Source: Gordonia sp. PP30 (GTDB taxonomy: Bacteria; Actinomycetota; Actinomycetes; Mycobacteriales; Mycobacteriaceae). Taken from it: 64,000 bases of DNA. The notes below the pieces were generated by a model, which worked only from the letters and a program-made list of their open reading frames with translations, was not told the origin of the DNA and searched no databases. The stretch lies in assembly GCF_023100845.1 (NCBI RefSeq), contig NZ_CP095864.1, positions 3,844,001 through 3,908,000 of the forward strand, written 5' to 3'. Both the position numbers and the translations under genes were made by a program. This document shows, piece after piece, positions 1 through 64,000 of the stretch. Numbering within the stretch: position 1 is the stretch's first letter; every line of letters begins with the position of its first letter.

Positions 1-238
1 GTCGGGCCTGCCCGGACCGATCGACGGCGGCCCCGTCGAGACCATCGGCGGCCTCTTCGGCGGCAACGTGCTGGAGGCCATCGCCCTGCAGTGCACCACG
101 AACATGGCGAACCGCCTCAGCGCACTCGGCATCCCCTATCGCTTCAGCCACCGCCCCGACGGCACCCACAGCTGGGGCCTGTTCTCCGCGGACATGCGCC
201 TGTCGTGGCCGATGATCGCGCGGGCCATCGGGGCGTAA
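1..238 (+). CDS. Mycolyltransferase / antigen 85-type esterase, C-terminal part
   Basis: Only the last 78 codons are in the window; the 5' part lies off the left edge. The frame opens at base 2 and ends at TAA 236-238. The tail contains GTHSW at about 18 residues before the end of the conserved core, the usual surroundings of the catalytic histidine in antigen 85/trehalose mycolyltransferases (Ser-Asp/Glu-His alpha/beta hydrolases acting outside the membrane to move mycolic acids between trehalose and arabinogalactan). A preceding Gly-rich stretch and a conserved Cys fit the same family. The serine and acid residues cannot be checked here. A plain secreted esterase of the same fold is the alternative. 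It converges on the next gene. Confidence 0.72.
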   Translation, partial: SGLPGPIDGGPVETIGGLFGGNVLEAIALQCTTNMANRLSALGIPYRFSHRPDGTHSWGLFSADMRLSWPMIARAIGA

Positions 239-315
239 CAGCGTTTCGCCGACGTAGCAGCGCCTCGTCACAAAGGCAGCGGTCGCGAGCGCTGCTTCGG
301 TGACGAAGCGCTGCC
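237..315. repeat. Palindromic intergenic repeat, copy 1 (GCAGCG/CGCTGC type)
   Basis: This stretch begins at the mycolyltransferase stop codon and runs to the end of the AbiEi-like gene. It contains GGCAGCGGTCGCGAGCGCTG, two near-complementary arms around a GTCGCGA core, inside an outer pair of related arms (CAGCGTTTCG and CGAAGCGCTG). Related copies lie at 1348-1415 and 39067-39130. It may act as the terminator between the two convergent genes. Confidence 0.7.
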
Positions 316-321
316 GCGACC

Positions 322-1290
322 TCAGAGGTCGCTCGGCGGCAGCGGTCGCGCGTCGGGCACGACGAGGCCGGCCGCCCGCAAGCGTTGCCTCACCCGCTCC
401 AGCATGCTTCCGTCCCGCAGGTCCCGGTACACCCAGCGCACCACGTCCAGACCGAGATCCCGCAGGCCGTCTTCCCGGATCTTCTCGGCGACGACGACCT
501 CCGCGGGGGCCTCCCCCGGACCACTGAATTCGCCGGAATACTTCACGACGCCGTCGAACTCGCCGACCACCTTGCCGTCCCAGTCACAGTCGACGACGGC
601 CGCATCGCCGCTGCCTAGGATGTACCGCACCTGCAGTTTCGGCACCGGGAACCCGGCCGTGATCATCAGTGCGCGGCTCCACGACTCCCCCGGATTCGCC
701 GCCAGGCCGTCGGCGTGGCGCAACGCGTATCGCGCGCCCGCCGCGCCCCGCCGGCTCGGCTTCACCAGCTCATCGAGTTCTTCTCGGGTCACCCCCGCGT
801 GCAGAGCCGAGTCGAGCGCCGCCAGTGCCCTCGGGAAGCCCGCGGACCGGGCGATGTCGGCCGCCGTCCGGGCCAGACCGGTCACCCGGACACCCTCGAT
901 CACCACGATGTCCGCGTCGTCGACGGGACACGCGTGGATCAGGAACCGCCTGTTCCGGACGTATCCGTGCGAACTGTGGCCGGTGATCGCGTGCACGCAG
1001 CGTCGATCGGGTGACAGGAGCTCGAGGCCGTGGAGCGCGGCCGCCGACTGGTGGCTGAGCACTCTGTCGCCGGGGCCCGCGGCCGCCGCGGCGAGGCACT
1101 TGGCCCGATAGATCGCCTGTCGCTGCCGGTATCCGGGCAGTCCGCGCAGCGCCAGGGCGTCGAGGTACACGCCACGGGCGACGCGAACGAGCACCCCGGC
1201 CCGCACCGCGGCGTCGAACTCGCGCGGCGTGACACCCGATTCCAGGACCGTCTTCCGGTAGATGAGCCCGTGATCGTCGTACGTCCACAT
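322..1290 (-). CDS. AbiEi-like antitoxin-domain protein with DUF559/Vsr-like C-terminus
   Basis: A 322-residue protein. The N-terminal ~60 residues look like the winged-helix 'AbiEi antitoxin N-terminal' domain (a GVTPREFDAAVRAG-type helix followed by RVARGVYLD). The C-terminal third contains an acidic core (VVDCDWDGKVVGEFDG) followed by EKIREDGLRDLG, the pattern of DUF559/Vsr-fold endonuclease-like domains common in actinobacteria. No AbiEii-type nucleotidyltransferase toxin gene is next to it, so a toxin-antitoxin role is not supported here. I chose ATG at 1290; a TTG at 1305 is in frame. It is flanked on both sides by copies of the same palindromic repeat. Function is unknown; DNA binding or nuclease activity is inferred from the fold only. 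Confidence 0.75.
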   Translation of the reverse strand: MWTYDDHGLIYRKTVLESGVTPREFDAAVRAGVLVRVARGVYLDALALRGLPGYRQRQAIYRAKCLAAAAAGPGDRVLSHQSAAALHGLELLSPDRRCVHAITGHSSHGYVRNRRFLIHACPVDDADIVVIEGVRVTGLARTAADIARSAGFPRALAALDSALHAGVTREELDELVKPSRRGAAGARYALRHADGLAANPGESWSRALMITAGFPVPKLQVRYILGSGDAAVVDCDWDGKVVGEFDGVVKYSGEFSGPGEAPAEVVVAEKIREDGLRDLGLDVVRWVYRDLRDGSMLERVRQRLRAAGLVVPDARPLPPSDL

Positions 1291-1347
1291 GAAGATTGGA
1301 CGCAACAGGCACCGATCCGGTTCCCCGTTTCACCGCTCCGGTCGCCG

Positions 1348-1415
1348 TAGCAGCGCTTCGATACGGAAGCAGCGTTCGCGAGCGCTGCTTCTGTAGCGGA
1401 ACGCTGCTTCGTGGG
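1348..1415. repeat. Palindromic intergenic repeat, copy 2
   Basis: GAAGCAGCG and CGCTGCTTC are perfect 9-bp arms around TTCGCGAG, nested in outer related arms (GCAGCGCTTCG and AACGCTGCTTCG). It lies upstream of the AbiEi-like gene. It is the same family as 237-315 and 39067-39130. Confidence 0.8.
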
Positions 1416-1429
1416 TTCTAGGACGGCGT

Positions 1430-1500
1430 TTCGACACCGGCCTCGGCTAGCGCCTCGGCCGGGCTCAACGGGCTACATGGGGCGGCTCGACGAGCGGGCC
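1430..1500. repeat. Dispersed TTCGACACCG...CTCAACGGGCT repeat, partial copy
   Basis: The stretch has GTTTCGACACCGGCCTCGGC, then GCTAGCGCCTCGGCCGGG and CTCAACGGGCT. This word order is also found at 22241-22803, 26543-26600 and 45877-46125. It occupies the space downstream of rpoC with no coding potential. Confidence 0.7.
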
Positions 1501-1538
1501 GCGGATGGCTCGAGGGGCCGACGACCCCCGGACACGAG

Positions 1539-1573
1539 GAGGCCCCCGATCCGGGGGATGGATCGGGGGCCTC
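1539..1573 (-). terminator. Rho-independent-type hairpin after rpoC
   Basis: GAGGCCCCCGATCC pairs perfectly with GGATCGGGGGCCTC (14 bp) across a 7-base loop, 10 bases after the rpoC stop. A long U-run is lacking, as is usual for terminators in high-GC actinobacteria. It is well placed to end the rpoBC transcript. Confidence 0.8.
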
Positions 1574-1583
1574 GTCGACCACT

Positions 1584-5537
<3,954 letters not shown>

Positions 5538-5612
5538 GTTATGCCCCTCCAGAGGAGTTTTCTCTAAGTCGTTTTAGGGGGGTACACGGGGGGACGGAGT
5601 CCCCCCGTGCGA

Positions 5613-9122
<3,510 letters not shown>

Positions 9123-9295
9123 GATGCGTCCTTCTCTCGCGTGGTGTTCACTATGTGGCGTTTTTAGCCATTTGGCCTTGGGGCCGCTGCGTGGACTGGA
9201 ATACCTGAGTTCACCTGCGGTTTTCCCACGGCACGATAGTGATGCTCGCTCGGAAAGGACGATCAGTGGACAGGGTGCAGCCAGCGCAACGTCCT

Positions 9296-9326
9296 ACTGT
9301 ATCAGAAGATGGGCAGCATGTGTCAA
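9296..9326 (-). promoter_or_regulatory. Probable housekeeping promoter of rpoBC
   Basis: On the minus strand TTGACA (9321-9326) and TACAGT (9296-9301) are separated by 19 bases. This gives a start near 9289 and a leader of about 165 nt before the TTG of rpoB. Nothing else of note was seen between 9327 and 9361. Confidence 0.6.
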
Positions 9327-9361
9327 CCCCGTCAAATCGACGGTGCGTGACGGCGCCCCGG

Positions 9362-9395
9362 GAAAACCTCGGCGCTGGTGCCGGATGAGGTTTTC
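9362..9395 (-). terminator. Hairpin between the mce operon end and rpoB
   Basis: GAAAACCTC and GAGGTTTTC are perfect 9-bp arms across a 16-base loop. It lies about 95 bases past the stop of the last mce-operon gene, in the 370-bp gap before rpoB. Read on the minus strand, the complement ends in a U-poor tail, so terminator function is likely but not certain. Confidence 0.5.
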
Positions 9396-9457
9396 ATTGG
9401 GACCAGACTGTACCGCCGAGGCGCGCTCGTCAAGCAGAACGCGCACTTTGGCGCCGA

Positions 9458-9485
9458 ATCACATCGAGTTCGGCGCCCGCGCGGC
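9458..9485 (-). terminator. Hairpin directly after the last mce-operon gene
   Basis: GGCGCCGAA and TTCGGCGCC form a perfect 9-bp stem with a 10-base loop, starting 6 bases past the stop codon at 9491. This is the likely end of the mce operon transcript. Confidence 0.65.
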
Positions 9486-9490
9486 ACCCG

Positions 9491-10477
9491 TCAGACCGTG
9501 TCGTACTCGCTGATCAGCCACTGATCGCCGTGCTTCACGAAGTTCATCCGCATGCGCGGCGTGTCGCTGCCGGTCGGCGTGCCGTCGGACGTACTGCTCA
9601 TGATGAAGCCGATCAGAACCGTCGCCTTGTCCCCGGACAGGTTCTCGACGCCGAGGGTGTCGGCATGGCAGTCCATGCCCGCCTTGCCCTGGGTCACCAG
9701 CTTGCGGCTGGTGGCCGCGTAGTCGTTCAGGTTCTTCAGTGCGGTCCCGGTGAGCGCGGCGCGCGCGTTCTTCAGGCTGTCGTCGTACTTGTCCCACTGA
9801 TAGGTGAACGGGGCGCAGGCACGTTTCGCGGCCTGCGACATCAGCTCACTGGTCTCGCCGTTGTCGAGGAACGCCTTGTTGCTGTTGACCGGCGGCGAGC
9901 CCGGATGGAACGCCAGTACCGCCGCGATCGCCCCGACCACGGCCGCGACCAGCCAGAACGTGACGGCGAGCGACACCGACTTCTCGTTGTCACGGGTCGG
10001 CGGCTGCTTCGCCGCGCGCTCGGCGGCCTGGTCCGCCGCGTCGCGGGCCTCGGCGCGGGCCGCCGTCAGATCCACGGTCTCCTCGCGGATCCGCGACGTC
10101 GGCGCGTTGCTGCCCCGGGCCTCGCGGATCTTCGCGGTGGCGGCCGCCGAATCCCGCTTGGCGTCCGGCGACGCGGTGTCGTCGCCGCCGGGCCGAGTGA
10201 GCGAGACGGCGGTCTCCACGATCGCGGTGTCTGCGCCGGCCGGGGCCGGACCGTTCGCGGCACCGGCGGACGGGGCGTCCTCGGGAAGCGGGTCGCCGGA
10301 TCGCCGGATCACCATCTTCGGCACGTTCGAGGCAGCGCTCACCACGACGGTCGCCACACCCGCGGCGTCGTCGCGCGGCTCGGCACCGCTCGCCGCGACG
10401 GTCACGTCGTCCGCGGTATCCTGGTCGGCCGGGGCCGGATCGGTGGGCGTCCTGTCACTCATCTGCTCGTCGCTCAT
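9491..10477 (-). CDS. Mce-associated membrane protein (last gene of mce operon)
   Basis: 328 residues. Residues 1-165 form a low-complexity, Ala/Asp-rich cytoplasmic region with many charged residues. One membrane segment follows (VTFWLVAAVVGAIAAVLAF, about 172-190). An outside domain of about 135 residues resembles the NTF2-like/Mam fold of Mce-associated proteins and has two Cys (CAPFTY and MDCHAD) that could pair. Mam proteins stabilise Mce complexes in mycobacteria; the exact partner here is unknown. The start overlaps the preceding stop (TGATG), which implies translational coupling. Two hairpins follow. Placement as the eleventh gene of the operon supports the call more than sequence similarity does. 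Confidence 0.75.
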   Translation of the reverse strand: MSDEQMSDRTPTDPAPADQDTADDVTVAASGAEPRDDAAGVATVVVSAASNVPKMVIRRSGDPLPEDAPSAGAANGPAPAGADTAIVETAVSLTRPGGDDTASPDAKRDSAAATAKIREARGSNAPTSRIREETVDLTAARAEARDAADQAAERAAKQPPTRDNEKSVSLAVTFWLVAAVVGAIAAVLAFHPGSPPVNSNKAFLDNGETSELMSQAAKRACAPFTYQWDKYDDSLKNARAALTGTALKNLNDYAATSRKLVTQGKAGMDCHADTLGVENLSGDKATVLIGFIMSSTSDGTPTGSDTPRMRMNFVKHGDQWLISEYDTV

Positions 10478-11307
10478 CAGTTGCCGCCTCCCTGCGAACC
10501 GTCGTCCGAATACTGGATCCCGTCGAGGGGCACCATCACCGAGGCCTTCCGCTTACCGTCCGCCTTCACCACGGTCACCAGGAAGGCAATGGGCTTCGCC
10601 TGCTGCTGGTTGTTCGCCTTGATCGCCTGAGTCGCGATACCGAAGACGAGAACCTTGGCAGTGTCGCCGCCGAGGTCGACTTCGGTCGGCGCCGCACCGG
10701 TGATCCGCGAGGTGATAGTGAAACCGGCCGACCCGTTACTGGCCTGCTTGGCCTGCTCGACCATCTTCCGCAGGTCACTCCCGTTGGCCTGCTTGAGCGC
10801 ATCCCCGGTCAGCGTGTCCTTGACCCGCTTGTCCCAGCCGTCGAGATCGTTCGGATCGATCGTGGTCACGTTCACCACCGCCTGTTCGGCGGCGTCGACC
10901 GAATCATCGCGCAGCGCGGTGATCGAGCCGTCATCACTGAGGTAGGCGTGGATGCCGACGTAGCCGAAGTAGCCGAGGCAGGCCACCGCTGCGGCGAGAG
11001 CGGCCACACCGGTGGACAGCAGCAGTGAGGCGAGCCAGTGCCGCGACTCCCCCGGCGCCGATCCGCCGGAGCGGGCGGCGCGGGCGGCCGCCTTCTCCGC
11101 CTTCCGCGCAGCCTTGCGGTCGGCCTTCGACTCCGACGCCGCCGCGTCCGGGGAATCGGTATCGATCCCCGCGGATTCGGTGTCCTTCACCGCCGTTTCA
11201 GGCTCTTCGACCACTGTGTCTGCGGTGTCGGATTCGATCGGCGTAGTGTCGTTCCCGTCCGCCGCGCCCTCGGGCTCGTCGGTCGCGGAGTTCTGCTCAG
11301 AAGTCAT
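10477..11307 (-). CDS. Mce-associated membrane protein
   Basis: 276 residues with the same plan as the next gene. Residues 1-85 are a Glu/Asp/Thr-rich then Lys/Arg/Ala-rich cytoplasmic region. A membrane segment lies around 92-115 (LLLSTGVAALAAAVACLGYF). A soluble extracytoplasmic domain of about 155 residues includes DDSVDAAEQAVVNVTT, a pattern typical of Mam proteins. It lies 102 bp after mceF, the largest gap in the operon, so a secondary promoter or processing site there is possible. The role inferred from context is to support assembly or stability of the Mce transporter. Confidence 0.78.
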   Translation of the reverse strand: MTSEQNSATDEPEGAADGNDTTPIESDTADTVVEEPETAVKDTESAGIDTDSPDAAASESKADRKAARKAEKAAARAARSGGSAPGESRHWLASLLLSTGVAALAAAVACLGYFGYVGIHAYLSDDGSITALRDDSVDAAEQAVVNVTTIDPNDLDGWDKRVKDTLTGDALKQANGSDLRKMVEQAKQASNGSAGFTITSRITGAAPTEVDLGGDTAKVLVFGIATQAIKANNQQQAKPIAFLVTVVKADGKRKASVMVPLDGIQYSDDGSQGGGN

Positions 11308-11409
11308 CGGGCGCCACTGTATCTACTCGGGGCCGCACATGCGACTGCCGCCGTCAGTGGTGCCCTGCGTCATCGCTCAGGGACCGCCGGCGGCGGCAGC
11401 GCACTGCGG

Positions 11410-12663
11410 CTAGTTGTACTTCGTCGGGTGCACTCCCATGAGCCACGCCAGCTGGGTGGCCAGCGGGTTCAGGTTGAGAGTGTCCGGCATCTTCTTCGGG
11501 GTCTTGTCCCACGGCTGCGGGAAGTCCGGATTGGCCAGCGCAGCGCGGTTCGCGCTTCGGACACCGGTCGGATTGCCCACGGCGACATCACAGTTCGCGT
11601 CCTTGTTGAACGGGAAGTCGTCGTAGTTGATGTCGAAGGACGGGTTCTTCTTCTTGATGTCCGCGATCATCTTCTGGGTGCTCTCGTAACCCACGGTGCA
11701 GGCCGGCGGGTTCTCGGTCTCCAGGACGATACCGAAGTGGATCTGCCCGTCACCCGGCGCCGGCGTGTGCGAGCCTGCCGATAGCGCCGACAGCATGGCT
11801 AACAGGGCACCGGTCGAGAAGGTGGCCGGCTCGATCGTGTCCATGGTGTCGCCGAGCTTGTGGATCAGCGTGGTGGCGTCCGTGCCGTTCTTCTGAATGA
11901 ACGACGAGAGCTGCGTCGCCGTCATCGGCGCGTTGGTCAGGATCCGGCGGACGGCCGGGTCCGACGACGCAAGCGTCGCGGTGATCTGATCGAGGCTCTT
12001 GGACCAGGCCAGGATCTCATCGGACTGGTCGGCCTGCGTGCCGAGGACGACGTCCGCGTTCTGGATCAGCGAGATGGTCTGGCCCAGATTGTCGTGCCCG
12101 GTCTGCGCGAGCTTGGTCAGCGAGTCGACCAGCCGGTTCATGTTCTCCGACTGCCCGTTGAAGGCCAGACCGAGCTCGTGGACGACAGTGGTCAGGTCCT
12201 TGACCGGTACCGCCTCGGTGAGCTTGATGGTGTCGGTCATGACGTCTTGCAGCACCGGGGGCAGCGTGTACTTGGTGATCACGTCGCCCTTTTTCAGGTA
12301 CGGACCCGCACCGGTCGTCGGCTGCAGATCCACGAACTGCTCACCGATGGCCGACCGGTTGGCGATCACCGCGGTGGCCGACTCCGGGATCTTCGGGCCG
12401 CGCGAGTCCAGCCGCAGCTCGACGTCGACGCCCTTTTCGGTCAGTTTCATGGTGCCGACGCGGCCCACCGGCACGCCCCGGTAGGTGACCTCGGCATTCT
12501 GGAAGATGCCGCCCGCGCTCTCCCCCATCCGGAGGGTCACCTTGTACTGCGACAGACCGACCATCTTGTCGAGCTGCGCGTAGTTGGCACCCACGAAGAC
12601 GATCGCGGCCACACCGATTATCGCGAAGACCACCAGCTGAATCTTGACGAGCCTACTGAGCAT
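11410..12663 (-). CDS. MCE family protein, MceF position
   Basis: 417 residues. A single N-terminal membrane anchor (VVFAIIGVAAIVFVGANYA) is followed by the MCE/MlaD beta-barrel domain (about residues 38-120, with VTYRGVPVGRVGTM). A long helical region (about 130-280) would contribute to the needle that carries lipids through the envelope. The C-terminus has Cys-containing loops (PPACTVGYES and DANCDVAVG). It is the sixth mce gene. Its start overlaps the mceE stop by 11 bp. The set of six differs from one another as expected for a hetero-hexamer. Substrate (fatty acid, sterol or other lipid) cannot be told from sequence alone. Confidence 0.9.
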   Translation of the reverse strand: MLSRLVKIQLVVFAIIGVAAIVFVGANYAQLDKMVGLSQYKVTLRMGESAGGIFQNAEVTYRGVPVGRVGTMKLTEKGVDVELRLDSRGPKIPESATAVIANRSAIGEQFVDLQPTTGAGPYLKKGDVITKYTLPPVLQDVMTDTIKLTEAVPVKDLTTVVHELGLAFNGQSENMNRLVDSLTKLAQTGHDNLGQTISLIQNADVVLGTQADQSDEILAWSKSLDQITATLASSDPAVRRILTNAPMTATQLSSFIQKNGTDATTLIHKLGDTMDTIEPATFSTGALLAMLSALSAGSHTPAPGDGQIHFGIVLETENPPACTVGYESTQKMIADIKKKNPSFDINYDDFPFNKDANCDVAVGNPTGVRSANRAALANPDFPQPWDKTPKKMPDTLNLNPLATQLAWLMGVHPTKYN

Positions 12664-14002
12664 CGGAGCCTCCCGGGAATGCGAGCGAAGCGTCCAGGAA
12701 GTTGGTGCTCTTCGCGTCGGCGGGCAGCGGACCGTACTGGTTGCCGCCGGCCGGCTTCTTCTTGGCCGGCTTCTTCTTGGCCGGCGGAGTCGGGTTCATC
12801 GGGTACGTGCCACCCGACGGCGGAGTGTTCGGCCCCAGCTTCGAGTTCGGTGCCGGCGGCAGCAACGAGATCGTCGGCCAGCCCCAGCGCGGGCCGTTGC
12901 CGTTGACGTACGGATTGCCCTTGTAGATCGGCGGCGGGTTGACCGACGGCGCCCGGTAGTGCGGGGTGCCCTGTCCGACGCCGAGTGCCTCGAGCTGGTT
13001 GAGCAGCCGCAGGTCGACGTTCAGGAACAGGTTGGTCGAGTCGCCGTGCACGGCGGGCAGGATGTCGTCCGGGAACGGATGGGTCAGCATCAGCGGCGTC
13101 GCCGTGATGGCGTCGTCGACCGACTTCGCCAGCTCCGTGAGGATCGGCCGCAGCGCCTTCAGATCGTTGATCATCTGCGTGTGCGACTTCGCCAGGATGT
13201 CGGTGCCCACCTGACCCAGCTGGTCGAGCTTGGTCAGCAGGTCGACGAACTGCGGACGCTGCTGTTCGAGCACCGCGATACCGGCCGGCAACTCGTCGAG
13301 GATCCGGTCGATCTGTTGGGTCTGCTGAGCGGCCCGGTCCGACAGCACCGCGACGCCGTCGACCGCACGCACGATGTTGTCGCGCTGCTGGTTGAGACCG
13401 CGGATCAGCTTCTCGGAGTTGATCAGCAACTCTCGGGTCTGCTTGCTGCCCTCGGTACCGCCCATCGACTCGTTCAGGGCGGTGACGATCGGCTCTAGCT
13501 GGTTGATTCCGCCGCCGTTGAGCAGCAGCGACAGCGCGCCGAGGAGTTCCTCGATGTCCGTCGTGGTCTTGGTCCGATCGGTCGGGATCGGCACCTTCGG
13601 ATTCTGCCGTGGGGCGCCGGCCGCGTCCTTCGGGTCGCTCAGGCTGACGAACTTCTCACCCAGCAGGTTGGTCTGCTGGACCGCAGCCCGGGACTCATCG
13701 GAGAGATCGACCTGGTTCTTCACCTTGATGTGGACGCGCGCGTTCCACGAGTCGGCGGGCACCTCGATCTTGGTGACCTTGCCCACCGGAGTGCCGTCCA
13801 TCTTGACGACGGACTGCGGCACCAGGTCGAGGATGTTCGCGAACTCGATCATGTATTCGCGCGGATGGTCGCCCAGGTCGACACCACCGGGCAACGGCAT
13901 CTGCTGAACGTTGATCCCGCAGCCCGACACGCCGACCATCACCGCGCTCATCGCCACGGCCACGCCGGCCGCCTTGATGCGGCCTGACCTGCTGAGGTTC
14001 AT
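12653..14002 (-). CDS. MCE family lipoprotein, MceE position
   Basis: 449 residues. The signal peptide ends in a lipobox, VGVSGCG, with the modified Cys near residue 28, so this is the lipid-anchored subunit found at the E position of mycobacterial mce operons (LprK/LprN type). The MCE domain follows (about 40-125, with VVKMDGTPVGKVTKIEV), then a helical needle segment. The last ~90 residues are a Pro/Gly/Asn-rich tail with KKKPAKKKPAGG, a positively charged low-complexity patch. It overlaps mceD by 1 bp and mceF by 11 bp. The lipoprotein identity fixes the numbering of the six subunits. Confidence 0.93.
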   Translation of the reverse strand: MNLSRSGRIKAAGVAVAMSAVMVGVSGCGINVQQMPLPGGVDLGDHPREYMIEFANILDLVPQSVVKMDGTPVGKVTKIEVPADSWNARVHIKVKNQVDLSDESRAAVQQTNLLGEKFVSLSDPKDAAGAPRQNPKVPIPTDRTKTTTDIEELLGALSLLLNGGGINQLEPIVTALNESMGGTEGSKQTRELLINSEKLIRGLNQQRDNIVRAVDGVAVLSDRAAQQTQQIDRILDELPAGIAVLEQQRPQFVDLLTKLDQLGQVGTDILAKSHTQMINDLKALRPILTELAKSVDDAITATPLMLTHPFPDDILPAVHGDSTNLFLNVDLRLLNQLEALGVGQGTPHYRAPSVNPPPIYKGNPYVNGNGPRWGWPTISLLPPAPNSKLGPNTPPSGGTYPMNPTPPAKKKPAKKKPAGGNQYGPLPADAKSTNFLDASLAFPGGSDAQ

Positions 14003-15261
14003 CAGTTGCCTCCCGGGAGTGCAGGATCGGGGTTACCGGCGTTCTGGCCCGGGTGGTACATGTCCTGCAGCTTCTTGCCGCTCATGATGCCGAACGGCAG
14101 GATCGGCAGCAGCGGCTCCAGCACGTTGTTCTGGATCTGCTCACCGACCTCGGTGCAGTTGTTGACCAGCGGAGCCATGATCTTGCTGAACTGGACGGCC
14201 TGCGGGTTGCCCGGCAGGAGCTTGCCCAGGTCGAGCATCTTGCACAGCGCGCCGGCCGGGTTCTGCAGCTGCGTGATGTTCACGCGCATGTCGACCGTGC
14301 CCGACTCCGCGTCGTAGGCGTTGATCAGGTTGCTGACCGTCACCGGCAACACGGTCAGGATCTCCAGGAGATCCTTCTTGTTGTCGTACAGCGCGTCGGC
14401 CGTCGGTTCCAGGTCGCGCACCGCCTTGCCGAGCTTGTCCTCGTTGTCGGCGAGGAAGCCGGCGACGTCGCCCAGCGCGTACGACAGGGTGTCGAGCGCC
14501 TTTCCGAGTTGGTCGCGCTCCCCGGCCAGGAAGGTGTTGAACGACGCCATCTGCGTGTTGAACTGGCGCACCTGCGCGTCGTTCTCCTTCAGCGCCCCGA
14601 CGAACACGTCGAGGTTCGCGATGGTGCTGGCGATGTCGCCGCGGGAGTTCGCCAGCGTCGACGCCGCCTGCGACAGGTTGGTGATCGCGTTGCCGAGCTT
14701 CTCACCGTTGCCGTCGAGCGCCTTGGCGCCTGCGGACACGAAGTTACTCAGCGCGCCCTTCTCATTCACCTCGTCGGTGCCCGGGCCCAGCGACTTCGAC
14801 AGCTTCTGCAGGTTGGCGTAGATCGCGTCGATCTCCACCGGAACCCCGGTGCGATCGGTGCCCAGCGTCACGTTCGAACCGGCCTTGGGACCACCGGAAT
14901 AGGCGGGCACCAACTGCACGAAGCGGTCGGCGACCAGCGACGGGATGATCTGCACGGCCTGCACATCGGCCGGCAGCTTGACCCCGCGGTTCACCCGCAT
15001 GTCCACCTCGACGGTCTTGCCTCGCGGGGTGACCTTGGTGACCTTGCCGACGTCCACGCCGAGGATCTTGACGTTGGAGCCCTCGTAGATGCCCACCGCG
15101 CTGGTGAATCGCGCCTTCACTGTGGTCGCGGTGAGGACGTTGAAGGCCCACCAGCCGATGATGCCGAGGATCACGGCGACGATCACCACCACGGCGATGA
15201 TCAGATTGTTCTTGGCGTTGAAGAACTTCGTCTCGTTCACAGTCGTATCCGGAGTCGTCAT
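14002..15261 (-). CDS. MCE family protein, MceD position
   Basis: 419 residues. A membrane segment at about 19-42 (LIIAVVVIVAVILGIIGWWA) precedes the MCE domain (about 48-125, with GSNVKILGVDVGKVTKV). The helical part has regular heptad-like stretches of Leu/Ala. The C-terminal ~50 residues are Pro/Leu-rich. Both ends overlap neighbouring genes by a single base (TGATG arrangement), pointing to coupled translation and a fixed stoichiometry in the hexamer. Confidence 0.9.
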   Translation of the reverse strand: MTTPDTTVNETKFFNAKNNLIIAVVVIVAVILGIIGWWAFNVLTATTVKARFTSAVGIYEGSNVKILGVDVGKVTKVTPRGKTVEVDMRVNRGVKLPADVQAVQIIPSLVADRFVQLVPAYSGGPKAGSNVTLGTDRTGVPVEIDAIYANLQKLSKSLGPGTDEVNEKGALSNFVSAGAKALDGNGEKLGNAITNLSQAASTLANSRGDIASTIANLDVFVGALKENDAQVRQFNTQMASFNTFLAGERDQLGKALDTLSYALGDVAGFLADNEDKLGKAVRDLEPTADALYDNKKDLLEILTVLPVTVSNLINAYDAESGTVDMRVNITQLQNPAGALCKMLDLGKLLPGNPQAVQFSKIMAPLVNNCTEVGEQIQNNVLEPLLPILPFGIMSGKKLQDMYHPGQNAGNPDPALPGGN

Positions 15262-16343
15262 CAGCCGCCCGTCCCGCCGTTAGTCAGGTTCTTTTGCATA
15301 TTGGGCGGTCGGTGCGTGTTCTGCGCGGGCAGCGCCGGCGGCAGCAGGTTGGTGACCGTCGCCTCGAACCAGCGACCGTTGCCCAGCACGTTGGCGTACA
15401 GCTTGTAGAACGGCGCCAGGTTCTGGATCGACTTACGCAGATTCGAGTTCTGCCTGGTCAGCAGGGCCGTCACCTTGGACAGTGAGTCGAGCACCGGGCC
15501 GATCTGCTTCTCGTTGTCACGGACGATGCCGGTCAGCGAGGTCGACAGCGTCTCGGTGCTGGCGAGGAGCGCCGAAATGCTCTGCTGGCGCGTGTTCAGC
15601 TCCTTGAGCAGCACCCCGGCGCCGGCGATCAGCTTCACGAACTCGTCGTTGCGATCGGCGAGGATCTTGGAGCTGCCCTTGGTCGCCTCGAGCAGCCGCT
15701 GGACCTCGTCGTCGCGGCTGGCGATGGTCTTCGACAGCCGGGAGATCCCGTCCATGGCCGGCCCGATGTCGTCGGCGTTCGCGGTGAACACATCGGACAG
15801 CTGACCGAGCGCCTTCGCCACCTGATCGGTGTTGACGTTCTCGATCTGATTGGCGGCATCGCCGAACGCCTCGAGGACGTCGTACGGGGCCACCGTGTCG
15901 GTGAGGGTGTCGCGCGGATTGGCGAGCTTGGTGCCCTTCGGGTTCAGCGCGATGTACTTCTGGCCCAGGACGGTCTTGATCTGGATGGTGGCCTGGGTCT
16001 TGTCGCCGATCCAGGTGTTCTCGACGCGCATCCGCATGAGGACCTTGTCGCCGTCGAGCCGGACGTCGGTCACCTCGCCGACCTTCACGCCGGCGACCCG
16101 GACCTCGTTGCCGGCCTTGACGCCCGCCGCCTCGGAGAACTGCACCGTGTACTGCGGTGCCGCACCGACCATCGGCAGGTCCTTCAGGTAGAAGGCCGAC
16201 AGGGTCAGCATCAGGAGCACGACGATGCCGAGCACGCCAACGCTGCGCGCGCTGCGCTTGCCGGCGAACCGGCGCGACTTCTTCGGCGGCAGCTTGGTGA
16301 CGTCGATCTCGTCACCCGCGGGGGTGTTCTGTGGATTGGACAC
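15261..16343 (-). CDS. MCE family protein, MceC position
   Basis: 360 residues, the shortest of the six. A basic N-terminus (PPKKSRRFAGKRSARS) precedes the membrane segment (VGVLGIVVLLMLTLSAFYL). The MCE domain contains GNEVRVAGVKVGEVTDVRL. The helical region ends without the long C-terminal extensions seen in the mycobacterial MceC proteins, which often carry Pro-rich tails. mceB ends 3 bp upstream of the start. The role is one strand of the hexameric lipid-shuttling tunnel. Confidence 0.9.
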   Translation of the reverse strand: MSNPQNTPAGDEIDVTKLPPKKSRRFAGKRSARSVGVLGIVVLLMLTLSAFYLKDLPMVGAAPQYTVQFSEAAGVKAGNEVRVAGVKVGEVTDVRLDGDKVLMRMRVENTWIGDKTQATIQIKTVLGQKYIALNPKGTKLANPRDTLTDTVAPYDVLEAFGDAANQIENVNTDQVAKALGQLSDVFTANADDIGPAMDGISRLSKTIASRDDEVQRLLEATKGSSKILADRNDEFVKLIAGAGVLLKELNTRQQSISALLASTETLSTSLTGIVRDNEKQIGPVLDSLSKVTALLTRQNSNLRKSIQNLAPFYKLYANVLGNGRWFEATVTNLLPPALPAQNTHRPPNMQKNLTNGGTGG

Positions 16344-16346
16344 GGC

Positions 16347-17456
16347 TCACCCCTCCCCGTTGATCTTGCCGTCGGCCCAGCAGCGCGTCGCCGCGCTGGT
16401 GTAGAGCACGTGATTGATGTCGGGCAGCGGCACCAGCGGCTGCGTCAGCAGCGTCGACTTGCCGTTACCCGCGGTGATGTCGATACCGCACAGGTAGAAC
16501 TGGAACCACGAGCCGAAGGTGGCCGAGCGGCCCAGCTTCTCCAGTTTCACCGGGAGATTGGTCAGCGCCTTCTCCACGTCGGCGCTGCGGGCGTCGATCT
16601 TGTCCGACAGCACCTTGAGGTTGGCCAGCGAACCCTGGATGGACGGGCGCGTCTTGCTCAGTACCTCGCCGGTCAGGGTGGTCAGGTTCGACACCGAGGT
16701 GATGGCCGAGCCCACCGAGTCACGCTGGGCGGCCAGACCGACCACCAGCTTCTCGGTGTTGTCCAGGAGCGCGGTGAACTGCTTGTCGTTCTTGTTCACC
16801 GTCTCCAGCACCTTGGTCAGGTTGGTGATCATCTCGCCGATCACCTGGTCCTTGTCCGCGATGGTGTTGGTCAGCTGCGCAGTTTGGGTCAGCAACGACT
16901 GGATCGTCTGGCCCATGTCGGTGCCGTCACCGTTCTGGAAGACGTTGATCACCGTCTCCGCCAGCTTGTTCATGTCGTCCGGCGTGATCTGACGGAACAG
17001 CGGCCGGAAGCCGTTGAACAGCTCGGTCAGGTTCACCGCCGGATGGGTGTTCGACAGGAAACGGTTCTCGTTGTACGGGAACACGTGCCCCGGGGAGACC
17101 ATCTGGGTGTCGTCGGCCGGTCCCCGCTCCAGCGCCACGTACCGCAGGCCCGCGAGATTGCGGTAGCGGATGTAGACCTGGGTGCTCTTGGGGAGCCGGG
17201 CGCGGTTGACGTTGAACGAGACCTCCGCGCGGTTGTGGTCGACGATCTCGACCGACTCCACCTGGCCGACGCGCACGCCGGCGATCCGGACGTCGTCGCC
17301 CGGGTTCAGCATGGCCGCGTCAGTGAAGATGGCCTTGTAGCTGTCCTTGCCCGACGCACCGGCGTTGCCGATCAGCAGGGCCAGGACGGTGGTCGCCAGG
17401 ATGGTGACCACGGCGAACACGATCAGCTTGATCAGGGGTGCCCACATGCCTCTCAC
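16347..17456 (-). CDS. MCE family protein, MceB position
   Basis: 369 residues with a membrane anchor near residues 8-30 and an MCE domain with GDDVRIAGVRVGQVESVEI. The helical region is followed by a C-terminal pair of Cys (YLCGIDI and TRCWADG) that could form a disulphide outside the membrane. The start is GTG at 17456, overlapping the mceA stop in a GTGA arrangement. An ATG three codons later (17447) is the alternative. In mycobacterial operons the second subunit has the same size and cysteine pattern. Confidence 0.9.
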   Translation of the reverse strand: MRGMWAPLIKLIVFAVVTILATTVLALLIGNAGASGKDSYKAIFTDAAMLNPGDDVRIAGVRVGQVESVEIVDHNRAEVSFNVNRARLPKSTQVYIRYRNLAGLRYVALERGPADDTQMVSPGHVFPYNENRFLSNTHPAVNLTELFNGFRPLFRQITPDDMNKLAETVINVFQNGDGTDMGQTIQSLLTQTAQLTNTIADKDQVIGEMITNLTKVLETVNKNDKQFTALLDNTEKLVVGLAAQRDSVGSAITSVSNLTTLTGEVLSKTRPSIQGSLANLKVLSDKIDARSADVEKALTNLPVKLEKLGRSATFGSWFQFYLCGIDITAGNGKSTLLTQPLVPLPDINHVLYTSAATRCWADGKINGEG

Positions 17457-18772
17457 TTGATGGTCACCTCCGCTCCCTTGACCGCGCCGCCACCGATGTA
17501 GGTGACCCAGGTCGGGACCTGCGCCGGGTACTGGCCGCTGTCGGCGCCGTAGATCATCTTCATCTTGGTCACATACTCGCTATCGGTCATCCCGGCGCCC
17601 TGCGGCTGCGCGCTGAACTGCGGCTGCGGCAGGTCCTTGATGGTGGCCGGACCGGGGTTGCGCGACGGCGGCTGGTAGGAGCCGTCCGGGACGCTGCCGC
17701 CCGGGTACTGCCCGAACGGGCGGCCGTTGGTCGCCTTGTCATAGCAGCGGGCAGGCGGATCGCGCCACCACATGCGCGGCTCGTCCTGGTTCGGCAGGTA
17801 GCGGCCCCGCGGGTTCACGAACTGCACGTTCACGTGCACGCCCGGGTTCTCGGTGCCCTTGCCGACGATCGGACCCACCTTCGGGACGATCTCGGCGAAG
17901 TTCTTGAACGTGCACCCGAACACCGGAGACTGGCGGGCCAGCTGGACCAGCAGCGTCTCCGAGTCGACGAACAGGTTCACCACGTCCTTCTTGTTGGTCT
18001 TGAGGAACTTGGTGGCGTCGACCGAGGCCACGCCCAGCGTCGCGATGGTGTTTCGCAGGTCGCCCTGGCGATCGACGATCGTCCGGTTGGTCACCCGGAA
18101 GTTGTCCAGCGCGTCGATCACGTCCGGCAGCGCCTGGGAGTAGGTCTGCGAGAAGCTGGCGAGCCCCTCGAGCGTCCCCTGCAGCGCGGGCATGTTCTTG
18201 TTCAGCGCACCGAAGATGTCGTTGAGCTGCTCGATGGCCTTCTTCAGCTGCGGACCACGCCCGGCGAGCGCCGAGTTGATCGACGTCAGGGTGGCGTTCA
18301 GATCCTCCGGCGGCACGGCCTGCAGAATCGGCAGCAACGCGTCGAACAGATCCTCGACCTCGGGGGCGTTGCCCTTGGCGTCGATGTGGATGGTGCCGCC
18401 CTTGCCGAGGTTGCCCTCGGGGTCGTCCGGAATCTGCAGCGCGACGTAGCGCTCGCCGAAGAGGGTCTTCGGCAGGATCCGGGCGGTGCTGTTGGCGGGC
18501 AGCTGGTCGGCAAGCTTCGGATCGAGGGCCAGCGTGACGGCGACGGTGCCGTCGCTGTGCACGTTGACCTTGTCGACCGAACCGACGACGACGCCGCGCG
18601 CCTTGACGTCGGAGTGCTGCGTCAGTGCGTTGCCGACGCTGCTGGCCTCGAGGGTCACATCGGTCGTCGACTTGAAGGTGCCCATGAAGATCAGGACCGA
18701 CGTCGCGAGCAGTCCGATGACGACGACGTAAAAGACCAGACCCAGCAAACGGCGTTTAAGAGTCGCATTCAC
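17453..18772 (-). CDS. MCE family protein, MceA position
   Basis: 439 residues and the first mce gene after the yrbE pair. The membrane anchor is about 10-32 (LVFYVVVIGLLATSVLIFMG). The MCE domain has KARGVVVGSVDKVNV. The helical region is followed by a C-terminal ~110-residue Pro/Gly/Tyr-rich segment (YLPNQDEPRMWW onward) typical of MceA proteins. The start is GTG at 18772, six bases after the yrbEB stop. The mycobacterial Mce1A invasin assignment belongs to a different paralogue set, and no host-cell function should be assumed here. Confidence 0.9.
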   Translation of the reverse strand: MNATLKRRLLGLVFYVVVIGLLATSVLIFMGTFKSTTDVTLEASSVGNALTQHSDVKARGVVVGSVDKVNVHSDGTVAVTLALDPKLADQLPANSTARILPKTLFGERYVALQIPDDPEGNLGKGGTIHIDAKGNAPEVEDLFDALLPILQAVPPEDLNATLTSINSALAGRGPQLKKAIEQLNDIFGALNKNMPALQGTLEGLASFSQTYSQALPDVIDALDNFRVTNRTIVDRQGDLRNTIATLGVASVDATKFLKTNKKDVVNLFVDSETLLVQLARQSPVFGCTFKNFAEIVPKVGPIVGKGTENPGVHVNVQFVNPRGRYLPNQDEPRMWWRDPPARCYDKATNGRPFGQYPGGSVPDGSYQPPSRNPGPATIKDLPQPQFSAQPQGAGMTDSEYVTKMKMIYGADSGQYPAQVPTWVTYIGGGAVKGAEVTIK

Positions 18773-18778
18773 GTGCGG

Positions 18779-19651
18779 CTAACCTCCGACCCGGATCGAC
18801 GTGCTGGTGCCCCAGATGGCCAGGCTCAGGAAGAAGTCCAGAACCGCGATCAGCACCAGTGCGGCGCGAACGGCGTGTCCCACGGCCACGCCCACACCGG
18901 CGGGACCGCCGCTGGCGAAGTAGCCGTAATAGCAGTGGACCAGGATGATCACGAAGGCGAATATCAGCACCTTCAGGAAGCTCCAGAGCACGTCCACCGG
19001 CGGCAGGAACAGATTGAAGTAGTGGTCGTACGAGCCGGACGACTGACCATTGAACACGGTGTTGATGAACCGTGACGCCAGATACGCGGCCATCAGGCCG
19101 AGCACGTACAGCGGGATGACGGCGACGAAGCCGGCGATCACGCGGGTCGACACCAGGAACGGCACCGACGGGACCGCCATCACCTCGAGGGCGTCGATCT
19201 CCTCGGAGATCCGCATGGCGCCGAGCTGCGCGGTGAAGCCGCAGCCGACCGTCGCGCTGAGTGCGAGGCCGGCCACCAGGGGCGCCACCTCGCGGGTGTT
19301 GACGTAGGCCGATAGGAAGCCGGAGAGCGCCTCGGCGCCGATCTGGCTCAGAGCCGCGTAACCCTGCATGCCGACGACGACGCCGGTGAAGCCGGACATC
19401 AGGACCATGACGCCGACCGTGCCGGCGATCACGGCGAGGCCGCCGGAGCCGAAGGCCACCTCGGCGAGGATCCGGAGGACCTCGCGCTGGTAGTGGACCA
19501 GCGTCTTCGGAATCCACGCCATCGTGCGGGCGTAGAAGGACATCTGCTCGCCGGCGCCGTCGAGCAGCTTGAGCGGCTTGCCCGCGATCTTCTTGGCCTC
19601 GTAGGCCAGGTATTCGGGACGGCTCTTGGCGATCGTCACACCACGGGTCAC
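18779..19651 (-). CDS. YrbEB, MlaE-family permease of the Mce transporter
   Basis: 290 residues, five to six membrane segments. It carries the MlaE-family ATPase-contact motif (SEEIDALEVMAVPSVPFLV) in the cytoplasmic loop. The N-terminal ~45 residues are amphipathic, as in YrbEB proteins. With YrbEA it forms the inner-membrane permease that couples MceG ATP hydrolysis to lipid movement through the MCE hexamer. It sits 2 bp after yrbEA and 6 bp before mceA. Confidence 0.93.
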   Translation of the reverse strand: MTRGVTIAKSRPEYLAYEAKKIAGKPLKLLDGAGEQMSFYARTMAWIPKTLVHYQREVLRILAEVAFGSGGLAVIAGTVGVMVLMSGFTGVVVGMQGYAALSQIGAEALSGFLSAYVNTREVAPLVAGLALSATVGCGFTAQLGAMRISEEIDALEVMAVPSVPFLVSTRVIAGFVAVIPLYVLGLMAAYLASRFINTVFNGQSSGSYDHYFNLFLPPVDVLWSFLKVLIFAFVIILVHCYYGYFASGGPAGVGVAVGHAVRAALVLIAVLDFFLSLAIWGTSTSIRVGG

Positions 19652-19653
19652 GA

Positions 19654-20460
19654 CTAACCTACCTTCGGCGGGACGATCTGGATGAAGACCGCCGTGATGA
19701 TCAGGTTCGCGAAGAACAGCAGCAGGAACGTCACGACCACGGACTGGTTGACCGCGTCACCGACGCCCTTCGGGCCGCCCTTCGGGTTGAGGCCCTTGTA
19801 GGCGGCGATCACACCGGCGATGATGCCGAAGATCGCGGCCTTGAACGTCGAGACGTACAGGTCGGGGAGCTGCGCGAGGGCGCCGAACGAGGCCAGATAC
19901 GCACCGGGCGTTCCGCCCTGCACGATCACGTTGAAGAAGTAGCCGCCGACGATGCCGACGACGGCGACCAGGCCGTTGAGCAGCATGGCGACCAGCACCA
20001 TGGCGAGCACGCGGGGCACGACGAGGCGCTGCACCGGGTTGATGCCCAGCACCTCCATCGCGTCGATCTCCTCGCGGATGGTGCGCGAGCCCAGGTCGGC
20101 GGCGACCGCCGATCCGGCCGCGCCGGCCACCAGCAGCGAGGTCACCAACGGAGAACCCTGCTGGACGACGACGAGCACGCTCGCCGCGCCTGTGAACGAC
20201 TCAGCGCCGAGCTGCTTGATCAGCGAACCGGTCTGCATCGAGACGATCGCGCCGAACGGGATCGCGATGAGCGCGGTCGGCAGGATCGTGACGCTGGCGA
20301 TGAACCAGGCTTGCTGGATGAATTCGCGCCATTGGAACGGGCGTACGAACAGCTGGCGTGCGACGTCGACGAAGAGTTGAACGATGTTGCCGGTCTGGGT
20401 GAGAGCCCCGTCGCCGGCCTTCTGAATCTTCGCGACGCCACGCTGAGTGGCACTGGTCAT
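19654..20460 (-). CDS. YrbEA, MlaE-family permease of the Mce transporter
   Basis: 268 residues. The MlaE-domain signature REEIDAMEVLGINPVQRL is followed by VPRVLAMVLVAMLL. Five to six membrane segments and a short hydrophilic N-terminus are present. The ATG overlaps the end of mceG (ATGA), so the ATPase and permease are translationally coupled. That is unusual compared with M. tuberculosis, where mkl stands alone and the yrbE/mce operons are elsewhere. Confidence 0.93.
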   Translation of the reverse strand: MTSATQRGVAKIQKAGDGALTQTGNIVQLFVDVARQLFVRPFQWREFIQQAWFIASVTILPTALIAIPFGAIVSMQTGSLIKQLGAESFTGAASVLVVVQQGSPLVTSLLVAGAAGSAVAADLGSRTIREEIDAMEVLGINPVQRLVVPRVLAMVLVAMLLNGLVAVVGIVGGYFFNVIVQGGTPGAYLASFGALAQLPDLYVSTFKAAIFGIIAGVIAAYKGLNPKGGPKGVGDAVNQSVVVTFLLLFFANLIITAVFIQIVPPKVG

Positions 20461-21713
20461 TCTCGGGTGCTCCCCTGCCCGTCGCGAACGACGGTGATCT
20501 CTTCGGTGTCCTCACCCACGGTGCGGATCGTCTCGGTGACGCCCTCGGCGCCGTCGTCGAGGGTGATCGTCTGGGTGGGCGATTCGATGACCTCGGTGAC
20601 GCCGCCGGCCGAGGTGATGACCTCGGTGGCACCGTCGTAGCGCTGCGCGACCCCGGTCGGGTACTCGAACTGGTGGTTCGACATCGCGACGAGCGTGGCG
20701 GAGGTGTCCGGGCTCTCCGCCGCGCGGCGGTCCTCCTCGGCGATCGAGGCGCGGATCGCGGCCTGCGCGTTCGGCGGGAGGTCGTTGATGATGTTGAGGA
20801 CGTTCTGCCGGTGGCGGATCGCCGCCTGCCGGACCGGCATGCCCGGGTTCGGCTGGACCTGCGGGATGATCTCGCTGAAGTCGTCCTTGGTGCCACCGCC
20901 GGAGATACCGGCGGCCTGCATGGCGGCCTCCTGCGCGGCGACGGCCTCGTCCTTCTCCTCGGACATGCCGATGGGGCCGAAACGATCGCCCGACAGGAAC
21001 TGCTTGACGACGGGCTGCTCGGAGGTCAGCAGCACTTCGCGCGGGCCGAACATGACCAGTTCCTTGCGGAAGAGCATGCCGATGTTGTCCGGGATGGTGC
21101 GGGCGATGTTGATGTTGTGCGTCACGATCAGGATCGTGGCGTCGATCTCGGCGTTGATGTCGATCAGCAGCTGCGAGATGTACGCGGTACGGACCGGGTC
21201 CAGACCGGAGTCCGGCTCGTCGCAGAGGATGATCTCGGGGTCGAGCACCAGGGCGCGGGCCAGGCCGGCGCGCTTGCGCATACCGCCGGAGATCTCGCCG
21301 GGGAGCTTGTCCTCGGCGCCGGCCAGACCGACCAGCTCCACCTTGTCCATGACGATGCGGCGGATCTCGTCTTCCTTCTTCTTCGTGTGCTCACGAAGCG
21401 GGAAGGCGATGTTGTCGTAGAGGCTCATCGAGCCGAAGAGCGCACCGTCCTGAAAGAGGACGCCGAAGAGCTTACGGATCTCATAGAGTTCCTTGGCCGA
21501 GCACTGGGTGATGTCGGTGCCGTCGATGATCACCGAGCCCTGCTCCGGATGGAGCAGACCGATCAGTGTCTTCAGGAACACCGACTTACCGGTGCCCGAC
21601 GGGCCGAGAAGCGCGTTCACCTCGCCTGCCGGCAGGGTGAGCGTCACGTCGCGCCAGATGTTCTGTGAGCCGAAAGACTTGGTCAAGCCCTCGACTGCAA
21701 CCTCAACTCCCAC
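20457..21713 (-). CDS. mceG: MceG (Mkl), ABC ATPase energising Mce import
   Basis: 418 residues. The start is GTG at 21713, with GGAGGGA six bases upstream; longer in-frame starts lack such a site. Walker A is GPSGTGKS, the signature is SGGMRKRAGLARAL, Walker B is IILCDEPDSGLDP, and the H-loop is VTHN. The closest family is MlaF/Mkl. The ABC domain ends near residue 260. About 155 residues of Glu/Thr/Val-rich, low-complexity C-terminal extension follow, longer than in mycobacterial Mkl. It is the first gene of the operon. As in mycobacteria it could also serve other mce loci in the genome, which cannot be judged here. Confidence 0.93.
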   Translation of the reverse strand: MGVEVAVEGLTKSFGSQNIWRDVTLTLPAGEVNALLGPSGTGKSVFLKTLIGLLHPEQGSVIIDGTDITQCSAKELYEIRKLFGVLFQDGALFGSMSLYDNIAFPLREHTKKKEDEIRRIVMDKVELVGLAGAEDKLPGEISGGMRKRAGLARALVLDPEIILCDEPDSGLDPVRTAYISQLLIDINAEIDATILIVTHNINIARTIPDNIGMLFRKELVMFGPREVLLTSEQPVVKQFLSGDRFGPIGMSEEKDEAVAAQEAAMQAAGISGGGTKDDFSEIIPQVQPNPGMPVRQAAIRHRQNVLNIINDLPPNAQAAIRASIAEEDRRAAESPDTSATLVAMSNHQFEYPTGVAQRYDGATEVITSAGGVTEVIESPTQTITLDDGAEGVTETIRTVGEDTEEITVVRDGQGSTRE

Positions 21714-21889
21714 TGCGTCCCTCCAGACGTATTCTTCCGCACCGAGACGTCGTCGCGCCGGTCCCGACCACTTCGCGGAGGAACCCCCCACGCGGTGCCG
21801 CCAATTGTGGCTGGGGTCACCCTAACCCACCGCACCATCTGCAAACACCTCGACCTCGATGGATGCGAAGTCGTAGTCGTCCTGCGAAC

Positions 21890-21903
21890 TTACCTATTGG
21901 TAA
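21890..21903. promoter_or_regulatory. Inverted repeat upstream of mceG (possible operator)
   Basis: TTACC and GGTAA flank TATT, a perfect 5-bp inverted repeat in an otherwise GC-rich leader, 177 bases upstream of the mceG start. Many mycobacterial mce operons are controlled by GntR/FadR or TetR proteins binding such palindromes, but no regulator gene is adjacent here. Binding is inference. Confidence 0.4.
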
Positions 21904-22018
21904 CTTCCCGGTTCGCTGAGAATACCCAAAGAACACGGCCGCCACAAAGTGAGATCCGGGTCCACATCGACGGCCCACCGTGACGTACCGCACAGTGCCA
22001 TCGGGCCATACCCGGGCA

Positions 22019-22032
22019 GGGACTTTAGTCCC
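22019..22032. promoter_or_regulatory. DosR/DevR-type binding palindrome
   Basis: The sequence is GGGACTTTAGTCCC, a 14-bp match to the core of the hypoxia-regulator DosR site (GGGACT, two A/T, AGTCCC). It lies 306 bp upstream of mceG on one side and over 900 bp from rplL on the other, so its target is unclear. Confidence 0.6.
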
Positions 22033-22240
22033 GGCCGGTGAGCCGGTGCGATGAACGCCGATCGACGCTGGTCGCCGGTACCGCGTCGGGTAGTGACCGA
22101 GCGATCACTCGGGGAAATCCCAGGTGAACACCCGTTCCCGCGGGCCTCGAATCGGCCCGGCACGACCCGGAGAAGAAAGTGCGGGCGACACCCGGAATAG
22201 CCCGGCCGCGCCGACAGAATCGGGGCCGTCCGCGGCGCAC

Positions 22241-22803
22241 GAACTCCAGAACGGAGTTTCGACACCGACTCGGCTAGCGTCTCGCCGGGCTCAACGGGCG
22301 GTGTGGGAACCACCTCGCCGGGTCCAACGGGCGGTGAGACCCCCCAGCAGCCCGTTGAGCCGGTCGAGCCCGCAAGGGCGAGACCGAGTCGAAACGACCT
22401 CACCCATCGAGCCCACAAGAGCTCCGCGCCAGGCGTCACACCCGAACTCCAGAACGGCGTTTCGACACCGACTCGGCTAGCGCCTCGCCGGGCTCAACGA
22501 GCTATGTGCCAACCACCTCACCGGGTCAAACGGGCGGTGAGACCCCCAACAACCCGTTGAGCCAGTCGAGCCCGCAAGGGCGAGACCGAGTCGAAACGAC
22601 CTCACCCATCAAGCCCACAAGAGCTCCGCGCCAGGCGTCACACCCGAACTCCAGAACGGCGTTTCGACACCGACTCGGCTAGCGCCTCGCCGGGCTCAAC
22701 GAGCTATGTGCCAACCACCTCACCGGGTCCAACGGGCGGTGAGACCCCCAGCAGCCCGTTGAGCCGGTCGAGCCCGCAAGGGCGAGACCGAGTCGAAACG
22801 ACA
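22241..22803. repeat. 202-bp tandem repeat, 2.8 copies
   Basis: Units begin at 22241, 22444 and 22646 with GAACTCCAGAACGG. Each carries TTTCGACACCGACTCGGCTA, CTCAACG, GGCGGTGAGACCCC, CAGCCCGTTGAGCC-like and GAGTCGAAACGAC words. Units 2 and 3 are almost identical; unit 1 has diverged. Each unit is a pair of oppositely oriented dispersed repeats (TTCGACACC and GTCGAAACG ends), so it can fold on itself. No open frame is conserved across units. Confidence 0.9.
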
Positions 22804-22873
22804 CCCGTCGCTACGAAAGACGTAGCTGGGCGATCGCCGACTGACCGGACTCGCCTCCGGCCGATACGACGAC

Positions 22874-22905
22874 GAAGACCCGCAGGGAGATCCCTGCGGG
22901 TCTTC
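22874..22905 (-). terminator. Terminator hairpin after rplL
   Basis: GAAGACCCGCAGGG pairs with CCCTGCGGGTCTTC, a perfect 14-bp stem with a 4-base loop, 45 bases after the rplL stop. It is the likely end of the rplJL transcript. Confidence 0.8.
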
Positions 22906-22949
22906 GATCAGCCTGATTCAGGCGGCTGCTCGCACGAGGCGAGCCCGTC

Positions 22950-23339
22950 TCACTTGAGCGAGATGGAGGCGCCGGCCTCTTCCAGCTTGGCCTTGGCGGC
23001 CTCGGCGTCTTCCTTGCTGACCTTCTCCAGGAGGGCCTTCGGAGCGCTCTCGACGAGGTCCTTGGCTTCCTTCAGGCCCAGGCCCGAGACGACCTCGCGG
23101 ACGACCTTGATGACCTGGATCTTCTTGTCGCCGGCCGACTCGAGCACGACGTCGAACTCGTCCTGCTCGGCGGCGGCCTCGGCGCCACCGGCGGCCGGAG
23201 CACCGGCAGCGGCGACGGCGACCGGAGCGGCAGCGGTGACCTCGAAGACCTCTTCGAACTTCTTCACGAACTCGCTGAGCTCCAGCAGGGTCAGTTCCTT
23301 GAACTGCTCGATGAGCTCGTCAGCGGTGAGCTTCGCCAT
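22950..23339 (-). CDS. rplL: 50S ribosomal protein L7/L12
   Basis: 129 residues. The acidic stalk protein recruits elongation factors to the ribosome. The N-terminal dimerisation helix ([20 protein letters not shown]), the Ala/Gly/Pro hinge (about 38-57) and the C-terminal domain with [14 protein letters not shown] are all present. The start is ATG 23339 with GAGGAAGGA upstream. It follows rplJ by 99 bp and is part of the same transcript. The base composition and codon use are the highly biased type expected of a highly expressed gene. Confidence 0.99.
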
Positions 23340-23438
23340 GATGGCGTCCTTCCTCTAATCCCTATGCGGGGGAGGCCTGCGGTGCAGGCCATGTCGGTGG
23401 GTACGGCCGACGGTGCCGGCCGCGATCGGGTCCGGGCC

Positions 23439-23963
23439 TCAGGCGGCTTCGGAGCCCTTCTTCTCCTCGAGGGCCGCGGCGAGACGCGCGACCTGCGAGG
23501 CGGGCTGGGTGAACAGCCCTGCGGCCTTTGCCAAGTTGCCCTTCATGGCACCGGCGAGCTTGGCCAGGAGGACCTCACGGGTCTCCAGGTCGGCGATGGC
23601 CTCAACCTCGGCGATGGACAGCACACGGCCGTCCATGTAACCGCCCTTGATGACCAGGGCCTTGTTGTCCTTGGCGAACGTCTTGATCGCCTTGGCGGCC
23701 ACGACCGGCTCACCTTCGATGAAGGCGATCGCGGTCGGACCCACGAACAGCTCGTCGAGCCCCTCAACGCCTGCTTCGGCAGCAGCACGCTTGACGAGGG
23801 TGTTCTTGGCGACGGAGTACGTCGCGCCTTCGCCGAGCGAGCGACGGAGTGCCGAGATCTGCGGAACGGACAGCCCACGGTATTCCGTGATGACCGCCGC
23901 ATTGGCACCCTCGAACAGCCCGGTGATCTCTGCGACCGCATCGATCTTTTCCTGGTTAGCCAT
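23439..23963 (-). CDS. rplJ: 50S ribosomal protein L10
   Basis: 174 residues from ATG 23963 ([13 protein letters not shown]), chosen because GAGGAGG lies just upstream; the frame is open further but without support. L10 anchors the L7/L12 dimers on the ribosome and in many bacteria represses its own mRNA by binding the leader. The [15 protein letters not shown] and KNTLVKRAA segments match the 23S-rRNA-binding N-domain. The C-terminal helix ([15 protein letters not shown]) binds L7/L12. The long structured leader upstream fits autoregulation. Confidence 0.98.
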
Positions 23964-24352
23964 ACTTCGCCTCCTCTCGTGTCTTCTCTGACACCCTGTG
24001 GGTGTCGCGACCCAGTACCCGTCGCCCGCGAGGGGTTCACGACGTTCCGGCCGGAGAAACACGAACGCCCCGTGCAGGAAGCACGGGGCGAATGGCCGCG
24101 GCGAACCACGGCGAAGTCTCCTCGTTCATCCTGCGTGGGCCGCCGAGATGTTCTCGGGCCTTCGATCGGGATCACTCCCGACGACCGACGGTCTCTGGTT
24201 GAACTCGATTCCCTCGGACCCGCACGGGGTCCGCTGAACCGCAGACCAGAGTAGCCGGGCACCCCGGCGAAGTCGAATCGGCCGTCGTCGCCCAGGCGCG
24301 ACAGGTCACGGCGAGGTCTCCCGATCACACCGGTTCGGTGTGATCGACTGTA
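23964..24352 (-). promoter_or_regulatory. rplJL promoter and structured leader
   Basis: A -10-like TACAGT (minus strand, 24347-24352) is followed at once by a perfect inverted repeat, GATCACACCG and CGGTGTGATC (24323-24345, 3-base loop), which would be the first hairpin of the transcript. A second hairpin, CGCCCCGTGC with GCACGGGGCG, lies at about 24067-24091. The leader is about 380 nt, the size range of L10-leader autoregulatory RNAs. The L10-binding kink-turn was not verified. Confidence 0.5.
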
Positions 24353-24490
24353 CGGATCCCGGACACGAGTGGCGATCAGGAACGTCGCCGTGCTTAATTG
24401 TTCGTAAGACTTTTCCCGTGGGATGGATCACAGTCCGGTGAATCCCTGGGATCATCGCCGCGTCCGCGGCGGGAAGCGAGGGATCGACAC

Positions 24491-26542
24491 GTGAGCGTGC
24501 CACTCGATCTGCACGGCCTGGAGCGGGCGCACCGCGCCTCCGAACCGGGCGGTTATCGCGATGCCGACGGCGGCCACCGGGCCGCGGCCTGGCACGAGGC
24601 CGTCTACGGGCGCAAGCCGTACCCGCGCGTGCACATCAGCCGCAATGTCACCGTCACGATGAGCGACGGCGTGCGGCTGCGCGCGACCGTGGTCCGCCCG
24701 GCCAACCGCGTCGGCCAGCCGAGCAAGGCGCCGTTCCCGGCGATCCTCAACGTCAATCCGTACAACCGCACGCTGATCGACGGCTTCGACCATCTGCTGC
24801 ACGCCCCGGTCATCGGCCGCACCGTGCAGACGGCCGCGCGCACCATGACGCGCGGTCCGGGCCCGCTGACCGGCGCCGCCCGGCTCACCCGCACCTTCGG
24901 TGTGGGCCTGTTCGACGTCTTCGGCATCAACCGGAATCTGGTGCAGTCCGGCTACGTGCAGGTGCTGGTCGACGTCCGCGGCACCGGGGCATCGCACGGC
25001 AAGTGGGGCATCCTCAGCCGCCGCGAGCAGCAGGACTCGGTGGAGATCATCGAGTGGATGACACGCCAGTCGTGGTGCGACGGCTCGGTCGGCATGGCCG
25101 GCTGGAGCTATTCGGCGATCAACTCCCTGCAGGCCGCGGCCCTGCGGCCGGAGGCGCTCAAGGCCGTGTTCGCGGTGGAGGGCAGCGAGGACGTCGTCCG
25201 CGACATCTACATCACCGGCGGCATGCCGTCCGCGTTCATCCCGATGTGGCTGGCGCTGGTGAACCTGGCCAAGTGGGTGCCCAATCCGGCCACCCTTCTC
25301 GGCGACCTGTTCACCGGCGACGAGTACCGCTGGCTGCGCGACCGCCTCAAGAGCCCGGCCACCGAGATGCCGTCGCTGTTCTGGGGTTTCCTCACCGCCA
25401 ACGACCACCGCATCTTCGATCATCCGTACTTCAACGAGCGCTCACCGCGGGTCGAGGACATCACCGCCGCCACCTTCACCGTCGGCGCATGGCACGACCT
25501 GTTCGGCCGCAGCGCCACCCGGGTCTACGACCAGTTGCAGATGGAGCCGGGCCGCAAACAGTCGCTCATCGCCGACGGGTACCACCTCGATCCCGGCTGC
25601 GACCACGGCCGCGAGCACCGTCCGCCGCAGCTCGACGTCCTCGAACGCGCCTGGTTCGACCGCTGGCTCAAGGGGATCCGCAACGGCATCGAGGAGTACG
25701 GGCCGGTGACCATGGAGCAGCAGGGTGGCGGCTGGTCGTGCGGGCCGTCGTTCCCGCGGCCCGGGGTGCGACCCCAGCGCCTCTTCCTCACCGAGGACCC
25801 CTCGGAGACCGCGCCGCATACCCGGCACGACGGCTCGCTGAGCGTGGTGCCCGCGCACCGGCGCCGGTCGCTGCGCATCAGCCCCGACCTGCGCGGCGTC
25901 GTCTCGCGGGATGCCTCACAGGTGTTCGCCGGCCTGCCGATCGCGCTGGGCAAGCACTTCTCCAGCGATGCGTCGTACCAGGAGAAGGGCGCGCTGAGCT
26001 TCACCAGCGAGCCGGTCACGCAGGCCACCCAGATCTCCGGCCAGATGAACCTGCGGCTCAACGTCTCCACCACGGCCCACGAGGGGATCTGGGCGGTCAC
26101 CGTGAACGACGTCGCCCCGGACGGCACCTCGACGGTGCTGACCAACGGCGCGCTGACCGCGTCGAACCGGGCGCTGGACACCACCCGGTCGACGTACGCC
26201 GAGGGCGGCACTCTGGTCGACGCGGTGCACTTCCTCTCCCGGGAACGGCGCCTGCCGGTCCCGGCGGACGAGCCGGTGCGCATCGACGTCGATCTGGTGC
26301 CGACCGACGCGGTACTGGCGCCGGGCCACCGGTTGCGGGTCGACGTCTACGCCGCGAGCCTGCCCCGGTACCTGACCATCGTGCCCGACCTGATCAAGGC
26401 GCGCGGCCGCCGCCAGCAGCTGGTTCTCGATCCGAACAAGCCGAGCTACCTGACGTTCCTGGCCGACGGCGAGCTCGGCACCGACCCGGTCCCCACCCGG
26501 TCGCAGCTGCACCCGATGGCACCGCTGGCCGTCGTCGAGTAG
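24491..26542 (+). CDS. CocE/NonD-type hydrolase (X-Pro dipeptidyl-peptidase S15 family)
   Basis: 683 residues from GTG 24491, preceded by GAAGCGAGGGA; an upstream frame extension is less likely. The N-terminal alpha/beta-hydrolase domain starts after about 50 residues (VTMSDGVRLRATVVRP). The nucleophile lies in GWSYSA (Ser206). A cap region follows, with HLDPGCDHGREHR in the His/acid region (about 365). The C-terminal ~220 residues form the jelly-roll PepX_C domain (LRLNVSTTAHEGIWAVTV, then APGHRLRVDVYAASLPR). Family members cleave cocaine esters, acyl-amino acids or peptides. No signal peptide is seen, so a cytoplasmic esterase or acylase is likely, with an unknown substrate. It is transcribed away from rplJ. 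Confidence 0.88.
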   Translation: MSVPLDLHGLERAHRASEPGGYRDADGGHRAAAWHEAVYGRKPYPRVHISRNVTVTMSDGVRLRATVVRPANRVGQPSKAPFPAILNVNPYNRTLIDGFDHLLHAPVIGRTVQTAARTMTRGPGPLTGAARLTRTFGVGLFDVFGINRNLVQSGYVQVLVDVRGTGASHGKWGILSRREQQDSVEIIEWMTRQSWCDGSVGMAGWSYSAINSLQAAALRPEALKAVFAVEGSEDVVRDIYITGGMPSAFIPMWLALVNLAKWVPNPATLLGDLFTGDEYRWLRDRLKSPATEMPSLFWGFLTANDHRIFDHPYFNERSPRVEDITAATFTVGAWHDLFGRSATRVYDQLQMEPGRKQSLIADGYHLDPGCDHGREHRPPQLDVLERAWFDRWLKGIRNGIEEYGPVTMEQQGGGWSCGPSFPRPGVRPQRLFLTEDPSETAPHTRHDGSLSVVPAHRRRSLRISPDLRGVVSRDASQVFAGLPIALGKHFSSDASYQEKGALSFTSEPVTQATQISGQMNLRLNVSTTAHEGIWAVTVNDVAPDGTSTVLTNGALTASNRALDTTRSTYAEGGTLVDAVHFLSRERRLPVPADEPVRIDVDLVPTDAVLAPGHRLRVDVYAASLPRYLTIVPDLIKARGRRQQLVLDPNKPSYLTFLADGELGTDPVPTRSQLHPMAPLAVVE

Positions 26543-26600
26543 CCCGCCCAGCCGGCTGAGCCCGTCGAGCCCCGCAGGGGCGAGACGGTGTCGAAGCCAC
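26543..26600. repeat. Dispersed GAGCCCGTCGAGCC...GTGTCGAAG repeat, partial copy
   Basis: The stretch has CAGCCGGCTGAGCCCGTCGA, a CCCGCAGGGGCGAGAC core and GTGTCGAAG. It is the same family as at 22241-22803 and 45877-46125. It fills the gap between two convergent genes and may help terminate both. Confidence 0.7.
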
Positions 26601-26616
26601 GCCCCCGACCGGCGGA

Positions 26617-27609
26617 TCAGTCCGGGTTCCGGGCCGCCCAGCACTTCTCGGCGAAGCGCGCCATCCGCACGATCGCCAGGCGGGACTCGGGCAGCAGATC
26701 GATGAAGGCCTGGAACACGTGGACGGCACCGCGGAAGATCTCCAGCCGGACCGGCACGCCGGCGCGGGCCAGCGCCGCCGCGAAGTCCTCGGCGTCCACC
26801 CGCAGCATCTCGTGCGAGCCGACCTGGATCAGCGTGGGCGGCAGATCGCTCAGGTCGCCGTCGAGCGGCGCGACGGTGTCACCGGCCGGTTCGCTCTCCC
26901 GGATCATCCGGTCGAACTCGCTGAACGCCCGGTGCGGGAACAGCGGATCGGCGGTGCGATAGGCGCCCTCGCGGCGGCGCGACGGCGTCGGGTCGATCAG
27001 CGGGTTCTCCAGGATCAGCCCGGCGGGCAGCTCCTCCCCCGCGTCGCGGAGCCGGACCGCGGTCATCGCGGTCAGGAATCCGCCGGCCGAGTCACCCGCG
27101 ATCACGATCTGGCCGGGGGTGTAGCCGCGGCCGAGGAGCCAGCGGTAACCGTCCAGACAGTCCTCGATGGAGACCGACGGCGGATGCTCGGGCAGCTTGC
27201 GGTAGCCCACGGCCAGCACCTGGGCGTGCGATTTAGCGGCGATCGATCCGGCCAGCCTGCGGTGCGACTTGACGCCGCCGACCACGAAGGCGCCGCCGTG
27301 CAGATACAGGATCGCCCGGTCCGGTCGTGCGCCGACCGGAATCTGCAGCTCAGCACCACAGTTCGGGAGCTGCACCGGCTCGCGGAAGTTGCTCGGCAGC
27401 GGCGGAACCACCTTGCCCGCGACGTTGTCGAACAGGTCGTACGGCCAGTCGACCCCGGGGCGGCGCGACCAGGCGGCGATCACCGGGTACGCGCCGACGC
27501 GCAGCCCGACCCAGGCCATCCGGCTCCGGACGCTGCGCTGCGAGTACTCGACCCGCTCCACCTTCACGACGTTCGATTCGGTCATGTACGCAGTTTGACA
27601 CAGGGACAT
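26617..27609 (-). CDS. Alpha/beta hydrolase, hormone-sensitive-lipase (LipI/LipN-like) family
   Basis: 330 residues. The oxyanion motif HGG is at about 104-106 (LYLHGGAFVVGG). The nucleophile motif GDSAGG has Ser174. The acid and His are probably in EDFAAALARAG and FRGAVHVFQAF near the C-terminus (HVF gives the His). No signal peptide. The substrate is probably a short- or medium-chain ester. ATG 27609 is one base after the preceding stop; ATG 27585 (MTESNVVKVERV) is an equally plausible start, and neither has a strong ribosome-binding site. It is the last gene of a three-gene minus-strand operon. Confidence 0.88.
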   Translation of the reverse strand: MSLCQTAYMTESNVVKVERVEYSQRSVRSRMAWVGLRVGAYPVIAAWSRRPGVDWPYDLFDNVAGKVVPPLPSNFREPVQLPNCGAELQIPVGARPDRAILYLHGGAFVVGGVKSHRRLAGSIAAKSHAQVLAVGYRKLPEHPPSVSIEDCLDGYRWLLGRGYTPGQIVIAGDSAGGFLTAMTAVRLRDAGEELPAGLILENPLIDPTPSRRREGAYRTADPLFPHRAFSEFDRMIRESEPAGDTVAPLDGDLSDLPPTLIQVGSHEMLRVDAEDFAAALARAGVPVRLEIFRGAVHVFQAFIDLLPESRLAIVRMARFAEKCWAARNPD

Positions 27610-27610
27610 T

Positions 27611-28102
27611 TCAGAGCAGCCCGGCGTCCCCCAGAATCACCCGGTACACCAGCCCGGTCTCCGGCCCCAGGACCAGGCCCGCGAGTTCGGTGAGGGTGCC
27701 GGTGAACCCGAGCCCGTGCGCGGGAACGCCGTCATCGTCGAGGTGGTGGGCGAGCTCGTGCAGGACGGCGAGTTCGCGCATCGCCCACCGGTCCGGGTGC
27801 CCGGCGGGAAGGGCGATGGTCGCGTCGTCGCGAGAATAGTGGGCGGCCGCCGCCGACCGGCGGTCCCGCACGCGGACCGGCCGGGCCGCCCGTGCGAAGC
27901 GTTCCCGGACGGCGGGCAGCGCCAGCACCTCGTCGACGTAGCGCTGGACCGACTCGACGGACCCGAAGTGCGCCTCCCCGGGCAGGGTGAGGGTGGTGCC
28001 GGCCAGTTCGACGGTGTGCGCGCCACCGCCCGGCCGTTCCATCAGCCGGAAGATCAGGCGCTCCGCGTCGTAGCACCGGGCGCGGCGCGCATCCCGCGTC
28101 AT
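27611..28102 (-). CDS. Putative metallohydrolase, TIGR04338 family
   Basis: 163 residues. The zinc-binding motif HELAHH (115-120) is followed by DDDGVPAHG with His129 as a likely third ligand, the pattern of this small actinobacterial metallopeptidase-like family. No signal peptide or membrane segment was seen. The substrate is unknown. The start overlaps the stop of the DUF2786 gene (ATGA), and the hydrolase gene follows one base after its stop, so the three are co-translated. Confidence 0.8.
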   Translation of the reverse strand: MTRDARRARCYDAERLIFRLMERPGGGAHTVELAGTTLTLPGEAHFGSVESVQRYVDEVLALPAVRERFARAARPVRVRDRRSAAAAHYSRDDATIALPAGHPDRWAMRELAVLHELAHHLDDDGVPAHGLGFTGTLTELAGLVLGPETGLVYRVILGDAGLL

Positions 28103-28926
28103 CCCTCCAGAGCCCCGCGGGGCGCGCCGAACTCCCGGTCGGCACCGATCTTCGCGCGGCGGCCGGCGCGGTCACCGGCCTGTCGTGCGGCCGACGAATA
28201 GCCGGCCGACGCACGGCTCGGCCGCCAGGTGCCACGCGCCGTCGACTCCCGCCGGTGGAATTCGGACACTTCCAGTTCCTTGTGACGCAGCGCCAGCGCG
28301 GTCGACGACGGCCCACCGGACCCGTTCTCCACCTCGACGGCGCTGCGCCGCTGGTCGTCGCGGGCCTGTGCGAGTCGTGCGCCGATGCGTTCGGCGAAGG
28401 CCGACTGGAAATTCAGACGCGCGGTGATCGGAGACAGCGCCTTCTCCTCGACCACGCGCTGCCGCCACGGGCCGCGGTCGCGCGTCACCACTCGGCGCGC
28501 GGTCTGATTCTTGTAGGCCCCGGATTTCAGGTACGCGTCGCTGGCCGCGACCATCTGCACCACGAGCGACGCGTACAGCGCCTCCGTCGCATCGATGTCA
28601 CCGGCGAAGCCGTATGCGATCACGTAGGTCGAGTTGGCGGCGACATCGCAGGTCAGGTCGTTGGCGCGGCCGATCTGCACGAAGAGTTGCACGTAGGTCC
28701 GGAGGCCGCGCTTACCGGCGGTCCCGATGGCGATCTGCCGGGTGATCGGCGCCGACCGCTTCTTGAGTGCCGGGTCGTGGTCGCGCGCCACCGCCAGGTC
28801 GATCGACGATGCGGTCGCGAGTCGCTGGGCGGCGGCCATGAACGCCTCCGCCTCGTGCTCGTTGTCGGTGCCCTCGGCCTGCCGCAGCAGTCCGGCGATT
28901 CGGGTGAGGAGCTTGTCGTCGCGCAT
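28099..28926 (-). CDS. DUF2786 domain-containing protein
   Basis: 275 residues from ATG 28926. The frame stays open upstream to 29187, but that part overlaps the next gene and looks non-coding. The N-terminal ~45 residues (LLTRIAGLLRQAEGTDNEHE, then EAFMAAAQRLATASSIDLA) match DUF2786. The middle region contains several Tyr/Phe and ends in a basic Arg/Ala-rich tail. In actinobacteria this protein is commonly paired with the TIGR04338 gene, as here, which suggests a joint but unknown role. Confidence 0.82.
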   Translation of the reverse strand: MRDDKLLTRIAGLLRQAEGTDNEHEAEAFMAAAQRLATASSIDLAVARDHDPALKKRSAPITRQIAIGTAGKRGLRTYVQLFVQIGRANDLTCDVAANSTYVIAYGFAGDIDATEALYASLVVQMVAASDAYLKSGAYKNQTARRVVTRDRGPWRQRVVEEKALSPITARLNFQSAFAERIGARLAQARDDQRRSAVEVENGSGGPSSTALALRHKELEVSEFHRRESTARGTWRPSRASAGYSSAARQAGDRAGRRAKIGADREFGAPRGALEG

Positions 28927-29048
28927 GATCCCAGGGTATCGGCGGTCGCCGGCCCGCTCGATGCCCCGTCCACAGGGCCGGACGGGTCCGACGGTTGTCC
29001 ACAGCACCGGCGCCCGCCGTCTTGACAGCGGCGGCACGACCGGCGCCG

Positions 29049-30005
29049 TCAGAGACCGAACTTGGCCTGCATCTCCCGCAGCGTCTCGGCGGAGGCGCGC
29101 AGCCCGGCGATCTCGTCGGCGGACATCGCGATCGGGAGACGTTCCCCGGCGCCCCGCGCATCGACCCGGGTCGGCAGCGAGAGACACACGTCGGAGATGC
29201 CGTGAAGGTCGTCCTCGATCAGCGAGGAGACCGGCAGGATGCGGTGCTCGTCGTTGATGATCGCCTCGGTGATGCGCGCCGACGCGAGCCCGATCGCGTA
29301 GTTGGTGGCCCCCTTGCCCTGGATGATCCGGTACGCCGAGCCGACCACCTCGGAGTGGATCCGTTCACGCGCCCGCGCGTCGAGCAGGTCGAAACCCTCG
29401 ATCGGCTCCCAGTCGAGGAGCGGGACGCCGCCGATGCTGGCCGAGGACCAGAGCGGGATCTCCGAGTCGCCGTGCTCACCGGCTATGTAGGCGTGGACGT
29501 TCTGCACCGCGACGCCGCAGTGCTCGGACACCAGGAACCGCAGACGGGAGGAGTCGAGCACGGTGCCCGATCCGAACAGCTGGTTGCGGGGCAGACCGGT
29601 GAACTTCAGAGCGGCGTACGTGATGACGTCCACGGGATTGGTGACCATCACGAAACAGGCGTCCGGGGCGGCCTCGACGATCGGCGGCAGCGCCCGCTTA
29701 GTCAGTTCGATGGTGGCCTCGGCCAGTTCGAGCCGGGTCTGGCCGGGCTTCTGCTTGGCGCCCGCGGTGAAGATGACCACGTCCGAGTCCGCGCAGATCG
29801 ACGGATCCGCCCCGCCGATCACCGCCGCCCGAGGCAGGAATTCGAGGCCGTGCGAGAGGTCGAGCACCTCGGCCGCGACCTTCTCGGCGTTGACGTCCAT
29901 CAGCGCGACGGTCCGCGCGACCCCGCGGATCAGCGCAGCGTAGGCGATGGCGGTACCGACTGCGCCGGCGCCGATGATGCTGATCTTGCTCCCCGTGGGT
30001 TCCAT
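29049..30005 (-). CDS. ldh: L-lactate dehydrogenase (NAD-dependent)
   Basis: 318 residues from ATG 30005; GTG 30011 is in frame. The NAD-binding GAGAVG is at 12-17. The mobile loop AGAKQKPGQTR carries Gln at the specificity position and therefore fits lactate rather than malate dehydrogenase. TNPVDV follows, then the catalytic His in GEHGDSE. The enzyme interconverts pyruvate and L-lactate in the cytoplasm. TAGCGT lies seven bases before the ATG with no ribosome-binding site, suggesting a leaderless mRNA. It stands alone between the DUF2786 gene and azlD. Confidence 0.93.
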   Translation of the reverse strand: MEPTGSKISIIGAGAVGTAIAYAALIRGVARTVALMDVNAEKVAAEVLDLSHGLEFLPRAAVIGGADPSICADSDVVIFTAGAKQKPGQTRLELAEATIELTKRALPPIVEAAPDACFVMVTNPVDVITYAALKFTGLPRNQLFGSGTVLDSSRLRFLVSEHCGVAVQNVHAYIAGEHGDSEIPLWSSASIGGVPLLDWEPIEGFDLLDARARERIHSEVVGSAYRIIQGKGATNYAIGLASARITEAIINDEHRILPVSSLIEDDLHGISDVCLSLPTRVDARGAGERLPIAMSADEIAGLRASAETLREMQAKFGL

Positions 30006-30082
30006 GGCCACGACGCTAGCGCGCTCGACCCGCCCGCGCCCGGTATACGACCGTCCGCGGGCGGTCGTTCACCGAGCCGCCA

Positions 30083-30406
30083 TCAGAGCACCGCGAGGAG
30101 CGCGATGTAGGTGAGCGTGCCCAGCCCGACGCTGAGAAGGGTGCGTCGTCCGGCACCGAGATGGACGCCGACGGTCACTGCGAGGGCGAGTACCGCGGGC
30201 GCCACGCGGCCGTCGTCGTCGATCGAGGAGGAGAACGTGGTGGCCGCGAGGATCGCCAGGATGCCGGCCGGCATCCATGCGGCCAGGGTGAGGACGAACC
30301 GGGACTGTCGGAGTCGCCCGAGGACCGCGAAGGGCAGCGCGCGCAGCGCGAAGGTGATCGCGAAGACCGTCGCGAGCACCGCGATCAGATAGCCGGTCTC
30401 AGGCAT
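30083..30406 (-). CDS. azlD: AzlD-family branched-chain amino acid exporter, small subunit
   Basis: 107 residues from ATG 30406 (MPETGYLIAVLATVF); the upstream open frame is a shadow of azlC. It has four predicted membrane segments and the AzlD features AITFALRALPFAVLG and AAWMPAGILAILA. With AzlC (BrnF) it exports branched-chain amino acids or analogues. The start overlaps the azlC stop by 8 bp. Confidence 0.9.
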   Translation of the reverse strand: MPETGYLIAVLATVFAITFALRALPFAVLGRLRQSRFVLTLAAWMPAGILAILAATTFSSSIDDDGRVAPAVLALAVTVGVHLGAGRRTLLSVGLGTLTYIALLAVL

Positions 30407-31148
30407 CGGACGGCCCCCTCCGCGACAGGGCGTACCGGACGACGAGCAACCCGACGAACACCAGCAGTGCCGTGAACAGCACCGCGCCCGGCGTCGCGAC
30501 GACGGCCACCGCGAAAGCGGCACCCGCCAGCACCAGCGAGGGCACCTGTCCGCGGGTGCGGCAGGCGTCGAGCGTCAGCGTGACGAACAGTGCGCACAGC
30601 GCGAAGCCGAGACCGTCGATCGGTCCGGGCAGCAGATTCCCGATCAGGACACCGGCGAGCCCGCCGCCGACCCAGTACGACTGGAACGCGACCTGGGTCG
30701 CCAGCAGCCGCGGCGACGTCCACGTCCCCGGCGCCGCCGCGGTGATCGCGTACGCCTCATCGGTCATCGCGTACATGGAGTAGAGCCGTCGCAGCCGACC
30801 GCGCACCACCCGCAGCGGGAACGAGAAGGCGTAGAAGACGTGCCGGAAGTTCACCAGCAGGGTGGTCAGCGCGATGGTGGCGATCGGCGCCAGGGCCGCG
30901 ATCATGCCGACGAGCAGCAGTTCGAGCGAGCCGGCGTACGCCGCGATAGACAGCGCGGGCGCCACCCACCAGGACAGTCCGTGCTGCACCACGAGCAGTC
31001 CGAAGGCGACACCCAGCGGGAACATGCCCAGACCCGCGGGCAGCGACAGCCGAAGCCCGGTGAGAATCTCCGAGCGCACGGCCGCGTCACCGCGTTCCGG
31101 GACAGGCGAGGTGGTCACCCGTCGAGACTCGCACGTCTCGCCGCTCAC
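30399..31148 (-). CDS. azlC: AzlC-family branched-chain amino acid permease, large subunit
   Basis: 249 residues with five to seven membrane segments. The family motifs PLGVAFGLLVVQHGL, NFRHVFYAFSFP and MTDEAYAIT are present. The start is GTG 31148, overlapping the tetR stop as GTGA, so it is translationally coupled to its regulator. The two-gene AzlCD system exports Leu/Ile/Val (BrnFE in Corynebacterium), there under Lrp control. Here a TetR protein heads the operon, which may indicate a different inducer. Confidence 0.92.
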   Translation of the reverse strand: MSGETCESRRVTTSPVPERGDAAVRSEILTGLRLSLPAGLGMFPLGVAFGLLVVQHGLSWWVAPALSIAAYAGSLELLLVGMIAALAPIATIALTTLLVNFRHVFYAFSFPLRVVRGRLRRLYSMYAMTDEAYAITAAAPGTWTSPRLLATQVAFQSYWVGGGLAGVLIGNLLPGPIDGLGFALCALFVTLTLDACRTRGQVPSLVLAGAAFAVAVVATPGAVLFTALLVFVGLLVVRYALSRRGPSDA

Positions 31149-31744
31149 ACCGAATGCAGGGCGGCGATCTCTCCGCGGAGGATGTCCAGGGCCCAGTCGG
31201 CGTCCCCGCCGTCCGGGTCGGCGAGCAGGTGGAGAGCGAGGCCGTCGACCAGTGCGTGGAGGCGCCGGCCGGCCGCCACGGCATCGACCTCGTCCTGCGC
31301 CACGCCGCGCGCGTCGGCCTCCAGGCTCGACGCGATCGCGGTGCAGAAATCGGCGAGTTCCCGCGTCGCCCGGTCGCGCACCGGGATCAGCTCGGGCACC
31401 GCGGGGGCCTCCGCGATGAGCGCCAGATTCACCTCGAGTTCGGCCCGCGGATCCGGGGAGAGCGGCAGGAGTTCGGAGAGGATCGCCAGGTAGTCGTGCT
31501 CGAGGTCACCGGTGCGCACCACCGCGTCGATCCGCTCGCGCGCACGCCGGAGCATCAGCTCCGCGGAGAAGACGACCAGTTCGCTGCGGGTCGGGAAGAC
31601 GTGCCGCAGCGACCCGACAGCGACACCGGCCTGCGCGGCCACCGTCCGCACCGAGAGCGCCCCGATGCCCCGTTCGCGCACCACCGACCACACGGCAGCC
31701 GCGAGTTCCTCGCGCCGGCGATCGAGGTCGATCCGTCTTGGCAT
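31145..31744 (-). CDS. TetR/AcrR-family repressor of the azlCD operon
   Basis: 199 residues. The N-terminal helix-turn-helix spans about 10-55 (GIGALSVRTVAAQAGVAVGS, then LRHVFPTRSELV). The C-terminal ligand domain is helical and variable. ATG 31744 has no ribosome-binding site, but TAACTT sits six bases upstream, so the mRNA is probably leaderless. Two palindromes in the divergent intergenic region overlap both promoters and are the probable operators, implying autoregulation. The inducer is unknown. Confidence 0.93.
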   Translation of the reverse strand: MPRRIDLDRRREELAAAVWSVVRERGIGALSVRTVAAQAGVAVGSLRHVFPTRSELVVFSAELMLRRARERIDAVVRTGDLEHDYLAILSELLPLSPDPRAELEVNLALIAEAPAVPELIPVRDRATRELADFCTAIASSLEADARGVAQDEVDAVAAGRRLHALVDGLALHLLADPDGGDADWALDILRGEIAALHSV

Positions 31745-31754
31745 GAAGACAAGT

Positions 31755-31796
31755 TAGCACGGTCGTGCTAGTTTCCTATTTAGCACGACCGTACTA
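31755..31796. promoter_or_regulatory. Two TetR operators in the azl divergent promoter
   Basis: Operator 1 (31755-31770) is TAGCACG, GT, CGTGCTA, perfect 7-bp arms. It overlaps the -10 (TAACTT) of tetR-azlCD. Operator 2 (31781-31796) is TAGCACG, AC, CGTACTA, with one mismatch. It overlaps TACTAT (31792-31797), the likely -10 of the plus-strand membrane-protein gene. Centre-to-centre spacing is 26 bp. Confidence 0.8.
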
Positions 31797-31810
31797 TCAA
31801 AGGAGTCCTC

Positions 31811-32575
31811 ATGGTCGGCCTGATCCTCGGCTGCGAGATCACCTTCTGGATGGTGATAGTCGCCGGACTGAGCACCCGCTATCTCCTCCGGAAACGGCGC
31901 CTCGGCCTCGCCCTGCTGGCGCTGACACCGGTGGTCGACCTGGTGCTGCTGATCGCGGCCGGCCTCGACCTGCATCGGGGCGCCCCCGCCGAATTCAGCC
32001 ACGGCCTCGCCGCCGTGTACCTCGGGTTCTCGGTGGCGTACGGCCACCGGATGATCCAGTGGGCCGACGTCCGGTTCGCATATCGCTTCGACAGCGGTCC
32101 CCCACCGGTCAAGCTCTACGGCACCGCCTACGCGACGGCGTGCTGGAAGGACGTCGGCCGCACCGCGATCGCCGCCGCCCTCGGCTCCGGCATCCTGTGG
32201 CTGCTCACCGTCGTGGCCACCGGACCGACACAGGCCCTGGAGTCCACGTACCGCATATTCGGGATCGTGCTGGTCATCGACACCCTGTGGGCGGCGAGGG
32301 ACGCGTCCGGCCGCGCGCTGAGCGTCGCGGGCCGTCGGCCACGGCAGACCACGCCGACGATCTGCCCTCGGGAGCCGCCGGGGGCGACCGCCAGACAGAC
32401 GACGAGGGGCACCACCTCGCGGTGGCGCCCCTCGTCGTCTCTCCCGGCCCGTCAACGGGGCTCAGGGAGCGGTGAAAATCAGCCCTGCTCAGCGTCCGTG
32501 AAGTTGCGCGACACGGACGGGTCGACCGGGATGCCCGGGCCCGTGTTGGTCGAGACCGTGATCTTCTTCAGGTAG
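31811..32575 (+). CDS. Membrane protein divergent from tetR-azlCD, with an unusual C-terminal extension
   Basis: 254 residues with AAAGGAG before ATG 31811. About four membrane segments lie in residues 1-165 (first [17 protein letters not shown], second [21 protein letters not shown], last [17 protein letters not shown]). The family resembles small actinobacterial integral membrane proteins of unknown function. After about residue 170 the sequence turns into Arg/Pro/Ser/Thr-rich text that reads through the rplA terminator hairpin and overlaps rplA by 97 bp. The natural C-terminus is probably near residue 175, lost by a frameshift or stop-codon mutation. It shares operators with the azl operon, so it is probably co-regulated with amino acid export. 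Confidence 0.7.
32398..32439 (-). terminator. Terminator hairpin after rplKA
   Basis: GACGACGAGGGGC pairs with GCCCCTCGTCGTC, with CCACC/GGTGG continuing the stem around a TCGC loop (one internal mismatch). It lies 40 bases past the rplA stop and could act in both directions. Confidence 0.85.
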
Positions 32576-33195
32576 CGGCCCTTGGCGGCCGACGGCTTGG
32601 CGCGCATGATCTCGTCGTACGCGGCGCCGTAGTTCTCGGCCAGCTGCTCCGGCGAGAACGAGGCCTTGCCGATCACGAAGTGCAGGTTCGCGGCCTTGTC
32701 GACGCGGAAGTTGATCTTGCCGCCCTTGATGTCGTTGACGGCCTTGGTGACGTCGACGGTCACGGTGCCGGTCTTCGGGTTCGGCATCAGGCCGCGCGGG
32801 CCGAGGACACGCGCGATACGGCCGACCTTGGCCATCTGGTCCGGGGTGGCGATCGCGGCGTCGAAATCGAGCCAGCCGCCCTGGATCTTCTCGATCAGAT
32901 CCTCGGCGCCGACCTCGTCGGCACCCGCGGCGAGGGCCTCATTGGCCTTGTCGCCGGCGGCGAAGACGATGACCTTGGCGGTCTTACCGGTGCCGTTCGG
33001 CAGGTTGACGGTGCCGCGGACCATCTGATCGGCCTTGCGGGGATCGACGCCCAGGCGGACGGCGACCTCGACGGTCGAATCGGTGTTCTTCGAGGAGGTC
33101 TCCTTCGCGAGGGTCACAGCCTCCAGCGGGCTGTACAGCGCGTCGCGATCGATCTTCTCGGCGGCGGCCTGGTAGGCCTTGCTCTTCTTGCTCAT
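32479..33195 (-). CDS. rplA: 50S ribosomal protein L1
   Basis: 238 residues, full length. L1 forms the mobile stalk that moves E-site tRNA and in many bacteria represses its own operon. Landmarks are the N-terminal basic segment, [37 protein letters not shown] and [13 protein letters not shown]. The start is ATG 33195 with GAAGGAACA upstream. It follows rplK by 143 bp, longer than usual because a repeat sits between them. Confidence 0.99.
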
Positions 33196-33276
33196 GTGCT
33201 CTGTTCCTTCTTCTCGGCCGTGCCGGCCGGGAGTGAGTGGTTAGTGGGCCGAGCGCGGCCCTCCCACGGGTGATTT

Positions 33277-33325
33277 CGCCCTTCGCCCTTCGCCCTTCGA
33301 CAAGCTCAGGGAGCGAAAGGGCAGG
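33277..33325. repeat. CGCCCTT triplication and TTCGACAAGCTCAGG repeat between rplK and rplA
   Basis: CGCCCTT occurs three times in tandem (33277-33297), then CGACAAGCTCAGGGAGCGAA. The word TTCGACAAGCTCAG is repeated at 53356-53370. It lies 14 bases past the rplK stop on the minus strand, inside what should be one transcript. Confidence 0.7.
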
Positions 33326-33338
33326 GAGCGACGACAGG

Positions 33339-33773
33339 TCAGCCCTCGACGGTGATACCCATCGAGCGGGCGGTACCGGCGATGATCCGGGCTCCGGCCT
33401 CGACGTCGTTGGCGTTGAGGTCCTCGGCCTTGGTCTTCGCGATCTCGCGAAGCTGGTCCATGGTGACCTTGCCGACCTTGTTGGTGTGCGGCTCGCCCGA
33501 ACCCTTCTGCAGACCCGCGGCCTTGAGCAGCAGCTTGGCAGCCGGGGGCGTCTTCAGCTTGAAGTCGAACGAGCGGTCTTCGTACACGAAGATCTCGACC
33601 GGGATCACGTTGCCGCGCTGGCTCTCGGTCGCGGCGTTGTACGCCTTGCAGAACTCCATGATGTTCACGCCGTGCTGACCGAGCGCCGGACCCACGGGCG
33701 GGGCGGGGTTGGCCGCACCGGCCTGGATCTGGAGCTTGATGATCCCGGCGATCTTCTTCTTCTTGGGAGGCAT
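33339..33773 (-). CDS. rplK: 50S ribosomal protein L11
   Basis: 144 residues, full length. L11 binds the GTPase-associated region of 23S rRNA and is needed for (p)ppGpp synthesis by RelA on starved ribosomes. The N-terminal Pro-containing segment ([20 protein letters not shown]) and FCKAYNA are typical; the C-domain has GTARSMGI at the end. The start is ATG 33773 with AAAAGGA upstream. It lies 80 bp after nusG. Confidence 0.99.
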
Positions 33774-33853
33774 CTCTCTTTGTCCTTTTTCTTCACACTC
33801 CGCGCACGCTGGATACGCGGAAGTCTCTTAGTGGGCGGCGGTGGCCGGAACGG

Positions 33854-34660
33854 CTACAGCTTCTCCACCTGGTTGAAGCCCAGCTCGACCGGGGTCTCGC
33901 GACCGAAGATCGAGACGAGGACCTTGACCTTGCGCTGCTCGGTGTTGATCTCGCTGATCGACGCCGGCAGGGTCGCGAACGGACCGTCCATGACGGTGAC
34001 CGACTCGCCGATCTCGAAGTCGACCTCGACCAGGTTCGACGCGGCGGCCGCGGCGGCCTCGACACTCCCGCCGACGGCGGCGGCCGCGGCGGCCTTCTCG
34101 GCCTTGCGGACCTCGGAGCGCGGCACCAGGAACTGGAGCACCTCCTTGATCGACAGCGCCGACGGCACGTTCGGGGTCACCCCGACGAAGCCGGTAACGC
34201 CGGGCGTGTTGCGCACCGCGCCCCACGACTCGTCGTTCAGGTCCATGCGCACCAGGATGTAGCCGGGCAGCACCTTGCGGTTGACCTTCTTGGGCTGACC
34301 GTTCTTGATCTCGGTGACCTCTTCGGCAGGCACGACGACCTCGAAGATGTAGTCGCCCACGTCCAGGTTCTGGACACGGGTCTCGAGGTTGGCCTTCACC
34401 TTGTTCTCGTAGCCGGCGTACGAGTGGATCACGTACCAGTCGCCGGGCTGACGACGCAGCTCACGCTTCTTGGCCTCGATCGGGTCTTCCTCGACCTCGG
34501 GCTCAGCCGCCGGGGCGGCCTCCTCGGCCGGGGTCTCCTCGGCCTCGGGAGCGTCGACGTCGACCGGCGCCGCGTCCGCCACGACGTCGTCGGCCTGGGC
34601 GGCCTCGACCGTCGCGTCAACCGTCTCCGGCGATTCGATCTCGTTCTCCGGGGTGCTCAT
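33854..34660 (-). CDS. nusG: Transcription termination/antitermination factor NusG
   Basis: 268 residues. About 80 N-terminal residues are acidic, Ala/Glu-rich and low complexity, as in other actinobacterial NusG. The NGN domain follows ([20 protein letters not shown]), with [11 protein letters not shown]. An Ala-rich insertion of about 25 residues ([20 protein letters not shown]) lies between NGN and KOW and is longer than in M. tuberculosis as far as I recall. The KOW domain contains [15 protein letters not shown]. It couples RNA polymerase to the ribosome and Rho. It lies 70 bp after secE. Confidence 0.97.
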
Positions 34661-34730
34661 GCGCGCCCACGCTCCTTCATTGCCACTGTTCTTACCTTGT
34701 TCCCGCGGGGCTCACGCCCACCGGCGCCGG

Positions 34731-35144
34731 TCAACCGAAGACCAGCAGCGCCAGCTTCGCGAAGCCGATGTCCAGGCCCGAGATGACCGCGGTCACCAGC
34801 GCCACGAAGATCAGCACGGCGATCGCGTACACGACCATCTCGCGCCGCGTGGGCCAGATGACCTTCTTCAGCTCGGCGACGACCTGCCGCAGGAAGATCC
34901 AGATCCGCACGAACGGGTTCCGGCCGCCATCGGCGTCACCCTCTTCGGCGGCGACGTCGACCACGCCCACCTTGCCCGGCAGCGTGTCGCCACCGGCGGT
35001 CCGGCGCTCCCGCGCGCGGCGCTTGCCGCGCGGCCGCATCTCGTCGGCCTCGATCACATCGACGTCGATACCGGTGGTGTCGACGTCGCCGCCGGTCGTC
35101 GGCTCCGCGTCGTTCTCCGGAGCCTTGCGATCGCGCTTGGCCAC
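34731..35144 (-). CDS. secE: Protein translocase subunit SecE
   Basis: 137 residues from GTG 35144 (VAKRDRKAPEND); upstream in-frame codons run into tRNA-Trp and are excluded. The N-terminal ~75 residues are charged, low-complexity and cytoplasmic. The conserved amphipathic helix and single membrane segment follow (FLRQVVAELKKVIWPTRREM, then VVYAIAVLIFVALVTAVISG). SecE clamps the SecY channel. The ribosome-binding site is weak (GGTGAG). It is followed by nusG in the usual order. Confidence 0.96.
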   Translation of the reverse strand: MAKRDRKAPENDAEPTTGGDVDTTGIDVDVIEADEMRPRGKRRARERRTAGGDTLPGKVGVVDVAAEEGDADGGRNPFVRIWIFLRQVVAELKKVIWPTRREMVVYAIAVLIFVALVTAVISGLDIGFAKLALLVFG

Positions 35145-35215
35145 GTACTCACCGATCCCTTCGTCTACCTCCGCCCCAGGCGGGGGTCCGCGTGGTCTAT
35201 GCGGATGTCGGGTTG

Positions 35216-35288
<73 letters not shown>

Positions 35289-35447
35289 TGGCACCGGTCC
35301 GGAGACCGGCACTGTCTCGAGCCTAACAACACCAACGCGCCACCCTATGGGCAGCGCGCAAGCCTAGGTAAACCCTCGACTCGATTAGTGTAGAGCACTC
35401 CCGGCGCGCAGGCCAAAACGGCCGGGAGGCTCCGCGGTCGTCGCCTT

Positions 35448-35608
35448 GTGTCGCGTGTCGAAAATTGTTGAATGGTTGCCGTGCGTCAGATGGGCGGCTG
35501 GCAAGGCGGGGGAGGGAGGGATACCGGTAGGTATCCTGACCGACGACAACGCCGCCAGGCGTTCATCTGGCCGCGGCATACCGTCAATGAATTTTCGACA
35601 CGCGACAC
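35448..35608. mobile_element. 161-bp near-palindromic element with 19-bp perfect terminal inverted repeats (MITE-like)
   Basis: The left end GTGTCGCGTGTCGAAAATT (35448-35466) is the exact complement of the right end (35590-35608). Inward of the ends, the two arms stay about 70% complementary for a further ~40 bases, sharing CAGATG and CTGGC blocks. The centre has GGATACC and GGTATCC around GGTA. No frame codes for protein. The right end touches the hadAB stop codon. No clear target duplication was seen. Confidence 0.75.
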
Positions 35609-36702
35609 TAATTGAACTGCACGACGACGGTGGCTCGCCCGAAGATCTTGCGGTCGCCCTGCTTGGCGGTCAGCGCGATGGTGCCGCGGCGCGTCTCCGG
35701 GTCCAGGGCACGGACCTTGCCGGTGAACTCGACCGTCGCACTGTGGTCCTCGGGAACGTAGACCGGGCTGGTGAACCGCACGTTGTACTCGCAGAACGCG
35801 GCCGGATCGCCGACGAACTCGGACACGTAGGTGGCACCGAGACCCATGGTCTGCATGCCGTGCGCGACGACGTCGTCCATACCGCCGGACGCCTTGATGA
35901 CGTGGTCGGAGAAGTGGATCGGATTCGGGTCGCCGGCCACCCCGGCATAGTTGACGAGGTTGCCGCGGGTCAGCAGGAAGGTCTTGGCCGGCAGTTCCTG
36001 TCCGACGGTGAGCGTGTCGAAGTCGATCGCGGCGTACGCGGCCGGGCGGTCCGCCGGATCGGCCGTTTCGTAGAGGCCGCCCTCGCGGTCGACGGTCTTG
36101 CCGGGGTCACCCGCGGCGTCGACCTTCATCATCACGTGCTCGATCGACTCCTCCAGTTCCTCGGGCACCTTGAGGCCGGGGCGGGCGGCGATCGACGTGT
36201 ACGTCGTCATGATCGGCTCGTCGTGCTGATCGCAGATGATGTTCTTGGTGACCATGAGGTCGATGACCTCCGGGCTGGTGATGTGCCGGAACGAGTCCAG
36301 CGACACGTCGCAGATCAGCCGGTCGCCGACCTTCATCGGGCGGTGGTAGACGAGGCGCTGATCGGTCTGCATGATCTGCCACAGGTCGTAACCGGTCACG
36401 ACCTCCTCGAAGAGCTTCCGCTGGGCGATGATGCCCATCACCGAGACGAAGGTCGGATGAGCCACGAGCGTGTCGTGCCCGTACTCGGCGGCGCCGGCTT
36501 CGCTCCAATGCGTGGGATGCGCGTCTTGCACGGCGAGCGCGTGCTTGCGGACCTCTTCGCGGCCGACCTCGTAGTAGTCGTCGACGGTGTAGTGGTAGCC
36601 CACCACCGAGGCCGTGTGCTCGGCGATCTCGTCGGGTGTCAGCTCACCCGATCCCAGCGCGTCCAGTGAGCTCTTGATCTGCTCGTCGTTCAGCTCGGTC
36701 AT
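35608..36702 (-). CDS. hadAB: Fused (3R)-hydroxyacyl-ACP dehydratase HadA/HadB
   Basis: 364 residues, two hot-dog domains in one chain. The HadA-like half (about 25-170) has the FAS1-type N-terminal hot-dog form (ALAVQDAHPTHWSE). The HadB-like half (about 215-360) has the catalytic GDPNPIHFSD motif with Asp and His. In M. tuberculosis HadA and HadB are separate proteins that dimerise; the fusion is known from related genera. The enzyme dehydrates long 3-hydroxyacyl-ACP in FAS-II mycolate elongation. ATG 36702 is favoured over 36705 by spacing to GAGGAG. No hadC follows; a 161-bp element and tRNA-Trp come next. Confidence 0.93.
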   Translation of the reverse strand: MTELNDEQIKSSLDALGSGELTPDEIAEHTASVVGYHYTVDDYYEVGREEVRKHALAVQDAHPTHWSEAGAAEYGHDTLVAHPTFVSVMGIIAQRKLFEEVVTGYDLWQIMQTDQRLVYHRPMKVGDRLICDVSLDSFRHITSPEVIDLMVTKNIICDQHDEPIMTTYTSIAARPGLKVPEELEESIEHVMMKVDAAGDPGKTVDREGGLYETADPADRPAAYAAIDFDTLTVGQELPAKTFLLTRGNLVNYAGVAGDPNPIHFSDHVIKASGGMDDVVAHGMQTMGLGATYVSEFVGDPAAFCEYNVRFTSPVYVPEDHSATVEFTGKVRALDPETRRGTIALTAKQGDRKIFGRATVVVQFN

Positions 36703-36810
36703 CATCTCTCCTCACGCTCGACGCCGGGCGGGAGCGGGCTGTGCTCACGCCCCGGCTGGTGGCAACGAAGCCTGCCAGATTCTGCTACCGGGACGACGCC
36801 GGAAACAAAT

Positions 36811-36845
36811 CAGCGGGCCGTCTCCGGATGGGAGACGGCCCGCTG
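36811..36845 (-). terminator. Terminator hairpin after rpmG
   Basis: CAGCGGGCCGTCTCC pairs perfectly with GGAGACGGCCCGCTG (15 bp), with a 5-base loop. On the minus strand it is followed by ATTTGTTT, a fair U-rich tail. It separates rpmG from hadAB. Confidence 0.85.
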
Positions 36846-36894
36846 ATCGTGGTTCATCGGTCGCCCGAAGGCGCCGTTCACCAGGGAGAACGCG

Positions 36895-37062
36895 TCAGCG
36901 CGATTCCTTGTGCGCCTGGTGCGTACCGCAATTCGGGCAGAACTTCTTCAGCTCGAGGCGATCAGGATCGTTGCGACGATTCTTCTTGGTGATGTAGTTG
37001 CGGTGCTTGCACACCTCGCAGGCCAGGGTGATCTTCGGCCGCACGTCGGTTGAGGAAGCCAT
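36895..37062 (-). CDS. rpmG: 50S ribosomal protein L33
   Basis: 55 residues. The zinc-ribbon cysteines are intact: CEVCKH near residue 14 and CPNCGTH near residue 43, so this is the Zn-binding (C+) paralogue of L33. [18 protein letters not shown] is conserved in actinobacterial L33. ATG 37062 has GAAAGAAGGCAAGGAC upstream. It lies downstream of tRNA-Met/Thr, and a terminator follows. A Zn-free paralogue would be expected elsewhere if the organism has a Zur regulon. Confidence 0.97.
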
Positions 37063-37153
37063 GTCCTTGCCTTCTTTCGCGTCTTACTCTGTCTACGGCC
37101 GCTGCTCACGTCGGCCCGATCAAGGGCGGACTCGCGGGAGCTGCCGCATTGTG

Positions 37154-37227
37154 TAGCGGTGCGGGGACTCGATCCCCGGACCTCACGATTATGAGTCGTG
37201 CGCTCTAACCAGCTGAGCTACACCGCC
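37154..37227 (-). tRNA. tRNA-Met (CAT anticodon)
   Basis: 74 nt. The acceptor GGCGGTG pairs with CACCGCT (G-U at the first pair). The anticodon loop is CTCATAA and the T-arm is GGGGATCGAGTCCCC. The paired acceptor end is an elongator feature, so elongator Met is favoured over the initiator. Confidence 0.95.
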
Positions 37228-37270
37228 CTGTTCGGTGCCGGTCGTCCTCGCGAACCACCCGCACCAAGCG

Positions 37271-37343
37271 AGCCCCCTGACGGAATCGAACCGTCGACCT
37301 TTTCCTTACCATGGAAACGCTCTGCCGACTGAGCTAAGGGGGC
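37271..37343 (-). tRNA. tRNA-Thr (GGT anticodon)
   Basis: 73 nt. The acceptor GCCCCCT pairs with AGGGGGC, the anticodon loop is ATGGTAA, the T-arm has GGTTCGATTCC, and U is the discriminator. The 3' CCA is not encoded. Confidence 0.97.
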
Positions 37344-37455
37344 GTATCCCTCCCGCACCGATCGGTGTGGGCGAGAAGCCTTCACGAGATTACACACGCT
37401 CTCCCCGGATGACCAAAACCGCTGGTCGTGACCGGTATTCGCATCTGTCTTCGCG

Positions 37456-37539
37456 TGGTGGCAGATGTAGGATTCGAACCTACGTAGCTTGCGCGACGGA
37501 TTTACAATCCGCTCCCTTTGGCCGCTCGGGCAATCTGCC
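37456..37539 (-). tRNA. tRNA-Tyr (GTA anticodon)
   Basis: 84 nt including an encoded CCA. The acceptor GGCAGAT pairs with ATCTGCC, the anticodon loop is TTGTAAA, and a long variable arm (class II) lies between CCGTC and GTAGG. It is the first of a Tyr-Thr-Met-rpmG series on the minus strand. Confidence 0.96.
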
Positions 37540-37680
37540 GTGTCGCCGGTGAAGGCAACGGGAGACAGAATACAACGAGATCCCGGGGTGCATCCAAACC
37601 GGCAGGTCAGGGCCCTCCCATTCGGCGACCGGACCGGCGCCTCGTGCGGAGCGGTGGCGTCGATGGCCTAGGCTGGGCGC

Positions 37681-38172
37681 ATGGCTGATTCTTCGTTTGA
37701 CGTGGTGAGCAAGATCGACCGCCAGGAGGTCGACAACGCCCTCAACCAGGCGGGCAAGGAACTCTCGCAGCGCTACGACTTCCGCGGCACCAACACCGGG
37801 ATCGAGTGGTCCGGCGAGGAGAAGATCGTGATCACCTCCGACGCCGAGGAGCGCGCGCTCGCCGGCCTCGAGGTGTTCAAGGAGAAGCTGATCCGCCGGG
37901 ACATCTCACTCAAGGCGTTCGACGCCGGTGAGCCCGTCGCCTCCGGCAAGACCTTCAAGATCACCGGCGAACTGGTCCAGGGCATCGACTCCGAGCACGC
38001 CAAGAAGATCTCGAAGAAGATCCGCGACGAGGGCCCCAAGGGCGTCAAGGCGCAGATCCAGGGCGACGAACTGCGCGTCTCGTCCAAGAAGCGCGACGAC
38101 CTGCAGGCCGTGATCGCGCTGCTCAAGGGCGAGGACTTCGGGATCGCTCTGCAGTTCGTGAACTATCGATAG
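37681..38172 (+). CDS. YajQ-family nucleotide-binding protein
   Basis: 163 residues, full length for the family. Conserved blocks are [27 protein letters not shown] and [18 protein letters not shown], then [15 protein letters not shown] and the C-terminal FVNYR. YajQ proteins have two RNP-like folds; some bind cyclic di-GMP and act with a transcription factor, others bind RNA. The role here is unknown. TAGGCT six bases before ATG 37681, without a ribosome-binding site, suggests a leaderless mRNA. It is divergent from tRNA-Tyr. Confidence 0.93.
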
Positions 38173-38476
38173 GTCGCGGCTGCCCCTGTGTTCGGCGGGC
38201 AGGCCGGGAGAATTTTGTCTTGCTTGTCCTCGCCGCCACGACGCTCGCCGCGAGCGAGCACGCCAGACTCCAGACAAGCGGCTGCGGGGGGCGCTGCGAC
38301 GAAAATTCTCCCGGCCTGCCCTCACGCAAGGGCCAGAGGCCGCTTCGCGGACGCCTGTCGAAGTGACCGGGGTTCGAGACCGCGGCTGCGGAGGGCGCTG
38401 CGACGAGATTTCCGCGGCCCACCCTCCCGATCAAGGACCAGAGTCCGCTTCGTGGACGCCCGGCGAAGTGACCCCG

Positions 38477-39066
38477 CTCCGCACGCTGGTTGAGGTGCGA
38501 CGAGCCCGCTGGGGCGAGGAGCCTCGAAACCAAGCCTCTAGAGACGAGGGCGCCGATACAGCACAGCCGGCGACGGGCGTGGCAGCGTCCGCTTCGTGGA
38601 CGCTCAGCGATGTGACCGGGCTTCGAGACTGCGGCTACCGGGGCGCTGCGACGAAAAATTCTCCCGACCGACCCACCTGAGGGCCGGCGGCCGCGTCGCG
38701 GACACCTGACGAAGCGACCGCTCCGCACGCTGGTTGAGGTGCGACGAGCCCACAGGGCGAGGAGCCTCGAAACCAAGCCTCTAGAGACGACGGCGCCGAT
38801 ACAACGCCGCCGGCGGTGGGCGTAGCAGCGTCCGCTTCGTGGACGCTCAGCGAAGTGACCGGGCTTCGAGACTACGGCTACCGGGGCGCTGCGACGAAAA
38901 CTCTCCCGGCCGACCCACCCGGGGGCCAGCGGCCGCGTCGCCGACACCTGACGAAGCGACCGCTCCGCACGCTGGTTGAGGTGCGACGAGCCCGCTAGGG
39001 CGAGGAGCCTCGAAACCAAGCCTCTAGAGACGAAGGCATCGATACAGCGCCGCCGGCGGTGGGCGT
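38477..39066. repeat. ~243-bp tandem repeat, about 2.4 copies
   Basis: Units start at 38477, 38721 and 38963 with CTCCGCACGCTGGTTGAGG, then GTGCGACGAGCCC, GGGCGAGGAGCCTCGAAACC, AAGCCTCTAGAGACGA, CGTCCGCTTCGTGGACGCTC, and CGGGGCGCTGCGACGAAAA. Units 1 and 2 are nearly identical along their whole length. The third is cut off by a copy of the palindromic repeat at 39067. Each unit contains an opposed pair of dispersed words (TTGAGG and CCTCGAAACC). Confidence 0.88.
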
Positions 39067-39130
39067 GGCAGCGTTCAGACGCAAAGGCAGCGCTCGCGAG
39101 CGCGCTGCTTCTGTATCAACCCGCTGCTGC
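39067..39130. repeat. Palindromic intergenic repeat, copy 3
   Basis: GGCAGCGTTC, then AGGCAGCGCTCGCGAGCGCG, CTGCTTCTGTATCAACC and CGCTGCTGCG. This is the same family as copies 1 and 2, which lie 38 kb away. It interrupts the third 243-bp unit. Confidence 0.75.
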
Positions 39131-39268
39131 GTGCCCGAGAATCGATGAGAGCCGGATCCGGTGACTGCACGCCACCTGACCACCGACGAACAGCACGGGA
39201 CACGAGAAGGGCGGCTTCGATACCTCGCCTCGCACCGGCGGGCTCGTCGACGGCTCAGCCGGCGGTGA

Positions 39269-39377
39269 GCGATCTGTCGCGGATCGTGTCGGGGCTGAAA
39301 CCTGTAGCGGACACACCGACGGATCCGACAGGATCCGCGACATCTGTTGACCGGCGGCACGATCCGCGACAGATCGC
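39269..39377. repeat. 20-bp perfect inverted repeat flanking 69 bp
   Basis: GCGATCTGTCGCGGATCGTG (39269-39288) is the exact reverse complement of 39358-39377. A third related word, GGATCCGCGACATCTGT, lies inside at about 39331. No coding frame is seen. Confidence 0.8.
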
Positions 39378-39400
39378 GCCGGGCCCGTATGCGGGACGGA

Positions 39401-39544
39401 TCAGAGGATGAGGGCGGACAGGGGGACGGTGACCGGGAAAGGCGCGGCCACCGTGAGGATCGCGTGGTGCCCGTCGTCGGGCAGCGCGTCGAACGTCTCG
39501 CGGGTGATCGGCCCCGGCGGCAGACCGAGGATCTCGCTGGTCAT
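39401..39544 (-). pseudogene. Fragment resembling the N-terminus of an Uma2-family endonuclease
   Basis: A 47-residue frame begins MTSEILGLPPGPITRETFDA and continues LPDDGHHAILTVAAPFPVTV before a stop. The first ~27 residues look like the start of Uma2 (DUF820) proteins, where LPDDGxRYELIDG normally follows. Here the text departs after LPDDGH and the rest of the ~190-residue protein is missing. An internal deletion or frameshift is likely. ATG 39553 (MAAMTSEI) is in frame too. It might still be expressed as a short peptide, but I consider it a remnant. Confidence 0.5.
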
Positions 39545-39647
39545 AGCGGCCATCTTAAGTTCGCCCCTCCCCCATGACCATCACTCAACGCGCGGCGGTC
39601 GGCGCGGACAAGCCCTTACCGGCCGGTTGTGGACAGTCTCGGCGACG

Positions 39648-40523
39648 TCAGAACTTCTGGCCGCCGTTGCGGGCCATCTCCTGCAGGCGGGCTATGCGGT
39701 CGGCCGTCGGCGGGTGGGTGGAGAAGAGCTTGCTCATCTTCTCTCCGGCGCGGAACGGGCTCTCGATCATCATGTGCGACTGCGTGGTGAGCTCGGGGGT
39801 CGGCGGCAGGGGCGCCATCGCGATCCCGCCGGAGATCTTGTTGAGCGCGGACGCGAGAGCGAGCGGGTCGCCGCTGAGCTCGGCACCGGAGGCGTCGGCC
39901 TGGTACTCCCGCGACCGGGACACCGACATCTGGATCACGGTCGCCGACAGCGGGCCGAGGATCGCGATCAGGATCATCGCGAGCGGGTTGACGCCGCCGT
40001 CGCGGTTGCCGCCGCCGAACATGCCGGCGAACATCGCGAAGTTGGCCAGGCCGGAGATCACCGCGGCCATCGCACCGGCGACGGAGCTGATCAGGATGTC
40101 GCGGTTGTAGACGTGGCTGAGTTCGTGGCCGATCACCGCGCGCAGCTCGCGCTCGTCGAGCAGTTCCATGATGCCGCTGGTGCAGCAGACCGCCGCGTTC
40201 TTCGGGTTGCGGCCGGTCGCGAAGGCGTTCGGCGACTCGGTGGGGCTAATGTACAGCGCGGGCATCGGCTGCTGGGCGCGGGTCGCGAGTTCACGCACCA
40301 TCGCGTAGAGCTGCGGCGCCTGCACCTCGGTGACCGGCTGCGCGTGCATGGCCTTCAGCGACAGCTTGGCGCTGTTGAAGTACGCGTAGGCGTTGGTGGC
40401 GATCGCGATCAGGACCGAGATCACCAGGATCGTCGTGTTCTGGAACGCCGCACCGATGCCGACGATGATCGCCGACATCAGTCCCATCAGGGCCGCGGTC
40501 TTCAACCCGTTGAACGAATGCAT
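39648..40523 (-). CDS. htpX: Membrane zinc metalloprotease HtpX
   Basis: 291 residues from ATG 40523, with AGAGGTGAC upstream. The M48 zinc motif HELSH is at 133-137 and the third ligand is in [11 protein letters not shown]. Two N-terminal membrane segments (about 10-27 and 30-48) and a further hydrophobic pair around 143-200 place the active site in the cytoplasm. It degrades misfolded membrane proteins under stress. It lies next to the polyprenyl synthase gene as in M. tuberculosis (Rv0563 next to grcC1, from memory). Confidence 0.96.
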
Positions 40524-40543
40524 GTCACCTCTCCGTGGCGTGG

Positions 40544-40559
40544 TCTCGACTCCGCTCGA
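40544..40559. repeat. Dispersed TCTCGACTCCGCTCGA word
   Basis: A 16-bp word, also found at 43108-43123 and, in the reverse orientation, at 43068-43083 (one mismatch) and 49045-49060. All four copies lie between genes near gene starts or ends. It belongs to the broad GTCGA-rich repeat families of this genome. Confidence 0.7.
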
Positions 40560-40626
40560 CCATCTTGCAGCATCAACGACCGGAACCACCCGAAAGGTTC
40601 CACGCCGAGGGGAGCCGCGCCAGTCG

Positions 40627-41652
40627 TCAGCCGACGCGGGCGACGGTGTAGTCGACCAGTGAGGCGAACGCCGCGCGCGCCGGGCACTCCGGCAGCGTCG
40701 CCAGTGCGGCGTGCGCGTCGTCGGCCATCTGGGCCAGCCGGGTCTGCGCGCGCGCCATCCCGTCGGAGGCCACCAGCAGGTGCAGGGCCTCGTCGACCTC
40801 GGCGTCGTCGGTGAGCGGGCGGGCCTCGCCGGTGGCCGGATCGAGCAGCAGCTCGCGCAACCGCACCATGTCGGGGCCGTCGCCGGCCAGCGCGTAGAGG
40901 ACCGGGAGGGTGTGCACGCCCTCGCGCAGGTCGGTGCCGGGCGTCTTGCCGCTGTCGCCGGTGACCGAGGCGATGTCGATGATGTCGTCGGAGACCTGGA
41001 AGGCCACGCCCACGATGTCGCCGATCTTCGCGAGGGTCTCGACGGTGACCGTGTCGGCGCCGGAGGTCATGGACCCGAATCGGCCGGCCGCGGCGATCAG
41101 CGACCCGGTCTTCTCCCAGACCACGCGCAGGTAGTGGTCGACGGCGTCGCCGCCGCGGGCCCCGACGGTCTCCCGCATCTGGCCGGTGACCAGTTCGGCG
41201 AAGGTCTCGGCGATGATCCGCACCGAGTCCGGACCGAGGGTCGACACCAGGCGCGAGGCGCGGGCGAACAGGAAGTCGCCGGCCAGGATCGCGATCGAGT
41301 TGGTCCACCGGGAGTTCGCGCTCTGCGCACCGCGGCGCAGCGGGGCCTCGTCCATGACGTCGTCGTGGTAGAGCGTGGCCAGGTGGATCATCTCCACGAC
41401 GGTCGCCGCGGTGATCACGTCCTCCCCCGCGGGATCCGGGCCGAAGTACGACGCCAGGATCGCGAACATCGGGCGGAAACGCTTGCCACCGGCCTTCGCC
41501 AGGTGGGTGGCGGCCTCGGTGAGGATCTCGTCGCCGGAGGACAGCTCGGCCAGCAGCAGGTCCTCCACGCGTCCGAGTGCGTCGGCGACATCGGTGGCGA
41601 AGGCTTCGTCTCCGAGGTCCAGTCCGGCGAATGTCGACTTCACGTGTGGCAT
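40627..41652 (-). CDS. Polyprenyl (heptaprenyl-type) diphosphate synthase
   Basis: 341 residues from ATG 41652; the frame is open further upstream but overlaps the menJ start region. The two Asp-rich motifs are DDVMD (97-101) and DDIID (222-226), with GGKRFRP (55-61) and the RRG after the first motif. It condenses isopentenyl diphosphate into an all-trans C35-C45 chain. By position it supplies the menaquinone side chain to MenA. Chain length cannot be read reliably from the residues before the first motif (ATLYH). It is divergent from menJ and upstream of htpX on the same strand. Confidence 0.93.
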
Positions 41653-41765
41653 CCCGTCTCTGCGTGGGCCGCGACCTGCGGACCGTCTTGCACCGGCGCT
41701 CACGAACACCGTGTTCCGGCGACACCAGAAGCGTAGCGGCAAGTGCGGCTGGACATAATCGACGG

Positions 41766-43040
41766 GTGACCAGTCCAACAGGCCCCCGGCTCTCCGACGA
41801 CGCCGCGTTCCCGCGCGCGGCCGACGTCCTGGTGGTCGGAGCGGGCCCGGCGGGCGCCGCCGCGGCCGCGCACGCCGCGGCCTCCGGGGCGTCGACGGTA
41901 CTGCTCGACGCCGCCGAGTTCCCGCGCGACAAGACCTGTGGCGACGGTCTCACGCCGCGAGCGGTGAGCGCCCTGCGCGCGCTCGGCATGACGTCCTACC
42001 TGGACGGCCGACCGCGGATCCGGGGACTTGCCCTGCACGGCTGGGGCGCGACGACGCAGGTGCCCTGGCCGGCGTCGCGGTTCGGTCCGTTCGGCAGTGC
42101 CGTGGCCAGGACCGAGCTGGACGACGCGATCCGTCGCTTCGCGCTGGAGCGGGGCGCGGTGATGGCCGCAGGCACCAAGGCGGTCGACGTCGTGCGCGAC
42201 TCCGCCGGCCGCATCGAGTCGGTGACGGTGCGGCGGGGCGGCGAGACGGGATCGATCCGGGCCGGCCAGGTGATCGTCGCCGACGGGGTGCGATCGACGC
42301 TCGGGAAGGTGCTGGGACGGCAGTGGCACCGGGACACCGCGTACGGGGTGGCCGGCCGCAGCTACGCCGGCTCCGGCCTCGCCGACTCCGAATGGATGGG
42401 CTCGCACCTGGAACTGCGCGACCCGGACGGCGAGCTGCTGCCCGGCTACGGCTGGGTGTTCCCGCTCGGCGACGGCACCGTCAACGTCGGCGTCGGGGCG
42501 CTGGCGACCGCCAAACGGCCCGCCGCGCTGCAACTGCGGCCGGTACTCGAGCACTACGCGGCGATGGTGCGCGACGAGTGGCGGCTCACCTCGCCGCCCC
42601 GCGACATCGCGTCGGCGCTGCTGCCGATGGGCGGCGCCGTGTCGCAGGTGGCCGGACCGAACTGGATGCTGATCGGCGACGCCGCCGCGTGCGTCAACCC
42701 GCTCAACGGCGAGGGCATCGACTACGCGCTGGAGACGGGCCGCATGGCCGTCGAGCTGCTGGCCGAGAGCCGGGATCACACCGCCGCGTGGCCCGCGCTG
42801 CTGCGCGCCGAATACGGGACGGCGTTCGCCGCCGCACGACGCGCCGCCGGCCTGCTCACCATGCCGCGCACCGTCCCCGTCCTCGGCCGGCCCGGAATCC
42901 GGTCGTCGGCGCTGATGGGAGTGGTCGTGCGCGTGATGGGCAATCTGCTGACCGACGACGACGCCGACCTGGTCGCCCGGGCCTGGCGCTCGGCGGGGCT
43001 TGGGCTGCGTCGTTTCGAGTCGCGCCCGCCGTTCAGCTGA
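41766..43040 (+). CDS. menJ: Menaquinone reductase MenJ (geranylgeranyl reductase family)
   Basis: 424 residues from GTG 41766. CATAAT six bases upstream and no ribosome-binding site point to a leaderless mRNA. The FAD-binding GAGPAG is at 25-30, with DKTCGDGLTPRAV and the second FAD motif GDAAACVNPLNGEGIDYALE. The enzyme saturates one double bond (beta-isoprene) of menaquinone at the membrane. The family also contains geranylgeranyl-lipid reductases; the menaquinone assignment rests on the neighbouring polyprenyl synthase, menG and menD, the same as in M. tuberculosis (Rv0561c). Confidence 0.9.
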   Translation: MTSPTGPRLSDDAAFPRAADVLVVGAGPAGAAAAAHAAASGASTVLLDAAEFPRDKTCGDGLTPRAVSALRALGMTSYLDGRPRIRGLALHGWGATTQVPWPASRFGPFGSAVARTELDDAIRRFALERGAVMAAGTKAVDVVRDSAGRIESVTVRRGGETGSIRAGQVIVADGVRSTLGKVLGRQWHRDTAYGVAGRSYAGSGLADSEWMGSHLELRDPDGELLPGYGWVFPLGDGTVNVGVGALATAKRPAALQLRPVLEHYAAMVRDEWRLTSPPRDIASALLPMGGAVSQVAGPNWMLIGDAAACVNPLNGEGIDYALETGRMAVELLAESRDHTAAWPALLRAEYGTAFAAARRAAGLLTMPRTVPVLGRPGIRSSALMGVVVRVMGNLLTDDDADLVARAWRSAGLGLRRFESRPPFS

Positions 43041-43067
43041 TCGCGCGGAGTCGGAGCACCACGATGA

Positions 43068-43123
43068 TCGAGCGAAGTCGAGATCACCCGCCATGACAAG
43101 AGGACGGTCTCGACTCCGCTCGA
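43068..43123. repeat. Inverted pair of the TCGAGCGGAGTCGAGA word
   Basis: TCGAGCGAAGTCGAGA (43068-43083) faces TCTCGACTCCGCTCGA (43108-43123), 15 of 16 complementary, across 24 bases. It lies between the convergent menJ and MFS genes and could form a terminator for both. Confidence 0.75.
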
Positions 43124-43161
43124 CCAGCATGAAGCCGACTCGACCGACCGCGAAGCGGCGC

Positions 43162-44712
43162 TCAGACCGCCGCCGGTTCGGTGCGCGGGGTCTGGCCGGC
43201 CGGGGCCGGGGTGGTGTCGATGAAGTCCTTACCGCGGATCAGCGCCGCCGCGAGGACGCCGCCGACCAGGGCGACGACCGCGCTCACGACCAGCAGCAGG
43301 TTCATCGAATCCGCCATCGCGGTGTGCGTCGCGTGGGCGAGCAATCCGCGGTCGGCGGGGGCGAGCGCCGCCATCACGTCGCCGATCCTGCCGCTGCGGA
43401 CCGCGCCGCTCAGTTCGTTCGCGCGACCGGCGAGCGGCGAGCCCGCGAGGGCGTCGGACATGGACGAACTCATCCGCGACGAGAAGATCGACCCGTACAC
43501 GGCGATACCGACCGCGATGCCGACCTGGCGGAAGGTGTTGTTGGCGCCGGACGCCATGCCCGACTGGTGGATCGGGACCACGCCGACGGCGGTCGACGCG
43601 AGCGGCGGGTTCACCAGGCCGCTGCCGATACCTGCGACGATCAGCCCGGGGATCAGGTGCGTCCACGACGAGTCCGCTGACAGGCCGGCCATCAGGATCA
43701 GCGAGACGCCGACCAGCAGCAGTCCCGGGCCGATCAGCCAGCGCACCGGGACGTGGCTCGACGCCCGGCCGGCCACGGTTGCGACCACCATCGTGGTGCC
43801 GGACATCACCAGCAGCCGCAGACCGGTCTCCATCGCCGAGTAGCCGAGCGAATCCTGCAGGTAGATCACCAGGTAGATGAGCATCGCGAACAGCGAACCG
43901 TTCATCGCGAACGCGGCGACGCTGCCGCCCAGGAAGGTGGGTACGCGCAGCAGCGAGAGGTCGAACATGGGCTCGTCGATCATCAGCTCGACGGCGACGA
44001 ACGCGACCAGCAGCACCGCGGCCACGACGAAGGCGCCGATCACCAGCCCGTCGCCCCACGACTTCTCGCCCGCCTCGGTGAGGCCGTACACCAGCGCCGC
44101 GAGCCCGAGGGTGAAGGTGATCATGCCGAGCCAGTCGATCCGGCGGGCGTGCGGGGCGCGCGATTCGTCGACCTTCATCAGGGTCAGGATGATGGCGATC
44201 ACCCCGATCGGCACGTTGACCATGAAGATCCCGCGCCAGCTGATTCCGGTGGTGATGAGACCGCCGAGGATCGGACCCAGCGCCGTCGCGATACCGGTGA
44301 CGGCGCCCCAGACGCCGAACGCCATCCCGCGCTCGCGGCCGTGGAACGTGCTGGCGAGCAGCGCGAGGGAGGTCGCGAACAGCATGGCGCCGCCGATGCC
44401 CTGAATGCCCCGGCTGACGATCAGCATCACCGGGTCCTGTGCGACGCCGCACAGCAGCGACGCGGCCGTGAACAGCGTCAGACCGGCCAGGAACACCCGG
44501 CGGCGGCCGAGCCGGTCGGACAGCGCGCCCGAGGTCAGCAGCAGCGAGGCCAGCGCCAGCGCGTAGATGTCGGCCACCCATTGCAGCTGACTGAACGACG
44601 CCCCCAGCTCACGCTGGATGTCCGGAAGCGCCACCGACACGATCGTCACGTCGAGCAGCAGCATGAAGGTCGCGGTGCTGACCGCGATCAGCGTCCACCA
44701 TTTCTTCGCCAC
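43162..44712 (-). CDS. MFS drug/H+ antiporter, DHA2 (EmrB/QacA) family
   Basis: 516 residues from GTG 44712 with AGAGGGG seven bases upstream. Fourteen membrane segments are predicted. Motif C-like GPILGGLI and motif A-like LGRRRVFLAGL are visible; LDVTIVSVALPDIQ in the first segment is typical of DHA2. It is probably an exporter of hydrophobic or cationic drugs or a metabolite. It is divergent from an Lrp-type gene, which may regulate it. No other pump component (EmrA) is nearby. Confidence 0.93.
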   Translation of the reverse strand: MAKKWWTLIAVSTATFMLLLDVTIVSVALPDIQRELGASFSQLQWVADIYALALASLLLTSGALSDRLGRRRVFLAGLTLFTAASLLCGVAQDPVMLIVSRGIQGIGGAMLFATSLALLASTFHGRERGMAFGVWGAVTGIATALGPILGGLITTGISWRGIFMVNVPIGVIAIILTLMKVDESRAPHARRIDWLGMITFTLGLAALVYGLTEAGEKSWGDGLVIGAFVVAAVLLVAFVAVELMIDEPMFDLSLLRVPTFLGGSVAAFAMNGSLFAMLIYLVIYLQDSLGYSAMETGLRLLVMSGTTMVVATVAGRASSHVPVRWLIGPGLLLVGVSLILMAGLSADSSWTHLIPGLIVAGIGSGLVNPPLASTAVGVVPIHQSGMASGANNTFRQVGIAVGIAVYGSIFSSRMSSSMSDALAGSPLAGRANELSGAVRSGRIGDVMAALAPADRGLLAHATHTAMADSMNLLLVVSAVVALVGGVLAAALIRGKDFIDTTPAPAGQTPRTEPAAV

Positions 44713-44797
44713 GAGATACCCCTCTTTCACTGTGCGAGATTCCGCGATACAGCTTCCTCCTGGCGAGACTTTCACGCACCTCCGTGCACCAGATCCG

Positions 44798-44803
44798 TAT
44801 GAT
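44798..44803 (+). promoter_or_regulatory. -10 element of a leaderless promoter for the Lrp-type gene
   Basis: TATGAT lies exactly seven bases before ATG 44811, placing the transcript start at or next to the A of the start codon. The bases between (TCCTCCC) cannot act as a ribosome-binding site. Confidence 0.65.
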
Positions 44804-44810
44804 TCCTCCC

Positions 44811-45851
44811 ATGGATTCCGACTTCACACAGGATTCCCCCTTTCCCGACGCGATCGACAGGCGGATCGCTCAGGCGCTGCAGGTGCGGCCGCGGGCGTCG
44901 TTCAGCGAACTCGGCGACGTATTGGGTCTCGCCGAACAGACCGTCGCCCGGCGGTACCGGCGACTGCGCCGCGAGGGTCTCCTGCGCGTGACGATGGTCT
45001 ACGAACCCACGGCGGCGAACTCGACGTCGTGGCAGATCCGCGTGCACTGCCGGCCGGAGGGTGCCGCGTCGATCGCCGAGGCGCTCAGCCGCCGCCAGGA
45101 CGTGTCGTGGGTGGTGATCCAGAACGCCGGATCCGAGGTCAGCTTCGGTCTGCGGGCCACCGACGACGCCCACGCCGACGAACTCCTCGGGCGGCTGCTG
45201 CCGAAGGCCGCACCCGTGCTCGACGTCTCGGCGTACCAGGTGCTGCACGTCTTCGCCGGCGGCTCGACCGGCGACTTCTGGAAGGGCTGGATCGACGAGC
45301 CGCTGACGCCGACACAGGTCTGCGCGCTGCGCGACGCCGACGATCTGCCGGTGCCCGACGGCAGCCCGGCCCGACCGCTGACCGCCGCGGACCGCCGGCT
45401 GGTCGCCGAACTGGCCCGCGACGGCCGGACGTCGTTCGCGTCGCTCGCCCGCTCCACCGGGATGAGCGTGGGCCGGGTGACCCGGCGATTCGAGGCGCTG
45501 CTGCGGTCCGGCGCGGTCTACCTGGACGTCGACATCGCCCCGGCGCTCAGCGGCACCGGAACCGCGGCCACCTTCTGGATGACCGTGCGGCCGGACCGGC
45601 TGACCGCCGTCGGCGAGGCCCTCGCCGCGCATCCGGCGGTCCCGTTCAGCGCGGCGATCACCGGATCGGCCAACCTGGTCGCCACCATCATCACGCCGAA
45701 CCAGGGCGGCATCTACGCCTTCCTGACCCGCACGCTGGGCCCGATCGACGGCATCACCGGATACGAGCTGGTGCCGCACTGGCGGCGGGTGAAGTACGCG
45801 TCCGCGCTGACCGTCGGCGACCGCCTGGCCCCGCCCGCACCCCTCCCCTGA
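44811..45851 (+). CDS. Lrp/AsnC-family regulator with two helix-turn-helix/ligand repeats
   Basis: 346 residues from ATG 44811; GTG 44784 is in frame. It is about twice the length of ordinary Lrp proteins and has two helix-turn-helix segments: ASFSELGDVLGLAEQTVARR (about 30-49) and TSFASLARSTGMSVGRVTRR (about 205-224). Each is followed by an RAM-like alpha/beta part. Double-length Lrp regulators are known in actinobacteria. Placement back-to-back with the MFS pump suggests that pump and its own gene as targets. The ligand is unknown, possibly an amino acid or pump substrate. Confidence 0.88.
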   Translation: MDSDFTQDSPFPDAIDRRIAQALQVRPRASFSELGDVLGLAEQTVARRYRRLRREGLLRVTMVYEPTAANSTSWQIRVHCRPEGAASIAEALSRRQDVSWVVIQNAGSEVSFGLRATDDAHADELLGRLLPKAAPVLDVSAYQVLHVFAGGSTGDFWKGWIDEPLTPTQVCALRDADDLPVPDGSPARPLTAADRRLVAELARDGRTSFASLARSTGMSVGRVTRRFEALLRSGAVYLDVDIAPALSGTGTAATFWMTVRPDRLTAVGEALAAHPAVPFSAAITGSANLVATIITPNQGGIYAFLTRTLGPIDGITGYELVPHWRRVKYASALTVGDRLAPPAPLP

Positions 45852-45876
45852 GCCCGCAACATGCCCGTTGCGGAAG

Positions 45877-46125
45877 GTCGTTTCGACTCGGCCGGGCCCT
45901 GCGGGCCCGTCCGGCTCAACGGGCTGTGTGCCACCGCCCGTTGAGCGGGCGAGGCGCCAGCCGCCGTCGAAACTCTCCTCGCCGTGAAAGTCGTTTCGAC
46001 TCGGCCGGGCCCTGCGGGCCCGTCCGGCTCAACGAGCTGTGTGCCGCCCATCGAGTCGATCCGAGCCCCGATAGCCCGTTGAGCCGGTCGAGGCGCTAGC
46101 CGAGACCGTGTCGAAACGACACGCT
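45877..46125. repeat. Direct repeat of the GTCGTTTCGACTCGGCCGGG element
   Basis: A block of about 60 bp starting GTCGTTTCGACTCGGCC and running through GGGCCCTGCGGGCCCGTCC and GGCTCAACG occurs at 45877 and again at 45990, 113 bp apart. A reversed relative (GTTGAGCCGGTCGAGGCGCT to GTGTCGAAACG) ends the interval. GGGCCC, TGC, GGGCCC is itself a hairpin. It lies between the convergent Lrp-type and menG genes. Confidence 0.8.
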
Positions 46126-46135
46126 CGACCAGCGA

Positions 46136-46843
46136 CTACGTCGCGATACTGGTGTGGATCGCGGCGATGCCACCGGTGAGGTTCTGCCAGGCGACGTCGT
46201 CGAACCCGGCCTCGCGGATCAGTGCGGCGAGGCCGGCCTGGTCGGGCCAGGCACGGATCGACTCGGCGAGATAGACGTAGGCCGCGGGGTTCGACGACAC
46301 CCGGGTCGCCACCGTGGGCAGCGCCTTCATCAGGTACTCCATGTACACCGTGCGGAAGGCGCGGGCGGTCGGCGTGGAGAACTCGCAGACCGCGAGGCGG
46401 CCGCCCGGCTTCAGCACGCGGCGCAGCTCCGACAGCGCGAGCGGCACGTCGTTCACGTTGCGGAGGCCGAAGCTGATCGTGGCGGCGTCGAAGCTGTCGT
46501 CGGCGAACGGCAGGTGCAGCGCATCCGCGGCGACCTTCGGCACCGGGCGCTCGGCGCCGGCCCGGAGCATGCCGCGCGAGAAGTCGGCGGCGATCACGAC
46601 GGCACCGGACGACGCCAGCTCCTCGGATGAGACGGCGGTGCCCGCGGCCAGGTCGAGGACGACGTCGCGGGGCCGTAACGCCAGCGCCTTGCGGGTGGCC
46701 TTGCGCCAGCGCCGGTCCTGCGCGAACGACAGCACGGTGTTGGTGAGGTCGTAGCGCTTGGCGACGCCGTCGAACATCTCGGCGACCTCGGACGGGTCCT
46801 TCTCCAGGGAGGCGCGGGAGCCGTGATCGGCGCTCGAGGTCAT
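46136..46843 (-). CDS. menG: Demethylmenaquinone methyltransferase
   Basis: 235 residues from ATG 46843; the long upstream frame is a shadow of menD and the DUF3592 gene. The UbiE/MenG signatures are [17 protein letters not shown], the SAM-binding [22 protein letters not shown] and the conserved FST segment. It adds the ring methyl to demethylmenaquinone, the step after MenA. The ATG overlaps the stop of the DUF3592 gene by 4 bp, and the latter overlaps menD by 4 bp, so the three are translated as one unit. Also called ubiE/menH in older naming. Confidence 0.95.
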
Positions 46844-47328
46844 GGTTCCGAGCTTAGGGCATCGCCCTCGCGGACCGATCCGGGCTCTGGCTCGCCTTCC
46901 CGGCGACGGCGGATCCGGTTGCTGACCTGTGCGACCAGGACCATCGCGATGATCGCGACACCCCAGCCGGCCACCACGATCGACAGCCCGGGAAGCAGCG
47001 CGAGCCGCGCGTCGCGGCCCGCGGGCCGAGCGAGGTGGTCGGGGTCGGTGGCGTCGTAGTCGACCAAGATGCGCTGGCCCGCTTGCAGTTGGGTCGGATA
47101 GAGCAGACCCAGATCTGGGTTGCGCAACACCCCGTCCGGGGTGACGAAGTTGACCGCGGCGTGGAGCCGGTCGGTGGAGATCACCTCGGCGACGGCGGTC
47201 GCCTTGTTCGCGTTGATCTTGGCGTCGTTCCGGTAGGCGCCCAGCACGATGACGGTGCCGACCAGGGTGGCGATAATCGCGCCCGCGAGCAGGAAGAACT
47301 GCACGCGCCGCTGGACCACCGGGTTCAC
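46840..47328 (-). CDS. DUF3592-type membrane protein within the men operon
   Basis: 162 residues with two membrane segments (about 10-30 and 115-138) flanking an extracytoplasmic domain of about 80 residues that contains [13 protein letters not shown], as in DUF3592 proteins. The C-terminus is charged and cytoplasmic ([13 protein letters not shown]). Counterpart of Rv0556 by position. The fixed place between menD and menG in several genera suggests a link to menaquinone or to the membrane, but no function is known to me. Confidence 0.82.
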
Positions 47329-49010
47329 GGGGCCGGCTCCGCGGCGATGCGCTGGTGCAGCCGACGCAGCGGCTCCCGCTGTGTGGCGACCTCCAGGACC
47401 TCGATCCCGCCGGGCGGCGCCGGCGCGGCGAGCGCGGCGGGCAGCCGGTCGAGGGTGAGCCGCGTGTGCGGCAGCCCGAAGCCCGCGCAGAGCGCGGCCA
47501 GATCGGTGCGGTGCGGGGTGCCGAAGATCCGTTCGTAGGCGCCCGCGTAGTCGTCGCCGGCGAAACGCGGATCACCCTGTTCGAGCACGCCGAAGATGCC
47601 GCCGCCGTCGTCGTTGGCGACGACGATCCGCAGCGCCGACGGCCGCGGTTCGGCGGGACCGATCAGCAGCCCGGTGGCGTCGTGGATGAAGGTGAGGTCG
47701 CCGAGCAGCGCCACCGTCTGCCCGGCCGGCCCGCCGGGGGCGCGGTCGGCGGCCAGCGCGGCCCCGATCGCGGTCGAGTTGATTCCGTCGATGCCCGCGA
47801 CCCCGCGGTTGGACAGCACGCGCACGCCCGGGGCGACGGCGCCGGCCAGGGCCAGATCACGGATCGGGTTCGACGGTCCGACCATCAGCTGATCACCCGG
47901 CCGGACGGCCGCCGCCACCGCGGCGGCCACGTGCAGCCCGGTGGTCTCCGGGCAGGCCGCGAGCTCCGCGGCGACCAGCGCGCGAACCCGGCCGTCGATC
48001 CGCGCGCAGTGATCGAGCCAGCCGGGGTCGGGCCCCGCGGTCGGCACCGCGCGGGTGCCGGTCGCGTACACGTTCCCGGACACGTCGGGCCAGCGCGGGC
48101 CGGTGGTGAGCGCGTAGACGCGGACCTGCGGGTCGGCCAGCAGCCGGGACACCGAGCGGTGCAGCGTCGGACGTCCGCAGATGATCGCCTGCCGCGGCGC
48201 GACCCGGTTCAGCGCCAGCGGATGCAGGGGTGTGGCGGGTGCGGGCACCGTCGGTTCGGCGACGGTCGGTACCGCCGCGAGTTCCGGGTGGTGGCCGGCG
48301 CCGTGCCCGGCCACCACGACCGTCGGCACCGACAGGTCGATCTCGATCGGGATGTCGAGCCGGCCGACCGGCGCCTGCGTCCACGGCAGTCCGCCGGGGC
48401 GCCCGGCGTAGCGGCCGCCGTCGGCGTCGTCCAGCGTGGCGGCCGGGTCGTCGCCGGCGTCGGGCACCAGCGGCTCGCGCAACGGGATGTCGAACTGGAC
48501 CGGACCGGCGTTGCCGGTGCGCGCGCCGCGGGCCGCCGCGAGCACCCGGCCGACGGCCGAGCGCCACTGCGAATTGGTGTCGAGGTCTTCCTCGGCGAGG
48601 CCGAGGCTGATCGCCGCGCGGACCTGGGTACCGAAGATGCCGAACTGCTCGATGGTCTGATTGGCCCCCGAGCCGAGCAGCTCGTACGGCCGGTTCGCAC
48701 TGATCACGACCAGCGGCACGCGGGCGTAGTTGGCCTCGAAGACCGCCGGGCTCATATTGGCGACCGCGGTGCCGGACGTCATCACGATCGGCACCGGCAC
48801 CCCGGACGAGACCGCCAGACCGAGCGCCAGATAGCCGGCCGAACGCTCATCGATCCGGACGTGCAGCCGCAGCCGCCCCTGCGCGTCGGCGGCGTGCAGG
48901 GCGAACGCCAGCGGCGCGTTCCGCGAACCCGGGCAGAGCACCGCCTCTCGCACGCCGCCGCGGATCAGTTCGTCGACGATCACGCGGGCCTGCAGGGTCG
49001 ACGGATTCAT
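47325..49010 (-). CDS. menD: SEPHCHC synthase MenD (thiamine-diphosphate dependent)
   Basis: 561 residues from ATG 49010, seven bases after TACGCT with no ribosome-binding site, so probably leaderless. It adds a 2-oxoglutarate-derived succinyl-semialdehyde unit to isochorismate, the first committed step of menaquinone. The N-terminal [13 protein letters not shown] and [19 protein letters not shown], the active-site glutamate region [14 protein letters not shown], and the thiamine-binding [13 protein letters not shown] with [18 protein letters not shown] are all visible. It is the first gene of the menD-DUF3592-menG unit. menF and menH were not seen in the window. Confidence 0.96.
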
Positions 49011-49044
49011 GGCTCCGAGCGTAATGACAGCGATGGCACGACGA

Positions 49045-49060
49045 TCGAGCGGAGTCGAGA
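49045..49060. repeat. Dispersed TCGAGCGGAGTCGAGA word
   Basis: This is the fourth copy of the 16-bp word, in the divergent menD/methyltransferase promoter region. It sits upstream of the menD -10. Confidence 0.65.
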
Positions 49061-49096
49061 TCATCCCCCGGCCCGGACACGGCGATACCGTGGGGC

Positions 49097-49717
49097 ATGG
49101 GGTTCTACGACGACAAGATCCTGCCGCGGCTGATCGAGAAGACGTGCGGCATGCCGCAGATGAACAAGCTCCGGCGACACGCGTGTGCTCCGCTGCACGG
49201 CGACGTGGTCGAGATCGGTTTCGGCTCCGGTTTCAACGTCGGGCAGTACCCGGACGCCGTCACCTCGGTCGTCGGCATCGAACCGTCGGACGTGGGATGG
49301 GAACGCGCGCAACGGCGGGTGGCGTCGTCGTCGATCCCGATCAGCCGGGGCGGTCTGGACGGACAGCGGATCCCGTTCCCGGACGACACCTTCGACAGCG
49401 CATTGTCGACGTTCACGCTGTGCACCGTGCCCGACATCGCGGCGGCGCTGACCGAACTGCGGCGGGTCGTGAAGCCGGGCGGAACGCTGGCCTTCCTCGA
49501 GCACGGGACGGCACCGGACAGCGGGGTACGGCGCGTGCAGCGGATGCTCGATCCGATCGAGCGTCTTGTGGCCGGCGGGTGCGAGCTGACCCGCGACACT
49601 GCCGCGCAGGTGCGGGCGGCCGGCTGGCGCATCGAGGAGCTCGAGCAGTTCTACGCGAAGGCCGCACCGAAGCCGTGGGCCGCGTTCAGCCGCGGGTACG
49701 CGGTCGATCCCGGGTAG
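49097..49717 (+). CDS. Class I SAM-dependent methyltransferase
   Basis: 206 residues. The SAM-binding motif I is [13 protein letters not shown] (about 35-47). IEPS follows, and a UbiE/COQ5-like [20 protein letters not shown] with [17 protein letters not shown] after it. It is shorter than MenG, so a small-molecule or lipid methyltransferase is likely; the substrate is unknown. TACCGT lies five bases before ATG 49097 without a ribosome-binding site. It is divergent from menD and might be co-regulated with it. Methyltransferases of this size in this position are not part of the standard menaquinone route. Confidence 0.88.
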
Positions 49718-49801
49718 CCGGGACTCAGCCGGCGGACTTCGGGGTCGTCACGACACCGAAACCCACCGGATCGAGAGGCGCCGGCCCGGCCGACGGCGCA
49801 C

Positions 49802-50944
49802 TCAGCGGAAGTAGCCGTCGATCGCCCGGAAGGTGTCGGTCATCGACTCGGCCAGCACCGCGTTGTGGTCGCCCGGGTAGGTCCGCGTGGTCACACGCGC
49901 ACCGCCGTGCTGCAACTGCGCGGTGAGCAGGGCCGTGGTCGGCGGCAGCACGACGGTGTCGGTCAGTCCCTGATTGATGAGGATCGGCCGCGCCCGCTGC
50001 CAGCCCTCGACCGGGATGGCGGCATAGTCCCGCAGGGCGTCGCCGATCGGCGGGTCACCCAGAGGGCGGGCGAACAGGGTGCCCGGCGGGACGTTCTGGA
50101 GGGCCTGCGTCATCTCGGACACGCATTCGGTGCGGGCCCGCCCCAGCCAGTACCGGCCGCGCGGGGACAGCCGATTCAGCGCGTGCAGCCCCGGACGGGC
50201 GTGGTTGAGGCCGTCGAGCAGGTAGAGCGCGAAGGTCGCGGTGCGATTGAGCGGACCGATGTTCGGGATGGCGGGCTGCCCGAGCAGCGGGATCAGCGTT
50301 TCGAGCTGGTTGGCCGGGGCCAGCGCCACGGTGCCCACGTCGCGGAGTCCGGGGGCGTAGTCGTCGGCCAGGTACGACGCCCAGAGCGCCGCATGCCCGC
50401 CCTGCGAGTGGCCGAGCGAGGCCCACCGCTTGCCGATCGTCGGGTCGTCGTTACGGGCCGCGCGCACCATGTCGATCACGTTGTAGGCGACCGAGCGCCC
50501 GGCCAGGTACTCGGTGCCCGGGGTCCCGGACATCCCGATGAAGTCGGAGGCGGTGACCACGTATCCGCGTGCCAGGGCGGCGGCGATACTCGGCTGCAAC
50601 CGGTCCTGCTCCGCGCCGGTGTAGTTGCTGGGCGCGCACTTCGGGGCGATCCCGCTGGTGCCGTGCGCCCACGACACCACCTTCCAGCCGCCGGGCGGCG
50701 GGGTTCCGTGCGGGTAGTAGACGATCCCCTCGGCCTCCGCCCGCCGGCCCGCCTGGTTCCTGGTCTGATAGCGGATCTTGACCGCGCGGGCCGCCCCGGT
50801 GGGCAGCATCACCGCGGGCACCGGGGCGGTGGAGAGCACCGCACCGTCGCCGGTCGCCGCCCGGGCGCCCGGCGCCGGCCAGCCCGCGAGCAGGCCGGCG
50901 ACGAGGAGGAGCGAACCGAACAGGGCGAACAAGCGGGATCGCAT
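49802..50944 (-). CDS. Secreted lipase-family alpha/beta hydrolase
   Basis: 380 residues from ATG 50944. A signal peptide (MRSRLFALFGSLLLVAGLLA, then GWPAPGARA with cleavage after ARA) directs secretion. The nucleophile is Ser180 in GHSQGG. The oxyanion region is WAHGTSG, and the likely Asp and His are in NQGLTDTVV and PGDHNAV. The family is secretory lipase (LIP), broad toward triglycerides and wax or polymer esters. Two or more Cys (CAPSNY and TECVSEM) probably pair outside the cell. It is divergent from the saccharopine-dehydrogenase-like gene. Confidence 0.92.
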   Translation of the reverse strand: MRSRLFALFGSLLLVAGLLAGWPAPGARAATGDGAVLSTAPVPAVMLPTGAARAVKIRYQTRNQAGRRAEAEGIVYYPHGTPPPGGWKVVSWAHGTSGIAPKCAPSNYTGAEQDRLQPSIAAALARGYVVTASDFIGMSGTPGTEYLAGRSVAYNVIDMVRAARNDDPTIGKRWASLGHSQGGHAALWASYLADDYAPGLRDVGTVALAPANQLETLIPLLGQPAIPNIGPLNRTATFALYLLDGLNHARPGLHALNRLSPRGRYWLGRARTECVSEMTQALQNVPPGTLFARPLGDPPIGDALRDYAAIPVEGWQRARPILINQGLTDTVVLPPTTALLTAQLQHGGARVTTRTYPGDHNAVLAESMTDTFRAIDGYFR

Positions 50945-51043
50945 ATCTGAAGAGTAGGCCGCCTCGACGCGAACCGACACCGGCGTGATCGCGCCGATCC
51001 ACATCTGTACCGATCGGTAGCGCCATGCCATAGGGTCGGGGGT

Positions 51044-52291
51044 ATGAGCCGTGAATTCGACGTCATCGTCTATGGAGCCACCGGTTTCGTCGGCGAGCTG
51101 ACCGCCCGCTATCTGGCCGAGCAGGCTCCGGGCGGCGCCCGGATCGCGCTGGCCGGCCGCAACGAGACCAAGCTGGCGGCGGTGCGCCGTCGTCTCCCGG
51201 AGCGGGCCGCGGGGTGGCCGCTCGTGGTCGCCGACTCGGATTCGCCCGCCTCGCTCGACGCGATGTGCGCACGCACCCAGGTGGTCTGCACCACCGTCGG
51301 CCCGTACCTGCGCTACGGCGAGAACCTGGTGATCGCGGCCGCGTCGGCGGGCACCGACTACGTCGATCTCACCGGCGAGGTGCCGTTCACCCGGTTCACT
51401 ATCGACAAGGCCGACGAGCTCGCGCAGGGCACCGGCGCCCGGATCGTGAACTCCTGCGGGTTCGACTCGGTGCCCTCCGATCTCGGCGCCTACATGCTCT
51501 ACGAGGCGGTCAAGGAGGCCGGCGCGGGGACGCTCGGCGAGACCACGATGGTGCTCGAATCGTTCCGCGGCGCGGTGTCCGGCGGCACCGTCGACTCGAT
51601 GCGGGTGATCGCCGAACAGGCCCGGGACCCCGAACAGCGCCGCCTGCTGATGAATCCCCGCGCCCTGTCGGCCGGGCCTGGCCGACTCGAGCACGCGGGA
51701 CCGGGCTCCGAACCCAGCGACCTCTCGCCGGTCGACGCCAAGAAGGTGGACCCGTCGCTGAGCGGCACGCTGGCCCCGTTCTTCATGTCGTCGTACAACA
51801 CCCGGGTGGTCCGCCGGTCCAACGCGCTGCTGGACGACGCCTACGGCCCCGGTTTCCGATACCAGGAGACCATGAACGTCGGCCGCCTCCCGGTGCTCTC
51901 CACGCTGACGGCCGGCGCCGTCGCGGTGGGCACCGGAATCGGGCTGGCCGCGCTCAGCTTCCGCCCCACCCGGGCGGTGCTCGACCGCGTCCTGCCCAAG
52001 CCCGGCGAGGGCCCGAGCGAGCGGGCCCGGGAAGCCGGGCACTTCACCACCCAGACCTTCACCCGGACCAGCGACGGACGACGGTTCCGCTCGCAGATGC
52101 GCGCCGAAGGCGATCCCGGCTACAAGGCCACCGCGGTGATGCTCGGTGAGTCCGCCCTGGCGCTCGCCCTGGACCGCGACAAGCTGCCGGACCGCGCCGG
52201 CGCGCTGACCCCGGCCGTCGCGATGGGCGACGTCCTGATCGAGCGTCTGCGGGAGGCGGGCTTCGTCCTCGAGGTCCACGAATTGACGTAG
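51044..52291 (+). CDS. Saccharopine-dehydrogenase-like trans-acting enoyl reductase family protein
   Basis: 415 residues. The Rossmann N-terminus (DVIVYGATGFVGELTARYLA, with AGRNETKLAAV) binds NADP. VNSCGFDSVPSDLGAYML is typical of the family containing M. tuberculosis Rv2953, the trans-acting enoyl reductase of phthiocerol synthesis. A hydrophobic segment lies near 285-305. The substrate is presumably a lipid or polyketide enoyl intermediate; no polyketide synthase is nearby. TAGGGT seven bases before ATG 51044 suggests a leaderless start. A gene fragment abuts the stop codon. Confidence 0.9.
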   Translation: MSREFDVIVYGATGFVGELTARYLAEQAPGGARIALAGRNETKLAAVRRRLPERAAGWPLVVADSDSPASLDAMCARTQVVCTTVGPYLRYGENLVIAAASAGTDYVDLTGEVPFTRFTIDKADELAQGTGARIVNSCGFDSVPSDLGAYMLYEAVKEAGAGTLGETTMVLESFRGAVSGGTVDSMRVIAEQARDPEQRRLLMNPRALSAGPGRLEHAGPGSEPSDLSPVDAKKVDPSLSGTLAPFFMSSYNTRVVRRSNALLDDAYGPGFRYQETMNVGRLPVLSTLTAGAVAVGTGIGLAALSFRPTRAVLDRVLPKPGEGPSERAREAGHFTTQTFTRTSDGRRFRSQMRAEGDPGYKATAVMLGESALALALDRDKLPDRAGALTPAVAMGDVLIERLREAGFVLEVHELT

Positions 52292-52292
52292 C

Positions 52293-52609
52293 GCCTCGCC
52301 GATGCACGACAATGTGCGCGCCCTGCTCTCGGCGACCGCGTCCGGATCGGCCCGTCGGCCGTCCTCGCGACCGCGCTGCACCCGATCGAGGATCATCGGC
52401 TCCGCCGCGAGGGCTACGAGCGCACCGCGCCGATCACGATCGGCGACAACTGCTGGCTGGGCTCCAGCGTGACGGTGGGGGCCGGTGTCACGATCGGCCG
52501 CAACACCGTGGTCGGGGCGGGCAGCGTGGTGGTGCGCGACCTGCCCGATCACGTCGTCGCGGTGGGATCCCCCGCCGTGCCCATCAGGACGCTTTCCGCC
52601 GAGAGCTGA
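52293..52609 (+). pseudogene. 5'-truncated maltose/galactoside O-acetyltransferase-type (hexapeptide-repeat) gene
   Basis: The frame from about 52308 to TGA 52609 encodes ALGDRVRIGPSAVLATALHP, then TAPITIGDNCWLGSSVTVGA, GVTIGRNTVVGAGSVV and VVAVGSPAVPIR. These are left-handed beta-helix repeats with the catalytic His (ALHP), the C-terminal half of this acetyltransferase family. There is no ATG or GTG before the conserved core; the frame is closed by TAG just upstream and begins only 2 bp after the preceding gene. The first ~90 residues are missing. It is most simply a deletion remnant. Confidence 0.85.
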
Positions 52610-52647
52610 TCGCCCGGTGCGTGCGCGGATGGATCGGCGTCGTCGGC

Positions 52648-53310
52648 CTACGCCTGACCGGGTTTCAGGGCGATGAAGAGAGAGTCGAGTTCGGCGCAGA
52701 GGCGGTCGCCGTCGTGCAGGGTGCCCTTGACGAAGAGTTTGCGGCCGTCCCGTTCGGCGACCCAGGTCTTCAGGGTCAGCGGGGTCAGCAGCGGCGTGAG
52801 CGAGCGGTAGTTCACCGTCAGATACGCGGTGCGGCAGAGTCCGAGCACGTGCAGGGCGCCCGCCATGCCGCCGAGGTCGTCGAAGGCGATGGCGACCTGA
52901 CCGCCGTGCGCGACGTTGTTGCCGCCCAGGTGATACGGCCGGAAGGTGATCGTGGCGGTGACACCGTGGGCGCCGCCGTCGATCACCTCGTACGGCGGCA
53001 GGGTGATGTTGCCGCGCGCGGGCAGGTCGATGCGGGTGCCCGAGGGGCTGGTCCACTCGTCGACGAGCATGGTGTCGAGTTTGGCGTTGAAGCCCTTGAG
53101 ATCGTCGATAATCTCGTCGGCCAGTTCGGGGGTCGGGCAGGCGTAGCGGACCTTGTCCATGAAGGTGCGCACCTGCTCGATCAGTTCCCCGTACCGGGGG
53201 CCGCCCCGCTCGGTCGTGATGTCGATCTTCGCGCGGAAACCACCGGCGTGCGGCGATTCCTCCTCGGACTGCGCGGCATGCCAGTTGTCGTCGGCGGGTG
53301 CACCCTTCAT
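52648..53310 (-). CDS. PaaI-family hot-dog thioesterase
   Basis: 220 residues from ATG 53310. TACGTT lies six bases upstream, with no ribosome-binding site (likely leaderless). The hot-dog domain (about 115-215) has HGGQVAIAFDDLGGMAGAL with His135-Gly-Gly and the acidic pair at 144-145, the PaaI-type active site. The N-terminal ~100 residues are an additional alpha-helical region. It hydrolyses an acyl- or aroyl-CoA. It is back-to-back with menB, and DHNA-CoA hydrolysis is a possible role. A standard phenylacetyl or fatty acyl-CoA role is not excluded. Confidence 0.86.
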   Translation of the reverse strand: MKGAPADDNWHAAQSEEESPHAGGFRAKIDITTERGGPRYGELIEQVRTFMDKVRYACPTPELADEIIDDLKGFNAKLDTMLVDEWTSPSGTRIDLPARGNITLPPYEVIDGGAHGVTATITFRPYHLGGNNVAHGGQVAIAFDDLGGMAGALHVLGLCRTAYLTVNYRSLTPLLTPLTLKTWVAERDGRKLFVKGTLHDGDRLCAELDSLFIALKPGQA

Positions 53311-53364
53311 CGAAACAACGTAACCCGGCTGCGACCGAGCGCACACTCGGGGGGCTTCGACAAG

Positions 53365-53516
53365 CTCAGCCGGCGGGAGGACGCTCAGCCGGCAGGAGGA
53401 CGCTCGGCCGGCGGGAGGACGCTCAGCCGGCAGGAGGACGCTCAGCCGACGGGAGGACGCTCGGCCGCCGGAGGACGCCCGGCCGACGGGGAGGTCGCTC
53501 GGCCGACGGGAGGTCG
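53365..53516. repeat. 19-bp minisatellite, 8 copies
   Basis: The unit is CTCAGCCGGCGGGAGGACG with small changes (A/G, CAG/CGG, one 18-mer and one 20-mer). It lies between the divergent thioesterase and menB genes, ending 36 bases before the menB ATG and abutting its promoter. The first unit follows TTCGACAAGCTCAG. Confidence 0.95.
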
Positions 53517-53552
53517 CGGGCCCGCTCTCGGATCCGTAATAGGCTCGGGCTC

Positions 53553-54497
53553 ATGACTTCGCCGTTCGATCCGCAGCAGTGGAAGACCGTCCCCGGCTTC
53601 GCCGACCTCACCGACCTCACCTATCACCGGCACACCGGGGAGGGCCGGGCGAACGGGATCGTCCGGATCGCCTTCGACCGGCCCGAGGTCCGCAACGCGT
53701 TCCGGCCGCACACGGTCGACGAGCTGTACCGCACCCTCGATCACGCACGACGCTCCCCCGACATCGGCACCGTGCTGCTGACCGGCAACGGCCCCAGCCC
53801 GAAGGACGGTGGCTGGGCCTTCTGCAGCGGCGGCGACCAGCGCATCCGCGGGCGCAGCGGCTACCAGTACGCCACCGCGCACGACAGCGATGTCGAGGCC
53901 GCGACCGTCGACTCGGTGGACGAGGCCCGCGCGAAGGCCGAGGGCGGGCGGCTGCACATCCTGGAGGTGCAGCGCCTGATCCGCACCATGCCCAAGGTGG
54001 TGATCGCCGTGGTCAACGGCTGGGCGGCCGGCGGCGGTCATTCGCTGCACGTGGTGTGCGACCTGACCCTCGCCTCCCGCGAACACGCCCGGTTCAAGCA
54101 GACCGACGCCGACGTCGGCAGCTTCGACGCCGGGTACGGCAGCGCCTACCTGGCCAAGCAGGTCGGCCAGAAGTTCGCGCGCGAGATCTTCTTCCTCGGC
54201 GAGGACTACGACGCCGAGACCATGCATGCGATGGGCGCGGTGAACCGCGTCGCCGACCACGCCGAGCTGGAGAACACCGCGATCGACTGGGCGCGGAAGA
54301 TCAACGGCAAGTCGCCGACCGCGCAGCGCATGCTCAAGTTCGCGTTCAATCTCACCGACGACGGCCTGATGGGCCAGCAGGTGTTCGCGGGCGAGGCCAC
54401 CCGCCTGGCGTACATGACCGACGAGGCCGTCGAGGGCCGCGACGCCTTCCTGGAGAAGCGTCCGCCGAACTGGGACGACTATCCGTACTTCTACTGA
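53553..54497 (+). CDS. menB: 1,4-Dihydroxy-2-naphthoyl-CoA synthase
   Basis: 314 residues. TAGGCT lies seven bases before ATG 53553 and suggests a leaderless start. The crotonase fold has the oxyanion and substrate loops AFCSGGDQRIRGRSGYQY and GWAAGGGHSLHVVCDLTLAS, and the conserved SFDAGYGSAYLAKQVGQK segment with the catalytic Asp. The ~300-residue length and the SPF start fit actinobacterial MenB. It converts o-succinylbenzoyl-CoA to DHNA-CoA. A SRPBCC gene follows after 11 bp. menC is not nearby. Confidence 0.96.
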   Translation: MTSPFDPQQWKTVPGFADLTDLTYHRHTGEGRANGIVRIAFDRPEVRNAFRPHTVDELYRTLDHARRSPDIGTVLLTGNGPSPKDGGWAFCSGGDQRIRGRSGYQYATAHDSDVEAATVDSVDEARAKAEGGRLHILEVQRLIRTMPKVVIAVVNGWAAGGGHSLHVVCDLTLASREHARFKQTDADVGSFDAGYGSAYLAKQVGQKFAREIFFLGEDYDAETMHAMGAVNRVADHAELENTAIDWARKINGKSPTAQRMLKFAFNLTDDGLMGQQVFAGEATRLAYMTDEAVEGRDAFLEKRPPNWDDYPYFY

Positions 54498-54508
54498 GAG
54501 GAACGTCC

Positions 54509-55000
54509 GTGCGCCTGCGCGACAATCCCACCGTCGAGGTGACCCGCAGACTCCCCTGCCCTCCCGAGCGGGCCTGGGAGCTGGTGACCGACATCGAACT
54601 CCCGGTCCGCGCCGCCGGCGAGTTGCAGGAAGTGCAGTGGCTCGACGGCGCGTCGTCCGTCGCGGTCGGCGCCCGGTTCGGGGGCCGCAACGCCAACGAC
54701 GACCTCGGCGAGTGGCACACCGTCTCGACGGTCACCGAGGTGGATCCCGGCCGCCGCTGGGTGTGGTCGGTCGGCCCGGAGGCGGCCGAGCCGTGGGCCT
54801 ACTGGGGTTTCGAGGTCGAACCCGCTCGCGACGGCAGTCTGGTCCGGCAGTGGGCCAAGATCGGCGACGGCGAGTCGCCGCTCGCCGGATTCGTCGCACG
54901 GATGCCGGAGAAGGAGGGCCGGATCGTCGAGCAGCGGCTCGGCGTCTGGCGGCACGGCATGGAGTCCAACCTCGATCACCTCGCGGCGCTGTTCGACTGA
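54509..55000 (+). CDS. SRPBCC-family protein (START/Bet v1-like) downstream of menB
   Basis: 163 residues from GTG 54509, with GAGAGGAAC seven bases upstream. The fold signature is a single hydrophobic-pocket domain: VTRRLPCPPERAWELVTDIE at the start and TEVDPGRRWVWSVG in the strands. No catalytic residues are obvious; members bind or cyclise hydrophobic ligands. Co-transcription with menB suggests a possible role with naphthoquinone intermediates, but this is inference. A strong bidirectional terminator follows. Confidence 0.85.
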   Translation: MRLRDNPTVEVTRRLPCPPERAWELVTDIELPVRAAGELQEVQWLDGASSVAVGARFGGRNANDDLGEWHTVSTVTEVDPGRRWVWSVGPEAAEPWAYWGFEVEPARDGSLVRQWAKIGDGESPLAGFVARMPEKEGRIVEQRLGVWRHGMESNLDHLAALFD

Positions 55001-55013
55001 CCGCCGCACCGAA

Positions 55014-55051
55014 GCCAGGCCGCCCCCGCCGGGTGGCGGGGGCGGCCTGGC
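55014..55051. terminator. Bidirectional terminator between SRPBCC and hsp20 operons
   Basis: GCCAGGCCGCCCCCGCC pairs perfectly with GGCGGGGGCGGCCTGGC (17 bp) with a GGGT loop. It serves convergent transcripts. Confidence 0.9.
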
Positions 55052-55059
55052 ACCGGCGA

Positions 55060-55200
55060 TCAGGCGGCGACGGCCGTTGGCGGACCGGCCGGCGCGTGCT
55101 CGTAGGCGTCGTCGTCGAACTCCGCCTCCAGCCTCTGGTCGAGCCAGTCGATAGCATCGACCTCGGCCGGCAGCGACGAGAGCACGACTTCCTCAGGCAC
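55060..55200 (-). CDS. 46-residue acidic protein in the hsp20 operon
   Basis: From GTG 55200 the sequence is VPEEVVLSSLPAEVDAIDWL, then DQRLEAEFDDDAYEHAPAGP, then PTAVAA. About 13 Asp/Glu versus one Arg make it strongly acidic. GAGGAGGTGATC, a very strong ribosome-binding site, overlaps the hsp20 stop codon and ends a few bases before the GTG, so translation of this frame is well supported. No family is recognised. Possible roles as an Hsp20 partner or leader peptide are speculation. Confidence 0.6.
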   Translation of the reverse strand: MPEEVVLSSLPAEVDAIDWLDQRLEAEFDDDAYEHAPAGPPTAVAA

Positions 55201-55213
55201 GACGATCACCTCC

Positions 55214-55669
55214 TCACTCGGCTCCGGCCGCCGCGCTGATCTCACGCGGCGCATCGACGTGGTCGACGGCGATCTTGCGGGGCTTGGCGACCTCGGCGAG
55301 CGGGATCGTCACTGTGAGCACACCGTTGGTGTACTGCGCGCTGATCTTCGCTGGGTCGATCCCCTCTCCAAGGGACAGCTGCCGCCGGTAGACGCCGGAG
55401 AACCGCTCGGTCGCGAGCCACTGGGCGTGCTCGGACTCGGTCATCCGGGCGGTGCGGCGGGCCGAGATGGTGAGCACGCCGTTGTCCACGCTCACGTCGA
55501 TCGAGCCGGGATCGGCGCCGGGCAGATCGGCCGTCAGCAGATAGTGGTCATCGACCTTGCAGAGATCCATCGGCATGAACCGCGGCGCCGACGCCGCGGT
55601 TCCGCGGTCACTGCTCTGCAGGTACCGGCTGAGCGCATCAAGTTCCGTGAACGGATCGAATCGAAGCAC
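55214..55669 (-). CDS. Small heat-shock protein, Hsp20/alpha-crystallin family
   Basis: 151 residues from GTG 55669, chosen because GAGGAGG lies eight bases upstream; GTG 55678 is too close to it. The alpha-crystallin domain (about 40-135) has LTADLPGADPGSIDVSVDNG, then LTISARR, and the GVLTVTIPLAE motif (the G-V-L / L-x-I pair) near the end. Holdase chaperone in the cytoplasm. The C-terminus ends in REISAAAGAE without the classic free I-x-I tail. Heat control is likely, but no HspR or HrcA box was found. A microprotein gene follows. Confidence 0.94.
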   Translation of the reverse strand: MLRFDPFTELDALSRYLQSSDRGTAASAPRFMPMDLCKVDDHYLLTADLPGADPGSIDVSVDNGVLTISARRTARMTESEHAQWLATERFSGVYRRQLSLGEGIDPAKISAQYTNGVLTVTIPLAEVAKPRKIAVDHVDAPREISAAAGAE

Positions 55670-55693
55670 AGTAGACACCTCCTCGAACTGCGA

Positions 55694-55721
55694 GCTGCCT
55701 GACTACTGCTTGCCAGGCAGC
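55694..55721 (-). promoter_or_regulatory. Inverted repeat in the hsp20 leader
   Basis: GCTGCCTG and CAGGCAGC are perfect 8-bp arms 12 bases apart, just upstream of the hsp20 ribosome-binding site. It may be an operator or an RNA hairpin. It does not match the known HAIR or CIRCE sites. Confidence 0.45.
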
Positions 55722-55790
55722 CATCTGATCTGTGCAACAACTATTTTAACCGATTCGGCACGCCCCGCGCCATTACCAATCCGCCGAAAG

Positions 55791-56858
55791 TTATCCCGCC
55801 AGTTCCGCGAGCACCCGCATGGTCTCGACCCGCTCGGCGTGCGTCGGGGCGGCCGGGGAGGCCAGCAGCACCCCGACGCCGGCGCCGCGGAAGGCCTCAA
55901 CGCGTTCGGCGACCACGCTCTTCGGCCCGATCAGGCTCATCGCGCGCACCAGATCGTCGGGCACCGCCGCGGCGGCCTCGTCCTTGCGCCCGTCGAGATA
56001 GAGGTCCTGGATGAGCCGGGCCTCGTCGACGTATCCGTAGCGCTGCACCAGCGCGTTGTAGAAGTTCTTGCCCCGGGCGCCCATGCCGCCGATGTACAGC
56101 GCGGCATGGTGCCGGACGGCCGCCAGCGCGCGGTCGATCTGCTCGGAGTCCTCGGAGATCAGCGCCGAGGCCTGCACGACGATCCGCAGCGGCCCGAGCT
56201 CCGGATCGCGCTTGGCGGCACCGGCCGCGAGCGCGGGACCGAAGGCGGCCTCGACGTAGTCGGGATGGAACAGGAATGGCTGGAACTCCTCGAACAGCTC
56301 CGCGGCCAGCTCGACGTTCTTGGGGCCGATCGCGGCGAGCAGCATCGGGATGCGTTCGCGCACCGGGTGGTTGATGATCTTCAGCGCCTTGCCGAGGCCG
56401 CTGCCGCCGTGCTCCGGGGTGAGCGGCAGGTGGTAGTCCCGGCCGTCGTACTCGAGCCGCTCGCGCCGCCAGACCTTCCGGCAGATCTCGGCGGTCTCGC
56501 GGGCCCGGCCGAGCGGATGGTCGTACTTGACGCCGTGGAAGCCCTCGATCACCTGCGGGCCGGAGGCGCCGATCCCGAGGATCGCGCGGCCCCCGGAGAT
56601 GTAGTCCAGGCCGGCCGCCGTCATGGCGAGATTGGTGGGCGTGCGCGAGAAGAGCGGCAGAATGCCGGACTGCAACTCCATCGAGTCGGTGCGGGCGGCG
56701 ATGTAGCCGAGCTGCGAGACCGCGTCGAAGCTGTACGCCTCGGGGACGGTGACCCGCCGGACGCCGACGGACTCGAAGTCGCGAAGGTGGTCGATGGTCT
56801 CGCGGAAGTCACCCGCGTAGTTGATGGGCATCCCGAGTGTCATCGTCATGGCCCGCAT
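55791..56858 (-). CDS. LLM-class F420-dependent oxidoreductase
   Basis: 355 residues from ATG 56858; ATG 56849 is possible. The luciferase-like TIM barrel has the family pattern TVPEAYSFDAVSQLGYIAA, then LQSGILPLFSRTPTNLAMTA, then GIGASGPQVIEGFHG. These resemble the F420-binding clade close to M. tuberculosis Rv3520c. It would reduce or oxidise an unknown substrate with F420. It is divergent from pit. F420 biosynthesis genes are not in the window. Confidence 0.9.
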   Translation of the reverse strand: MRAMTMTLGMPINYAGDFRETIDHLRDFESVGVRRVTVPEAYSFDAVSQLGYIAARTDSMELQSGILPLFSRTPTNLAMTAAGLDYISGGRAILGIGASGPQVIEGFHGVKYDHPLGRARETAEICRKVWRRERLEYDGRDYHLPLTPEHGGSGLGKALKIINHPVRERIPMLLAAIGPKNVELAAELFEEFQPFLFHPDYVEAAFGPALAAGAAKRDPELGPLRIVVQASALISEDSEQIDRALAAVRHHAALYIGGMGARGKNFYNALVQRYGYVDEARLIQDLYLDGRKDEAAAAVPDDLVRAMSLIGPKSVVAERVEAFRGAGVGVLLASPAAPTHAERVETMRVLAELAG

Positions 56859-56928
56859 TCTGCCACCCGCGGCGAGTGACCCGAGGGAGCGGTCGCCACT
56901 CCCGGAAACCACCGCTGCGCCACCGATA

Positions 56929-56971
56929 GTTCACCGTCCGTTAATTGCCCGTCCGGAGCCGTTCACCCGCG
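56929..56971 (+). promoter_or_regulatory. PhoP/RegX3-type (Pho box) direct repeats upstream of pit
   Basis: Four units of about 11 bp: GTTCACCGTCC, GTTAATTGCCC, GTCCGGAGCC and GTTCACCCGCG. The first and last contain GTTCACC, the core of actinobacterial Pho boxes. They end 138 bases before the pit ATG. Confidence 0.6.
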
Positions 56972-57043
56972 ATCGGAAAACCTTGTCGACCGGAAGGTAA
57001 ACACTTCGTGAACCACCCTGAATCCTCAGGAAACCCCCAGGTC

Positions 57044-57057
57044 AAGACCTTAGTCCC
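57044..57057 (+). promoter_or_regulatory. Degenerate DosR-like half site upstream of pit
   Basis: AAGACCTTAGTCCC matches 11 of 14 positions of the perfect DosR-type palindrome at 22019-22032. It is 52 bases upstream of the pit start. Confidence 0.3.
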
Positions 57058-57109
57058 GGGTTAGCCGAAAATTGACGCATCCGGCCCGCGAGGCCTCATA
57101 GTTGTCGAT

Positions 57110-58336
57110 ATGAGCGCAGAAACTCTGATCCTCGTGCTGCTGATCGTGACAGCACTCGGATTCGACTTCACCAACGGTTTTCACGACACCGGCAATGCCA
57201 TGGCGACGTCGATCGCCACCGGCGCCCTCAAGCCCAAGGTCGCGGTCACCATCGCGGCGATCCTCAACCTGGTCGGCGCATTCCTCTCCGTCGAGGTGGC
57301 CACCACGGTCACCAAGGGCGTGCTGAACCTCCCCTCCAATCCGTCCGAACTCAGCAGCCAGGTCGGCGGTCCGCAGATCGCCCTCACCATCATCTCCGCG
57401 GGCCTGGTCGGCGCCATCATCTGGAACATCCTGACCTGGCTCCTCGGTCTCCCGTCGAGTTCGTCGCACGCCCTGTTCGGCGGCCTCATCGGCTCGGGCC
57501 TCGCCGCCAGCGTCAGCATCAACTGGAACGGCATCGTCGGCAAGGTGATCGTCCCGGCGATCCTCGCCCCGGTCATCGCCTGCATCGTCGCCTCGGTCGG
57601 CACCATGGCGATCTACGCGATCACCAAGAAGATCTCCGAGAGCCGCAAGGAAGCGAACTTCCGCCACGGCCAGATCGCGACGGCCTCGCTCGTCTCGCTC
57701 GCCCACGGCACCGGTGACGCGCAGAAGACGATGGGCGTGATCGCCCTCGGCCTCATCGTGACCGGCCACCTCGATCCCGACATCGCCGACAAGGGCCTGC
57801 CGCTCTGGGTCATCGGCAGCTGCGCCGCCGCCATCGCGCTCGGTACCTACCTCGGCGGCTGGCGCATCATCCGCACCCTGGGCAAGGGCCTGGTCGAGAT
57901 CAGCGCCCCGCAGGGTATGGCCGCCGAGGCGTCGTCGGCCGCGATCATCCTGACCTCGTCGGCCGCCGGCATGGCGCTCTCGACCACCCACGTCGCCACC
58001 GGCTCGATCCTCGGCAGCGGCCTGGGCCGCAAGGGCGCGGAGGTCCGCTGGGGCGTCGCCGGCCGCATGGCCCTCGCCTGGCTCACCACGCTCCCGGCCG
58101 CCGCGGTGGTCGGTGCGGTCTCGTTCTGGATCGCCCACTCGATCGGCGGCGCCGCGGGTGCCATCACGATCTTCGTCATCCTCGCCGCGCTCTCCGGCTG
58201 GATGTGGTGGCGCGCCCAGCAGCAGAAGGTCGACTCCAGCAACGTCAACGCCGAATGGGACGACACCACCAACTCGCCGGTCCCGGCCGCGATCGAGACC
58301 GACGTGGTCGACATCGAGCCCAAGCAGCAGGCCTGA
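57110..58336 (+). CDS. pitA: Low-affinity inorganic phosphate transporter, PiT family
   Basis: 408 residues with about ten membrane segments. The PiT signatures are present: DFTNGFHDTGNAMATSIATG near the N-terminus and a second copy, LAHGTGDAQKTMGVIALGL, in the middle. It takes up metal-phosphate with protons. ATG 57110 has CATAGT upstream and no ribosome-binding site. Pho-box-like repeats upstream suggest control by phosphate. It is followed by a small membrane-protein gene and two DUF3349 genes, the order of M. tuberculosis Rv0545c-Rv0543c. Confidence 0.94.
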   Translation: MSAETLILVLLIVTALGFDFTNGFHDTGNAMATSIATGALKPKVAVTIAAILNLVGAFLSVEVATTVTKGVLNLPSNPSELSSQVGGPQIALTIISAGLVGAIIWNILTWLLGLPSSSSHALFGGLIGSGLAASVSINWNGIVGKVIVPAILAPVIACIVASVGTMAIYAITKKISESRKEANFRHGQIATASLVSLAHGTGDAQKTMGVIALGLIVTGHLDPDIADKGLPLWVIGSCAAAIALGTYLGGWRIIRTLGKGLVEISAPQGMAAEASSAAIILTSSAAGMALSTTHVATGSILGSGLGRKGAEVRWGVAGRMALAWLTTLPAAAVVGAVSFWIAHSIGGAAGAITIFVILAALSGWMWWRAQQQKVDSSNVNAEWDDTTNSPVPAAIETDVVDIEPKQQA

Positions 58337-58363
58337 CCCGGAACCGAAAGGCAGAGAAGAACA

Positions 58364-58666
58364 ATGTTTGGAATCGATTTCGCCGCCATCGGCCAGGCGA
58401 TCGCCCAGGTCCTGGCCGTGGGTCTGGTGCTCGGCGCCGGCCTACCCGCCCTGTTCGCCGTCGGCATGCGCTGCGTCGCCGCGGGTGAGGGCGGCGAGGA
58501 TGCCACCGGCGCCCTCACCGCGCCGAACCCCGCGCTGAAGTACCTCGGGTACCTGCTCTACATCATCGTCGCCGCGGTGATCCTGCTCGGGATCCTCTGG
58601 ATCACCCGGCAGACCATCTACCACCACTTCGACGTGAAGATCTTCCCCGCCGGCGCGTACAAGTAA
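58364..58666 (+). CDS. Small membrane protein downstream of pit
   Basis: 100 residues with two membrane segments (about 12-35 and 60-82). The conserved-looking feature is IGQAIAQVLAVGLVLGAGLP. Counterpart of Rv0544c by position, with no known function. ATG 58364 has GAAAGGCAGAGAAG upstream. It is 27 bp after pit, so it is probably co-transcribed and may associate with the transporter. Confidence 0.82.
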   Translation: MFGIDFAAIGQAIAQVLAVGLVLGAGLPALFAVGMRCVAAGEGGEDATGALTAPNPALKYLGYLLYIIVAAVILLGILWITRQTIYHHFDVKIFPAGAYK

Positions 58667-58697
58667 TCCATCCCGACACGGAAGGCCATCTGACCCC

Positions 58698-59009
58698 ATG
58701 GCTTCGAACGTCTTCGAGAACGTCATCAACTGGCTCCGCAGCGGCTACCCCGAGGGTATCCCGCCCAAGGACTACCCGCCGCTGTTCGCCCTCCTCACGC
58801 CGATCCTCGACGAGAGCGAACTGACCGACGTGGTGCTCGCGCTCGCGCTGTCGCGCGACCCGGAGTCCCCGACCACCCGCGACGACGTCGCCGCGGCGAT
58901 CGCCGCGGTGACCGACTCGCACCCGTCCCAGGACGAAGTCAATCAGGTCGCGGCACGTCTCGCCGCGGCCGGCTGGCCGCTCGACATGCGCGTCGGACAG
59001 CCCGGCTGA
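58698..59009 (+). CDS. DUF3349 protein, first of a tandem pair
   Basis: 103 residues, all helical in appearance. The pattern INWLRSGYPEGIPPKDYPPL, FALLTPILDES and AAIAAVTDSHPSQDEVNQV is typical of DUF3349, a small actinobacterial helical domain whose function is unknown (Rv0543c type). It shares about half its residues with the next gene (WLRxGYPxGxPxxDYxPLFALL). Co-transcribed with pit. Confidence 0.88.
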   Translation: MASNVFENVINWLRSGYPEGIPPKDYPPLFALLTPILDESELTDVVLALALSRDPESPTTRDDVAAAIAAVTDSHPSQDEVNQVAARLAAAGWPLDMRVGQPG

Positions 59010-59013
59010 TCAC

Positions 59014-59379
59014 ATGCCGGAGATCTCCAGCAAGCTCTCGTCGGTGGTCGCCTGGCTGCGCAAGGGCTATCCGAACGGGGTGCCGGAGCACGACTACGTC
59101 CCGCTGTTCGCCCTGCTTCGCCGCCAGCTGACCGTCGACGAGATCAGCGACGTGGCCGCGCGGCTCAGCGTGGACGCGTCGTCCGACGACACGATCGACC
59201 GGATCGACACCGGGGTCGCGATCTCCCGGATCACCGACGAGGTGCCTCGGGACGAGGACATCGCCCGGGTGCGGACTACGCTGGAAACCGCGGGCTGGCC
59301 GTTCGACGACGCGCCGCTCGCCCAGCCACTCCACCCCGGCGCCGCCTCCGACGCCCCGGACCCGAAGGACGAGCCCTGA
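59014..59379 (+). CDS. DUF3349 protein, second of a tandem pair
   Basis: 121 residues. It has the same domain as the preceding gene: VAWLRKGYPNGVPEHDYVPL, FALLRRQLTVDE, ARVRTTLETAGWPFDD-like, plus about 20 extra C-terminal residues rich in Pro/Asp/Ala. It starts only 4 bp after the first copy's stop and was probably produced by local duplication. Its end overlaps a possible CTG start of menE. Confidence 0.88.
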   Translation: MPEISSKLSSVVAWLRKGYPNGVPEHDYVPLFALLRRQLTVDEISDVAARLSVDASSDDTIDRIDTGVAISRITDEVPRDEDIARVRTTLETAGWPFDDAPLAQPLHPGAASDAPDPKDEP

Positions 59380-59420
59380 CCCGCAGTCTGCAGGTTCTGC
59401 CGCTGTCCCCGACTCCCGCC

Positions 59421-60545
59421 GTGCTCGACGTACGGCGGGAGTTGTCGTCTCTGCTGGACGGCACCGCGGCCTACCTCCCGGTACCCGCCGGCGACGACCG
59501 CACCGCCCGCATGCTCGCCGATACGCTCGGCGCGCGGCAGCAGATCGACGGCGACGCCGCGCTCGTCGTCTCCACCTCCGGTTCCACCGGCACCCCGAAG
59601 GGCGCCGTGCACACGGCCGCCTCGCTGCACGCCTCCGCCGACGGCACCGCCGCCGCGCTCGGCGGGCCCGGATCGTGGCTGCTGGCGCTGCCGCCGCACC
59701 ACATCGCCGGGCTGCAGGTGCTCCTGCGTTCCCTCGCCGCCGGGTACGATCCCGTGGTGCTCGACCTCAGCGGCGGCTTCGATCCCGCCGTCCTGCCCGC
59801 CGCGATCGACGCGATGACCGGTCCCCGCCGATACACCTCCCTGGTCCCGTTGCAGCTCGGCAAGGCCCTGGGCGACCCAGAGGCCACCCGTGCGCTTGCC
59901 GGCCTCGACGCCATCCTGATCGGCGGGGCGGCCACGCCCGCACCGCTCCGGAACGCCGCCGTGGCGGCCGGTCTGCCCATCGTGCGGACGTACGGGATGA
60001 GCGAGACGGCGGGCGGCTGCGTGTACGACGGCGTGCCGTTGCCGGGCGCCCTCATGCGCATCGCCGAGCCGGCCCCGGACGGGACCGGCCGTGTCGAACT
60101 GGGCGGCGCCACGCTCGCGCGGGGCTACCGCAACCTGCCCGGGCACCCGGCCTTCGCCGAAGCCGGGTGGTTCCGCACCGACGACCTCGGCACCATCGAC
60201 GACGGCGTGCTGTCCATCGTCGGCCGCGCCGACGAGGCGATCTCCACCGGCGGCCTCACCGTGGTGCCGCAGGTGGTGGAGGCGGTGATCGACGCGCTCC
60301 CCGGCGTCGCGCACTGCGCGGTGTTCGGCGTGCCCGACGAGCGACTCGGCGAGGCCATCGCGGTGGCCGTCGTACCCGACGGCACGGCGCCGTCGGCCGA
60401 CGAGATGCGGCACGCCGTCGCAGCCCGGCTGGATCGGTACGCGGCGCCGCGGCACGTCGTCGTCGTCGACGAACTCCCCGTGCGCGGTCCGGGAAAGGTC
60501 GATCGGCGAGCTCTCCGGCAACGCTTTTGTGCCAGAAAAGGGTGA
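59421..60545 (+). CDS. menE: o-Succinylbenzoate-CoA ligase
   Basis: 374 residues from GTG 59421. The AMP-binding core STSGSTGTPKGAVHT, the A5-type TYGMSETAGGCVYDG, the A7 region WFRTDDLGTIDDGVL and the terminal Lys (PVRGPGKVDRRAL) are all present. It activates o-succinylbenzoate for MenB. GTG 59421 has no ribosome-binding site. A CTG at 59376, with GAAGGACGAG upstream, would add 15 residues (LTRSLQVLPLSPTPA) and overlaps the DUF3349 stop as CTGA, like the GTGA overlaps elsewhere. Placement in the pit operon matches M. tuberculosis (Rv0542c). Confidence 0.93.
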   Translation: MLDVRRELSSLLDGTAAYLPVPAGDDRTARMLADTLGARQQIDGDAALVVSTSGSTGTPKGAVHTAASLHASADGTAAALGGPGSWLLALPPHHIAGLQVLLRSLAAGYDPVVLDLSGGFDPAVLPAAIDAMTGPRRYTSLVPLQLGKALGDPEATRALAGLDAILIGGAATPAPLRNAAVAAGLPIVRTYGMSETAGGCVYDGVPLPGALMRIAEPAPDGTGRVELGGATLARGYRNLPGHPAFAEAGWFRTDDLGTIDDGVLSIVGRADEAISTGGLTVVPQVVEAVIDALPGVAHCAVFGVPDERLGEAIAVAVVPDGTAPSADEMRHAVAARLDRYAAPRHVVVVDELPVRGPGKVDRRALRQRFCARKG

Positions 60546-60616
60546 ATTCCGGGTCCACCCGATCAGGTCGTGCCACGAGCCCCGAACAGGGACGTTCGCC
60601 CTGTTAGATTGACCTC

Positions 60617-61807
60617 ATGGCATCTGAATTCCCCCGCATCCTCGCGACCAGCGCCCGTATGCCGTTCGCCGTCGACGAGATCCACAAGCTCGGTGAGGAG
60701 AAGGGACACTTCCTCATCGCGACGGACACCTTCCGTGAGTCGCCCGGCATGCACTCCAAGGGCGTGAGCGAGGCGATCATCACCGCACCGCCCACCCAGG
60801 AGCCGGAGGCGTTCGTCGACGACGTCGCGCGGATCATCGACCAGCACCGCATCGACTGGGTGCTGCCGATGTTCGAGGAGGTCTTCTACCTCGCCGCCAA
60901 CCGGGAGAAGCTGGAAGCGGGCCGCCCCGACGTCAACTTCTTCTTCCCTCAGCTCGACGCGCTGCTCGAGGTGAACGACAAGTCGCGTTTCGCCGAGCTG
61001 TGCAAGCGCCTCGACCTGCACGTCGCCGAGACCATCGTGTGCAGCAGCCCCGAGGAGTTCGTGGCGGCGACCCAGCGCTGGGAGCACTGGTTCGCGCGCG
61101 CCACCTTCGGCCGCGGCGGCCTGGACATCATCACCAACTACGGCCCGCTGGCCGGCGAGACCGCCGTCGAGGACATCAAGCCCACCGCGGACGACCCGTG
61201 GCTGGTGCAGGAGTTCCTGGTCGGCGAGGACCGGTGCAGCTGGAGCGTCGTGCACGAGGGTGAAGTGGTGCTGCATTCGTGCTACCGCCATCCGCTCGCG
61301 ATCGACGACCGCGGCGGCATCGTGTTCGAGTCCGTCGACTCCCCGGAGTCCCTGGAAGCGGTGCAGAAGATCGCCAAGGAACTGAACTGGACCGGCCAGA
61401 TCAGCATGGACTACCTGGCGACCGCGGACGGCACCCACTACATGGTCGAATGCAACCCACGGCCCACCGCCGGCTGCACCGTCGCCACCGCCGACGAGTT
61501 CAACACCGCGCTGTTCGACCCGAACGGACTGGTCGTGGTCCCCGGCGGCCGCAAGAAGATGATCAAGGCCGCGGTGCTGCGCGATGCGATCCTGCACCCG
61601 AGCCGCGCGAAGGCCGACTTCGCCGCGGCCAAGGGCGCCAAGGGCGTGTACGACCAGCGCAAGGACCACATGCCGCTGATCTACTCGGCGCTGAGCCTGC
61701 GCCACGTCCTCGCCTACCGCAAGGCCGCCGGCGCCGAGCGCAGCAAGGAGCAGCTGGTCGCCGCGCAGTTCTTCGACATCCTGTACGACGGCTCGTCCCT
61801 GACCTAA
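60617..61807 (+). CDS. ATP-grasp domain protein of unknown substrate
   Basis: 396 residues. TAGATT lies six bases before ATG 60617 without a ribosome-binding site (likely leaderless). The N-terminal pre-ATP-grasp part (about 1-115) is followed by the ATP-grasp domain (about 120-310). This has an ATP-contacting WLVQEFLVGEDRCSWSVVHE, and the metal-binding end GTHYMVECNPRPTAGCTVAT with Glu and Asn. Family members join a carboxylate to an amine or thiol. The C-terminal ~90 residues are basic. No partner biosynthetic gene is adjacent; it sits between menE and a secreted PE-PPE-domain protein. Confidence 0.87.
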   Translation: MASEFPRILATSARMPFAVDEIHKLGEEKGHFLIATDTFRESPGMHSKGVSEAIITAPPTQEPEAFVDDVARIIDQHRIDWVLPMFEEVFYLAANREKLEAGRPDVNFFFPQLDALLEVNDKSRFAELCKRLDLHVAETIVCSSPEEFVAATQRWEHWFARATFGRGGLDIITNYGPLAGETAVEDIKPTADDPWLVQEFLVGEDRCSWSVVHEGEVVLHSCYRHPLAIDDRGGIVFESVDSPESLEAVQKIAKELNWTGQISMDYLATADGTHYMVECNPRPTAGCTVATADEFNTALFDPNGLVVVPGGRKKMIKAAVLRDAILHPSRAKADFAAAKGAKGVYDQRKDHMPLIYSALSLRHVLAYRKAAGAERSKEQLVAAQFFDILYDGSSLT

Positions 61808-61835
61808 CCCCCGCCGGTCCCGCGAGCACGAGACC

Positions 61836-61874
61836 ACTCCGGCCCCCATCGTCCTGGACGGTGGGGGCCGGAGT
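61836..61874 (+). terminator. Terminator hairpin after the ATP-grasp gene
   Basis: ACTCCGGCCCCCA pairs perfectly with TGGGGGCCGGAGT (13 bp) across a 13-base loop, 29 bases after the stop. CTGTTC follows, a short T-rich tail. Confidence 0.85.
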
Positions 61875-61921
61875 CTGTTCACGTGGCCGCATTCCGTCCC
61901 ACCACCCGCATTCCGTTCCGG

Positions 61922-61979
61922 CACACGGTTTCCGTTCCACCCGTTGGTCTGGTGCGACGGGCGGAACGGAAACCGTGTG
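61922..61979. repeat. Long inverted repeat (22-bp arms) between convergent genes
   Basis: CACACGGTTTCCGTTCC, A, CCCG faces CGGG, C, GGAACGGAAACCGTGTG: 21 of 22 pairs with a 14-base loop. Short related words (CATTCCGT, CGGAATCCGTC) flank it. It lies 16 bases past the stop of the PE-PPE-domain gene and after the ATP-grasp terminator. Confidence 0.8.
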
Positions 61980-61994
61980 GGGGACGGAATCCGT

Positions 61995-63500
61995 CTACTC
62001 GGAGAGGCCCGTGTCGGTCGCGGTGGCCGTCGTACTGGGCCGGTCCACCGTCGCGTCCGGCACGCCACTGCCCGGCACTTCGAGCCGGGTCTGCGGTTCG
62101 GGCTGGGTCTGCGGCTCGGGCTGGGGTTCGGGCGCGGGCTGCGGTTCGGGACTCGGCGCCGGCGCCGCGGGCGGCTCGGCGCGGTGGCGGCCCCGGTAGT
62201 GGTCGCCGGGAGTCCCCCGGTCGGCCATCCGGTCCTGCCGGTGTTTGCCGATGTACGACGACGCGTCGTCCGTGCCGTCGCCGGCCGCCTGAATCTCGGA
62301 GTCCGCCGCACCGGCCGACCGCAGCGACGCCGTCTGGGTCACCGGGGCGGCGGCGGTCGGGGCGGTGGCCTGCAGACCGCCGTTCCCGCCGTCGATCGAG
62401 ATCCCGCCGTACGGTGTCTTGTCCTTGACGTCGGTCATCGGATAGAACGTCTCGGCGGCTTTGTCCCACTTCTCCAGGTCGGCCCGCGTGTACTCGATGC
62501 CGAGACCGTCGTAGACCGTCGCCATCAGCAGCGCGAGCGGGTGGTATGTGTCGTAGACGGCATAGGCGGTCTTGCCGTCGGTGCTGTGCAGCATCTCCGG
62601 ACCACCGGTCACCAGCACGATGCCGTTCTCGCCGGGGGTGCCGTCGAGGTGACCGTACGGGCCGTCGCCGGGCGAGTGGATCGTCAAAAAGCCGGCGGCG
62701 TCGACCAGCAGCGACGACACCGGGCGATACCAGACCCACTGGAAGTCAGCGACCGGATCGCCCTGGACGATCACCGAGATCACCTGCACGTCACCGGTGT
62801 CCGCAGGATTGCGCGCGCCGTTGTCGTCGATGCCGATCGCACCGAGGACCGGCGACAGCCACAGATTGCCGAGAGGCAGAGCGGCGGCCCAGCCCTTGAT
62901 ACCCCACGGGCTGCGCGGGTCGGAGATAAGCAGGATCAGCGAATTGCCGCCGAGGGAGTCGTGAGCCGTCTCCGCCGCGTTGCCGACGGCCTCGGCGCCC
63001 TGCGAATAGCCGGTGTAGACGACGACGCCGTCGTACCCCGCCAGCTTCCGCATGACGTCGACGTTCGCGTCCTCGGCGACCTTCCGGGAGTCCTGGTAGG
63101 TCGGCGCGAAGAACGGCAGCCCGAGGAAGGCATCGGACTTGCCGCCGATGACGGGCCAGAACGACTCCGGGTACTGGACGTATCCGGCGGCGCGGCCGCC
63201 GACGATGCCGTCGATGCGCGGGTGCAGACCGGTGTCGTCGGTGCCGGGAGTGACGATGACGATCGCCTCTCTCCCGCCGGTCTCATCCAGCACCTGGCCG
63301 AGGAGACCGTTGCGCGGGGCCGCACTCCCCGTCTCCCAGGCGATGTTCGCGTTGCCGTTCAGCGCGGCCACCGGCGACGGCGTGGCGGCCGGCGCATACG
63401 GGGTGACCGCTCCCAGGCACAGCCCGCAGGCGACGGCGGAGGCGGCGAGACGGCGGCGGCGGGCCGGATTGTGCCGGGCGGGGTTCGGCCGAGAATTCAC
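61995..63500 (-). CDS. Secreted PE-PPE-domain hydrolase (cutinase-like) with Pro/Glu-rich tail
   Basis: 501 residues from GTG 63500, with GAAAGAG upstream; longer in-frame starts exist. The signal peptide is basic then hydrophobic (ARRRRLAASAVACGLCLGAV), with likely cleavage after YAPA. The PE-PPE (PF08237) domain has the serine-hydrolase nucleophile in YTGYSQGAEA (about residue 185) and the expected Asp and His regions (VIVQGDPVADFQ and YDTYHPLA). No PE or PPE head is present. The last ~100 residues carry PEPQPAPEPQPEPQTQPEPQ, a Pro/Glu/Gln repeat that may span or bind the cell wall. Esterase/lipase activity is inferred. Confidence 0.88.
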   Translation of the reverse strand: MNSRPNPARHNPARRRRLAASAVACGLCLGAVTPYAPAATPSPVAALNGNANIAWETGSAAPRNGLLGQVLDETGGREAIVIVTPGTDDTGLHPRIDGIVGGRAAGYVQYPESFWPVIGGKSDAFLGLPFFAPTYQDSRKVAEDANVDVMRKLAGYDGVVVYTGYSQGAEAVGNAAETAHDSLGGNSLILLISDPRSPWGIKGWAAALPLGNLWLSPVLGAIGIDDNGARNPADTGDVQVISVIVQGDPVADFQWVWYRPVSSLLVDAAGFLTIHSPGDGPYGHLDGTPGENGIVLVTGGPEMLHSTDGKTAYAVYDTYHPLALLMATVYDGLGIEYTRADLEKWDKAAETFYPMTDVKDKTPYGGISIDGGNGGLQATAPTAAAPVTQTASLRSAGAADSEIQAAGDGTDDASSYIGKHRQDRMADRGTPGDHYRGRHRAEPPAAPAPSPEPQPAPEPQPEPQTQPEPQTRLEVPGSGVPDATVDRPSTTATATDTGLSE

Positions 63501-63700
63501 GACAGCTCTTTCAACACGAGAAGCTGCGAGTCCGGTCACAGGGCTGATGAGACGTCGCGCAGCTGACGCGTCGAGCAAACCACCGACGTCACCAGGGCCG
63601 TAAGACCCCGAATGGATGAATTACCGGATTCGTCTCATCGGATGACACAAGAAGTCGGGGCGCGAGGACGGGCGCCCGGACACGGTGACAGGATTGTCGG

Positions 63701-64000
63701 GTGGCAACCGTGAGTCAGTGGATCGAAGGGGCCCGGCCCCGCACCCTTCCGAATGCGATCGCCCCCGTCGTCGTCGGCACCGGGGCGGCCGCCTATGTCG
63801 GCGAGGTGCAGTGGTGGAAGGCCGCGCTGGCCCTGGTGGTCGCGGTCGCGCTGATCCTCGGCGTCAACTTCGCCAACGACTACTCGGACGGCATCCGCGG
63901 CACCGACGACGACCGCGTCGGCCCCCTCCGCCTGGTCGGCTCCGGGGCGGCGAGCCCGCAAGCCGTCAAGACCGCCGCGTTCGTGTGCCTCGGCGTCGCC
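63701..64000 (+). CDS. menA: 1,4-Dihydroxy-2-naphthoate polyprenyltransferase, N-terminal part
   Basis: The first 100 codons only; the gene runs off the right edge. It starts at GTG 63701 ([20 protein letters not shown]); GTG 63710 is in frame. The first membrane segments and the Asp-rich prenyl-diphosphate motif [17 protein letters not shown], followed by [10 protein letters not shown], are diagnostic of MenA. It attaches the polyprenyl chain to DHNA in the membrane. It is divergent from the PE-PPE-domain gene. Confidence 0.93.

Follow-up and report, generated by a model that had tools for sequence, protein, structure and literature searches.

MITEs are normally grouped by their ends, and their interior is treated as filler. 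Several described families bear comparison with the element analyzed here. RUP of Streptococcus pneumoniae is a small MITE that has IS630-like ends and inserts at TA, and it provides a precedent for IS630-ended MITEs, the likeness being one of description (PMC2229807). Unlike RUP, the present family combines one core with the ends of two transposase families and occurs in several phyla. According to the same paper, CIR of Caulobacter and Brucella consists of two hairpin arms joined by a linker, and by this description alone it resembles the proteobacterial two-hairpin elements reported below, while ERIC of enterobacteria is cotranscribed with its neighbours (PMC2229807). ERIC is likewise a MITE, small and palindromic and with TA at either end, and Correia/NEMIS (CREE) of Neisseria is likewise a TA-flanked MITE with long complementary ends.

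The element analyzed here lies in the window, a stretch of 64,000 nucleotides from Gordonia sp. PP30. We think it probable that it is an IS630-ended MITE from a multi-phylum superfamily of ~160-bp elements, one defined by a conserved, strand-specific folded core and equipped with varied transposon ends. The new point, to judge from the sequences compared, would be that a conserved strand-specific core is common to different end types and phyla. The family reverses the usual MITE pattern in that the interior is conserved while the ends vary, to the point of belonging to unrelated transposase families. The initial annotation recognized no named family, and we agree with it, as the best Rfam 15 match over the element has an E value of 0.035, far below the gathering score, and an Rfam search of 24 loci returned one tRNA only. 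In the open literature (subscription journals were not covered) we found no paper that contains the core letters or is evidently on these elements, and the accessible part of a 2024 review (PMC10969869) makes no mention of IS630, Streptomyces, "Actinobacteri" or "conserved core."

The element and its copies in Gordonia

The locus had been described as a 161-bp palindrome with perfect 19-bp ends, foldable over its whole length as one stem around a central GGATACC/GGTATCC hairpin, and this description holds. The palindrome is near-perfect, its coordinates are exact, and its terminal repeats are exact complements over 19 bases (Table 1). Folded as RNA, the 161 nt form a single rod of -112.6 kcal/mol with the GGATACC/GGTATCC hairpin at its tip, as compared with -57.5 ± 3.75 kcal/mol for 200 dinucleotide shuffles, none of which was equally low (z -14.7). 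Open frames cross the element mechanically.

Table 1. Features of the element and its immediate surroundings, in window coordinates.
Feature	Coordinates	Strand	Remarks
Whole element	35448..35608	+	palindromic MITE, 161 bp; + is the core-sense, RNA-like strand
Left terminal inverted repeat	35448..35466	+	bases 1-13 identical to one end of the own-genome IS630 copy L200
Left inner arm	35467..35499	+	complement of 35553-35589
Conserved core, 5′ half	35500..35518	+	GGCAAGGCGGGGGAGGGAG
Tip hairpin	35518..35537	+	covarying
Conserved core, 3′ half	35538..35552	+	GACCGACGACAACGC
Right inner arm	35553..35589	+	
Right terminal inverted repeat	35590..35608	+	
Flanking TA, right side	35609..35610	+	left flank is TT
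Fused hadA-hadB gene	35608..36705	-	adjoins the insertion

The initial annotation had proposed a search of this and related genomes for further copies, and many are present. In the 4.48-Mb genome itself the search gave 23 BLAST rows, of which three are self-complement matches, three come from one coreless palindrome (G000:C1:4272591-4272664) and 17 are core places. Both core halves are present at 16 of these places and the right half only at one (4447769), and some are degenerate. With 40 relatives included, matches were found in 11 of 41 genomes. The own-genome copies form sets that have the same core but differing ends. The element thus has the terminal inverted repeats, short length and many copies of a MITE, and its presence at the hadAB locus differs among relatives as judged by a text pattern for the core.

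Some palindromes that have these ends lack the core or are shortened (L022, which is the coreless palindrome above, L228, L229 and L230). They may be deletion products or core-free elements; because they have the same ends, the core is perhaps dispensable for mobility. Two copies that differ in end type adjoin each other at G000:C1:3523003-3523294 (L011:3004-3295), where they seem to share one CTAG-like site (CCAG). Around positions 3078-3243 of L009, a short sequence near CCCGTTGAGCC is found on both sides of a copy and is possibly another repeat.

Ends, core and distribution of the family

The element end, GTGTCGCGTGTCG, matches the ends of IS630 insertion sequences in its own genome, such common ends being the mark of an IS630-derived MITE. 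Of 59 Gordonia genomes, 24 encode the DDE_3 domain; the own genome has five matches, one of which is named IS630 by NCBIfam. In the two own-genome IS630 loci that were read (L200 and L221), one end is GTGTCGCGTGTCGTTAATTAGT (L200) and the others are off by a few bases. When 28 IS630 loci were scanned, 16 had a GTG-type inverted repeat, 11 had none and one gave a spurious 27-bp match; because TA next to each end was a condition of the scan, its presence there is no evidence.

Another Gordonia subfamily has the same core with the ends of an unrelated IS5-family element. Its end, TAGGGCGTGTCTCC, bounds five elements of ~980 bp (G006) and one of 956 bp (G451); four of these six were read, and two gave protein pieces, which belong to the IS5 family (NCBIfam; Pfam DUF4096 and DDE_Tnp_1). 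The end TAGGGYGTGTCTCC occurs in 14 of the 59 Gordonia genomes. In L224, an insertion sequence of the IS5-family type directly adjoins one end of an IS630 copy, TAG being common to both, so the site used there is of one kind for the two types. With the Streptomyces-type end, an inverted partner was found 100-212 bases away in nine of 14 fetched stretches and none within five mismatches in the other five, and no insertion sequence with that end was found in these 14, since none of the bounded stretches had the length of one. By eye, we recognized no transposase gene beside copies among the ORF clusters in 2.5 kb around them, where each cluster present in at least three loci was represented by the first 200 residues of a single example.

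On sequence grounds we firmly class the element as a MITE with IS630-type ends, a classification that stops short of its mobility and of a clean target duplication. It would be a non-autonomous transposon with resident-IS630-like ends that inserted next to the hadAB stop codon, presumably moved by insertion sequence transposases. The outer ~20 bp would be taken from whichever resident CTAG/TA-target transposon is available, which in Gordonia is of the IS630 or the IS5 type.

The core has the form GGCAAGGCGGNGGAGGGAG-hairpin-GACCGACGACAACGC. Readings of it as a kink-turn and as an attC site were considered by eye and not adopted. In differently ended copies of one genome, the core and right inner arm are more alike than the ends. 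When a copy with IS630 ends is compared with one with IS5 ends from the own genome, the core agrees at 45 of 53 positions, the right inner arm at 21 of 24, the left at 16 of 24 and each end at 13 of 22. A pair of differently ended copies ~580 bp apart in G024 gave 50 of 53 for the core, 19 for the right arm, 15 for the left arm and 11-13 for the ends. These are raw counts from comparisons that allowed gaps. The gradient is consistent with an exchange of ends on a shared core, but a similar picture would result from common ancestry and rapid change of the ends.

An exact core pattern was found at 116 places in 115 stretches of a species-level collection, in actinobacteria and some Clostridia, mostly within ~160-bp palindromes whose arms differ yet are self-complementary. 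By record title, the hosts are Gordonia, Williamsia, Nocardioides, Kribbella, Streptomyces, Actinacidiphila and Streptacidiphilus, and further Actinomadura, Actinoallomurus, Pseudonocardia, Actinocrinis, Propionibacteriaceae and Streptosporangiaceae. The pattern is also present in clostridial MAGs (Lachnospiraceae, Oscillospiraceae and Clostridiales), and three clostridial copies (L114, L148 and L152) have a GC content of 0.49-0.52. Single records may be explained by MAG contamination, yet the clostridial arms differ in composition from those of actinobacterial copies.

Twelve of the 116 places were too close to a contig end, which left 104. Using a border criterion of an end match plus TA on at least one side, 81 of these copies could be bounded, at 157-166 bp with a median of 160. 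TA stands on both sides of 24 of the 104 copies, on one side of 58 and on neither side of 22, the choice of borders having rewarded TA, and a target duplication is weakly shown. We propose that these elements may form a superfamily of ~160-bp MITEs, spread over several bacterial phyla and defined by the core rather than by the ends.

A whole-element covariance model (R1), run with strict filters and with few candidates scored per genome, matched 28 of 396 actinobacterial genomes, and diverged forms are present in other actinobacterial families. Most inspected diverged copies keep GCAAGGC..AACGCNGC and the rod with different arms, L184 and L190 being among the exceptions. Such elements can be found with the covariance models built in this analysis. 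ERIC is not supported as a member, since one E. coli copy scored 3.0 bits with the core model (E 0.44 in 171 bases) and the motif is absent. Correia/NEMIS holds CAAGGC..AACGCNG, a motif loosened after seeing the sequence and held also by 8 of 20,000 shuffles. Against the core model it scores 7.1 bits (E 0.05 in 151 bases), which is not significant, and it was absent at E ≤ 5 in a 66-kb search, so that a link to Correia is only suggestive.

Outside these groups, a pattern match in a viral contig led to unannotated plasmid elements in Citrobacter, Halomonas, Azotobacter and Pseudomonas (L273-L276). In L273, L275 and L276, which were absent from its training set, a second model (R2) found a pair of oppositely oriented hairpins (E 2e-6 to 0.02), and in L274 two opposed hairpins were seen by fold. 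The viral-contig query had no match in E. coli genomes, no window-type element was found in plasmids, and the exact core was not found in viral contigs; compared with phages, the window-type element gave a single match, 29 bases long and within a phage gene (E 1e-3). A loose viral pattern occurred in at least 120 stretches, and of 80 matches scored (L380-L417 being outside this set) L338 alone looked real and the rest had weak stems. In L338, a viral contig, the GC-rich core sits on a hairpin with AT-rich arms near 9897-9947.

Folding, strand bias and competing readings

We aligned 37 cores, chosen for diversity from 44 extracted stretches. In this alignment 87.4% of cells are paired, versus 64.0% after shuffling and 23.5-45.9% for slid structures; 120 cells are changed on both sides versus 38.5, and the covariation score is 0.573 versus 0.171. 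The tip and the inner arms covary. There was no excess over shuffles in the number of pairs with two-sided change (10 versus 9.7) or of further pair types (31 versus 31.6). Fifteen of the 37 were picked by the exact core and all 37 were anchored on AAGGC- and AACGC-like letters, and the invariance of these letters is therefore partly by construction.

The strand test has as its premise that, if DNA alone were important, G.T and A.C mismatches in the arms would be about equal, and the left-right arm alignment scored G.U and A.C alike. Read on the core-sense strand, 43 non-redundant exact-core copies have 201 G.U and 46 A.C mismatches, with more G.U in 39 copies and fewer in one, and in a sign-flip test none of 200,000 permutations was as high; the larger set of 162 from which a count was also made holds some copies twice. 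The bias is strongest at left-arm positions 36-53 (124 versus 10). Sixteen other diverged copies have 74 G.U and 22 A.C (15 with more G.U, none with fewer and one tie), although these came from a covariance model that is itself more tolerant of G.U than of A.C. Nine proteobacterial or viral hairpins gave no asymmetry (six G.U versus seven A.C). We take the G.U excess as a probable sign that an RNA or a single strand folds, and it cannot separate RNA from single-stranded DNA because G.T pairs form in DNA too.

The initial annotation had offered a MITE or a long-hairpin non-coding RNA, and both halves fit. Multiple copies, resident-IS630-like ends and absence at hadAB in 29 of 29 fetched relatives support the first, and the covariation and G.U excess are consistent with a strand-specific folded RNA or single strand for the second. 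Selection acting on one strand, most probably in the form of RNA, would maintain the core and the rod shape. The core-sense strand would presumably be transcribed, and its core may bind a widely conserved partner and thereby protect or regulate the element or neighbouring transcripts. Should the core prove to be a functional RNA, many repeats that now lack annotation would be copies of a single undescribed RNA, and the question of its partner would be open to testing. A bolder version, which we put forward tentatively and think rather doubtful as a whole, is that the core is a structured RNA domain and the true unit of inheritance. It would be a mobile RNA chassis in at least three phyla that swaps ends with resident CTAG/TA-targeting transposases, with each hairpin arm serving to correct the other, by which a new end would be copied onto both sides, with Correia elements among its members and with one conserved cellular partner.

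Hairpins recognized by a recombinase or replication factor are known from integron attC sites and REP hairpins, and the folded strand could be such a single-stranded DNA hairpin and not RNA. The G.T pairing of DNA would allow this, as would the gene context. Of 96 copies, an in-house gene caller could class 87, with five falling within a predicted ORF and four receiving no call; the upstream gene is antisense in 57 and sense in 30 and the downstream gene antisense in 48 and sense in 39, so the copies have no sense preference relative to neighbouring genes. The element ends, however, match DDE-type insertion sequences, whose transposition to our knowledge has no strand-specific single-stranded stage, and no recombinase was recognized by eye in the ORF clusters around copies, which makes this reading unlikely.

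We judge it slightly less likely again that this is an ordinary MITE family in which the palindrome matters as DNA only and the core was conserved through recent spread between species. MITE anatomy, IS-like ends and multiple copies are what such a family would have, but the core is constant while arms differ between genera, also in the three low-GC clostridial copies, the G.U bias is strand-specific, and the tip and inner arms covary. Transcription-linked C-to-T strand asymmetries exist, and the G.U excess might be mutational in this way instead of reflecting selection for folding. This seems improbable given a ratio, counted within arms, of about 4:1 overall and 124:10 at its strongest, and copies in all orientations to genes.

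The hadAB locus

The ORF beside the element encodes a fused HadA/HadB (NF040620, 470 bits), and tRNA-Trp lies at 35215-35288, left of the element. As had been noted, the right end of the element overlaps the hadAB stop codon; one base is common to both, the minus-strand TAG at 35608-35610 consisting of element base 35608 and the neighbouring TA. A role at the 3′ end of hadAB mRNA, which had also been suggested, is unsupported, since the RNA-like strand (+) is opposite to hadAB and a read-through hadAB transcript would carry the element's complement.

A hadAB query matched 59 of 59 genomes, and 30 loci including the window itself were fetched. The proposed comparison of hadAB-tRNA-Trp spacers found no core within 700 bp beyond the end of hadAB in any of the 29 fetched Gordonia relatives (of 58 other genomes), using a text pattern that a strongly degenerate copy would escape. 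Other copies exist and the spacer is not conserved with the element, which leaves the mobile-element reading standing. A local bidirectional hadAB terminator, to which the very stable fold between hadAB and tRNA-Trp might point, is very improbable given the absence from all 29 loci and the many other genomic copies, and the fetched relatives without the element refute it as something ancestral to the locus; the IS630-ended MITE could end transcription as a side effect.

In the contexts read for these 29 relatives, all without the element, hadAB ends with TGA in 26 and with TAG in three (L252, L268 and L270), and the TAG stop here need not stem from the insertion because these three also have it. 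Elsewhere in the window, the translation of a long open frame on the minus strand (38123-39019) contains repeated peptide units, which suggests tandem repeat DNA and not a gene.
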